Notes under the pieces: model-generated | Told to the model about the DNA's origin: nothing | Seen by the model: only the letters and a program-made list of their open reading frames with translations | Databases searched by the model: none | DNA from: an uncultured Acholeplasmatales bacterium | GTDB taxonomy: Bacteria > Bacillota_I > Bacilli_A > Acholeplasmatales > Anaeroplasmataceae | Direction: 5' to 3' | NCBI GenBank assembly: GCA_944324795.1 | Contig: CALUXR010000019.1 | Location: 1-33,674, forward strand | Length of the DNA stretch: 33,674 nucleotides | Program-made: the position numbers and the translations under genes | Shown: one piece after another, positions 1 through 33,674 of the stretch | How the letters are laid out: the number at the start of each line of letters is the position of its first letter | Numbering within the stretch: the first letter of the stretch is position 1

Positions 1-21
1 AATTAACAACACTATAAAATC

Positions 22-50
22 AAAAAAACGTGGTAATTGCCACGTTTTTT
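22..50. terminator. Bidirectional hairpin terminator
   Basis: ACGTGG (28-33) and CCACGT (40-45) form a 6-bp stem around a six-base loop. An A-run precedes it and a T-run follows it, so it can work as an intrinsic terminator on either strand. The gene it serves on the left is outside the window. Confidence 0.75.
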
Positions 51-101
51 CTATAAAACTGTCGAAAACGAGATTATATCATATTTTTTAATTATTTAAA
101 G

Positions 102-127
102 AAAAAACTAAGGTTTTAGCCTTAGTT
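102..127 (-). terminator. Terminator of the thiT unit
   Basis: Read on the minus strand, AACTAAGG pairs with CCTTAGTT (106-113 with 120-127) around a six-base loop, and a short T-run follows. It sits at the stop codon of the 75-aa gene and closes the riboswitch-thiT transcript. Confidence 0.8.
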
Positions 128-354
128 TAAAGATTATTATTTTCTTTATTCTTTTTTAAATCTTGATAATAAAATATAGCAAGTAATAAGATTATAATTC
201 CACAAATAAACCAAATAAAATAATCAAAATTGCAATCAAAAGAATAGCTTGCCCATTCTTCATCATAACTAATAGAACATGATTCAATATACATCCCTAG
301 CGCATAACCAATATTAATTATCGCTAGAGTTAAAAGGCAATAAAACTTTTTCAT
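127..354 (-). CDS. Small two-helix membrane protein, unknown function
   Basis: This 75-aa protein is not recognised. It begins MKKFYCLLTLAIINIGYALG, which looks like a signal anchor or first membrane helix. A short acidic/aromatic loop with two Cys (residues ~23-45) follows, then a second hydrophobic helix (~46-64) and a basic tail. The start codon overlaps the stop of thiT by one base (TAATG), so it is translationally coupled to thiT and sits under the same TPP riboswitch. A role linked to thiamine uptake is inferred only from this position. A terminator overlaps its stop codon. Confidence 0.7.
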   Translation of the reverse strand: MKKFYCLLTLAIINIGYALGMYIESCSISYDEEWASYSFDCNFDYFIWFICGIIILLLAIFYYQDLKKNKENNNL

Positions 355-983
355 TATTCTATTTCTCCTTCATAATCTAAATAAAAGAATTTTGGCATTT
401 TAAGATATAAAACTGCAATAATACTACCGCAAATTACAATATTTGGGAAACAATATAAGCCATTATATATTAAAGAATAAACAGTAGCTGTAACGCTTGA
501 ACCAAAAATTTCAAATGATTGCCAGAAAATACATCCAGCTAAGAAATGGCATAAAAATTTACCCAAACCACCACATACTGCAGCTAGAATAACCATTAAT
601 AAATTAATGTTTTTGTTTTCATTTTTAATAAAATGACTAAAAATTCCGGCTAATAAACCAACCATCGGATAAGTTAGCGTATAATCTAATAGAACTTGGA
701 ATAGCATATCATACCATTGCCAATTATCACCACCTATTACAGTCATACCACCTAACATTTGTAATAAACTTGTAATAAGGCCACAAATACCACCACTAAT
801 AACACCACGGCGTAACGCTATAAGCATAACCGGTACCATCGCAAAGCCAATGCTACCACCATTTGCGAAGAATGGTACAAAGGCAAATAATTTTTCTTGA
901 ATAAAATCAAGAATGAAAGCAATTGCGGCAAATATAGCGATTTCCGCGATCGCTCTTGTGTTTAAAACACGACTTTTTTGCAT
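354..983 (-). CDS. thiT: ThiT, thiamine-specific S component of an ECF transporter
   Basis: This 209-aa integral membrane protein has about six hydrophobic segments and matches ThiT in length and pattern. ThiT binds thiamine in the cytoplasmic membrane and is energised by the shared EcfA/A'/T module, which is not in this window. Recognisable parts are the Ser/Met/Pro/Arg-Arg-Gly stretch around residues 44-63 (MVPVMLIALRRGVISGG), the loop NWQWYDMLFQVLLDY (~87-101) and the GKFLCHFLAGCIFW segment (~141-154). An AGAAGGAG ribosome site precedes the ATG. The leader carries a TPP riboswitch with its own terminator, which fits control by thiamine pyrophosphate. The 75-aa gene follows with a 1-nt overlap. 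Confidence 0.93.
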   Translation of the reverse strand: MQKSRVLNTRAIAEIAIFAAIAFILDFIQEKLFAFVPFFANGGSIGFAMVPVMLIALRRGVISGGICGLITSLLQMLGGMTVIGGDNWQWYDMLFQVLLDYTLTYPMVGLLAGIFSHFIKNENKNINLLMVILAAVCGGLGKFLCHFLAGCIFWQSFEIFGSSVTATVYSLIYNGLYCFPNIVICGSIIAVLYLKMPKFFYLDYEGEIE

Positions 984-1003
984 ACTTTTTCTCCTTCTAA
1001 AAT

Positions 1004-1025
1004 AAAAAAATGTCCGTTTAGGACA
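1004..1025 (-). terminator. Riboswitch-controlled terminator upstream of thiT
   Basis: On the minus strand TGTCC-TAAAC-GGACA (1011-1025) is followed by seven Ts (1004-1010), placed between the TPP aptamer and the thiT ribosome site. Its 5' arm overlaps a segment that can pair instead with the aptamer (see the riboswitch entry). It is therefore the OFF element of a transcription-attenuating switch. Confidence 0.8.
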
Positions 1026-1117
1026 ATGCTAAAAAGGATATCATTCCCTACGCTAGCATTACCTAGATCAGGTCAATGGGTCGACTCTCGTCCTCTCAGC
1101 CACATGGCTCCCCGTAT
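1022..1117 (-). promoter_or_regulatory. TPP (thi-box) riboswitch, aptamer plus antiterminator
   Basis: The minus strand carries the thi-box signatures in order: CTGAGA (1094-1099), ACCTGATCT (1065-1073), GGTAATGCTAGC, then GTAGGGAA (1044-1051). The aptamer covers about 1041-1117. The expression platform can be read directly: GGTAATGCTA at 1054-1063 inside the aptamer can pair over ten positions (with G-U pairs) with TAGCATTGTC at 1022-1031. The second segment includes three bases of the 5' arm of the following terminator. TPP binding should keep the aptamer folded and free the terminator; without TPP the antiterminator can form. It controls thiT. Confidence 0.96.
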
Positions 1118-1127
1118 GACAAGAAAA

Positions 1128-1136
1128 ATTATAGCA
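1128..1136 (-). promoter_or_regulatory. Extended -10 promoter of the thiT riboswitch transcript
   Basis: TG-C-TATAAT lies on the minus strand (TATAAT at 1128-1133, TG at 1135-1136) about ten bases upstream of the TPP aptamer. No good -35 is seen; that region is the T-run of the preceding terminator. The extended -10 is the likely recognition element. Confidence 0.7.
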
Positions 1137-1148
1137 CATCAAATTAAT

Positions 1149-1206
1149 AAAAAAAAGGTGTTGTAATTAAAAATTATCACTTTTTGACATAATTATAACA
1201 CCTTTT
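1149..1206 (-). terminator. Long terminator at the end of the tpk operon
   Basis: A 17-position inverted repeat (1153-1169 with 1190-1206, one mismatch) is followed on the minus strand by a run of eight Ts (1149-1156). One arm lies inside the last codons of the thiamine pyrophosphokinase gene and the other spans its stop. It separates the 7.9-1.2 kb operon from the thiT promoter, which begins only about 13 bases further on. Confidence 0.85.
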
Positions 1207-1772
1207 CCATTAAATTGAACTTCACCATATTCATTTTCAATTTCATTTGAAATACATAAATTATCAAACTCTTTAAATTGATAATTATCTAAATCATATT
1301 TAAAACCTTTTAGACTAATAATGCTCCCACTTTTAGCAAAAAAACTAATATATTTATATTCATTAATAAAATAAGCACCACTTAATAAACGACTAATTCT
1401 AGTATTATTATCTTTAATAACGTTAATATTATCATATTTTAAAATTAGATTTATATTACTAATTAAATGTTCAATTCTTTTTCCTTGAATACCGCCATGA
1501 ATTATAAATTCAGTCGCATTTTTAAAATAATTTATAGCAAATTCAGTATCAGTATCATCTTTAATTGGATTTAATTTAATAATATTAGGACATTTTTTCT
1601 TTATTATTTTTAATTCTTCAGAAGTTATAGAATCAAAATCACCTAAAATATAATCTAATTTAATACCTTTATCAATAGCAATTAAAGCTCCCTTATCAAT
1701 CCCTACTTTAATAGATTCTTCAATATTTATAATATTGTCTTCTTGATAAGGTAAAAACAATTCATAAATCAT
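1167..1772 (-). CDS. thiN: Thiamine pyrophosphokinase
   Basis: This 201-aa cytosolic enzyme converts thiamine to TPP using ATP. Family motifs are GDFDS (44-48), KDDTDTE (71-77) and the GGIQGKRIEHLISN segment (~93-106), the equivalent of the usual GGxGGRxDHxxAN with Glu in place of Asp. The C-terminal half fits the beta-sandwich substrate-binding domain. It is the last gene of the overlapping operon: its ATG overlaps the mutS2 stop as ATGA. The next transcription unit is the TPP-riboswitch-controlled thiT, so uptake and activation of thiamine sit side by side under separate control. Confidence 0.92.
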   Translation of the reverse strand: MIYELFLPYQEDNIINIEESIKVGIDKGALIAIDKGIKLDYILGDFDSITSEELKIIKKKCPNIIKLNPIKDDTDTEFAINYFKNATEFIIHGGIQGKRIEHLISNINLILKYDNINVIKDNNTRISRLLSGAYFINEYKYISFFAKSGSIISLKGFKYDLDNYQFKEFDNLCISNEIENEYGEVQFNGKGVIIMSKSDNF

Positions 1773-4084
1773 TTTAAATACACCACCGTACTACCATTTA
1801 GGCCTTCACCTTCGCCGCCATAACGATATGATTTAACATTTCTATTATTTTTTAATAATTCTTGAACCCTGTTTCTAACAACCCCAGTTCCAAAACCATG
1901 AATAATATTAACACTTTCATAATTAGCTAGTAAGGCTTTATCAATAAATTCTTCTACTAAATCTTTAATTTCTTCATACCTTTTTCCTCTTAAATCAAGT
2001 GATAAACTAGCACCACTAACTCTATTATATCCATTAAGTTTAGTTTTTTTAACCTCTTTTTTAGGCTCAGATATAGTAGTTTTAATTAAATCATCTTTTT
2101 TAAAATCCATTGTAAAGCCACCAAAATTAACTTTATATTTATTTTTATTGATAGCTAGTATTTTACCAACTTGATTATAAGGAATAATTTTAACAAAATC
2201 ATTAACTTTTAATTCTTCATTAAAAATAGTTTCATTTGTTTTTAAAACTTCTAAATTATTAACTTTATTTTTAATATTAGCTAAAATATGTGCTTTAACT
2301 TCAGCATCATTTTGAATATCTTTTAATTCTTTTAAAATATTAGCTGCGTCATCTTTAGCTTTTTCAATAATTTTCTCAGCTTTATTTTCAGCATCTTTTA
2401 ATAATTTTAATCTATTATTTTCGATATAAGATTTAGTTTTTTCGTTATTTAAAATTAAATTATTTAACTCTTCTTCTTTTTTTAATAATAAATCTTCTTT
2501 ATTCTTTAATTCTTCTAATCTTTTTTCATAATTAATAATATCACTATTTATCGGTCCACTATTAATTATTTTATTAGCTTTTGCGATTATTTGTTCATCT
2601 AAACCTAAATTCTTACTAATTAACAAAGCACATGAAGCACCTGGTATACCAAGTAAAACTTTATATGTTGGACTTAAAGTTTTAGGATTAAATTCAACAC
2701 TAGCATTAAGGACTCCACTAGTCTCGTAAGCATAATTTTTTAAATCTGTGTAATGAGTTGTGACAATAGATTTTAAATTATATTTTTTTAATTCTTCAAT
2801 AATACTTAAAGCTAGAGCACTACCTTCTTTAGGGTCTGTACCAGAACCAAGTTCATCAAGTAAAACTAAAGAATTAGTTAACTCACTATTTAAAATTTTA
2901 ATAACTTTAGTTAAATGACTTGAAAAAGTAGATAGGTTTTCTTCAATGCTTTGTTCATCACCAATATCAGCTAAAATATTATTAAAAACCGCATAACTAC
3001 TTTCTTTTTTACTGTCTGGAAATATTCCACTTTGAACCATCAAACTAAGTAAACCAACCGTTTTTAAAGTTACAGTTTTACCACCTGTATTAGGCCCTGT
3101 AATAATTATAATTTTATCATCTTTATTCATTTTTATAGAAATAGGAACGACTTTATCTTTGCTTATTAAAGGGTGTGATACTTGAATTAAATTAAAATAT
3201 AAATCTTTATTAATTTGTGGTTTTGGATAATCTTTAGAATATTTCGCTCTTGCAAATATTACATCTATTATAGTTAATATATTAAAATTATTTAATAATT
3301 CATCTTTATTTGATGCAATTAATAAAGATAATTCTTGTAATATTTTATTAATTTCTATTAATTCTTCTTCTTTAATTTTATCTAATTCATTAGCTAAAGT
3401 GAATGTTTCTTCTGGTTCAATATATATAGTAGTATTACTTGAAGATATATCATGAATAATACCTTTAATACTATTTTTAAATTCAATTTTAAATGGTAAA
3501 CACATTCTATTATCTCTAATAACAATTAATAATTCATTTAATTTAGAAACATTTTTTTGCATTATTACATTTAAAGCTTGTCTCAATTTATTTTCAGCTG
3601 CTTGTAATCTTCTTCTTATTAGAAATAAATTTTTTGATGCTTGATCTAATATTTTACCTTCTTTATTTATAGCTAATGAAAGTAAATTATTTAATTTAGT
3701 TAAATTATTTAAATTTTTATTATAATTTGTAATATTAGGATAACTTAATTTATCTTCATTAAAAATATTATTGAAAAAACGATTAATATTTAAACTAGTT
3801 TGAATCAAATTCATAACAACTAAAATTTCTAAAGGATTTAAGATTCCTCCTTTAGAAGCTCTATCAATAATATTATTTACATTATCAAAATTTATATATT
3901 CTAAATCATTATATTTTACTAATATTTTTATAGCTTCATCAGTTTCATTAATTTTAGTTAATACATCATCATAATTATTAGCTATTTCAATATTATCTAA
4001 AATGTCTTTAGCTGCTGAAGTTATTGTAAATTCTTTAACTTTTTTAATAACTTTATCAAATTCTAATATTTTACTATCAAACAT
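1769..4084 (-). CDS. mutS2: MutS2, endonuclease/ribosome-rescue ATPase
   Basis: 771 aa, the normal length of MutS2. The order is a core/clamp region, then the ABC-type ATPase with Walker A GPNTGGKT (330-337) and Walker B LLDELGSGTDP (~406), then a long Lys/Glu-rich coiled coil (~515-600), a small KOW-like segment, and a C-terminal Smr nuclease domain (~690-771) with LDLRGKRYEE and HGFGTG. MutS2 lacks the mismatch-binding domain of MutS. In other Firmicutes it has been linked to suppression of recombination and to splitting collided ribosomes. The gene ends in TGA overlapping the next ATG, and the protein end STVVYLK matches the family end, which supports TGA being a true stop here. Confidence 0.96.
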   Translation of the reverse strand: MFDSKILEFDKVIKKVKEFTITSAAKDILDNIEIANNYDDVLTKINETDEAIKILVKYNDLEYINFDNVNNIIDRASKGGILNPLEILVVMNLIQTSLNINRFFNNIFNEDKLSYPNITNYNKNLNNLTKLNNLLSLAINKEGKILDQASKNLFLIRRRLQAAENKLRQALNVIMQKNVSKLNELLIVIRDNRMCLPFKIEFKNSIKGIIHDISSSNTTIYIEPEETFTLANELDKIKEEELIEINKILQELSLLIASNKDELLNNFNILTIIDVIFARAKYSKDYPKPQINKDLYFNLIQVSHPLISKDKVVPISIKMNKDDKIIIITGPNTGGKTVTLKTVGLLSLMVQSGIFPDSKKESSYAVFNNILADIGDEQSIEENLSTFSSHLTKVIKILNSELTNSLVLLDELGSGTDPKEGSALALSIIEELKKYNLKSIVTTHYTDLKNYAYETSGVLNASVEFNPKTLSPTYKVLLGIPGASCALLISKNLGLDEQIIAKANKIINSGPINSDIINYEKRLEELKNKEDLLLKKEEELNNLILNNEKTKSYIENNRLKLLKDAENKAEKIIEKAKDDAANILKELKDIQNDAEVKAHILANIKNKVNNLEVLKTNETIFNEELKVNDFVKIIPYNQVGKILAINKNKYKVNFGGFTMDFKKDDLIKTTISEPKKEVKKTKLNGYNRVSGASLSLDLRGKRYEEIKDLVEEFIDKALLANYESVNIIHGFGTGVVRNRVQELLKNNRNVKSYRYGGEGEGLNGSTVVYLK

Positions 4085-4086
4085 TT

Positions 4087-4626
4087 TTATCTTCCTTCTA
4101 TATAACTATGATTACTATTAAGTCTTTCATAAGTTATAAAATGAATTCCATATATTTGTTGTTCAGGTCTAACAAAAGCTAATTCAGATTCATTTAAATA
4201 TATAAGTAATGAACGAGAATTAGGATATATTAAACACATTTTATATACAGCTTTTTTTTCATCTGTCGGATTAAAATTAACAAAATCTATAACATCAGGG
4301 ATAAATCTAATCTTTTCATCATTAACATCTTTTTTATATTGCCATAAATATCTACTATTTAGGGAAATTTCATAACATTCATAATTATATATAATCTTAA
4401 TATAATAAATTGATGTTAGTGTTTCTAAATAATAATCATAACATTTATCTTTAATTTTAGTAAATTTAACATTCGCACTTTTATATTCATCAACTATTTC
4501 TTTAAATAAATTATTTATTTTTTGATTAGCTCTTGGTTTTCTTTCTAATTTATATATTAAATAAATGATTATTATAATTAAAATTAAAGATAAACAAGAT
4601 ATTAAAAAGTAAAAAATTAAATGCAT
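4087..4626 (-). CDS. Membrane-anchored protein of unknown function
   Basis: 179 aa, not recognised. One N-terminal hydrophobic helix (residues 4-25) is followed by a basic stretch and a cytosolic-looking domain of about 150 residues rich in Tyr and Ile, with alternating beta-type segments (YYLETLTSIYYIKIIYNYEC, then CYEISLNSRYLW). The pattern is loosely like a membrane-tethered nuclease-fold domain, but no catalytic motif can be assigned, so no function is claimed. Its start overlaps the plsC stop by one base (TAATG) and mutS2 starts two bases after its own stop, so it is embedded in the operon. Confidence 0.75.
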   Translation of the reverse strand: MHLIFYFLISCLSLILIIIIIYLIYKLERKPRANQKINNLFKEIVDEYKSANVKFTKIKDKCYDYYLETLTSIYYIKIIYNYECYEISLNSRYLWQYKKDVNDEKIRFIPDVIDFVNFNPTDEKKAVYKMCLIYPNSRSLLIYLNESELAFVRPEQQIYGIHFITYERLNSNHSYIEGR

Positions 4627-5432
4627 TATAACTCCTGAATTTTACTAGTTTTAACACCATCATCAATCATTCTTTGAACTTCATCACCAAGAGCGAAGGT
4701 GTTTTCGTTATTATAAATTTCACTTGATATAGGTTTATGAATGATAATTGTAACTTTTGATTTATGCCATGGATAGTTTTTACTAATTTTAGATGAGCCA
4801 ATTATACTGCAAGGACTAATTGTAGCACCAGGTTTTGTTGCAAGCTTAAATGAACCGGCTTTAAAACCAACCATTGTTTCATATTCTCTTGTTTTTACGC
4901 CACCTTCTGGGAAAATTATCATATTATATCCACCTTTAACAAGTTTAATAGCCTCAAGTAGAGCTTTAACCCCTTCTCTTTCATTTTCTCTATCAAGTGG
5001 AATTACTTTAAAACTTTTCATGATAAATCTTAAAATTGGTATTTTTGCTAATTCTTTTTTCGCAACCGCTGACATTACTTTCTTATAGGCTAAATAAACT
5101 AATATTACATCACAATTAGATTTATGATTACCATAAACAACAAAAGTATCATTTGGAATATTTTCTATACCTTTAACTTCTAATTTAATTCTTAAAAAGA
5201 TTCTAACAAAATTTAAAATATGCCATAATATTTTATGATATAGTGGCTTATCATATCTTGTTTTATCAACTATTAAAACAAATAATAAGACTAATAAAAT
5301 GGTAAAAATGATGCCACTTATAATTCCTAAAAAGACATATAAAATAATAAACCATAGACTACCTAAACTTAATAATGACCATAAATAACTAAATAAGGCA
5401 CTAAAAGCTAATATAAATATTATAACGCTCAT
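4626..5432 (-). CDS. plsC: 1-acyl-glycerol-3-phosphate acyltransferase (PlsC family)
   Basis: This 268-aa membrane enzyme has two N-terminal hydrophobic segments (1-55) followed by the acyltransferase domain. The catalytic HX4D motif is NHKSNCD (His103, Asp108). The substrate-binding motif is FPEGG (174-178), and a later Lys-Pro-Gly-Ala/Ser-Pro block corresponds to motif IV. The family transfers an acyl chain to lysophosphatidate in phospholipid synthesis. The long hydrophobic N-terminus is larger than in minimal PlsC proteins. Both ends overlap neighbours by one base (TAATG), so it is coupled to folA upstream and to the unknown membrane protein downstream. Confidence 0.9.
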   Translation of the reverse strand: MSVIIFILAFSALFSYLWSLLSLGSLWFIILYVFLGIISGIIFTILLVLLFVLIVDKTRYDKPLYHKILWHILNFVRIFLRIKLEVKGIENIPNDTFVVYGNHKSNCDVILVYLAYKKVMSAVAKKELAKIPILRFIMKSFKVIPLDRENEREGVKALLEAIKLVKGGYNMIIFPEGGVKTREYETMVGFKAGSFKLATKPGATISPCSIIGSSKISKNYPWHKSKVTIIIHKPISSEIYNNENTFALGDEVQRMIDDGVKTSKIQEL

Positions 5433-5905
5433 TATTCATCATTCCTTTCATATATGTAATATATAACTTTTTCCGTTTCATTTTTAGATATTATTTTAAA
5501 ATCATCTAAATTAAATTTTGGAAAATAAGTATCACCTTCATACTCACCTTTAATAATAGATATATATAATCTATTAGCATAAGGTATGGCCAATTTATAG
5601 ATACTAGCACCACCTACTACAAATAAATCTTCTTTATTATTATTTAAAAATGATATTACATCATCAATTTTTATTGCATCAATAAATTCATTATCAGATA
5701 AACTTGCAACATAAATTTTGCCATATGGTAAAGGCCTATTTTTATAATAACCCTTTAATGAATAATATGTATTTTCACCCATTAATACAGTTTTTCCATT
5801 AGTTTTTTCTTTATAATATAATAAATCTTCTTTGACATGCCAAGGTATCTTATTATCCTTGCCAATAAGCCATTTTTCACTCATTGCCCAAATTAAAGAA
5901 ATCAT
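5432..5905 (-). CDS. folA: Dihydrofolate reductase
   Basis: 157 aa, standard bacterial DHFR length. The N-terminus [20 protein letters not shown] leads into IPWH and the proton-donating acidic residue (Asp27, in the sequence KEDLLYYK). [12 protein letters not shown] covers the NADPH-binding turn, and VVGGASIYK with GDTYFP is the conserved C-terminal half. It reduces dihydrofolate to tetrahydrofolate with NADPH and so regenerates the folate oxidised by ThyA. Its ATG overlaps the thyA TGA (ATGA), the classic thyA-folA pair. Confidence 0.95.
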
Positions 5906-6768
5906 ACAGCCACCTTACCTTTAATACCTTTATAAGGATTATAATCAGTTAATATGAAATCTTCATATTTAAAATCAAAAATAGATTTAACATTAGGATT
6001 AATCTGCATATGTGGTAATGGTCTAGGTGTCCTAGTTAATTGTTTATTAACTTGTTCTAAATGATTTAAATAAATATGAGCATCACCTATAGTGTGAACA
6101 AATTCACCAACTTCAAGACCACAGACTTGAGCAATCATCATCGTAAATAAACTATATGAAGCAATATTAAATGGTATACCTAAAAAAACATCACCAGAAC
6201 GTTGATATAACTGACATGATAATTTATTTTCATTGACATAAAATTGCATAAAACTATGACATGGAGGTAAAGCCATATCTTTAACTTCTTTAGGATTCCA
6301 CGCAGATATTATTAATCTTCTAGAATTAGGATTTGTTTTAATATCATTAATTAAATTACTAAGTTGATCCACACCATCAAAATTACGCCATTGTTTTCCA
6401 TAAACTGGCCCTAAATCACCCCATTTATTAGCAAAATCTTCATCTAATTTAATTTTTTGGGCAAATTCTTCAATTGTTTCCCCTTTAAATTCATCACTCT
6501 TACTATATTTAGCATATGGCCAATCATTCCAAATTCTAACATCATTTAAAACAAGCGGCCTAATATTAGTTGAACCTGATATAAACCATAATAATTCATG
6601 AATTATACTTTTTAAATGAACTCTTTTAGTAGTAAGTAAGGGGAAACCTTCATTTAAATCGAAATGCATCTGATAACCAAATATAGATATAGTACCTGTA
6701 CCTGTCCTATCATCTTTTTTATGACCATTTTCTAAAATATAACGACATAAATCTAAATATTGCTTCAT
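5902..6768 (-). CDS. thyA: Thymidylate synthase (ThyA)
   Basis: 288 aa. It converts dUMP to dTMP with methylene-tetrahydrofolate. The active-site Cys is Cys170 in [12 protein letters not shown]. The dUMP/phosphate Arg residues are at 21 and 150-151 (NSRR), and [13 protein letters not shown] and the C-terminal KVAV end are conserved. The acidic insertion at about residues 85-115 is that of the longer Lactobacillus-type ThyA. Upstream it overlaps the GNAT-AlkD gene and downstream folA, each by ATGA. Confidence 0.97.
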
Positions 6769-7886
6769 TTTATCTTCCTTTCTCTTAAACTATCTCTTCT
6801 TTTTTGTAAAAACATTTTATTAATTTCTAAATTAAAATTATTTTTAACATAATCTATAATACTAGAATCATTAAAACTCATTTTACAAAATAACCAAGCA
6901 ATAGCCATATTTACATAATATGTATCAATTTTTATATTTTTTACTAACTCTTTTATTTTATCATAAAATTCTATTTTTTTATATTGATTTAATAAAATAA
7001 CTATCGCACATCTTACATAAAATTCTTTATCAGATTTAATTAAACTTAAAATATAATCTAAATAATAAGTAGGATTTTTGCCTATATCTATAACATTAGT
7101 AGCAATAGAATCAGTTATAGCCCAAGTATCACAATATTTTAATATTAAATTAATTTTATTTATTAATTCTTCTTCTTTTAATTTTTTTAATAAGCAAGAA
7201 GCAAGAATTAAATTTTCTATATTAACATTATCATTTAATTTATTAAAATAATTTAAATCTAATTTTTTACTATATAATCTTAAATCTTTTATTTTAACTC
7301 CTAATATTTTATATTTTGTTTTATATAATTTTTTATTAAATAAAATAGTATTTAAAGAACTTAAATTAGCTAAATCATAATTAATTAAATCTAAATAATT
7401 ATTATTATAATAATAAGTTAAATTAATAAAATCACCATAAATTTGTTTTGAATAACCTTCAAATTTAAAACCAATTTTTTTATATAAATTTATAGCTTTA
7501 ATATTACAATCATCAACTATTAAACCAAAACCATAACATTTATCTTTAACTTCATTTAACATATTATTAATTAAAAAAGTAGCTATACCTTTATTTAAAC
7601 TAAGATTTCTAGTCATTAATCTACTAAAAGAATATAAATCATTATGACAAAAAGTATCAGAAGGATATTCTAAATTAATATGATGTAAAGAAGCATAACC
7701 TAAAATAATATTATTTTCTTTAACAATTCTTCCTCTACCATTTTTAATTTCTTCATAAATTAATTCATATGTTGGATAATCACCAAGCCATACATTTAAT
7801 TTTTCTTCTTTTAATCGTAATTTAACTTCATCTTTAATTTTAATAATTTCATCAATATCATTAAGATTTGCAATAACATATTCCAT
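6765..7886 (-). CDS. Fusion of GNAT acetyltransferase and AlkD-like DNA glycosylase
   Basis: About 373 aa from the ATG at 7886; a TTG further upstream (7937) is open but lacks a ribosome site, whereas GATGGTG precedes 7886. Residues ~1-160 are a GNAT N-acetyltransferase: [11 protein letters not shown] matches the acetyl-CoA loop and [17 protein letters not shown] the C-terminal motif. Residues ~165-370 match the HEAT-like DNA-alkylation-repair family (COG4912/AlkD): [32 protein letters not shown] and MAIAWLFC carry the Trp/Asp, Arg and Trp residues that line the AlkD DNA cleft. It is the first gene of the thyA-folA-plsC-mutS2-tpk operon. The acetylated substrate is unknown, and the fusion appears continuous with no internal start. 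Confidence 0.82.
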
Positions 7887-8011
7887 AAATAAACACCATC
7901 TAATTTTAACACATTTAATGATCTTTTTATATTGCAAAAAGAAAAAAAATTAAATTATAATTTTATCACTAAAATTTTTTGTGGATTTTTATAGTAAAAT
8001 TTACTTTTTTC

Positions 8012-8041
8012 GCCACATAGCTTAAGCTATGGGCTTTTTTT
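8012..8041 (+). terminator. Terminator-like hairpin in the MATE gene leader
   Basis: GCC-A-CATAGC (8012-8021) and GCTATGGGC (8026-8034) form a nine-pair stem with one bulged A and a TTAA loop, followed by seven Ts (8035-8041). It points along the plus strand and ends just before the ribosome site (GGAGG, 8044-8048) of the MATE gene. It could be a leader attenuator, or a stop for transcripts running in antisense from the gene to the left. Confidence 0.7.
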
Positions 8042-8054
8042 ATGGAGGTTTAAA

Positions 8055-9374
8055 ATGGAAAATAAAAATGTTCTTAAATTATTATTAAGTATGGGTTTAC
8101 CAATGGTAATATCGATGTTATTTAATTCCTTATATAATATTGTAGATAGTCTATTTATTGCTAAAATTAGCGATGATGCTTTAAATGCTATAAGTCTTAT
8201 TTATCCTATTCAAAACCTAGTAATGGCTGTATCGGTTGGTTTTGGCGTAGGAATAAGTTCTGTAATTTCTTATTATTTAGGGTCTAAAAGAAAAGATTTA
8301 GCTAATATAGCCGCAACTCATGGTTTAATCTATGCCTTAATTCATACAATCATTTTAACAATATTAACTCTAACTTTATCAAAATGGTTTTTAAGTTTAT
8401 TTACAAATAATTCTAATGTTTTAGATTTAGGATATCGTTATTCACTTGTAGCATTTAGTTTTACCTTGCCTAATGTAATAGGTATAACATTTGAAAAGAT
8501 TTATCAAGGTTGTGGTAAAATGAAACTTACAATGATTTCTTTAATGGCAGGTTGTGTATTTAATATTATATTTGATCCAATTTTAATTTTTGGATTTGGA
8601 ATATTTCCTAAAATGAATATTGAAGGAGCAGCACTAGCTACAGGACTTGGTCAAACATTATCACTTATAATTTATATTATTTATTATTTATTTAATAAAA
8701 AAGAAATAAAATTAATCTTAACTAAGCCTAATGCTGAAATAACTAAAAAATTATATTTAGTAGGTTTACCTGCAACACTTAATTTAGCTTTACCTTCAGT
8801 ATTAATTAGTGCCCTAAATGGTATCTTAAAACCATTTGGTGAAGATTATGTAACAATTCTTGGTATATATTATAAATTACAAACATTTATCTATTTACCA
8901 GCAAATGGCCTTATTCAAGGTATGAGACCAATTATAGGTTATAACTTTGGAGCTAAACTTTACGATAGATGTAAAAAATGTTTTAATTATAGCATTTATC
9001 TAACTTTAATTATCATGACAATAGGTATGATTTTAAGTCTTATTATACCAAAACAAATACTAGGATTATTTAGTCAAAATGAAGATATAATAATACTAGG
9101 CTCAACCGCCTTAAGAATCATATCTTTAGGATTTATTATATCAAGTTTATCAATATGTTGTTGTGGGGGATTAGAAGGATTATCAAAAGGACCTGCAAGT
9201 CTTCTTATATCACTATTAAGATATATTATATTAATAATTCCTTTTGCACTAATACTTACAATACCATTTAAAGCAAACGGAGTTTTTATAGCATTTCCTA
9301 TCACTGAATTTATAAGTGCATTTTTATCAATAATTATCTATAAACAAACATTTAAAAAAATGATATTAGAATAA
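8055..9374 (+). CDS. MATE-family multidrug/sodium antiporter
   Basis: This 439-aa, twelve-helix membrane protein has the two-fold repeated MATE architecture. The N-terminal GLPMVISMLFNSLYNIVDSL segment (from residue 14) and the second-half equivalent VGLPATLNLALPSVLISALN are typical, as are LPANGLIQGMRPIIGYNFGA and the Pro/Gly pattern of helices 7-8. The family exports cationic drugs or metabolites in exchange for Na+ or H+; the substrate cannot be told from sequence. A strong site (ATGGAGGTTTAAAATG) precedes the start, and the leader contains a terminator-like hairpin. It stands alone on the plus strand and ends at a bidirectional terminator. Confidence 0.93.
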   Translation: MENKNVLKLLLSMGLPMVISMLFNSLYNIVDSLFIAKISDDALNAISLIYPIQNLVMAVSVGFGVGISSVISYYLGSKRKDLANIAATHGLIYALIHTIILTILTLTLSKWFLSLFTNNSNVLDLGYRYSLVAFSFTLPNVIGITFEKIYQGCGKMKLTMISLMAGCVFNIIFDPILIFGFGIFPKMNIEGAALATGLGQTLSLIIYIIYYLFNKKEIKLILTKPNAEITKKLYLVGLPATLNLALPSVLISALNGILKPFGEDYVTILGIYYKLQTFIYLPANGLIQGMRPIIGYNFGAKLYDRCKKCFNYSIYLTLIIMTIGMILSLIIPKQILGLFSQNEDIIILGSTALRIISLGFIISSLSICCCGGLEGLSKGPASLLISLLRYIILIIPFALILTIPFKANGVFIAFPITEFISAFLSIIIYKQTFKKMILE

Positions 9375-9375
9375 T

Positions 9376-9411
9376 AAAGGAATATAAGATATCAAAACCC
9401 TATATTCCTTT
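9376..9411. terminator. Bidirectional terminator between convergent genes
   Basis: AAAGGAATATA (9376-9386) pairs with TATATTCCTTT (9401-9411), an 11-bp stem. It lies between the convergent ends of the MATE gene and the minus-strand regulator gene and can serve both. Confidence 0.8.
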
Positions 9412-9414
9412 TCT

Positions 9415-10791
9415 TTACTTTATTATTTCCCAATGACCATATCTATCAGAACCAACTCTTCTAATTTTATTGTTTTCTTTTAATCTTTTAATTGCTCGCA
9501 AAATAGTACTTCTACTTTTATTAATTAATTTAACTAATTCATTTATTGAAATATTATTGTTTTTCTTAATTATGTTTAAAACTAATTTTTCTACTGTATC
9601 ACTTATTTCGTCATTTTTATTCTCTACAGTGTCATTTTTATTCTCTACAGTGTCATTTTTATTCTCTACAGTGTCGTTTTTATTCTCTACAGTGTCATTT
9701 TTATTCTCTACAGTGTCATTTTTATTAAAGGAAAGTTTAACAGATATAAAATGATCTGATATTTCAAAATCTTCTTTAGAACAATGTTTTAATATTTTTT
9801 TCATTCCAGAACCTAATTGTTCTACTAAATCCATATCAGAAAATATTCTCATAAGTTCTTTATTCCTAGGTAAACTTCTACCTGAAAAGAATTCATCTTT
9901 ACTTAAACCAATTGGCAATCCTCCGGTAGACACAATCTCGATCCTATCATCATATATTTCAAATATAGGATAGGCACCATTTATATAATCATTATGAATT
10001 ATAGCATTTAAAGCCACTTCTCTAAGTGCTGATGGTTCAATAAGATTATATTCTTCTCTTTCTGCTTTTCCACTTATTTTAACAAATGTAGTATTTATAA
10101 CATTTAGTTTATCTAAAACTTGGTAGGCAGATTTTATTAAACAACCTCGGCCATATTCATTTCTTTCTAAAACTTCATATTTATCATTCCCTCTAAATCT
10201 GGCAACTTTAATAGAAGTTCCATTATTATCAGCCATTAAATATGCGACATAGTTAAATTTACCATCTTCAGTATAAAAATCTAAATTTTTTAAAAAATAT
10301 TCATTATTGGTATCAAATCCTTTACCTTCATAATAAATTTTAAGAATATTAAATGTTAAAAATTGGTTTGGAGATACCACATTATGTAATGTGTTTATAA
10401 CTCTTCTACTATATAAACTATTTATAGAATTTTGATCTAATTTAACAGTCTCAGAACCTATTCTAGTAAAACAACCATTAGGTGTCATGCCATACTTTTT
10501 TAAATAATAAGGTTTTTGATAACCTTGAGCTATATTTATAATAATATAATTTTTATTATTCTTAGTCTCAACATCAATTTTAAACAAACCTACAATTGAT
10601 GGAGATATATTATCACGTATTCTATTAATAATTTTTAATGATATATCATCAACATTATTTAAACCAAGAATATTACCATCATCTTCAACTCCAATATAAA
10701 GTTTTCCACCTTTAGTGTTTAAAAAGGCTATAATTTCTTTTTCTAAACTGTCATTTAATTCTCTTTTATATTCAGTATATTGTTCTTCCAT
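9415..10791 (-). CDS. AlbA_2/HATPase-domain putative transcriptional regulator with repeat linker
   Basis: 458 aa, COG2865-type architecture. An N-terminal AlbA_2 (Schlafen-related) domain (~4-115) contains GGKLYIGVEDDGNILGL. A middle region is followed by a GHKL-like HATPase domain (~255-345: REVALNAIIHNDY, STGGLPIGL, EQLGSGMKKI). A linker of five tandem NDTVENK heptads follows (~358-393), then a C-terminal winged helix-turn-helix (~398-455, SINELVKLINKSRSTILRAIKRL). Such proteins are thought to be DNA- or RNA-binding regulators, often in accessory regions; no ligand or target is known. GAAAGGTG precedes the ATG. The linker is encoded by a 21-bp minisatellite. It is transcribed alone, from a promoter about 55 bases upstream. 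Confidence 0.87.
   Translation of the reverse strand: MEEQYTEYKRELNDSLEKEIIAFLNTKGGKLYIGVEDDGNILGLNNVDDISLKIINRIRDNISPSIVGLFKIDVETKNNKNYIIINIAQGYQKPYYLKKYGMTPNGCFTRIGSETVKLDQNSINSLYSRRVINTLHNVVSPNQFLTFNILKIYYEGKGFDTNNEYFLKNLDFYTEDGKFNYVAYLMADNNGTSIKVARFRGNDKYEVLERNEYGRGCLIKSAYQVLDKLNVINTTFVKISGKAEREEYNLIEPSALREVALNAIIHNDYINGAYPIFEIYDDRIEIVSTGGLPIGLSKDEFFSGRSLPRNKELMRIFSDMDLVEQLGSGMKKILKHCSKEDFEISDHFISVKLSFNKNDTVENKNDTVENKNDTVENKNDTVENKNDTVENKNDEISDTVEKLVLNIIKKNNNISINELVKLINKSRSTILRAIKRLKENNKIRRVGSDRYGHWEIIK
9611..9726 (-). repeat. In-frame 21-bp minisatellite, about 5.5 copies
   Basis: Five full 21-bp units begin at 9611, 9632, 9653, 9674 and 9695, and an 11-base partial unit starts at 9716. 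Only the unit at 9674 differs, at one silent position. The unit length is a multiple of three, so copy-number change alters the linker by seven residues (NDTVENK) without breaking the frame. Confidence 0.97.
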
Positions 10792-10845
10792 TTCTTATTC
10801 ACCTTTCCATAATTTTATAAAATATAATACTTCCTTCGTTAAATA

Positions 10846-10874
10846 ATTTTACATAAATCATAATTATAAATCAA
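10846..10874 (-). promoter_or_regulatory. Promoter of the AlbA_2/HATPase regulator
   Basis: On the minus strand TTGATT (10869-10874), a 17-bp spacer and TAAAAT (10846-10851) resemble a sigma-A promoter. The leader to the ATG at 10791 would be about 48 bases. Confidence 0.6.
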
Positions 10875-10906
10875 CTAAATTAGATGATACATTTTTTATA
10901 TATTTT

Positions 10907-11535
10907 TTAGTTTTTTAAATAATTTATTGCTTTAATTAATCTTAAATCGATATCTTTAAAATGATTTCCTTCATTTAATTCAAAAATATTAATTATTTTT
11001 TTAAAATCTAATACTTCTTTTAATTTTAAAGTATTATTTAAAACAGTTTTCATTATTAAATTTTTAGTTTTATTTTCTTTATCTCCTAAAGATAAATAAA
11101 TTTTAGATATATGAATATTACTATCTTCAAAATATTTAAGAAAATTAGGAAACCATAATGAACCTGATACACTAAAACAATAATCAAATATATTTAATTT
11201 AGTTATTGCATATAAACTAAATAAACCAGCTAAACTATAACCACCAATTACAACTTTATTATATTTAACATTATTATTATTTAAATAATTTAAAGTATTT
11301 TTATATACGTCTAAAACCTTTTTTAAAAAATATCTGCATGACCACTACATGTATTGCCATTTATTTTAAAATCTAATAGCCACGGAGATAAATCATTTAA
11401 CCAATCATTAGCTTTTACTTCTACTAAAATAATATTATTGAGATTTAATTTATTATATATTGAATTTTCACCTATCATAAAAACTAATAATTCATTTTCT
11501 TTATTATTAAAATATATTTTATAATCGCTCGTCAT
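10907..11535 (-). pseudogene. Alpha/beta hydrolase (COG2819-like esterase) with a frameshift
   Basis: The first frame runs from the ATG at 11535 (site GGAAGTG) for 70 codons and stops at 11323 within the run T6-A6. From codon TTA at 11326-11324 the minus-1 frame continues without a stop for 139 codons to TAA at 10907. It encodes the missing half: VVIGGYSLAGLFSLYAI (nucleophile-elbow GxSxG as GYSLAG), SGSLWFPNF, IYLSLGDKEN (acid candidate) and NEGNHFKD (catalytic-His candidate). Joined, the protein is about 209 aa, somewhat short for this esterase family. One extra T in the T6 run would restore one frame. Real inactivation, homopolymer switching and assembly error cannot be told apart here. 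Confidence 0.85.
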
Positions 11536-11553
11536 AATATCACTTCCAACTAG

Positions 11554-11562
11554 ATTATAGCA
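11554..11562 (-). promoter_or_regulatory. Extended -10 promoter of the hydrolase
   Basis: TG-C-TATAAT on the minus strand (TATAAT at 11554-11559) lies about 20 bases upstream of the hydrolase ATG at 11535. It is back to back with the promoter of the plus-strand CmpB gene, and no clear -35 is visible. Confidence 0.65.
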
Positions 11563-11577
11563 TATATTAATCTAATA

Positions 11578-11586
11578 TGTTATAAT
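11578..11586 (+). promoter_or_regulatory. Extended -10 promoter of the CmpB-family gene
   Basis: TG-T-TATAAT (TATAAT at 11581-11586) lies 27 bases before the ATG at 11614, with AAAGGGGA as ribosome site. Only about 18 bp separate it from the divergent -10, so the two promoters share their upstream DNA. Confidence 0.7.
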
Positions 11587-11613
11587 TAAGCTAAGTAAAG
11601 GGGATGTAATAAA

Positions 11614-12546
11614 ATGTTTTTAAGTACTATAGTGAACAAGTATATTATCGTTATTTTATTTATGTTTTTAATTGGTTGTATGTTAGGATATTTATCAGAA
11701 TGTTTATATAGACGTTTTGTTTCTGCAAAAAAATGGGTTAATCCAGGTTTTATGAAAGGACCTTGGCTACCACTTTATGGCTTTGGATTAGTATTGATGT
11801 TTGGAATATCAGCTTTAATGAATCAAATATTACCAGACAATATTACTTTATATAATCCACTTGGTAACTTATTTGGCAATTCAAAAGCTAGTGGACCAAC
11901 AGTTTATGATTTAATTCCAATTTTAATTACTGCAGTTGGTTTAATATTATTAGAATTTATTGGTGGTCTAATTTTTGTTAAAGGGTTTAAAATTAGACTC
12001 TGGGATTATACAAATATGCGTGGTAATATATTAGGTGTAATTTGTCCTATTTTTTCTTTAATTTGGCTTGTTGTAACAATTATTTATTATTATGCATTAA
12101 ATCCTTATATTTATATAATGTTTTTAAATCTATTTGATTTTATGTTTGAAGGTGGACCTAATGGCGATGTCATTAATTTCATTTTTATCTTTATTTTAGG
12201 TATAGCATATGGCATATTCTTAATAGATTTAATTTCTTCTCTTGGTGTATTTAAAAAGATTGTTAAACTTGCTAGAGAATCTGAAGGTTTAAAACATTAT
12301 GAAAATTTTAGAGAACAAGTTAAGCAAAAATTAAATGAACAAAAAATTAAAGCATATGAAATACTACCTGAAGCTATAAGACAACAACTTGAAGAAAATA
12401 AAAAGGCTAGTGAAATTAATTTAGAAAAGTTAAAAGATAATGTATCTAAATTTAAAAAAACAATTAATAAAATTATCTTAATAGATCCAAACAAGAAAAA
12501 CGTAGATAATTATGATAGTTCAGGTAGACCTAAAAAAGAGGAATAA
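11614..12546 (+). CDS. CmpB/COG4905-family membrane protein ('putative ABC transporter permease')
   Basis: 310 aa. The N-terminal ~205 residues hold about five membrane helices and match the CmpB family (PF06541): FMFLIGCMLGYLSECLYRRF, then NPGFMKGPWLPLYGFG (~43-58), LLEFIGGLIFVKGF, LWDYTNMRGNILGVICPIFS and a last helix near 190-205. Despite the database name there is no evidence of a transport partner; the function is unknown. The C-terminal third (~215-310) is a charged Lys/Glu-rich cytoplasmic tail likely to form coiled coil, longer than in minimal family members. It is transcribed alone between a divergent promoter and a bidirectional terminator. Confidence 0.85.
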   Translation: MFLSTIVNKYIIVILFMFLIGCMLGYLSECLYRRFVSAKKWVNPGFMKGPWLPLYGFGLVLMFGISALMNQILPDNITLYNPLGNLFGNSKASGPTVYDLIPILITAVGLILLEFIGGLIFVKGFKIRLWDYTNMRGNILGVICPIFSLIWLVVTIIYYYALNPYIYIMFLNLFDFMFEGGPNGDVINFIFIFILGIAYGIFLIDLISSLGVFKKIVKLARESEGLKHYENFREQVKQKLNEQKIKAYEILPEAIRQQLEENKKASEINLEKLKDNVSKFKKTINKIILIDPNKKNVDNYDSSGRPKKEE

Positions 12547-12558
12547 ATAATAATTTTA

Positions 12559-12593
12559 AAAAGAGGTTAGTTTAATAAAAGCCAACCTCTTTT
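12559..12593. terminator. Bidirectional terminator
   Basis: AAAAGAGGTT (12559-12568) pairs with AACCTCTTTT (12584-12593). It closes the CmpB-family gene on the plus strand and can also serve the Nudix gene ending at 12622 on the minus strand. Confidence 0.8.
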
Positions 12594-12621
12594 AAATTTT
12601 AATAACATTTATCTTTCTTTA

Positions 12622-13080
12622 CTAATAATATACAATATTTTCCTTTAACGGATCCCAAGTCAAATATTCTTGATGATTATCTTCTTTTAAAAAAACACTT
12701 AATATTTCTTTAAAATCTGGTGCCATATGGCCGTTTTTTATTTCCTCTAAAGTCATCCATTTATTAATACCTTCATATGTGTTAATTAATGTTCCCTTAA
12801 AATCATATGTTTTAAATAGGAAGACTAAACATCTTTCATTATTTTCTTTATTATACCAACTAACAAATCCGCATGGTATTAAATTCTTAATATCTAATCC
12901 TGTTTCTTCTTTTATTTCTCTAATGGTTGATGGAATTATTCCTTCACCATTTTCAACATGACCGCCAGGAAAAGTTAAACCAGGCCAATCTTTTTTAAGT
13001 CTGTTTTGAACTAATATTTTTTTATTTATTTTATCAATAATCATACACATATTAGTTAATTCTACTATTTCTTTTTTCAT
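12622..13080 (-). CDS. Nudix hydrolase (8-oxo-dGTP diphosphatase-like)
   Basis: 152 aa from the ATG at 13080. GUGAGG immediately upstream fits this start better than the in-frame ATG at 13098. The Nudix box is complete: GGHVENGEGIIPSTIREIKEETGL, with the metal-binding REIKEE core. FGFV-type substrate specificity cannot be assigned; the N-terminal layout (VLVQNR-KKDWPGLTFPGG) is that of MutT-like phosphohydrolases acting on (d)NTPs or similar pyrophosphates. Its ribosome site overlaps the TGA of the preceding ABC gene, so it is the last gene of that operon. A functional link with the transporters is not evident. Confidence 0.88.
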   Translation of the reverse strand: MKKEIVELTNMCMIIDKINKKILVQNRLKKDWPGLTFPGGHVENGEGIIPSTIREIKEETGLDIKNLIPCGFVSWYNKENNERCLVFLFKTYDFKGTLINTYEGINKWMTLEEIKNGHMAPDFKEILSVFLKEDNHQEYLTWDPLKENIVYY

Positions 13081-13087
13081 ATTAGCC

Positions 13088-15700
13088 TCACATATCATAT
13101 TTAGAAACTAATTCAGCTGGACTCTTCTTTAAATACATCATTATTGGAATTAAACCAAATATTATGTTTATAACATATAATATTAATAATCCTATCATAA
13201 ATGATAATAAATCAATTCTAAAGAAATTTAATCCTATTACACTATAAGCTAATCTATTAAATAATATATAAAATATAAATGATATAATATAGCCTATCGT
13301 GCTTGTAAATAGACTTATAACTACAACTTCTTTAATATATTTAGCATAAAATGATTTTTTAGTAGCTCCTAAACTACGATATACAGCTATATCATATTGA
13401 TCATTTAAAACTCTAGTTCGCATTACAAAATAAACAAATAAGACATAAATAATTAATAAAATTAAACTTATTATTCCAAATATTAAAATACTTTCTTCAT
13501 TATTTTCTTTTTCAATATTATAATAATAATCATAAACACTGCTTACTGCAAATTCATCTTTATAATTTTGATTTAAGTAGTCATAAATAGCATTTAAATT
13601 TGTTGTTTCAAAATATATTATGCCATTTTTACTATCTACTAAATTAAATATAATATTTTCTTTAGTTGCTAAAAAGGCATTTTTAGATTCAGCATATCTA
13701 GCTTCATAAAAACCAGTTATTTGAACAGTTGAATTATTTAAATAAACAGTCTCACCTAACTTATAATCACAATTTATTGGAGCAAGAACCCCATTATTAG
13801 TTAACTTTCCTTCAACAATTTTATAATTAACATAATCTAAATCTTTAAATGTTTCATTTTCTATTCTCATTTCATTTAATGCTATTAATTTATTTAAATC
13901 TTTCATAAATATAAGATTATTAACAACCTCTTTTATATTAAGATCAAATATATCAGATAATCCCTCTACATTAATTCTACCTATAACTTTTAATTTTAAA
14001 TTTTCATCATTATTACAATATAAAATATCATTAACCTTATAATCAGAATTAGCTAATACATATATAGGTATAAATTGTTCTTCATAATAATAATCATCAA
14101 TAACTTCTACTTCATTATATTCATAATCATATAAATTTAAGTAATCATAATTTTTATAAATAGAATAAAAATCTTCTTTAAACAATAAATCATAATAAAT
14201 AGAATCATCTAAATATAAAACATTAGTATAATCAGTTACTACCCCACTAATTTCTATTATATCATAATCATTTAATTTTAATTTTCTGCCTATTACTTCA
14301 TTATAATTAGTAGTTTCAAACATATTTTTAACAAGTTTTGTTGAAATTACCATTTTATCTTTTGTGCCACTTTCTAATTCTTCATCCTCTAAATCACTAA
14401 GAGGTAAAAATATTACATTATAATAATTAAATGAATCATTATAACTAATATCATGATCATATTTTTGAATTTGCATATAAGAATAACCAGCATATTCATC
14501 AATATATTGATTTATATCTTCATAATTAGTAAAAAATTCAAATGCATAATCATTATCTGTATCATATATTATATATTTATTTTTCATATAATTAATATTA
14601 TCATTTTTAATTAAAACTAATGAAAAGAAAGTTGTAACACATATTGCTAAAATAATGCCTAAAGCAAAGAAAGAAAAATTTACAAAACGTTGTTTTTTAT
14701 TTTTTCTTCTAAAAAAATCAATTATTATTTCTTTAAAAGTACTTAAAGTTCTAGTACTTTTTATATCATTATAAAATGATGCATCATATGTAGTATTACT
14801 TAATTCATTATAAGTAATATTTTCTCTTTTTTCTTTAACTTTATCTTTTTTAATAATATTAATATCTTGATCACTTACTAAGTAATATCTATTATCTTTA
14901 TAAATAATTTTAATATTAACATTTTTAATATTGCCATATAATTCTAAATTAATTGAATCATCAAGAATACTTTTTTTATTATAATCTTCTAAATAAATCG
15001 TATCATCAGTATAATTAGTAATATTAAAATTTTCTTCAATTTCTTTATCTAATAACTGGCCATCAAACATATTTAAAATTTGATCGCTATAAATATTAGC
15101 CATTTCTTTATTATGAGTTACTAATATTACTAAGGTTGTTTTACTGATTTGTTTTAAAATATTCATTATTTCAATCGTATTTTTACGATCTAAATTACCT
15201 GTTGGTTCATCAGCTAACAAAATTTTTGTGTTTTTTATTAAAGCTCTAGCAATGCTAATCCTTTGTTGTTGACCACCAGATAAATTCTTAGCTAATTTTT
15301 TTCTTTGTTTATACATTCCAACTTGTTTTAAAACATATTCAATTCTCTTATTAACTTCTTCCTTATCTTTAATACCAATAATTCTTAAACAAACAGCTAA
15401 ATTTTCATAAACAGTTAAATCTTCAAATAATAAATAATTTTGAAATATAACCCCAATATTATCTTGTCGATAGAGATCTAATTTATCGCCTTTATAACTA
15501 TTACCATTATATAAAATTTCTCCTTCATATTTATCAAGCCCACCAATAGAATGTAAAAGTGTGGTTTTACCACTACCACTTTCACCTACAATGCTAATTA
15601 AACCCTTTTCTGGTAAAGACATGGTAATATCTTTTAAAATATGTAACTTAGTTTTTTTATTTTTATTATAATATTTATTTAAATTATTAATTTTAAGCAT
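13088..15700 (-). CDS. ABC transporter, ATPase fused to FtsX-type permease (second of pair)
   Basis: 870 aa from the ATG at 15700, which has GGTGG six bases upstream and overlaps the preceding stop by eight bases; an ATG at 15712 is less well placed. Residues ~1-225 are an ATPase of the MacB/LolD type with Walker A GESGSGKTT, signature LSGGQQQR and Walker [12 protein letters not shown]. After a linker there is one membrane helix (~342-362), a very large extracytoplasmic region (~365-740) rich in Tyr, Asp and Asn, and three C-terminal helices (~745-868) with the FtsX motif YRSLGATKKSFYAKYIKEV. It probably dimerises with the product of the preceding gene. Substrate unknown; the family includes lipoprotein and antimicrobial-peptide systems. 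Confidence 0.9.
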   Translation of the reverse strand: MLKINNLNKYYNKNKKTKLHILKDITMSLPEKGLISIVGESGSGKTTLLHSIGGLDKYEGEILYNGNSYKGDKLDLYRQDNIGVIFQNYLLFEDLTVYENLAVCLRIIGIKDKEEVNKRIEYVLKQVGMYKQRKKLAKNLSGGQQQRISIARALIKNTKILLADEPTGNLDRKNTIEIMNILKQISKTTLVILVTHNKEMANIYSDQILNMFDGQLLDKEIEENFNITNYTDDTIYLEDYNKKSILDDSINLELYGNIKNVNIKIIYKDNRYYLVSDQDINIIKKDKVKEKRENITYNELSNTTYDASFYNDIKSTRTLSTFKEIIIDFFRRKNKKQRFVNFSFFALGIILAICVTTFFSLVLIKNDNINYMKNKYIIYDTDNDYAFEFFTNYEDINQYIDEYAGYSYMQIQKYDHDISYNDSFNYYNVIFLPLSDLEDEELESGTKDKMVISTKLVKNMFETTNYNEVIGRKLKLNDYDIIEISGVVTDYTNVLYLDDSIYYDLLFKEDFYSIYKNYDYLNLYDYEYNEVEVIDDYYYEEQFIPIYVLANSDYKVNDILYCNNDENLKLKVIGRINVEGLSDIFDLNIKEVVNNLIFMKDLNKLIALNEMRIENETFKDLDYVNYKIVEGKLTNNGVLAPINCDYKLGETVYLNNSTVQITGFYEARYAESKNAFLATKENIIFNLVDSKNGIIYFETTNLNAIYDYLNQNYKDEFAVSSVYDYYYNIEKENNEESILIFGIISLILLIIYVLFVYFVMRTRVLNDQYDIAVYRSLGATKKSFYAKYIKEVVVISLFTSTIGYIISFIFYILFNRLAYSVIGLNFFRIDLLSFMIGLLILYVINIIFGLIPIMMYLKKSPAELVSKYDM

Positions 15701-17756
15701 AATTACCACCATCCTTTAACATCTTAGCCGCATTATAAGCAAATAATTTTCTATTAATTTTAAATGCTAATAAAACACTAAATATAAACATAATGATAAA
15801 GAAAACTATAATTATATATGCATTAATTTGTTTATATAAATCAATGTTTAAACTATAACCTAAAATAAGACTTAAAATAAATGTGATAATAGATGAACTA
15901 AATGAAACACTAAATGTTTCTAATAAGAAAAGTTTATTCATATTAGTTTTATCAATACCAATAGTTCGCATTATTGTATATTCTCTAAACTTAGAAATAT
16001 AAATATTTTTAAATATTAAATAGGTAATTAAATAAATTAAAATTACCGGAATAATTGAAATTAGTGTAATGAATATTAAAGTAATAGTTGTTCCAATATC
16101 ATTCTTACTATTTAAATAAGGATAATAAACATTATAATTTAACGATGTTAATTCATTTCTAACCTTATCTATATCATCAGTTTGTAGACCTATTTCATAA
16201 ATAGGAATATCATCAATATCAAAATCAGATGGTAATAAGATATATGGCTCATAATTATTAACATAACAAATATCATAACTAATATCTAGAAAATAAGTGT
16301 CAAAATATACAATATTTAAACCACCAAAATCTTCATAACCATAAGGAAGATAAAGAGTTGGTTTTTTAACATTATTACTAGGGGTAGCATATCTAAAATT
16401 TAGCTTTATATCGCTATAATTTGTTAAATAAGCACTTAAAACAGAATCTGTAAGATAACAATTTAATATTTCTTTATTATAATTATTAGGAATATAAATA
16501 CAATTACTATAAAGATATTTACTAACAGCAACACCTTTAATTTTCACATTTAAATTTAAGATATTAATATTACATTCTTTTCCAATATAACGTGAATAAA
16601 TATCAAGGTTATTTGCATAATAATTATTAACAATTATTAAAGCTTCGTTTGAATTAGTAGGAATTTCTCCTTTAATTTCTTCATATTTAGGAACAAAATT
16701 TAAATAATAAAAATGGTCAATATTAGAAGTTAAATTAATATTATTTGAAATTTCTAAATAATTAAAATCATAATTTAAATTAGTTAATTTTAATAAATCA
16801 TCTTCATTAAAAGCTTCTTTATTCTTTTTATTAAATACAAGATAATCAGGACCATAATAAATAGCATTGCTAGTATTTGAGATAGTAGCATTATTATAAG
16901 ATAAATTAATTAATTGAAATAAAGATAAAATAACAAATGACATTGCAAATAAAACCATTATCGCAAATAAAGTCTTTTTAGGAGTCGCAAAAATATTATT
17001 TTTAGTAAATAATAAAATGTTTTTTAAAGATAATTGTTGTTTTTCTAAAACCATTTCTTCATCTTTTATTTCATCTACTTCATTTAATATTTTATCTTCT
17101 ATAACCCTACCATCAACTAATGTAACTTTACGAGTTGCAATATCTTTAACTTCATTGTAATTATGACTTACAATCAATACTAATTTATCTTTTGCAACTT
17201 CTTTTATCAAATTTATTATTTCTTTACTAGTTTTACCATCTAAATTACCGGTTGGTTCGTCACAAGCAAGTATTTTAGGATCACTAGCTAGAGCTCGTGC
17301 TATTACAACACGCTGTTTTTCACCACCACTTAATTTAGTTCCTTTATGATTAATTCTATCTTTTAATCCAACTTTATTTATTAATTCTAAAGCTCTATTT
17401 TTAGCTTCTTTATATTTAATACCTTTTATTAAAAGAGGAAACATTACATTTTGTAAAACAGTATATGAATCAATAATATTATAATTTTGATAAATAAAAC
17501 CAACATATTTATTTCTAAAATTATCTAAATCATTATTGTCAAAATAAGATGTTTCATTACCATTAAAATATATTTCTCCTTCATCATAACTATCATTACC
17601 ACATAATATATTTAATAAAGTTGATTTACCACTACCTGATTCACCTGTGATAGCTACAATATCACCTTTTTTAAATTCTAAATTAATATGTTCTAAAGCT
17701 ATAGTAACAATACCATTAGAATTATAATATTTAGATACATCAACTAATTTAAACAT
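15693..17756 (-). CDS. ABC transporter, ATPase fused to FtsX-type permease (first of pair)
   Basis: 687 aa. The ATPase domain (1-225) has Walker [10 protein letters not shown] (38-46), signature LSGGEKQR (142-149) and Walker [10 protein letters not shown] (165-173). A membrane helix near 260-285, an extracytoplasmic domain (~290-555) and three C-terminal helices with the FtsX-like motif [24 protein letters not shown] follow. It has GAGGTGA as ribosome site and is the first gene of an operon with the second ABC gene and the Nudix gene. The two fused half-transporters differ mainly in the size of their outer domains, suggesting a heterodimer. Mechanotransmission rather than classical transport is typical of FtsX-type systems. 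Confidence 0.9.
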
Positions 17757-17776
17757 AAAGTATCACCTCAAGAATC

Positions 17777-17785
17777 ATTATAGCA
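17777..17785 (-). promoter_or_regulatory. Extended -10 promoter of the ABC-pair operon
   Basis: TG-C-TATAAT on the minus strand (TATAAT at 17777-17782) lies about 20 bases upstream of the start at 17756, with GAGGTGA between. No strong -35 is seen. Confidence 0.7.
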
Positions 17786-17809
17786 CAGATCAATCTAATT
17801 TAAACTAGC

Positions 17810-17832
17810 AAAAAAGGGGAATTAATCCCCTT
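17810..17832 (-). terminator. Terminator of the SipW/TasA-like operon
   Basis: AAGGGGA (17814-17820) and TCCCCTT (17826-17832) form a 7-bp stem with a five-base loop. On the minus strand it is followed by six Ts. It ends the operon whose last gene stops at 17846 and lies just before the ABC-pair promoter. Confidence 0.88.
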
Positions 17833-17845
17833 AAAGTATAAAATA

Positions 17846-19096
17846 TTATAAATAAGCTATTTCATGTGTAATAGAATTAAAATAACCAATAAGCGTATTA
17901 TCAGTATATGTAACTTTATACCAATTATCTCCCTTGCTACTATCTTCTGCATAAATAACTTCATATCTAGATCCAAAACTCATATTTTCATTTACTAATT
18001 GATGATATAAAATCAATTCTTGTTGAGGCATATTTTTTATTATCCAATAACACATATTAAGAATAGCTTCTTTTTGCTCATCAGATAATATTTCTGAACC
18101 ATTATATTTTGAATCAATTACACTTATAACCAAATTAGAAGATTCAAACTTAGCTTTACAAAGAATCTTAAAACCATTATCAATTGCTTGATACATTGAT
18201 ATTTCATAATTATTATGATTTAAAATATATTCTTTAGAGACATATAAGCCTACACTTAATTGAACATTATTTTTTCCTACTATATGTATATGTTGAATAT
18301 TTGAAAGATTAACATCTTCTGAAGTATTTCCGCCACCAAAAGTAATCCCAATAACATTTTCATTTTCAATAGCTAAATTTAAATTTGCTATATCAATATA
18401 TATTACATTAGGAAGACTTGAACTAATAATATTAAAAACATCATTTTGTAAATTAACAGAGTTATTATATGATGATAATATAATTTTATATGCATAACTA
18501 ATTTCAACATCTATATCAAATAGTTCATTTTCAGCATTGTAAAAATAAATATTTCCATCACTCAACTGCATAGTCGAAATATTAGTGTATGAATCAATAA
18601 TATCACCCGTAGTGAAATCTCTAACATATTCAAAATAATCATTTTTTGAAATAATATTATTTGCAAAAATAATTTTATTGTAATATGCTAGACAATTTTG
18701 CCTATAATCATCAATTGAAAAATTTGAAAAATCAAAAATAAATTGAATTTCTAATATTTCTTTTTGAGTCTTACAATCAATTTTTTTATAAATAGCAAAT
18801 TTTAATATTTCATTTTTTGTGGCATTATTAAAATATATTTGTAAGCTTTCTAATTTATCACCTGGATCTACCATATTAGATAATTCTAAAGGCGTACCAG
18901 AGACGTGAAACCCGGAATTTTTTAAAATTTCTTTTTGATTATCAATTGATATATTAGCATTAACATTTAAATTACCACTACCATTAATTTTAGCTGATGT
19001 TGCTGCATATATAGCTAAAGGTAGAGAAATACTAATAATTATTGATAGTGATAAAATAGTAAAAAGTGTTGCTATTAAGCGAATTTTTCTATGCAT
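17846..19096 (-). CDS. Secreted protein with SipW-type signal peptide, unknown function
   Basis: 416 aa from the ATG at 19096, which overlaps the signal peptidase stop by eight bases; a GTG at 19105 is also open. The N-terminus MHRKIRLIATLF...LAIYA-ATSAKINGSGNLNVNA closely parallels that of the 188-aa protein of the same operon (GIWA-ATAAKITGTDGQLSV). Both resemble SipW-dependent signal peptides, with likely cleavage after the Ala near residue 31. The mature part has a beta-rich outline and many Asn/Ser/Tyr. Lone Cys residues are at roughly 110, 135, 305 and 345. No known domain is recognised. It is inferred to be an accessory, anchor or minor component of the structure made by the 188-aa protein. 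Confidence 0.75.
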   Translation of the reverse strand: MHRKIRLIATLFTILSLSIIISISLPLAIYAATSAKINGSGNLNVNANISIDNQKEILKNSGFHVSGTPLELSNMVDPGDKLESLQIYFNNATKNEILKFAIYKKIDCKTQKEILEIQFIFDFSNFSIDDYRQNCLAYYNKIIFANNIISKNDYFEYVRDFTTGDIIDSYTNISTMQLSDGNIYFYNAENELFDIDVEISYAYKIILSSYNNSVNLQNDVFNIISSSLPNVIYIDIANLNLAIENENVIGITFGGGNTSEDVNLSNIQHIHIVGKNNVQLSVGLYVSKEYILNHNNYEISMYQAIDNGFKILCKAKFESSNLVISVIDSKYNGSEILSDEQKEAILNMCYWIIKNMPQQELILYHQLVNENMSFGSRYEVIYAEDSSKGDNWYKVTYTDNTLIGYFNSITHEIAYL

Positions 19097-19868
19097 TATT
19101 ATCACTACCCCTTCTATTTGTATTAATTTTTAAAATAATATTAACTTTCTTGTTGCCATTATTTATAATTTTAATTGGTTTACCATCTTTAGTTTGTAAT
19201 CGTAGATAAAGATTGACAGGTTTAATATTAGATATATAAGCTTTATTCATTCTATTATAGTTTGAAATAACAACATGTTTCTTCTTTTCTTCAGGCTCTT
19301 CAGTCAATAACATAACTAATTCCCAACTTAAATAGATTAACATTATTATACAAGGAATAATAATTAAACAAATAATACCAATCCTAGACACTACAAAACT
19401 AATAATATCATTTAAAACGGGATTTAAAGGCTTTCCAACTCCTAAAACAAAATCATAAGGAACATAAAAAGTATCATCATTTGGATTACTTGTTCCTTTA
19501 GTTAAATATGAATAATTACCAAATTCATCAACTTTTATATCAATTATTTCATGAATCCAAATCGCTTTATTACTCATATCTAAATCATCTATATTTTTAC
19601 CATAATTAGCAACATCACGATAAAAAGCTATAATATCACCAATTTGATATTCTTCTTTTTTATTAATTGCTACGACATCACCAATATAAAGTTCGCTTGC
19701 TTCCATACTTTTAGATTGAATTATTCCAAGTCTAATTCCTAATATATTAGTATGTGTAGATAATGTTGTAATAGCACAAATAATTGAAAAAATTAAGACA
19801 AAAAGAAAAAGGAGGTCTAATATAGCATTTAAAACAAATGATAATGTTTTATTTTTAGATAATTTCAT
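19089..19868 (-). CDS. sipW: SipW-type (ER-type) signal peptidase I
   Basis: 259 aa. An N-terminal membrane helix (~12-36) is followed by an outer catalytic domain with the serine motif SKSMEASELYIGD (Ser54 before Met55). The base is a His (His106, WIHEII) instead of the bacterial Lys, then YLTKGTSNPNDD (Asp131/132). A second helix (~158-188) and a basic cytosolic tail (~190-259) complete it. Ser/His chemistry marks the SipW/archaeal/ER branch, which in Bacillus processes TasA and TapA. Here it is flanked by two genes whose products carry matching signal peptides, so they are its probable substrates. A strong AAAAGGAGGT site precedes it. The extra basic tail is longer than in Bacillus SipW. 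Confidence 0.88.
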   Translation of the reverse strand: MKLSKNKTLSFVLNAILDLLFLFVLIFSIICAITTLSTHTNILGIRLGIIQSKSMEASELYIGDVVAINKKEEYQIGDIIAFYRDVANYGKNIDDLDMSNKAIWIHEIIDIKVDEFGNYSYLTKGTSNPNDDTFYVPYDFVLGVGKPLNPVLNDIISFVVSRIGIICLIIIPCIIMLIYLSWELVMLLTEEPEEKKKHVVISNYNRMNKAYISNIKPVNLYLRLQTKDGKPIKIINNGNKKVNIILKINTNRRGSDNNA

Positions 19869-19906
19869 TTGTTGACCTCCTTTTTATTCTGTTTTCTTAA
19901 ATATTT

Positions 19907-20473
19907 TTAACTAGCAACATTCAAATCCATTTCTAAAGAAAAACCTGAATTATTAATTGCAGCGCCATAATTACCGTTATATGTAATAGTAACAGTAAGT
20001 GTAATTGAAGATTTTTCGCCTTCATTTGAAGGATCAATAGTTAATACACCACTATTATAACCATCACCTGTAACTTTAACACTAAAGTTACTATTATCTA
20101 CTAATTCTACACTTAAAGTACCATCTAAAGCAGTTAAATCATCTGTATAATCATTTGTAACAGTTATAGTAAATGATTTAGATTTATTCTCATCTGTTTC
20201 TGCATAAGTATATGAAGGTAAGTTTACAGTTTTTGTAGCATAATTTTGTGATGCATCATCTTCAACACTTGTATCAAATGTTATGGTTTGTTTATCACTT
20301 TCGCCAAAATTAAATTCAATAGTAGCTAAAATATCAGTTGTTGCTGTAACTGATAATTGACCATCAGTACCTGTAATTTTAGCTGCTGTAGCTGCCCAAA
20401 TACCTACACATAGTACTACTAGCACTAATGCCATCGCTGTTAATGTAGAAAATATTCTAAATTTTCTTCTCAT
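19907..20473 (-). CDS. TasA/camelysin-like secreted surface protein
   Basis: 188 aa. The N-terminus MRRKFRIFSTLTAMALVLVV is followed by GIWA-ATAAKITG, closely like the TasA signal region (GTWA-AFND). Cleavage by the adjacent SipW-type peptidase is expected near Ala27. The mature part is Thr/Ser/Asp/Asn-rich, acidic, without visible Cys in its body, and built of alternating beta strands (VNLPSYTYAE, SFTITVTNDYTDD, SSITLTVTITYNGNYGAAIN), as in the single-domain beta-sandwich fibre proteins TasA/CalY. No cell-wall sorting signal is seen. It is the first gene of the operon, with GGGAGG as ribosome site. Its promoter is a perfect consensus carrying a G8 tract in the spacer. Family assignment rests on signal type, composition and neighbours. 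Confidence 0.8.
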   Translation of the reverse strand: MRRKFRIFSTLTAMALVLVVLCVGIWAATAAKITGTDGQLSVTATTDILATIEFNFGESDKQTITFDTSVEDDASQNYATKTVNLPSYTYAETDENKSKSFTITVTNDYTDDLTALDGTLSVELVDNSNFSVKVTGDGYNSGVLTIDPSNEGEKSSITLTVTITYNGNYGAAINNSGFSLEMDLNVAS

Positions 20474-20502
20474 TTTTTATTTTCCTCCCTCTTTCTTTGT
20501 TA

Positions 20503-20531
20503 ATTATACCCCCCCCGTATAGTTTTGTCAA
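20503..20531 (-). promoter_or_regulatory. Consensus sigma-A promoter with poly-G spacer (likely phase-variable)
   Basis: On the minus strand TTGACA (20526-20531), a 17-bp spacer (20509-20525) and TATAAT (20503-20508) match the consensus at all twelve hexamer positions and the optimal spacing. Eight of the 17 spacer bases next to the -10 are G. Loss or gain of Gs by polymerase slippage would give 15-, 16-, 18- or 19-bp spacers and lower activity, which is how several phase-variable surface-protein promoters work. It drives the TasA-like/SipW operon. Confidence 0.93.
20509..20516 (-). repeat. Homopolymeric G8 tract inside a promoter spacer
   Basis: Eight consecutive C on the plus strand (G on the minus strand) directly abut the -10 hexamer. 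It is the longest G/C run I see in this A+T-rich window; the next I noticed is five Gs near 9165. Its exact position within the spacer argues against chance. Confidence 0.95.
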
Positions 20532-20540
20532 GCGCTTTCA
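20527..20540. promoter_or_regulatory. cre-like palindrome overlapping the -35
   Basis: AAGCGCTT (20530-20537) is a perfect palindrome, and AAGCGCTTTCA agrees with the right part of the CcpA-binding cre consensus; the left three positions do not fit. It overlaps the first bases of the -35 hexamer, so a bound protein would be expected to repress. Which protein binds, if any, is not known. Confidence 0.4.
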
Positions 20541-20555
20541 TGTTGTTATAAAGCC

Positions 20556-20585
20556 AAAAAACGCTTTTAAATTTATAAAAGCGTT
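20556..20585 (-). terminator. Terminator of the two small genes upstream
   Basis: AACGCTTTTA (20560-20569) pairs with TAAAAGCGTT (20576-20585), and six Ts follow on the minus strand. It lies between the stop at 20613 and the promoter of the TasA-like gene, so the latter starts a separate transcript. Confidence 0.88.
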
Positions 20586-20612
20586 ATTATATATTTTGTT
20601 ATTTTAGATATT

Positions 20613-20834
20613 TTATTCTTCTAAACTAAATTTCTTTTTCGTTTCTTCTTTGAAAGTTTTATCTAATTCAGAAATTGCTTTTCTTAACCTTTTTACCATT
20701 TTATCTACGTCTTCTAAAGTATATTCATAAGCATTAGTATTAGATAAATTTTCTAGTAATTCTATTTGTTTTAAACAATTGGTCATTCTACTTTCACAAA
20801 GTCTAATAAATTTTTCTCTTTTTGTTTCTTCCAT
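20613..20834 (-). CDS. Small alpha-helical protein, conserved-hypothetical type
   Basis: 73 aa, highly charged and predicted all-helical, with no membrane segment. The stretch EKFIRLCESRMTNCLKQIELLENLSNTNAYEYTLEDVDKM resembles a family of small hypothetical proteins common in Firmicutes, with a pattern like RFxRLAExRxNKxxxxIxLLxNxSNxxxYEYTxEDVxKI. I recall this family from memory and know no function for it. It follows the 131-aa membrane-protein gene by 16 bases, has GGAG upstream and ends at a strong terminator, so it is the second gene of a two-gene operon. Confidence 0.8.
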   Translation of the reverse strand: MEETKREKFIRLCESRMTNCLKQIELLENLSNTNAYEYTLEDVDKMVKRLRKAISELDKTFKEETKKKFSLEE

Positions 20835-20850
20835 AATAAATAATCTCCTT

Positions 20851-21240
20851 TTATTTTATTAGAAAAAGATAAATAATAAGAAAAATACCTGCTAAAGAAA
20901 TTATAGATATTAAAAATCCTAATAAGCTATAAATTCTATCATCTCTTTTAAATGTAAAAATTAAACACATTACTACACATACAATCTGACCAATTAAACC
21001 ATGTAAAATGAATGGTATAATTGCAGCAATTGCTAGTATTAGTCCTAAAATACCAACTATTAAATTGATATTTCCATCTTGAAAAGTCCCTACATATAAA
21101 TATTTAATTGCATATAGAAGGCCAAAAGATAAAGCCAAAAATAAAATATGAATTAGGACATAACTAAATCTTTTTTTCGGCTCAGCTGACAATATTTTTA
21201 AAATATGTCTAATAAAGCCAAATGCCTTACGAACTAACAT
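20851..21240 (-). CDS. Three- to four-helix membrane protein, unknown function
   Basis: About 129 aa from the ATG at 21240, which has AGGAGG seven bases upstream; the GTG at 21246 is too close to that site. A basic amphipathic N-terminus (residues 1-25) precedes hydrophobic segments near 27-47, 57-80, 83-97 and 105-128. FTFKRDDRIYSLLGF is a short charged loop before the last helix. No family is recognised. It heads a two-gene operon with the 73-aa protein and has a good sigma-A promoter directly upstream. Confidence 0.75.
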   Translation of the reverse strand: MLVRKAFGFIRHILKILSAEPKKRFSYVLIHILFLALSFGLLYAIKYLYVGTFQDGNINLIVGILGLILAIAAIIPFILHGLIGQIVCVVMCLIFTFKRDDRIYSLLGFLISIISLAGIFLIIYLFLIK

Positions 21241-21259
21241 TAACACCCCTCCTTAACTC

Positions 21260-21288
21260 AATATAACATAATTAAAAATGTTTGTCTA
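21260..21288 (-). promoter_or_regulatory. Promoter of the 129-aa/73-aa operon
   Basis: On the minus strand TAGACA (21283-21288), a 17-bp spacer and TATATT (21260-21265, with TG one base upstream) resemble sigma-A consensus. It lies about 20 bases before the start codon at 21240. Confidence 0.75.
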
Positions 21289-21307
21289 TATTTATTAATA
21301 AAATATA

Positions 21308-21346
21308 ATAATGCCTCGCTCTTATTTTAAAGAAACGAGGCGTTAT
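21308..21346 (-). terminator. Terminator of the CofE-like gene
   Basis: GCCTCG (21313-21318) and CGAGGC (21336-21341) form a stem extended by flanking A-T pairs, followed on the minus strand by a mixed A/T-rich tract rather than a pure T-run. It lies directly after the stop at 21348. Confidence 0.65.
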
Positions 21347-21347
21347 A

Positions 21348-22535
21348 TTATTGATTAGAATAATTAGCAAAATAATTTTGGATTAAAATAACAGGTGTAC
21401 CTTTATCACCAGAACCAGATGTTAAATCAGATAAACTACCAAGTAAATCTGTCAATTGACGTGGTGTTGTTCCTTGAGTTTCCATTTTACCAACTAAATT
21501 GCTATCTTTTTCTTTTATTAATTTAATCATAGCTTTTTGTAATTCTTCACCTTTTAAATCTTTTAAAGCATTATCAGAAATATATTTTAATTTTAATTCA
21601 TTAGGTGTACCAATTAAGCCATTGGTGTAAGCAGGAGATACAACAGGGTCAGCAAGCTCCCAAATTCCTCCTTGTGGGTCTTTAAATGCACCATCGCCAT
21701 AAACCATAACTTCAAGATGTTTATTAAAAATTTTGTTAAGTCTTTGTTGTACATCTTCAACTAAAGCTTGACAGTTTCTTGGAAATAATTTTACAGAATT
21801 ATCGGTTGCTAGATTAGAACCAAGTAAACCATATTTTTCATTATAACCTGAACCATCAACACTTTCAGTTAAAATTTCATCTAAACAATAAACTTTTTTA
21901 ACTCCGCTTTTTAATAAAATCTTCTTATTTCTTTTTCTTTCATGAATCGATGCTACAATTACATTATCTGTATATTTTAAGATAGCTCTAGGATCATTAG
22001 CTAGAATGATTTCGCATTCACATTCACAAGCATTTTTATAATATTCAATATAATCTACCCCTGTAAATTCATGAACAGTGTTAGGGAAAATCTTTTTAAA
22101 TTCACCAGCTGTAAAAACATTAGTATAAGGATTAATGCCTGTATCTAATAATAAATCAGGAGAAATTAATTTATTACCAACTTCATCACCAGGATAAGAT
22201 AGTTGAATAATTAATTTTTTAACTCCTCTAGAAATACCTTTTAATAACATAGAAAATCTATTTCTACTCATAATAGGAAAAATTAATCCAACTGTAGCGT
22301 CTCCAAATTTATTTTTAACATCTTTCGCAATTTGATCTGCAGTCGCATAATTTCCTTGTGATATACCTACAACAGCCTCTGTTATCGCAACTACATCACG
22401 ATCATTTATTTCTATTTTCGCTTCTTCAACACATTTACAAATTGAATCGACAACGATTGAAGCTAAATCGTCACCCTTTTTAATTATTGGAGTTCTTACT
22501 CCTCTTGATATTGTACCACTATATTTCATTTTCAT
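21348..22535 (-). CDS. CofE-like (F420-0:L-glutamate ligase family) amide ligase
   Basis: 395 aa of the PF01996 family. Typical parts are the N-terminal RTPIIKKGDDLASIV, VVAITEAVVGISQGNYA (~46-62) and, most clearly, VMVYGDGAFKDPQGGIWELADPVVSPAYTNGLIGTPNE (~270-310). In methanogens and actinobacteria this family adds glutamate to coenzyme F420-0 with GTP and divalent metal. No other F420 gene is in this window and Bacilli generally do not make F420, so the real acceptor is probably different and unknown. An AGAAGGAAG site lies before ATGs at 22535 and 22529; either could be the start. A LysR gene is divergent from it. Confidence 0.85.
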   Translation of the reverse strand: MKMKYSGTISRGVRTPIIKKGDDLASIVVDSICKCVEEAKIEINDRDVVAITEAVVGISQGNYATADQIAKDVKNKFGDATVGLIFPIMSRNRFSMLLKGISRGVKKLIIQLSYPGDEVGNKLISPDLLLDTGINPYTNVFTAGEFKKIFPNTVHEFTGVDYIEYYKNACECECEIILANDPRAILKYTDNVIVASIHERKRNKKILLKSGVKKVYCLDEILTESVDGSGYNEKYGLLGSNLATDNSVKLFPRNCQALVEDVQQRLNKIFNKHLEVMVYGDGAFKDPQGGIWELADPVVSPAYTNGLIGTPNELKLKYISDNALKDLKGEELQKAMIKLIKEKDSNLVGKMETQGTTPRQLTDLLGSLSDLTSGSGDKGTPVILIQNYFANYSNQ

Positions 22536-22560
22536 TCACTTCCTTCTTGATTTTAACAAA

Positions 22561-22605
22561 ATATGTGGTATAAGTAAAATATATATTAATTATATTTGGT
22601 ATAAG
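22561..22605. promoter_or_regulatory. Direct repeats between divergent cofE-like and lysR genes
   Basis: ATATGTGGTATAAG (22561-22574) is repeated as ATATTTGGTATAAG (22592-22605), 31 bp apart or about three helical turns, with one difference in 14. The second copy overlaps the lysR ribosome site. This fits paired LysR-type half-sites that control the divergent gene and the regulator itself. A possible minus-strand extended -10 (TG-T-TAAAAT) lies just left of it. Confidence 0.6.
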
Positions 22606-22616
22606 GAGTGCTTATA

Positions 22617-23492
22617 ATGATTAATGATTTAAATCAATTAAAAATATTTTATATTACTAGCAATTTAGAAAGTGTTTCTAAAGCTGCAAATAAGCTTTGT
22701 ATTTCTCAACCTGCAGTAAGTCAAAATATTAAAAATTTAGAAACAGAAATCGGTTTTCCTCTATTTATTAGAACTAATAAAGGAGTTAAATTAACTAATG
22801 AAGGTAAAGAAATATATAATTATTGTAAAACTATTTTTAAACAAGTCGATTTATTAAATCAAACTTTACAAGATTTATCAACTTTAGAAGCAGGTATTTT
22901 AAACATTGGTGCTTCTGATACTATTTGTAAATATTATTTAATTGATATATTGAAACAATTTGAAGAAAAATACCCTAAAATAAGATATAGAGTTACAAAT
23001 TGTACAACTAATGAATCTTTAAATTTATTAAAAAATCATGATGTTGATATAGCTTTTATTCATACACCAATCATTAATAAATCTTTTTCTTACTTAAATT
23101 GTTTAAAATTACATGATGTCTTTGTTTGTTCATATGATTTTGATGATTCTAATATAAAACATTTAGCCGATTTAATGAAATATCGTATTTTATTATTAGA
23201 AGAAACTAGCCATTCCCGCAAAGCTTTAGATAATAATTTATTAAAATATAATGTTTTACTAAAGCCAAAATTTGAATTAGCTTCCTTAGATTTATTGATA
23301 GAATTTTGTAAAAAAAATATGGGTATCATTTGTGTTGCTAAAGAATATATTGAAGATGAATTAAAAAATAAAGAATTAAAAATAATTAATATTAAAGAAC
23401 AATTAGAACCACGTCATATAGCAGTTTGTTATAATAATGAATATATATCTAATACGGCTAAAAAATTATTAGATTATATTAATTTTTCTTAA
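22617..23492 (+). CDS. LysR-family transcriptional regulator
   Basis: 291 aa from the ATG at 22617, eight bases after AAGGAG; a GTG at 22608 is also in frame but too close to that site. Residues ~1-60 form the winged helix-turn-helix (VSKAANKLCISQPAVSQNIKNLETEIGFPLFIRTNKGVKLT). A linker helix and a two-lobed effector-binding domain (~88-288) follow, starting GILNIGASDTICKYYL. Inducer unknown. Its divergent placement beside the CofE-like gene and the direct repeats between them suggest it regulates that gene. Its stop abuts the convergent stop of hipT with no spacer. Confidence 0.92.
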   Translation: MINDLNQLKIFYITSNLESVSKAANKLCISQPAVSQNIKNLETEIGFPLFIRTNKGVKLTNEGKEIYNYCKTIFKQVDLLNQTLQDLSTLEAGILNIGASDTICKYYLIDILKQFEEKYPKIRYRVTNCTTNESLNLLKNHDVDIAFIHTPIINKSFSYLNCLKLHDVFVCSYDFDDSNIKHLADLMKYRILLLEETSHSRKALDNNLLKYNVLLKPKFELASLDLLIEFCKKNMGIICVAKEYIEDELKNKELKIINIKEQLEPRHIAVCYNNEYISNTAKKLLDYINFS

Positions 23493-24305
23493 TTAAATTA
23501 AAATGTTCATCATTTTTAAAATATATTTTTTCTTAAATTCTTCACTTAAGATAGATTCTTCAATAATTTTATTAAATTTATCTTGATAATTAGTTAAATA
23601 ATCTATTAATTTTTCCGGTTTTAATATACCTATATTATAACCAAATTTAATAAAATCATTTCTTGTTAATTTCTTCTTCTTACCATTTAAGCTTAGAGCT
23701 AAATCTTCACTATCATTACTAAATAATTTAACAGGTAATAAATCATATTGCGGGCTTAATCTTATTTCTTCATCTTCAATTAAAGAAAAATTCTTTAAAT
23801 GCATATCAGAATTTAAGGTGACATATGAAAATATAATTCTTAAAAAGAAATCACTTAAATCTAATTTAGGTAAATCGCTATATTTTAAAATTACTTTTTT
23901 AGCACATTGTTCATATGAACCTTGATATTTATTTTCTGTAGGCAGACCTAATAATTGAGCAAAATCTTCAACATGAACTTTTTTACCATTTATTCTATCA
24001 TAGCGTTTAATAATATATAAATAGCTATTATTATAAGGAATTAAGCCAAATAAAGGAACTTCCATAATTTCTTTAGCTAAAGTCATAGTTACAAACTCAG
24101 CTTCAGCAATATTGTTATATTTATTCATATTTGGCTTTATTAAATATTCAGCATCATTTTTTAAATTAATATTTTTTAAACTATAACTAATTTTTTCTTG
24201 AACACCAGTTATAATTTTTTTATTTATTAAATTATTTTCTATTTCTTTCTCTATAGATAAATCTATATTAGGGATTTCTAAAGTTCCAAAAAAGCGTTTA
24301 AGCAT
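23493..24305 (-). CDS. hipT: HipT-type serine/threonine kinase toxin (HipA family), main reading frame
   Basis: 270 aa from the ATG at 24305. Kinase motifs of the HipA fold are present: GVQEKIS (34-40, flexible loop region with serines), ATP-binding YLIKP (Lys57), YIIKRYDR (97-104), the catalytic loop NSDMHLKN (Asp167) and metal-binding SPQYD (Asp188). Length and the start at FFGTLEIP match the short HipT of tripartite HipBST modules, which inhibit translation by phosphorylating targets such as an aminoacyl-tRNA synthetase. The usual Cys-rich N-terminus (CxxC...H..C..KFFGT) is encoded just upstream but in another frame (24278-24364). Reinitiation at 24305 or a frameshift mutation are both possible. 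Confidence 0.88.
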   Translation of the reverse strand: MLKRFFGTLEIPNIDLSIEKEIENNLINKKIITGVQEKISYSLKNINLKNDAEYLIKPNMNKYNNIAEAEFVTMTLAKEIMEVPLFGLIPYNNSYLYIIKRYDRINGKKVHVEDFAQLLGLPTENKYQGSYEQCAKKVILKYSDLPKLDLSDFFLRIIFSYVTLNSDMHLKNFSLIEDEEIRLSPQYDLLPVKLFSNDSEDLALSLNGKKKKLTRNDFIKFGYNIGILKPEKLIDYLTNYQDKFNKIIEESILSEEFKKKYILKMMNILI

Positions 24306-24364
24306 TTTTTATGCCATAAAATATCTTTTTCATTTAATTCTTTATTACAACACAAACACTTCAT
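24278..24364 (-). CDS. Out-of-frame zinc-ribbon start of hipT (28 codons)
   Basis: From the ATG at 24364, which overlaps the hipS TGA (ATGA), a 28-codon frame reads MKCLCCNKELNEKDILWHKK-C-LNAFLEL and stops at TAG 24278. HipT relatives begin with CLxC...H..C followed directly by a KFFGT segment. Here the Cys/His part and RFFGT lie in different frames, joined seamlessly if one A were added near 24297-24299. The kinase frame has its own stop (TAA, 24309-24311) two codons before its ATG. This is either a one-base deletion in hipT or a tiny overlapping gene. Confidence 0.75.
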   Translation of the reverse strand: MKCLCCNKELNEKDILWHKKCLNAFLEL

Positions 24365-24666
24365 TTCTTCACCTTAAAAACACTAACAGCACCAACACAA
24401 TCATTACATAATTCTAAGAGTAAACCCATCCGATCTAATATAGATATATTATACATTTTTGAACCCTTTTCTAATAAATAACCTTCAGCAATTAACCCAT
24501 CAAAAAAAGGAAATAAAGTTTTAGAATTATATTTTCTTTTAGTTGTTGGCAATAATAATGAAATTGGCTTCCCATTATAATTTTTATCATATGTAAATAT
24601 ATATTCATCATTTTCTTCTAGAATACCACAAAATATATTATCAAAATAAATATAACCTATTCTCAT
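24361..24666 (-). CDS. hipS: HipS-like small protein (HipA N-subdomain 1), probable antitoxin
   Basis: 101 aa resembling the N-terminal subdomain 1 of HipA (couple_hipA). It starts with MRIGYIYFDNIFCGILEEND, has PISLLLPTTKRKYNSKTLFPFFDGLIAEGYLLE (~34-66) and ends with GLLLELCNDCVGAVSVF. In HipBST systems this separate protein, not the DNA-binding HipB, neutralises the kinase. AAGGTG precedes the start. It immediately precedes hipT and overlaps its 5' zinc-ribbon frame by ATGA. No HipB-like helix-turn-helix gene is found in the 44 bases before it or elsewhere nearby. Confidence 0.85.
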   Translation of the reverse strand: MRIGYIYFDNIFCGILEENDEYIFTYDKNYNGKPISLLLPTTKRKYNSKTLFPFFDGLIAEGYLLEKGSKMYNISILDRMGLLLELCNDCVGAVSVFKVKK

Positions 24667-24710
24667 AATTCACCTTACCATTTATTCTAAAATGTATTAA
24701 ATTAATTTAA

Positions 24711-25652
24711 TTAATAGCCTAAAGTTTTCCTTAATTCATCAGCAAATAATGTTTTAAGTTTAGCAAATGATATTAGATTCTTTTTACTATCTTTAATCAT
24801 ATCTAAAATATTATCTTTAATAAATTCTTCAAAAGCATAATTTAATAATTTAGAAAAATCACGCATTTGAAAAATAACATTATTATTTTCTTCATATTTA
24901 TTAGTTTCTTTATTTAAAAAATCAGTATTAACATATTTCTTTAATAATAAATATTCAATATTAGATTCAGCATCTTCTTTTAATTCTTTATTTTTCTTAT
25001 GTGTTTTATCTTTAACATTATTAAAATCAGCATTAATTAACTTTCCCCAAGTAATCCTACCATAACAATTTTTAAAATTATAATTTTTAATAACTATCCC
25101 TTCACCAACATTATCATTAACTGTTAAATAATTATTTTTAGCTAATAATGCCTCTAAATCATCAATTGTAGGATTTTCAATTTTACAAATCATAGGAATA
25201 TATAATAAATCATATTTATTACATAATTTTAAATATTCTTCATATGGTAAATAATAACTAACTTTCTTATCTTCATTAAAAATTACAACATCAAAAATAT
25301 AAAATTTATCCCAGGCATCTTGTTTATAAAATTTAATAGTGTGTGGCACTAACCATTCCCCATAAATTATTGAATTTTTTGGTAATTCATTTAATAGAGC
25401 TAAAAATTTATTTTTTAATTCTTCATTTGTTAAGACACTTGCTACAAAACCTCTATTATCATTAATAATATCTAAATCATTATTTCTGCTACCAAAGCCA
25501 AGACTTCCATCATCTTTTAAAAATATTTGCGAATTAGTCCCATCAATTTTTGGAAAAATATAACATGTGCCATTTAATAAACCGTCAATTTCTAAATTGG
25601 GTCTACTAGCTAAAGAAATTTTTTCAATATGTTGGTATTTCTTTCTTTCCAT
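24711..25652 (-). CDS. RNA ligase, T4 Rnl2-like (RNA_ligase family)
   Basis: 313 aa with the nucleotidyltransferase motifs in order: motif I KIDGTN (Lys35, AMP-accepting), Ia GSRNNDL (54-60), III IYGEWL (96-101, Glu99), IV GEGIVIKNY (183-191) and V WGKLI (202-206). A C-terminal helical extension (~215-313) replaces the Rnl2 C-domain. Such enzymes seal nicks or breaks in RNA with ATP; several repair tRNA cut by stress or defence nucleases. The ribosome site AAAGGAAT is close to the ATG. It lies between a COG1106 ATPase gene and hipS, all on the same strand, so a shared stress or defence role is plausible but unproven. Confidence 0.88.
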   Translation of the reverse strand: MERKKYQHIEKISLASRPNLEIDGLLNGTCYIFPKIDGTNSQIFLKDDGSLGFGSRNNDLDIINDNRGFVASVLTNEELKNKFLALLNELPKNSIIYGEWLVPHTIKFYKQDAWDKFYIFDVVIFNEDKKVSYYLPYEEYLKLCNKYDLLYIPMICKIENPTIDDLEALLAKNNYLTVNDNVGEGIVIKNYNFKNCYGRITWGKLINADFNNVKDKTHKKNKELKEDAESNIEYLLLKKYVNTDFLNKETNKYEENNNVIFQMRDFSKLLNYAFEEFIKDNILDMIKDSKKNLISFAKLKTLFADELRKTLGY

Positions 25653-25683
25653 AATTTTATTCCTTTCTATAAACTTATTATTT

Positions 25684-25733
25684 AATATGCTTTACATTAT
25701 TAAAGCATATTGATGGTAAATAAATATGCTTTT
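25684..25733. repeat. Three-arm inverted/direct repeat between ATPase and RNA ligase genes
   Basis: AATATGCTTTA (25684-25694), its inverse TAAAGCATATT (25701-25711) and a second forward copy AATATGCTTTT (25723-25733, overlapping the ATPase stop codon). The middle arm can pair with either outer arm, giving two mutually exclusive hairpins. There is no T-run after either, so neither is a standard terminator. Confidence 0.85.
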
Positions 25734-26998
25734 TAGTCATTTATATTAGGTACATCAACATATAAACCTTTTAAATATTTTTTACTAAAAATATCGTTTT
25801 TTCTAACTCCATTTAATAATGATAATGATGAAATGTGACTTATACCATACTTATCTTTATTAACAAATAAGATTTGATCTCTTCTGACATCATCATCCAT
25901 CAACATTACATTAAAAGTTGTTATTATTAATTGTGCCTTATTATTACTATTAGAATTAAATAATTTTAAAATATAATTAGTTATTAGATAATGAAGTCTA
26001 GAATCAAATTCATCAATAAATAAAGTATGTCCTTTATCTAAAGCTAATAATATAAAGCCTAAATAATTTATTAAGCTTATAGTACCATCAGAATTAAAAT
26101 CTTTATTTTTATATAATTTAATATTTTTTAATCCTATTTCTTCCTTATCTTTATTATAAAATTTATACTTTGTTTCTAAATCTAAATTATATAATCTATT
26201 ATTTTCTTCTTTTAATTCACCAAACTTAAAATCATTAAAATCAATTTCATTATTTAAAATAGTAACATCTCTTTTAGGAGTGATTTTAGCTAAAGTTTCT
26301 TTTATAATATTAATATCAAAAATACCAATATCACCTTTAGCTAAGATTTTTAAAGCTTCATCTTTATATTTTCCATTTTCTAAATTAAAGATATCAAGAC
26401 TATTTTTATCATTATTAAATATAATATCTAGTTTAGCAAAAAAGTTATAAACATCATTAAAATAGTTTTTATTATTAAAATAATAATTATTATAAATCGA
26501 TAAAAATAAAGTATTTGTTGATACATTATATTTAATTTGTTCTTTAGAAATAATATAACAAACATCATTTTCCCTTTTAAAAATTGGAATTAATCTTTCA
26601 CTTCTTTTATTTAACCATTCACTTTTAATTCTTCCATCATTTATTGTAAAACCATATTCATAATAAATATTATTTTCAACTATATTTATTAAAAATAATG
26701 TATCATCATTATTAACAATAAAGATAAATGGTTCATTTTTACTAATGATATCACTATAATTAGATGTCATTACTGCATCTTGCATATAAGATAAAGCTTT
26801 TAATAAATTAGATTTCCCTGAAGCATTATTACCATATATTAATGCACTTTTTAAAACTAAATCATTTTCTTTTAATAATTCTTTATTTAGAATAAAAGTG
26901 TTATTATTTTTTAAAGTTTCATCTTTTGAACCTAATAAATTTAAAGTTTCTTCTTCATAAAAAGAACGATAATTTTTAACAATAAATTGAATCAACAT
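25733..26998 (-). CDS. COG1106-type AAA ATPase (RloA/ABC-like)
   Basis: About 421 aa from the ATG at 26998, preceded by GAGGTGG; a TTG upstream is less likely. The N-terminus FIVKNYRSFYEEETLNLLGS and Walker A YGNNASGKSNLL (~55-66) are typical, with a helical insertion in the middle. The C-terminal half has SDGTISLINYLGFILLALDKG, Walker B HTLFIDEFDSRLH and VRRDQILFVNKDKYG. Relatives occur in anti-phage systems such as RloAB and retron effectors. The usual His of the TTHN/D switch is Phe here (ITTFNVMLMDDD), which may alter ATPase control. No RloB partner is present; the next genes are the RNA ligase and hipST. Confidence 0.87.
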   Translation of the reverse strand: MLIQFIVKNYRSFYEEETLNLLGSKDETLKNNNTFILNKELLKENDLVLKSALIYGNNASGKSNLLKALSYMQDAVMTSNYSDIISKNEPFIFIVNNDDTLFLINIVENNIYYEYGFTINDGRIKSEWLNKRSERLIPIFKRENDVCYIISKEQIKYNVSTNTLFLSIYNNYYFNNKNYFNDVYNFFAKLDIIFNNDKNSLDIFNLENGKYKDEALKILAKGDIGIFDINIIKETLAKITPKRDVTILNNEIDFNDFKFGELKEENNRLYNLDLETKYKFYNKDKEEIGLKNIKLYKNKDFNSDGTISLINYLGFILLALDKGHTLFIDEFDSRLHYLITNYILKLFNSNSNNKAQLIITTFNVMLMDDDVRRDQILFVNKDKYGISHISSLSLLNGVRKNDIFSKKYLKGLYVDVPNIND

Positions 26999-27133
26999 AA
27001 TTATCCACCTCAATTTTATTATATTTATTTTATAATTTTTTTCAAGTCTTATTTTCTAATTTTGAATATTTTTTACAAATACATATATTAATATAATATA
27101 TATGATAATAATATATGTTATTATTACAATTTT

Positions 27134-27204
27134 TTAACAAGAATTAACAATTTTAACAAATTATTTAAATATCATCTTAACAAACAAATATTATGTGATA
27201 TAAT
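27134..27204 (+). promoter_or_regulatory. Promoter with four TTAACAA repeats
   Basis: TTAACAA occurs at 27134, 27144, 27153 and 27177. The last copy supplies the -35 (TTAACA), followed by a 16-bp spacer and an extended -10 TG-A-TATAAT (TATAAT at 27199-27204). The first three copies are spaced nine to ten bases, about one helical turn, as in an operator array. It drives the 119-aa gene starting at 27227. Confidence 0.7.
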
Positions 27205-27226
27205 TTTAATGAAAGGAAATGATATA

Positions 27227-27586
27227 ATGTCTATATTAGATAAAATAAAAGCAGGAGCTAAAACAGTTAAAAATAAAGTTATTGAAGAATATAATAATAT
27301 TAAAGATAATAATACTGCTAAAGATAAATATGAAAAACAAGCAACAGAATTTAAAGTCTTTAATGATGTTTTAAATACTACTATTTCTGGTAATGTTGAT
27401 TATGAAAATTTAGAATTTACATGTCTTGCAAGTGAAGAATTAAAAGATGGTTCTATTTTAAAAGATTTAACTAATAATAAAGAATTTAAAGTTATATCTA
27501 TTACTAGAGAAGGTAAAACGTTTGACCCAGAAATAAATGGTATTGAACCTTTTAAATTAGATGTTTGTAAAATTAATATTATTTAA
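27227..27586 (+). CDS. Small soluble protein of unknown function
   Basis: 119 aa from the ATG at 27227. AAAGGAAA sits seven to eight bases upstream, and the in-frame ATG at 27209 lies almost at the expected transcript start. The N-terminal third (MSILDKIKAGAKTVKNKVIEEYNNI) is a basic amphipathic helix. The remainder looks like a small beta-rich fold (ISGNVDYENLEFTCLASEEL, EFKVISITREGKTF). No family is recognised. It is monocistronic, with an unusual repeat-bearing promoter upstream and a hairpin after the stop. Confidence 0.75.
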   Translation: MSILDKIKAGAKTVKNKVIEEYNNIKDNNTAKDKYEKQATEFKVFNDVLNTTISGNVDYENLEFTCLASEELKDGSILKDLTNNKEFKVISITREGKTFDPEINGIEPFKLDVCKINII

Positions 27587-27614
27587 TAATTTTATTATTA
27601 ATGGTAAAATAATA

Positions 27615-27641
27615 AAGTCGTTATTTTTTAGGTAACGACTT
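27615..27641. terminator. Hairpin between convergent genes
   Basis: AAGTCGTTA (27615-27623) pairs with TAACGACTT (27633-27641), a 9-bp stem with a nine-base loop. It lies between the convergent 119-aa gene and the minus-strand 115-aa gene. The T-tracts on both sides are imperfect. Confidence 0.7.
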
Positions 27642-27648
27642 ATTTATA

Positions 27649-27996
27649 TTATATAGAATTTAATAATTCAAATATTGGATAAATTATAGTTATTAAAACA
27701 GTAATAATACCTATAATTTTTATTAAATAAATTGCTAAATCAGAAGGTTCATCTTCTACTTTATTTGCTCTAAAAAGTAAACTATTAATTTTATTAATTA
27801 ATAAAGCTACATTATAACTAAATGTTAAAAATAATGAGCCAATAATACCTAAAATCATAATTAATATTGGTATATAAATAGGTACTAATAAATTAGAATA
27901 AAATATTGATAACAAGACTCCATATATTACAATATTTATAATTATTAATATTATAAAAGCTATAATATTATTTTTATATATTTTTAATTTATTCAT
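27649..27996 (-). CDS. Three-helix membrane protein, unknown function
   Basis: 115 aa with hydrophobic helices near residues 9-33, 37-70 and 88-112. The charged loop NSLLFRANKVEDEPSD is between the second and third. No family is recognised. A TTGGTGAT site and an extended -10 lie directly upstream, and a hairpin lies after its stop, so it appears to be transcribed alone. Confidence 0.75.
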   Translation of the reverse strand: MNKLKIYKNNIIAFIILIIINIVIYGVLLSIFYSNLLVPIYIPILIMILGIIGSLFLTFSYNVALLINKINSLLFRANKVEDEPSDLAIYLIKIIGIITVLITIIYPIFELLNSI

Positions 27997-28011
27997 TTTA
28001 TCACCAATTTA

Positions 28012-28020
28012 ATTTTAGCA
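28012..28020 (-). promoter_or_regulatory. Extended -10 promoter of the 115-aa membrane protein
   Basis: TG-C-TAAAAT on the minus strand (TAAAAT at 28012-28017) lies about 15 bases before the start codon at 27996. The -35 region is only a T-rich tract. Confidence 0.6.
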
Positions 28021-28071
28021 TATAAATTAGTAAAAAAATTTATAAAAATCGTAAAGATTGTAAAGTTTTAT

Positions 28072-28467
28072 TTAATAACTAGCATGATATGCATAAGGTA
28101 TTAAATCTTTAACTTTAATTTTAATTAATTCATTATTAATATTTATAATAACATCACCTAAAGGCATATAATCTATTAACATTTGCCTACAATTACCACA
28201 TGGAGATATAACCTCTCCATTTTTTCCATTTATCGCAACAATAGTTAGAAAATCTCTTTCACCTTTTGTTATTGCACAAGAAAGACAAGTTTGTTCAGAA
28301 CATATCCCATTAAGTGAATAAACATTAACTCCAACATATATCTTACCACTTTTTGTAAGTAATGCCGCACCTATAGTATGATTGTAATTAATGCCATCAT
28401 AATTCTTTTTAATCACTTATCTTGCCTTTTCGATTAATTTAAAATCAATTTCATTTAATTTTTCCAT
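28072..28467 (-). pseudogene. cdd: Cytidine deaminase-like gene interrupted by an in-frame TAA
   Basis: The natural start is the ATG at 28467 with a strong AGGAGAAAATAA site. It encodes MEKLNEIDFKLIEKAR, then TAA (28417-28419), then in the same frame VIKKNYDGINYNHTIGAALL to the end at 28072. Read through, the length (about 131 aa) is that of cytidine deaminase. Zinc ligands are Cys in CSE (with the catalytic Glu) and the two Cys of PCGNCRQ, typical of tetrameric Cdd or blasticidin-deaminase-like enzymes. A GTG follows the stop immediately, so reinitiation could make a 114-aa protein lacking the first helix. It follows the SNF2 gene by 22 bases. Confidence 0.85.
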
Positions 28468-28489
28468 TTATTTTCTCCTAAAACAATTA

Positions 28490-31400
28490 TTAATTTAAGA
28501 TAAAATTTAAATCTTCTCTAGATAATTTTGTTAATGCCTCATCGCTATTATTAATTACTTTATCTATTAAATCTTTTTTAATGTTTTGTAATTCTATTAC
28601 TCTTTGTTCAATTGAATCATTAATAATCATTTTAATAACTTCAACATTATTAACTTGACCAATTCTGTGTGCTCTATCACTAGCTTGATTTTCAGCTGCT
28701 ACATTCCACCACGGATCAACATGTATTACCATATCTGCCCCAATTAAATTAAGACCAACACCACCAGCTTTTAAAGATATTAAAAATACTTTAATTTTAT
28801 TATTTGCATTAAACTCTGTCGCCATAGCAAGTCTATCGGTTGCTTTTGTATCTCCTGTTAACATATAATGTTTAATTTTATTTTCATTTAATATATCACT
28901 AATTAAATTTAATGCTTCAACAAAAGCTGAAAAGACTAATATTTTATGGTCATTTGCTACATATTCAATAATTGTATCTTTAATTAATTTTAATTTAGAA
29001 CTTTCTTTATTAAATTTAGAATCTACTAAGCTAGGACTTATACAAACTTGTCTTAATCTAGTTAATAAATATAAGACATCAAAAGACTTACCCCCTGTAG
29101 ATAAAATATCTTTAGCTTGTAAAACAAAACTATCATAAATTTTCTTTTCTTCATTTGTTAAATCAACTGACATAATAGTTTCAAACTTTTCTGGTAAATC
29201 TTTTAAAACTTCTTTTTTAGTTCTTCTTAAAATAAATGGTGTAACTTTTAAAGCTAAATTTGTAGTATTATCTTTATATAATTCATTAAATCTATTAATA
29301 CCAGGGAAAAATTTAGGCATTAAGAAATCAAAAATTGACCATAAATCATAAATATTATTCTCAATTGGAGTTCCGGTTAATGCTAATTTATTTTGTGATT
29401 TAATTTTTTTAACTGCTTTAGTTTTTTCAGCTAAAGCATTCTTTATAGCTTGCGCTTCATCTAAAATTAAATAACTAAATTCTTTATTTTCATATAATTT
29501 AATATCTCGATACAACGAATCATACGATGTAATATAAATGGTGTCATTATATAAATTATCAATTATCTCTTTTCTATTATTTTGCATTCCATAAATACTA
29601 CATACTTTAGTATTAGGACTAAACTTATTAAATTCAGAAATCCAATTATAAATTAAACTTTTAGGAGTTACAATTAGTACTGGTAATTTTAAATCAATAC
29701 CATTTAATAATGTTATTATTTCTAGAGTTTTACCAAGTCCCATATCATCAGCAAGTATTCCTCCTAAATGATATTTATTTAATACCTTTAACCATTTATA
29801 AGCATCAACTTGATAATCTCTTAATTTAGCACAAACATTTGGTAAATCTAATGGTAAATATTTATAATTTTTAATATCATTTAACATTTCATTAATAAAA
29901 TCATCTACTTTAATATTATTATAAGTAGCAATCATTTTAAATGTTTGATATAAAGGTAATTCAACTTTGTCATAAATATCATCATTATCAAGTAATCCAA
30001 GTTCACTAACAACATCACCAAATTGCATATCATCATCATTAAAAGCTAATATTCTATCATCTTTTAGTAAAATGAATTTTTTCTTTTTCTTCATAGCTTT
30101 AATTATTTTTCTTAATTCATCATCAGAATAAGGACTATCTTCTAAAAAACAATTCATAATACCTGAATTATAATTCATTTTTATTGTTGGTACTTGGCAT
30201 ACTATAATTTGTTTATTTAAAATATTATCAGATAAATAAACATCTGCTAATTTCTTCATTTCACTAAAATCTAACATAAAGAAATTAATTATTAAATTTG
30301 AATCTTTCAATATATCATTAACAAAACCTAAATTAGCTAAATAATTATCAAATCTTATTAAAGCATGATTATGATCATATTCATTAATATTAGAATTTAT
30401 TTCTTCATTATTAATAAAATATTTTTTATTTACTGTTATAATATCATTATCATAATCAAAATAAGCTTTAATATTTAATTCATTTATAATAAAAACATCT
30501 TTTAAGCTTTCATCAATAATAAAATATTCACTAAATCTAGAATAAATATTATTAATAAATTTATCTTTAAATAATAACACATTTTTATTTTTCAATTTAT
30601 TTAAAACATCAAATAATATTTTCTTTTCTCCACTTAATAAATAAATTTTTTGTAAATTTTTATCTAAAATTATTGTTTTTTCATAACTAACATTTAAAGA
30701 TATATAATCATTAAAATGTAAAATACCATCTTTATCTATATTGGCAATAAAATCTAAATCATTATTAACAACTAGATAATCAAAACTTTTATTATAATCA
30801 CTAATATCAAAAATATATCTACTCTTTATTGCAACCTTTTCACCTTTTAATATATCTAAAATATCATATAATTCATCAAAATCAACACGTATTATTTTAG
30901 AATAATAACTACGATTATAATCAATCTTACTTAAATAAGAAACGGCTTTATCAAAAGGTTTTTTTAAATTTTTTAAATTATGTTGAAAAGTTAGATATTT
31001 ACCATATGAAATAACTTCATTATTTTTAAAAGCTTCAATGAATTTACTAAAACTACTAATCGTATATGCTCTTTCATCTCCTTCAGAAGCTTTTAAATCA
31101 ATATCAGCATCATCGTCTTTTATATCAATATTAAAATATAATTTAATTTGTTTATTTTCATTTAACAAAATCGTATCTTTTTTACTTAAATTATAATTGA
31201 ATTTATCAATAATATCATATGCTTCTTTTACTTCAGCTTCACTTTTTAATTTTTTCCTATCTTCTAAAAATTGATTAATATCATTATTTTCAAAAAATAA
31301 TTTTAAACATGTATATAATAAATCAATTTTAATTGAATTAATCATCCAATTTAAATCATATTCAATTCTATTTTTTTCAACATCGATAGTTATTGATAAT

Positions 31401-32761
31401 GAATAAAAAGATATAGCTTCAAATCTAAATTCAATACTATATTCACCAAGTGCTTTATTAATTTTAATATCAATATCATAAAAATTTAATATATCACTTA
31501 TAAAAAAATCATTAGGGTCAGCATTTTGATAAAATTCTAATGCTTCATCTACACTTTCTATACTTTTATGACTAGTATAAAAATTAGAATTAGAATTTAT
31601 AATTAAATCCAATATTTTATTATTAAAAGTAGGTATTTCACTAACTACATAATACCTAGCTATAGTTCTTTTATAACGAGCAATCAACTGAAGTGTTTTT
31701 TTCTTATCTAAATTATAAAAATCATCAGCATTCTGAATAAATTTATAAACTTCATCATCTGTTATCATCTGTTTAGATTCAACTAATCGTTCTAATTGAA
31801 TACTTAAAGGTAATTTATCAAAATTTAAATTATTTAATATTTTATAAACTAATTTACTATTTTTATAAATATTTTCAAATTTATTATATGGATAAATTTC
31901 TTCAAGACATTTAGCGGTCGTATTTTTAACATTTAGATTATTAAGAGGTAATATTTTTAATACTTCATCTATAAATATAGTTTTAGGTAAATAATATTTA
32001 AGATATTCACTCACATATTTACTATCATATTTTTTCTTTTCTAATAAATATTTATATGCTTCAAACTCATCACTTGTAAATAATAAATATAATATAATTT
32101 CACAAATATATATATTAAAATCTAATTTATCAATATTATTTAATTTATTTATATTATCTTTAATAATATGTTCTTTATTTTTATATAAATTATTCTTAAT
32201 ATTTTCATCAATATTATTTTTTAATGAATTAGAATAATTAAATAAAATACTTAAAAATAAATTAGTTTTATAAACATCTAATTCATCAATATGTTCTAAA
32301 AAGCTTATTACTTCATTTTTAGTATATTCCATATATATATATTCTTTTATATTTTGTAATTTAATTATTTTTCTTTTAATTAAATTATTAATATTATCAT
32401 AAATAGTATTATCAACATTATCATATTCATATTTAATATAAAGTAAATCAATTAATCTTTGTAAATGAAATAAAGCATAATTATCTTCTAAAAAAGTTAA
32501 ATCTACACTATAAACTTCATCATCATTAAAACAAGAAAAAACAGTATTTTCATATTCAGTCATTAACTTTTCTTTAAAATTATAATTATTATTAAACTTA
32601 AAATTAATTACATCATTAATTAAATTAGAATGAATAGTTTGTAAAAAACTATTAACTATACTTTTAGTCCCATAATTTAAAAATAAAACTTTAGTAAAAT
32701 TACCACTACAATCTAAAACTAAACCTAAACCAAAATTTTTATGAAATACAAAATTATCCAT
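28490..32761 (-). CDS. SNF2-family DNA helicase/ATPase with long N-terminal extension
   Basis: About 1423 aa from the ATG at 32761; an ATG three codons upstream (32770) is also possible. The C-terminal ~450 residues are the SNF2 motor: GGILADDMGLGKTLEI (~1005), ILDEAQAIKN (~1105), ALTGTPIENNIYDLW, LISLKAGGVGLNLIGADMVIHVDPWWN and DRAHRIGQ (~1368). The middle region (~600-950) resembles the bacterial SNF2-associated domain. Residues ~5-45 (HKNFGLGLVLDCSGNFTKVLFLNYGTKSI) look like a small SH3-like barrel, and the next ~550 residues are helical repeats of unknown type. No SWIM zinc motif is seen. Such proteins remodel protein-DNA complexes; some belong to defence systems. The cdd-like gene follows. 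Confidence 0.9.
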   Translation of the reverse strand: MDNFVFHKNFGLGLVLDCSGNFTKVLFLNYGTKSIVNSFLQTIHSNLINDVINFKFNNNYNFKEKLMTEYENTVFSCFNDDEVYSVDLTFLEDNYALFHLQRLIDLLYIKYEYDNVDNTIYDNINNLIKRKIIKLQNIKEYIYMEYTKNEVISFLEHIDELDVYKTNLFLSILFNYSNSLKNNIDENIKNNLYKNKEHIIKDNINKLNNIDKLDFNIYICEIILYLLFTSDEFEAYKYLLEKKKYDSKYVSEYLKYYLPKTIFIDEVLKILPLNNLNVKNTTAKCLEEIYPYNKFENIYKNSKLVYKILNNLNFDKLPLSIQLERLVESKQMITDDEVYKFIQNADDFYNLDKKKTLQLIARYKRTIARYYVVSEIPTFNNKILDLIINSNSNFYTSHKSIESVDEALEFYQNADPNDFFISDILNFYDIDIKINKALGEYSIEFRFEAISFYSLSITIDVEKNRIEYDLNWMINSIKIDLLYTCLKLFFENNDINQFLEDRKKLKSEAEVKEAYDIIDKFNYNLSKKDTILLNENKQIKLYFNIDIKDDDADIDLKASEGDERAYTISSFSKFIEAFKNNEVISYGKYLTFQHNLKNLKKPFDKAVSYLSKIDYNRSYYSKIIRVDFDELYDILDILKGEKVAIKSRYIFDISDYNKSFDYLVVNNDLDFIANIDKDGILHFNDYISLNVSYEKTIILDKNLQKIYLLSGEKKILFDVLNKLKNKNVLLFKDKFINNIYSRFSEYFIIDESLKDVFIINELNIKAYFDYDNDIITVNKKYFINNEEINSNINEYDHNHALIRFDNYLANLGFVNDILKDSNLIINFFMLDFSEMKKLADVYLSDNILNKQIIVCQVPTIKMNYNSGIMNCFLEDSPYSDDELRKIIKAMKKKKKFILLKDDRILAFNDDDMQFGDVVSELGLLDNDDIYDKVELPLYQTFKMIATYNNIKVDDFINEMLNDIKNYKYLPLDLPNVCAKLRDYQVDAYKWLKVLNKYHLGGILADDMGLGKTLEIITLLNGIDLKLPVLIVTPKSLIYNWISEFNKFSPNTKVCSIYGMQNNRKEIIDNLYNDTIYITSYDSLYRDIKLYENKEFSYLILDEAQAIKNALAEKTKAVKKIKSQNKLALTGTPIENNIYDLWSIFDFLMPKFFPGINRFNELYKDNTTNLALKVTPFILRRTKKEVLKDLPEKFETIMSVDLTNEEKKIYDSFVLQAKDILSTGGKSFDVLYLLTRLRQVCISPSLVDSKFNKESSKLKLIKDTIIEYVANDHKILVFSAFVEALNLISDILNENKIKHYMLTGDTKATDRLAMATEFNANNKIKVFLISLKAGGVGLNLIGADMVIHVDPWWNVAAENQASDRAHRIGQVNNVEVIKMIINDSIEQRVIELQNIKKDLIDKVINNSDEALTKLSREDLNFILN

Positions 32762-32794
32762 AAGCACCATCCAACAATTAAATATTAATGATTA

Positions 32795-32803
32795 ATTTTA
32801 ACA
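32795..32803 (-). promoter_or_regulatory. Extended -10 promoter of the SNF2 gene
   Basis: TG-T-TAAAAT on the minus strand (TAAAAT at 32795-32800) lies about 34 bases before the likely start codon, with GGATGGTG as ribosome site. It follows the same extended -10 pattern as several other promoters here. Confidence 0.6.
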
Positions 32804-32871
32804 TATAAATTAAATAACTTCTATTATTTAAATTAGTTTTCATTTCATTTAATTTTATCAATTAAATCATT

Positions 32872-33570
32872 TTGATTATTATAAATTTTATAATATGTTT
32901 ATTTGAAAAGAAAAATATTAATTTACAAAATGATCAAACATTAAATATGCTTTATGACATGATACCTGATAAGATTGAAGAGTATATATTTTTACCCTAT
33001 TTAAAAAATATATTAACTAAACTTGATTCTAATAACACATATTGGAGTTTCTTGGAAAACTTATATCCAACTATATATTGTTATCATCCATTTGAAAAAA
33101 TTGAAAGAAAACAATCCAGATTAGAATTAGATTATGCACTTTCAGATTTAGAAAAAAATGTTTCTAAAACCAATAATATGCTTCTTTATAACTTTATGAA
33201 AAGCATAAATAAAATCTATAATCATGATAATTACATGATTTTACCAAATAATGATGATTTTATCGTAGAATATTTAATAAGTATGACTTTTGGTACTAAT
33301 CCAATATTTGGTATAGCTAAAAAAGATAAAGATAAATTTAATATCTTTAATGATGAAGAGATCTTTAAAATTACAAAGTTAGCCAGTATATTAGAAATTA
33401 AAGTAAAAGCTTTAAGATCTAATGAGGTAAAATATAAAGAAATAATAGATACTATTAATAATCAAAATTTTCCATTATATAAAGAATATATTTCACTTAT
33501 TAACTATTATGATAAATTAGATAATGATAGCAAAATTTCTAGTGAAGATTTCTTTGATAATTTATTTTAA
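32872..33570 (+). CDS. Soluble protein of unknown function, start uncertain
   Basis: The open frame runs from a TTG at 32872 (232 aa); the first ATG is at 32947 (207 aa). Neither has a recognisable ribosome site, and a TATAAT at 32889-32894 would place the transcript start after the TTG, favouring a later start. The protein is acidic/Asn-rich and mostly helical, with no signal peptide, membrane segment or known motif (WSFLENLYPTIYCYHPFEKI, YLISMTFGTNPIFGIAKKDK). It is divergent from the SNF2 gene, about 100-190 bases away. A 5'-truncated gene is possible. Confidence 0.6.
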   Translation: MIIINFIICLFEKKNINLQNDQTLNMLYDMIPDKIEEYIFLPYLKNILTKLDSNNTYWSFLENLYPTIYCYHPFEKIERKQSRLELDYALSDLEKNVSKTNNMLLYNFMKSINKIYNHDNYMILPNNDDFIVEYLISMTFGTNPIFGIAKKDKDKFNIFNDEEIFKITKLASILEIKVKALRSNEVKYKEIIDTINNQNFPLYKEYISLINYYDKLDNDSKISSEDFFDNLF

Positions 33571-33586
33571 GAAAGTAAAAAAAGAC

Positions 33587-33674
33587 TATCTTAATAATCA
33601 ATGTCATTAACTTAAGACATTTGACAAAATAAAAAGATTAAGATATGTAACGAATTACACTAAGTTATGTGTAA
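33587..33674. other. Nested inverted repeats at the right edge
   Basis: TATCTTAAT (33587-33595) and ATTAAGATA (33637-33645) enclose AATGTC (33600-33605) and GACATT (33616-33621). Immediately after, TGTAA, TTACAC (33655-33660) and GTGTAA (33669-33674) give two alternative short hairpins. The window ends inside this structure. It follows the unknown plus-strand gene; there is no T-run, so it is not an ordinary terminator. Confidence 0.55.

Follow-up and report, generated by a model that had tools for sequence, protein, structure and literature searches.

A SipW-type operon with a lineage-specific partner protein and a probable poly-G phase switch in an uncultured Acholeplasmatales bacterium

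In Bacillus subtilis, the tapA-sipW-tasA operon encodes a dedicated signal peptidase, SipW, together with two substrates. The mature N-termini of these substrates are near-identical (AFHDI in TapA and AFNDI in TasA). TapA donates its N-terminal strand and starts the TasA filament, and the N-terminus of TapA alone (residues 44-57) is enough for biofilm (PMC10151520, PMC9674648). SipW operons are already known beyond Bacillus. In Clostridium perfringens, the exported subunit of the sipW-bsaABCRSD operon forms filaments, and its bimodal expression requires a two-component system. In B. cereus, sipW-calY1-bc_1280-calY2 (CalY, TasA, CapP) combines filament subunits with a non-homologous, chaperone-like partner. 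Control of a surface protein by a promoter homopolymer is described for meningococcal porA and opc, where the length of a G or C tract sets spacing or expression (van der Ende 1995; Sarkari 1994; cited in PMC5084427 and PMC3447861).

The locus studied here lies in the window, by which we mean the whole stretch of 33,674 nucleotides that was analysed, on contig 19 of a 1.70-Mb assembly (99.5% complete) from the Acholeplasmatales lineage. We class it with the SipW-dependent systems; its partner protein is unrelated to known ones and specific to the lineage, and a poly-G tract probably acts as its phase switch. That its products build a surface fibre, and that its promoter is probably phase-variable, is the reading we hold to be rather probable. 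Like tapA-sipW-tasA, it has a dedicated SipW-type peptidase, two co-encoded substrates and a beta-sandwich subunit as modelled, and the mature N-terminus of the partner mimics that of the subunit. Unlike tapA-sipW-tasA, the order is subunit-peptidase-partner, neither substrate is detectably homologous to TasA or TapA, the partner is larger and has a different body, the host is probably wall-less, and a G8 tract lies in the promoter. With sipW-bsaABCRSD it shares its place in a non-Bacillus Firmicute, whereas the candidate switch here is the poly-G tract rather than a two-component system. The partner resembles CapP by description only, and camelysin models are unmatched here. The likeness to porA and opc spans two phyla, and the tract here lies 5' of a predicted fibre operon and is met again across the family. 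The original prediction for this DNA mentioned neither the poly-G promoter nor the genome's other SipW operon nor the probable lack of a cell wall.

A three-gene unit around a Ser/His signal peptidase

The operon consists of three minus-strand genes in series, and all three open reading frames were confirmed. The first encodes an exported 188-aa beta-sandwich protein with a SipW-type signal, proposed to be the fibre subunit (20473-19907). It is followed after 38 nt by the gene for a predicted 259-aa SipW/ER-type signal peptidase (19868-19089), which overlaps by 8 nt with the gene for an exported 416-aa protein, the proposed fibre initiator or base (19096-17846). Terminators flank the unit at both ends, an intrinsic one immediately 3' of the 416-aa gene (17814..17832, minus strand) and a terminator-like hairpin between the upstream neighbour and the operon promoter (20560..20585, minus strand). 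The original prediction had described a self-contained SipW operon in a non-Bacillus genome, with the order fibre-like protein, peptidase, large partner and with two matched substrates. Order and host agree with this description, and the substrates are exactly two and always occur together in relatives.

The same prediction had named Ser54 and His106 in place of a Ser/Lys pair in the peptidase, and both residues are invariant in 6/6 orthologues. In NCBIfam, the protein was matched by NF046067 (SipW; E 3.9e-15, 55.9 bits where 190 are required) and by TIGR02228 (sigpep_I_arch; E 7.8e-13, 48.6 bits where 51.85 are required). Since it stays below the curated cut-offs of both models, it was filed as SipW-like and not as a SipW equivalog. 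In an alignment with human SEC11A, the histidine pairs with histidine and Asp131/Asp132 pair with the downstream DD. The KGD motif of SEC11A is KG[T/S] in the proteins studied here, the first conserved aspartate being replaced by Thr or Ser. The catalytic part is flanked on each side by one hydrophobic segment, and a tail of ~70 aa is present in addition. The peptidase gene adjoins the genes of its two putative substrates, and the signals of these two match.

Co-occurrence of the three genes in relatives had been proposed as a check, and the result supports the unit: all three are found in the same order and orientation in six of the eight genomes of the genus and are jointly absent from the remaining two. 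The flanks vary among genomes and comprise ATP synthase genes, glnA, ABC transporters and unrelated genes, which argues that conservation attaches to the three-gene unit itself. In each genome with the operon, a profile of the N-terminus shared by the two exported proteins gave exactly two strong matches (E 2e-21 or better), and these are the two operon proteins. The next match in the genome of the window reached only E 0.095, and the two genomes lacking the operon held no comparable match. The profile was built from the operon proteins themselves, so its informative part is the absence of other matches.

The exported subunit and its partner

The AlphaFold2 model of the 188-aa protein is a beta-sandwich of moderate confidence (pLDDT 73.5; six sequences). 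In a Foldseek search with this model, FimA donor-strand pilins came first, weakly (E 1.1e-4, TM 0.42), and the TasA fibre (8aur) ranked 37th (TM 0.24). In VIA-align every Z was below 8, FimA stood level with unrelated beta-sandwiches, and TasA 8aur was absent among the listed rows; these scores make the fold evidence merely supportive. With ~12% identity and a TM of about 0.4, the resemblance to the FimA of type 1 pili is one of arrangement rather than of shown homology. It extends to the donor-strand assembly proposed below, whereas no usher or chaperone is seen here. The modelled fold is compatible with donor-strand pilins or with TasA, homology to neither being proven.

TasA and camelysin (CalY) sequence models (Pfam, NCBIfam, TIGR04088) did not match the 188-aa protein. 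The signals had been said to resemble that of TasA, which the curated model of the TasA signal, TIGR04088, does not bear out: it found nothing across the whole genome and was positive in the B. subtilis control. The suggested structural comparison with TasA gave a mixed answer, in that a beta-sandwich was modelled, with FimA ahead of TasA and homology to TasA/CalY not established. Searches of PDB sequences with the profiles of the fibre protein and of the partner returned chance-level matches only. The 188-aa family does reach into gut Clostridia, where relatives are encoded next to SipW (best HMM E 3e-19), and its homology to these SipW-adjacent proteins is full-length (hhalign E 1.7e-20).

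At SipW loci of Clostridia, a membrane-anchored protein of ~200 aa, paralogous to the fibre subunit (hhalign E 3e-17), is encoded directly 5' of the peptidase gene (L043 2135-2737, L048 5396-5992, L053 5230-5805 and L059 2487-3095). It is without the AA cleavage site and is possibly a fibre anchor.

The 416-aa protein had been placed in no recognized family, and none was found here: no Pfam or NCBIfam family reached E 1 for the window's protein, no TapA model matched, and the PDB gave no credible match. Its relatives were present in 6/160 genomes of the order and, in a class sample of 395 genomes, in four; every one of these belongs to this genus, and viral contigs contained none. The structure model is of poor confidence (pLDDT 60.2; six sequences) and is better for residues 270-410. 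A fold match to part of a large clostridial toxin (Foldseek E 3.5e-3, TM 0.18, VIA Z 4.5) was held as chance, because the model is mostly of low confidence and no sequence family matches.

The near-identity of the two signal regions, noted from the window's sequence at the outset, proved real by profile, hhalign and shuffling. The profile of the 416-aa family matches the first ~50 residues of the 188-aa protein in 6/6 carrying genomes (E 1e-4 to 4e-7). By hhalign, the two families are related over the first 46 columns, comprising the signal and the mature N-terminus (E 4e-11), and no relationship was found beyond them. Similarity lies above shuffled controls in the signal part and also in the ~18 residues that follow the invariant AA, and the post-cleavage similarity was reached by shuffled segments 0-3 times in 2000. 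The similarity extends ~15 residues beyond the likely cleavage site. Covariation of the two N-termini within the same genome ranked 6 of 120, which is suggestive and confounded by phylogeny.

A proposed donor-strand fibre at the membrane

We infer fibre formation, cleavage and switching from sequence and models, by which the three genes likely form a fibre operon. Both exported proteins would cross the membrane by Sec, and the Ser/His peptidase would cleave both substrates after the invariant Ala that precedes A-[TSR]-x. With its N-terminal segment, ATAAKITGTDGQLSV, set free in this way, each 188-aa subunit would insert that segment into the beta-sandwich of the next one, and donor-strand exchange would build the fibre. 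On the 416-aa protein a like segment, ATSAKINGSGNLNV, is joined to a different body, so that this protein would be a strand donor but probably not an acceptor. In the manner of TapA with TasA, it may start the fibre and stay at the base. The original suggestion that this protein is an anchor, cap or minor subunit gains support, because its similarity to the fibre-like protein does not stop at the likely point of cleavage, which is also the reported situation for TapA and TasA. A TapA-like initiator or base is the role favoured by analogy: as with TapA and TasA, the relationship of the 416-aa protein to the subunit is confined to its first ~46 residues, and a protein able to donate a strand while having a different body should start or cap a fibre.

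The base of such a fibre would probably sit at the membrane. The mraY gene is missing in all eight genomes of the genus and is kept in other genera of the family. This single gene suggests that peptidoglycan was lost within the family and that the genus is probably wall-less.

The full SipW-type signal and large novel body of the 416-aa protein, the best-modelled part of which is the C-terminal half (residues 270-410), would also suit a co-polymerized minor subunit or a tip adhesin rather than a base. We regard this as somewhat unlikely: with only the N-terminus shared, the protein should donate a strand and be unable to accept one, which would restrict it to one end. A base position for the 416-aa protein is kept as the preferred reading.

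A different possibility concerns the fibre itself. The 188-aa protein could be a surface protein that stays monomeric or is attached loosely, its 416-aa companion could act as an adhesin or enzyme, and the matched N-termini could be mere marks for the peptidase. The failure of the TasA/CalY models to match is in keeping with this, as is the large body of the 416-aa protein, which is unlike the Ig domain of TapA and has no recognizable fold. However, the shared similarity runs well past the point of cleavage, donor-strand pilins head the fold search, and tapA-sipW-tasA, sipW-calY and sipW-bsaA all yield extracellular filaments (PMC9674648, PMC13082335, PMC7395162). We therefore consider a system without fibres unlikely. 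The predicted surface fibres are retained as likely, with TasA/CalY homology of the 188-aa protein not established. If the fibre reading is true, a minimal set, three genes, extends SipW-dependent fibres to a gut lineage that probably lacks a wall. This would suggest that a strand-mimicking initiator arises anew in each lineage while the logic of peptidase and subunit is kept.

The poly-G promoter and its spread

The best promoter-like site of the region precedes the operon on the minus strand (20503..20531). It is a perfect TTGACA-17-TATAAT promoter with 12/12 consensus positions (TTGACA 20531-20526, 17-nt spacer, TATAAT 20508-20503). Eight Gs in the spacer (20509..20516, minus strand) directly abut the -10 box and form a candidate tract for slipped-strand phase variation. 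Slippage in this tract would alter the spacing of the -35 and -10 boxes, which is near-optimal at the 17 nt of the window, and could raise or silence transcription of the whole operon.

The poly-G promoter is kept 5' of the operon in five of the six carrying genomes. Orthologous operons have tracts of G8, G9, G8 and G6 with spacers of 15, 18, 18 and 16 nt, respectively. One orthologous operon (genome G004) has an ordinary promoter, TTGATA-17-TAAAAT, without a G tract, so the tract is not essential. Two orthologous loci that are 98.3% identical over 3061 aligned bases differ in the tract, with G8 in one and G6 in the other. Apart from the tract, their lengths differ by two single-base changes that lie further upstream, by a leader insertion of 36 nt and by an end effect, and no indels were found between them in the coding part. 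The tract-length variation seen in these sequences is among species representatives and not within one population. The leader of G006 (L030, upstream of 8287), which joins the promoter to the subunit gene, contains a 36-nt duplication by which the ribosome-binding site and first codons occur twice; it is missing from the near-identical G002 locus.

Only two G8 runs exist in the 1.70-Mb genome, one in each SipW-operon promoter (contig 19 and contig 3), against an expectation of ~0.08 for independent bases of the window's composition. The run on contig 3 sits in a TTGACA-17-TATAAT promoter just 5' of the second SipW-like operon, which encodes a 208-aa exported protein and a SipW-like peptidase (contig 3, 75700-77290; L033 5701-7290). 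A different cluster found in the order (L034-L037, L033) combines a single SipW-like peptidase, or two of them, with two large conserved proteins (~500 and ~620-770 aa); most of its loci also encode several exported proteins of the SipW type. Genes related to the L034-L037 cluster seem to come after the second SipW gene of the window's genome.

Among the order's 160 genomes, the pattern TTGACA-N(4-14)-G6-TATAAT occurred 32 times, in 15 genomes that all belong to the family of the window, and the same pattern read backwards occurred in none of the 160. In the 395-genome class sample, 21 genomes contained it, again with no hit for the backwards control. The genes behind these promoters include SipW operons, lipoproteins and other secreted proteins. 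By an automatic, conservative call, export was predicted for 7/16 genes behind poly-G promoters versus 0/46 neighbouring genes (P 2e-5). A hydrophobic N-terminus alone, which 47 of 111 background ORFs show, was dropped as a sign of export in favour of this stricter rule.

Although the poly-G always stands against the -10 box and recurs 5' of many genes, as a fixed promoter element (a protein-binding site or a DNA-shape feature of a regulon) would, we judge such an element improbable, because the tract varies from 6 to 11 but the non-G part of the spacer stays at 9 nt in 23/32 order promoters, because the two near-identical loci lie two Gs apart, and because spacers of 14-20 nt lie on either side of the functional optimum. 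A porA-like phase-variation switch is the probable function of the tract. More broadly, we tentatively propose that uncultured gut Bacilli possess a common poly-G-spacer promoter as a genome-wide device for phase variation of surface genes, which in this probably wall-less genus would drive SipW-dependent donor-strand fibres whose lineage-specific initiator, unrelated to TapA, mimics the N-terminus of the subunit; the whole of this proposal is possible rather than probable. The promoter is a directly testable contingency locus, as counts of G-tract lengths in existing metagenome reads would reveal, for uncultured gut bacteria, mixtures of ON and OFF states of surface fibres and of other exported proteins. 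Literature searches on phase variation found no report of poly-G promoters in these bacteria, and none was found on SipW in Acholeplasma.

In another family of Bacilli, one locus (L156, G481:C6:7000-26900) encodes at least seven secreted proteins, each with its own poly-G promoter (G6-G9). The proteins are mostly close paralogues with a C-terminus of the VPKTNDN...KRKENN type, and the locus looks like a phase-variable antigen array.

Follow-up and report, generated by a model that had tools for sequence, protein, structure and literature searches.

An operon for two exported proteins and a SipW-like signal peptidase, in an uncultured, gut-type bacterium of the Anaeroplasmataceae, is preceded by a perfect promoter with eight consecutive Gs in its spacer. 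A slippage-type phase-variable promoter of the porA, tp0126, or vlp kind is very probably the best explanation of this arrangement, because the same promoter has different run lengths in close relatives. In the proposed mechanism, the G8 tract would be a contingency locus at which slipped-strand mispairing in replication adds or removes Gs. With each G gained or lost, the -35 and -10 would shift in distance and in helical phase relative to each other, and the strength with which RNA polymerase initiates at the operon would be set in this way. Output of the two secreted proteins and their dedicated signal peptidase would then vary, heritably and reversibly, among cells of a single clone. The promoter is one of a set of G-tract promoters, found in its own genome, across its family, and in further gut lineages, which for the most part drive exported proteins. 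The architecture, a tract length that varies while the hexamers stay, and the association with export genes are shown by the sequences, whereas the slippage rate, the effect on transcription, the length of greatest strength, and the benefit, which may be bet-hedging against immunity, phages, or niche change, are inferred.

The promoter, TTGACAAAACTATACGGGGGGGGTATAAT, lies at 20503-20531 on the minus strand of the window, by which we mean the whole stretch of 33,674 nucleotides that was analyzed. Read along 20531..20503, it is TTGACA-AAACTATAC-GGGGGGGG-TATAAT, exactly the TTGACA, 17 bp, and TATAAT, with G8 filling half of the spacer, that had been claimed. Pattern scan placed the -35 hexamer at 20526..20531, where TTGACA is kept in four of the five operon-bearing congeners, and the -10 hexamer at 20503..20508, both perfect. 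Between them lie the left spacer part at 20517..20525, whose 9 nt are the commonest left length among family promoters, and the G8 tract at 20509..20516, the proposed slippage site, which supplies 8 of the 17 spacer bases and directly adjoins the -10. The promoter is the sole perfect TTGACA-N15..19-TATAAT in the window, but such a match is not rare by itself, as it arose in 29 of 100 shuffles and occurs 24 times in the whole 1.70-Mb genome. The G8 tract is the only run of seven or more Gs in the window, where shuffles expect 0.08 seven-mers, and the rare thing is the combination of the tract with a perfect promoter. A terminator-like stem found by stem scan at 20560..20585 parts the promoter from the preceding gene, and no strong candidate other than the 12-of-12 promoter lies between that stem and the first gene. 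A ribosome-binding site, GGGAGG, can be read directly from the sequence at 20484..20489 (minus strand). A palindrome-like box, TGAAAGCGCTTGACA (20526-20540, minus strand), overlaps the -35, and similar boxes are found in several or most congeners. The box resembles a LacI/CcpA-type operator and may add regulation atop the switch.

What the promoter drives is an operon for export, encoded throughout on the minus strand. The first gene (19907..20473) starts 29 bp past the promoter and encodes a 188-amino-acid exported protein, whose signal segment is strongly conserved in alignment while its mature part diverges. A 259-amino-acid SipW/ER-type signal peptidase (19089..19868) follows, then a second exported protein of 419 amino acids (17846..19105) whose start overlaps the peptidase gene, and a terminator-like stem with a T-run (17814..17832) ends the operon. 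Both nonpeptidase proteins carry N-terminal export segments. In the peptidase, the ER-type Ser and His motifs S54-M55, IWIH106E, and LTKGxSN are invariant across six genomes. Its scores nevertheless fall below the curated cutoffs (55.9 of 190 bits for NF046067 and 48.6 of 51.85 bits for TIGR02228), and thus the motifs support an enzyme that probably works like SipW rather than a filed member of the family. In Bacillus subtilis, secreted proteins are likewise encoded with a SipW-type signal peptidase in tapA-sipW-tasA, an operon controlled by SinR and Spo0A and for which we know of no homopolymer switch.

Whether the first protein resembles TasA is another matter. The AlphaFold model is a beta-sandwich of middling confidence (pLDDT 73), and comparison of the model to known structures with Foldseek and VIA-align gave weak Ig-like/beta-sandwich matches only (best Foldseek E of 0.007, best Z of 7.1). 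No Pfam match to TasA/CalY (camelysin) was found up to an E of 5, no TasA chain appeared in a PDB profile search with the protein, and no TasA entry stood among the listed fold matches of the model. Because neither sequence nor fold match confirmed TasA, the label "TasA-like" is a guess from operon context and the predicted beta-sandwich, and the lack of a detectable TasA match sets the operon apart from that of B. subtilis. Thus, of the operon make-up originally claimed, the SipW-type peptidase stands by its motifs and subthreshold matches and the exported proteins by their N-terminal segments, while the TasA-like identity remains a guess.

The tract varies in length among relatives. The operon's peptidase was found in five further species of the genus, and where TTGACA and TATAAT are kept, the orthologous promoters have G8 in a 17-bp spacer (the window), G6 in 16 bp (G002), G8 in 18 bp (G006), G8 in 15 bp (G003), and G9 in 18 bp (G007). 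The fifth congener, G004, keeps the operon but has lost the tract, with a weaker TTGATA-17-TAAAAT in the same place. Aligning the promoter across relatives had been suggested beforehand as a check, and the outcome, G6 to G9 with hexamers conserved in four of five congeners, was the one foreseen, the test being one between genomes, as assembled. Moreover, G002 and G006 are 98.5 to 98.9% identical over 8 kb, and their promoters are identical for 120 bp upstream of -35 and for 54 bp from -10 on, yet one has G6 and the other G8, as slippage predicts. In G006, 38 bp with the ribosome-binding site and start region are duplicated in tandem after the promoter (L074, about 6260-6320), but not in the near-twin G002. 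Near-identical paralogue promoters also differ in G number alone, with G8 and G9 in G481, G8 and G9 in G291, and G8, G9, and G10 in L150/L227. Among 41 near-identical promoter pairs, which are not independent of one another, the number of Gs differed in 13 and was the same in 28, and one promoter has G8 in all of G024, G026, and G032. The slippage switch originally predicted thus finds support in comparative tests on assemblies, namely in the variable tract, the hexamers conserved in relatives, and the exported-protein operon.

The single switch originally described is one of many such promoters, and a second is present in the same genome. The whole 1.70-Mb genome has three runs of seven or more Gs, two of them inside perfect TTGACA-17-TATAAT promoters, and exported-protein genes stand downstream of all three. 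The second G8 promoter (G000:C3:75700-75728) drives another exported protein, which likewise has a SipW-like peptidase of its own. The operon behind it (L071 2701-7001; G000:C3:75700-80000) continues with an McrB/MoxR-like AAA ATPase (PADLOC PDC-M26A, 3.5e-40) and a DUF2357 protein, and it may be a candidate switchable defense-like system. The third run, a G7 whose promoter context is weaker, lies in a type IV pilus-like cluster that encodes two prepilin-like proteins, both with large passenger regions (L072 5074-6606 and 8704-10320; G000:C28). The G7 precedes one of them, and before the other stands a TTGACA/TATAAT promoter in which the G run is interrupted (GGAGGGG) and may be a tract that has decayed.

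Beyond this genome, the signature recurs across the family and in distant lineages. In 55 family genomes, GGGGGGTATAAT had 47 matches in 20 genomes, whereas the reversed control had 2 and the poly-C CCCCCCTATAAT had 3. Nearly all of the 47 have TTGACA, TTGACT, or TTGAAA at promoter distance. With just three family matches, poly-C was rejected as an equivalent signature. Matches in 160 genomes of the order fell inside this family save one, and 395 Bacilli genomes had 63 matches in 26 genomes, with none for the control. A stricter pattern found at least 120 stretches in 84,980 species genomes, where about ten are expected by chance for the whole collection (our estimate, from base count alone with equal base frequencies). 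Among the matches listed were Clostridia, Bacilli, Saccharibacteria, Spirochaetia, Streptobacillus, Helicobacter, Blautia, and others, and cultured species such as Blautia luti (L167) have the signature as well. The stricter pattern had zero matches in 2.9 million viral contigs, and a phage origin of the signature was rejected on that ground. Strict patterns undercount the members, as G007 has variants with G9 followed by TTATAAT in two copies and an interrupted GGGGGAGGG tract (C1:76996-77024, C14:6081-6109, and C16:20667-20696), the last variant perhaps a locked switch.

The genes behind G-tract promoters are unrelated apart from being exported. By a simple, crude hydrophobicity rule, and with neighboring genes rather than whole genomes as background, the first gene was export-like for 26 of 38 promoters in the family versus 16 of 112 neighboring genes (p=9e-10), for 18 of 18 versus 7 of 35 in other Bacilli, and for 76 of 106 versus 110 of 617 in named genomes (p=1e-27). 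In one genome, G481, a stretch of 19 kb has eight G-tract promoters, of which seven are almost identical and stand each before a paralogous secreted-protein gene; among copies with identical flanks, one has G8 and others have G9. This paralogous secreted-protein array (G481:C6:8343-27066 and C41:6217-6247; L252, L253, and L254) resembles a combinatorial antigen system. We lean toward the broader view that poly-G spacer promoters occur as genome-wide sets in uncultured gut commensals from several lineages, a single design serving both unrelated genes for exported proteins and tandem antigen arrays, and that surface variation thereby becomes combinatorial, as in pathogens.

Which tract length corresponds to the ON state is less simple than had been predicted. 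Ordinary TTGACA/TATAAT promoters in five related genomes peak at a spacer of 16 to 17 bp, whereas family G-tract promoters have spacers of 13 to 20 bp, most commonly 18 bp. Spacers of at least 18 bp are found in 24 of 38 family G-tract promoters versus 25 of 124 ordinary promoters (p=1.4e-6). Because G-tract promoters are often at 18 to 20 bp, G8 with 17 bp may not be assumed to be ON, and as a general rule, that equation is unsupported. The shift may mean that attenuated states were caught in many of the assemblies, or else that a poly-G spacer works best at a slightly greater length. A negative correlation between left-spacer length and number of Gs in the named genomes was set aside, as the search pattern itself bounds total spacer length.

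How else the tract might be explained was considered. The G-run might be an unchanging component of the promoter, structural or bound by a protein, that serves a regulator or an A-like DNA geometry and whose length drifts without functional switching. The strong bias of G over C (47 versus 3), the G that directly adjoins -10 in nearly all cases, the palindrome-like box overlapping -35 in several congeners, and the one length common to many close pairs would all suit such an element. Near-identical promoters, however, differ in tract length with nothing else changed, no fixed sigma-70 geometry tolerates all spacers of 13 to 20 bp alike, the genes downstream have no relation beyond export, and in porA and tp0126 expression is switched by just such an arrangement. 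We consider a static element unlikely. It is distinctly improbable, too, that the tract slips and the spacer changes without useful effect while another promoter or regulator controls the operon. G004 does keep the operon with a tract-less, weaker-looking promoter in the same place, but the interval from the upstream terminator to the first gene offers no other strong candidate, exported genes in various lineages keep their tracts, and the strength of sigma-70 promoters is known to depend on spacer length.

Error or chance might also produce a G-run, either by faulty sequencing or assembly of a homopolymer or by a random run falling inside a promoter. The genomes are metagenome assemblies, homopolymers are error prone, and a difference of one base counts as weak evidence when just one assembly has it. 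Moreover, contig ends fell within 150 bp of 5 of 28 tracts in metagenome assemblies versus 0.3 expected, in a set not chosen beforehand, an excess that fits mixtures of lengths and equally repeats or sequencing trouble. The same design nonetheless recurs in many independent genomes and assemblies with controls near zero, two-thirds of the genome's runs of seven or more Gs sit in perfect promoters, and the viral contigs gave no match. As to the existence of the tract, an artifact is already refuted, and overall, we regard it as very improbable. Two further candidates were discarded. Reiterative transcription was ruled out because transcription is expected to start downstream of the tract, which is thus not transcribed, and loss of mismatch repair as the source of tract variability was ruled out by a full-length mutS1 in the window's genome, with a mutS1 match in all 55 family genomes. 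Slippage would therefore work against functioning mismatch repair, as in Neisseria, and the intact mutS1 would slow slippage but not abolish it.

Slippage in a promoter is itself a mechanism of a known kind, with precedents in Neisseria porA, Treponema tp0126, and Mycoplasma vlp. The promoters described here share three features of the porA type, a mononucleotide tract between -35 and -10, a length that varies between close genomes with conserved flanks, and exported products. In Neisseria meningitidis, the porA poly-G between -35 and -10 gives high expression at 11G, intermediate at 10G, and low at 9G (PMC3639595). The window promoter also joins a poly-G spacer to an exported or surface-type product, but porA encodes an outer-membrane porin of a Gram-negative pathogen, whereas the window operon belongs to an uncultured Anaeroplasmataceae-type bacterium, has its own signal peptidase, and shares its promoter architecture with many unrelated loci. 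In Treponema pallidum, tp0126 has a poly-G between -35 and -10 with an optimum at a 17-nt spacer, and the tprL tract, which adjoins the start site, has a variable length in vivo, 7 to 11 G (PMC7864442). The tp0126/tpr genes are alike in that poly-G promoters serve several surface-protein genes and unlike in that they encode outer-membrane proteins of a pathogen, with no SipW operon. In Mycoplasma hyorhinis, every member of the Vlp surface-protein family has a promoter homopolymer in which indels give ON and OFF (PMC10502178). Vlp is the closest multigene precedent, to be compared with the G481 array, but its tract is poly-A, not poly-G, and serves one lipoprotein family of a pathogen.

Among open-licence papers, we found no report of such a switch for the Anaeroplasmataceae or for SipW/TasA operons, in agreement with the original statement that none was known to have been described for a SipW/TasA-type operon, and nothing specific on homopolymer phase variation in gut commensals. 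What is new is that such promoters stand at many loci in uncultured gut commensals. Their number and wide distribution were the surprise and bear on a question that the field has explicitly left open. Found in uncultured bacteria of the intestine and rumen, they speak for the bias at issue there and open the question to tests on existing metagenomic reads, with one simple sequence signature. Ultimately, G-tract promoters flag secreted proteins of little-known commensals as under fluctuating selection.
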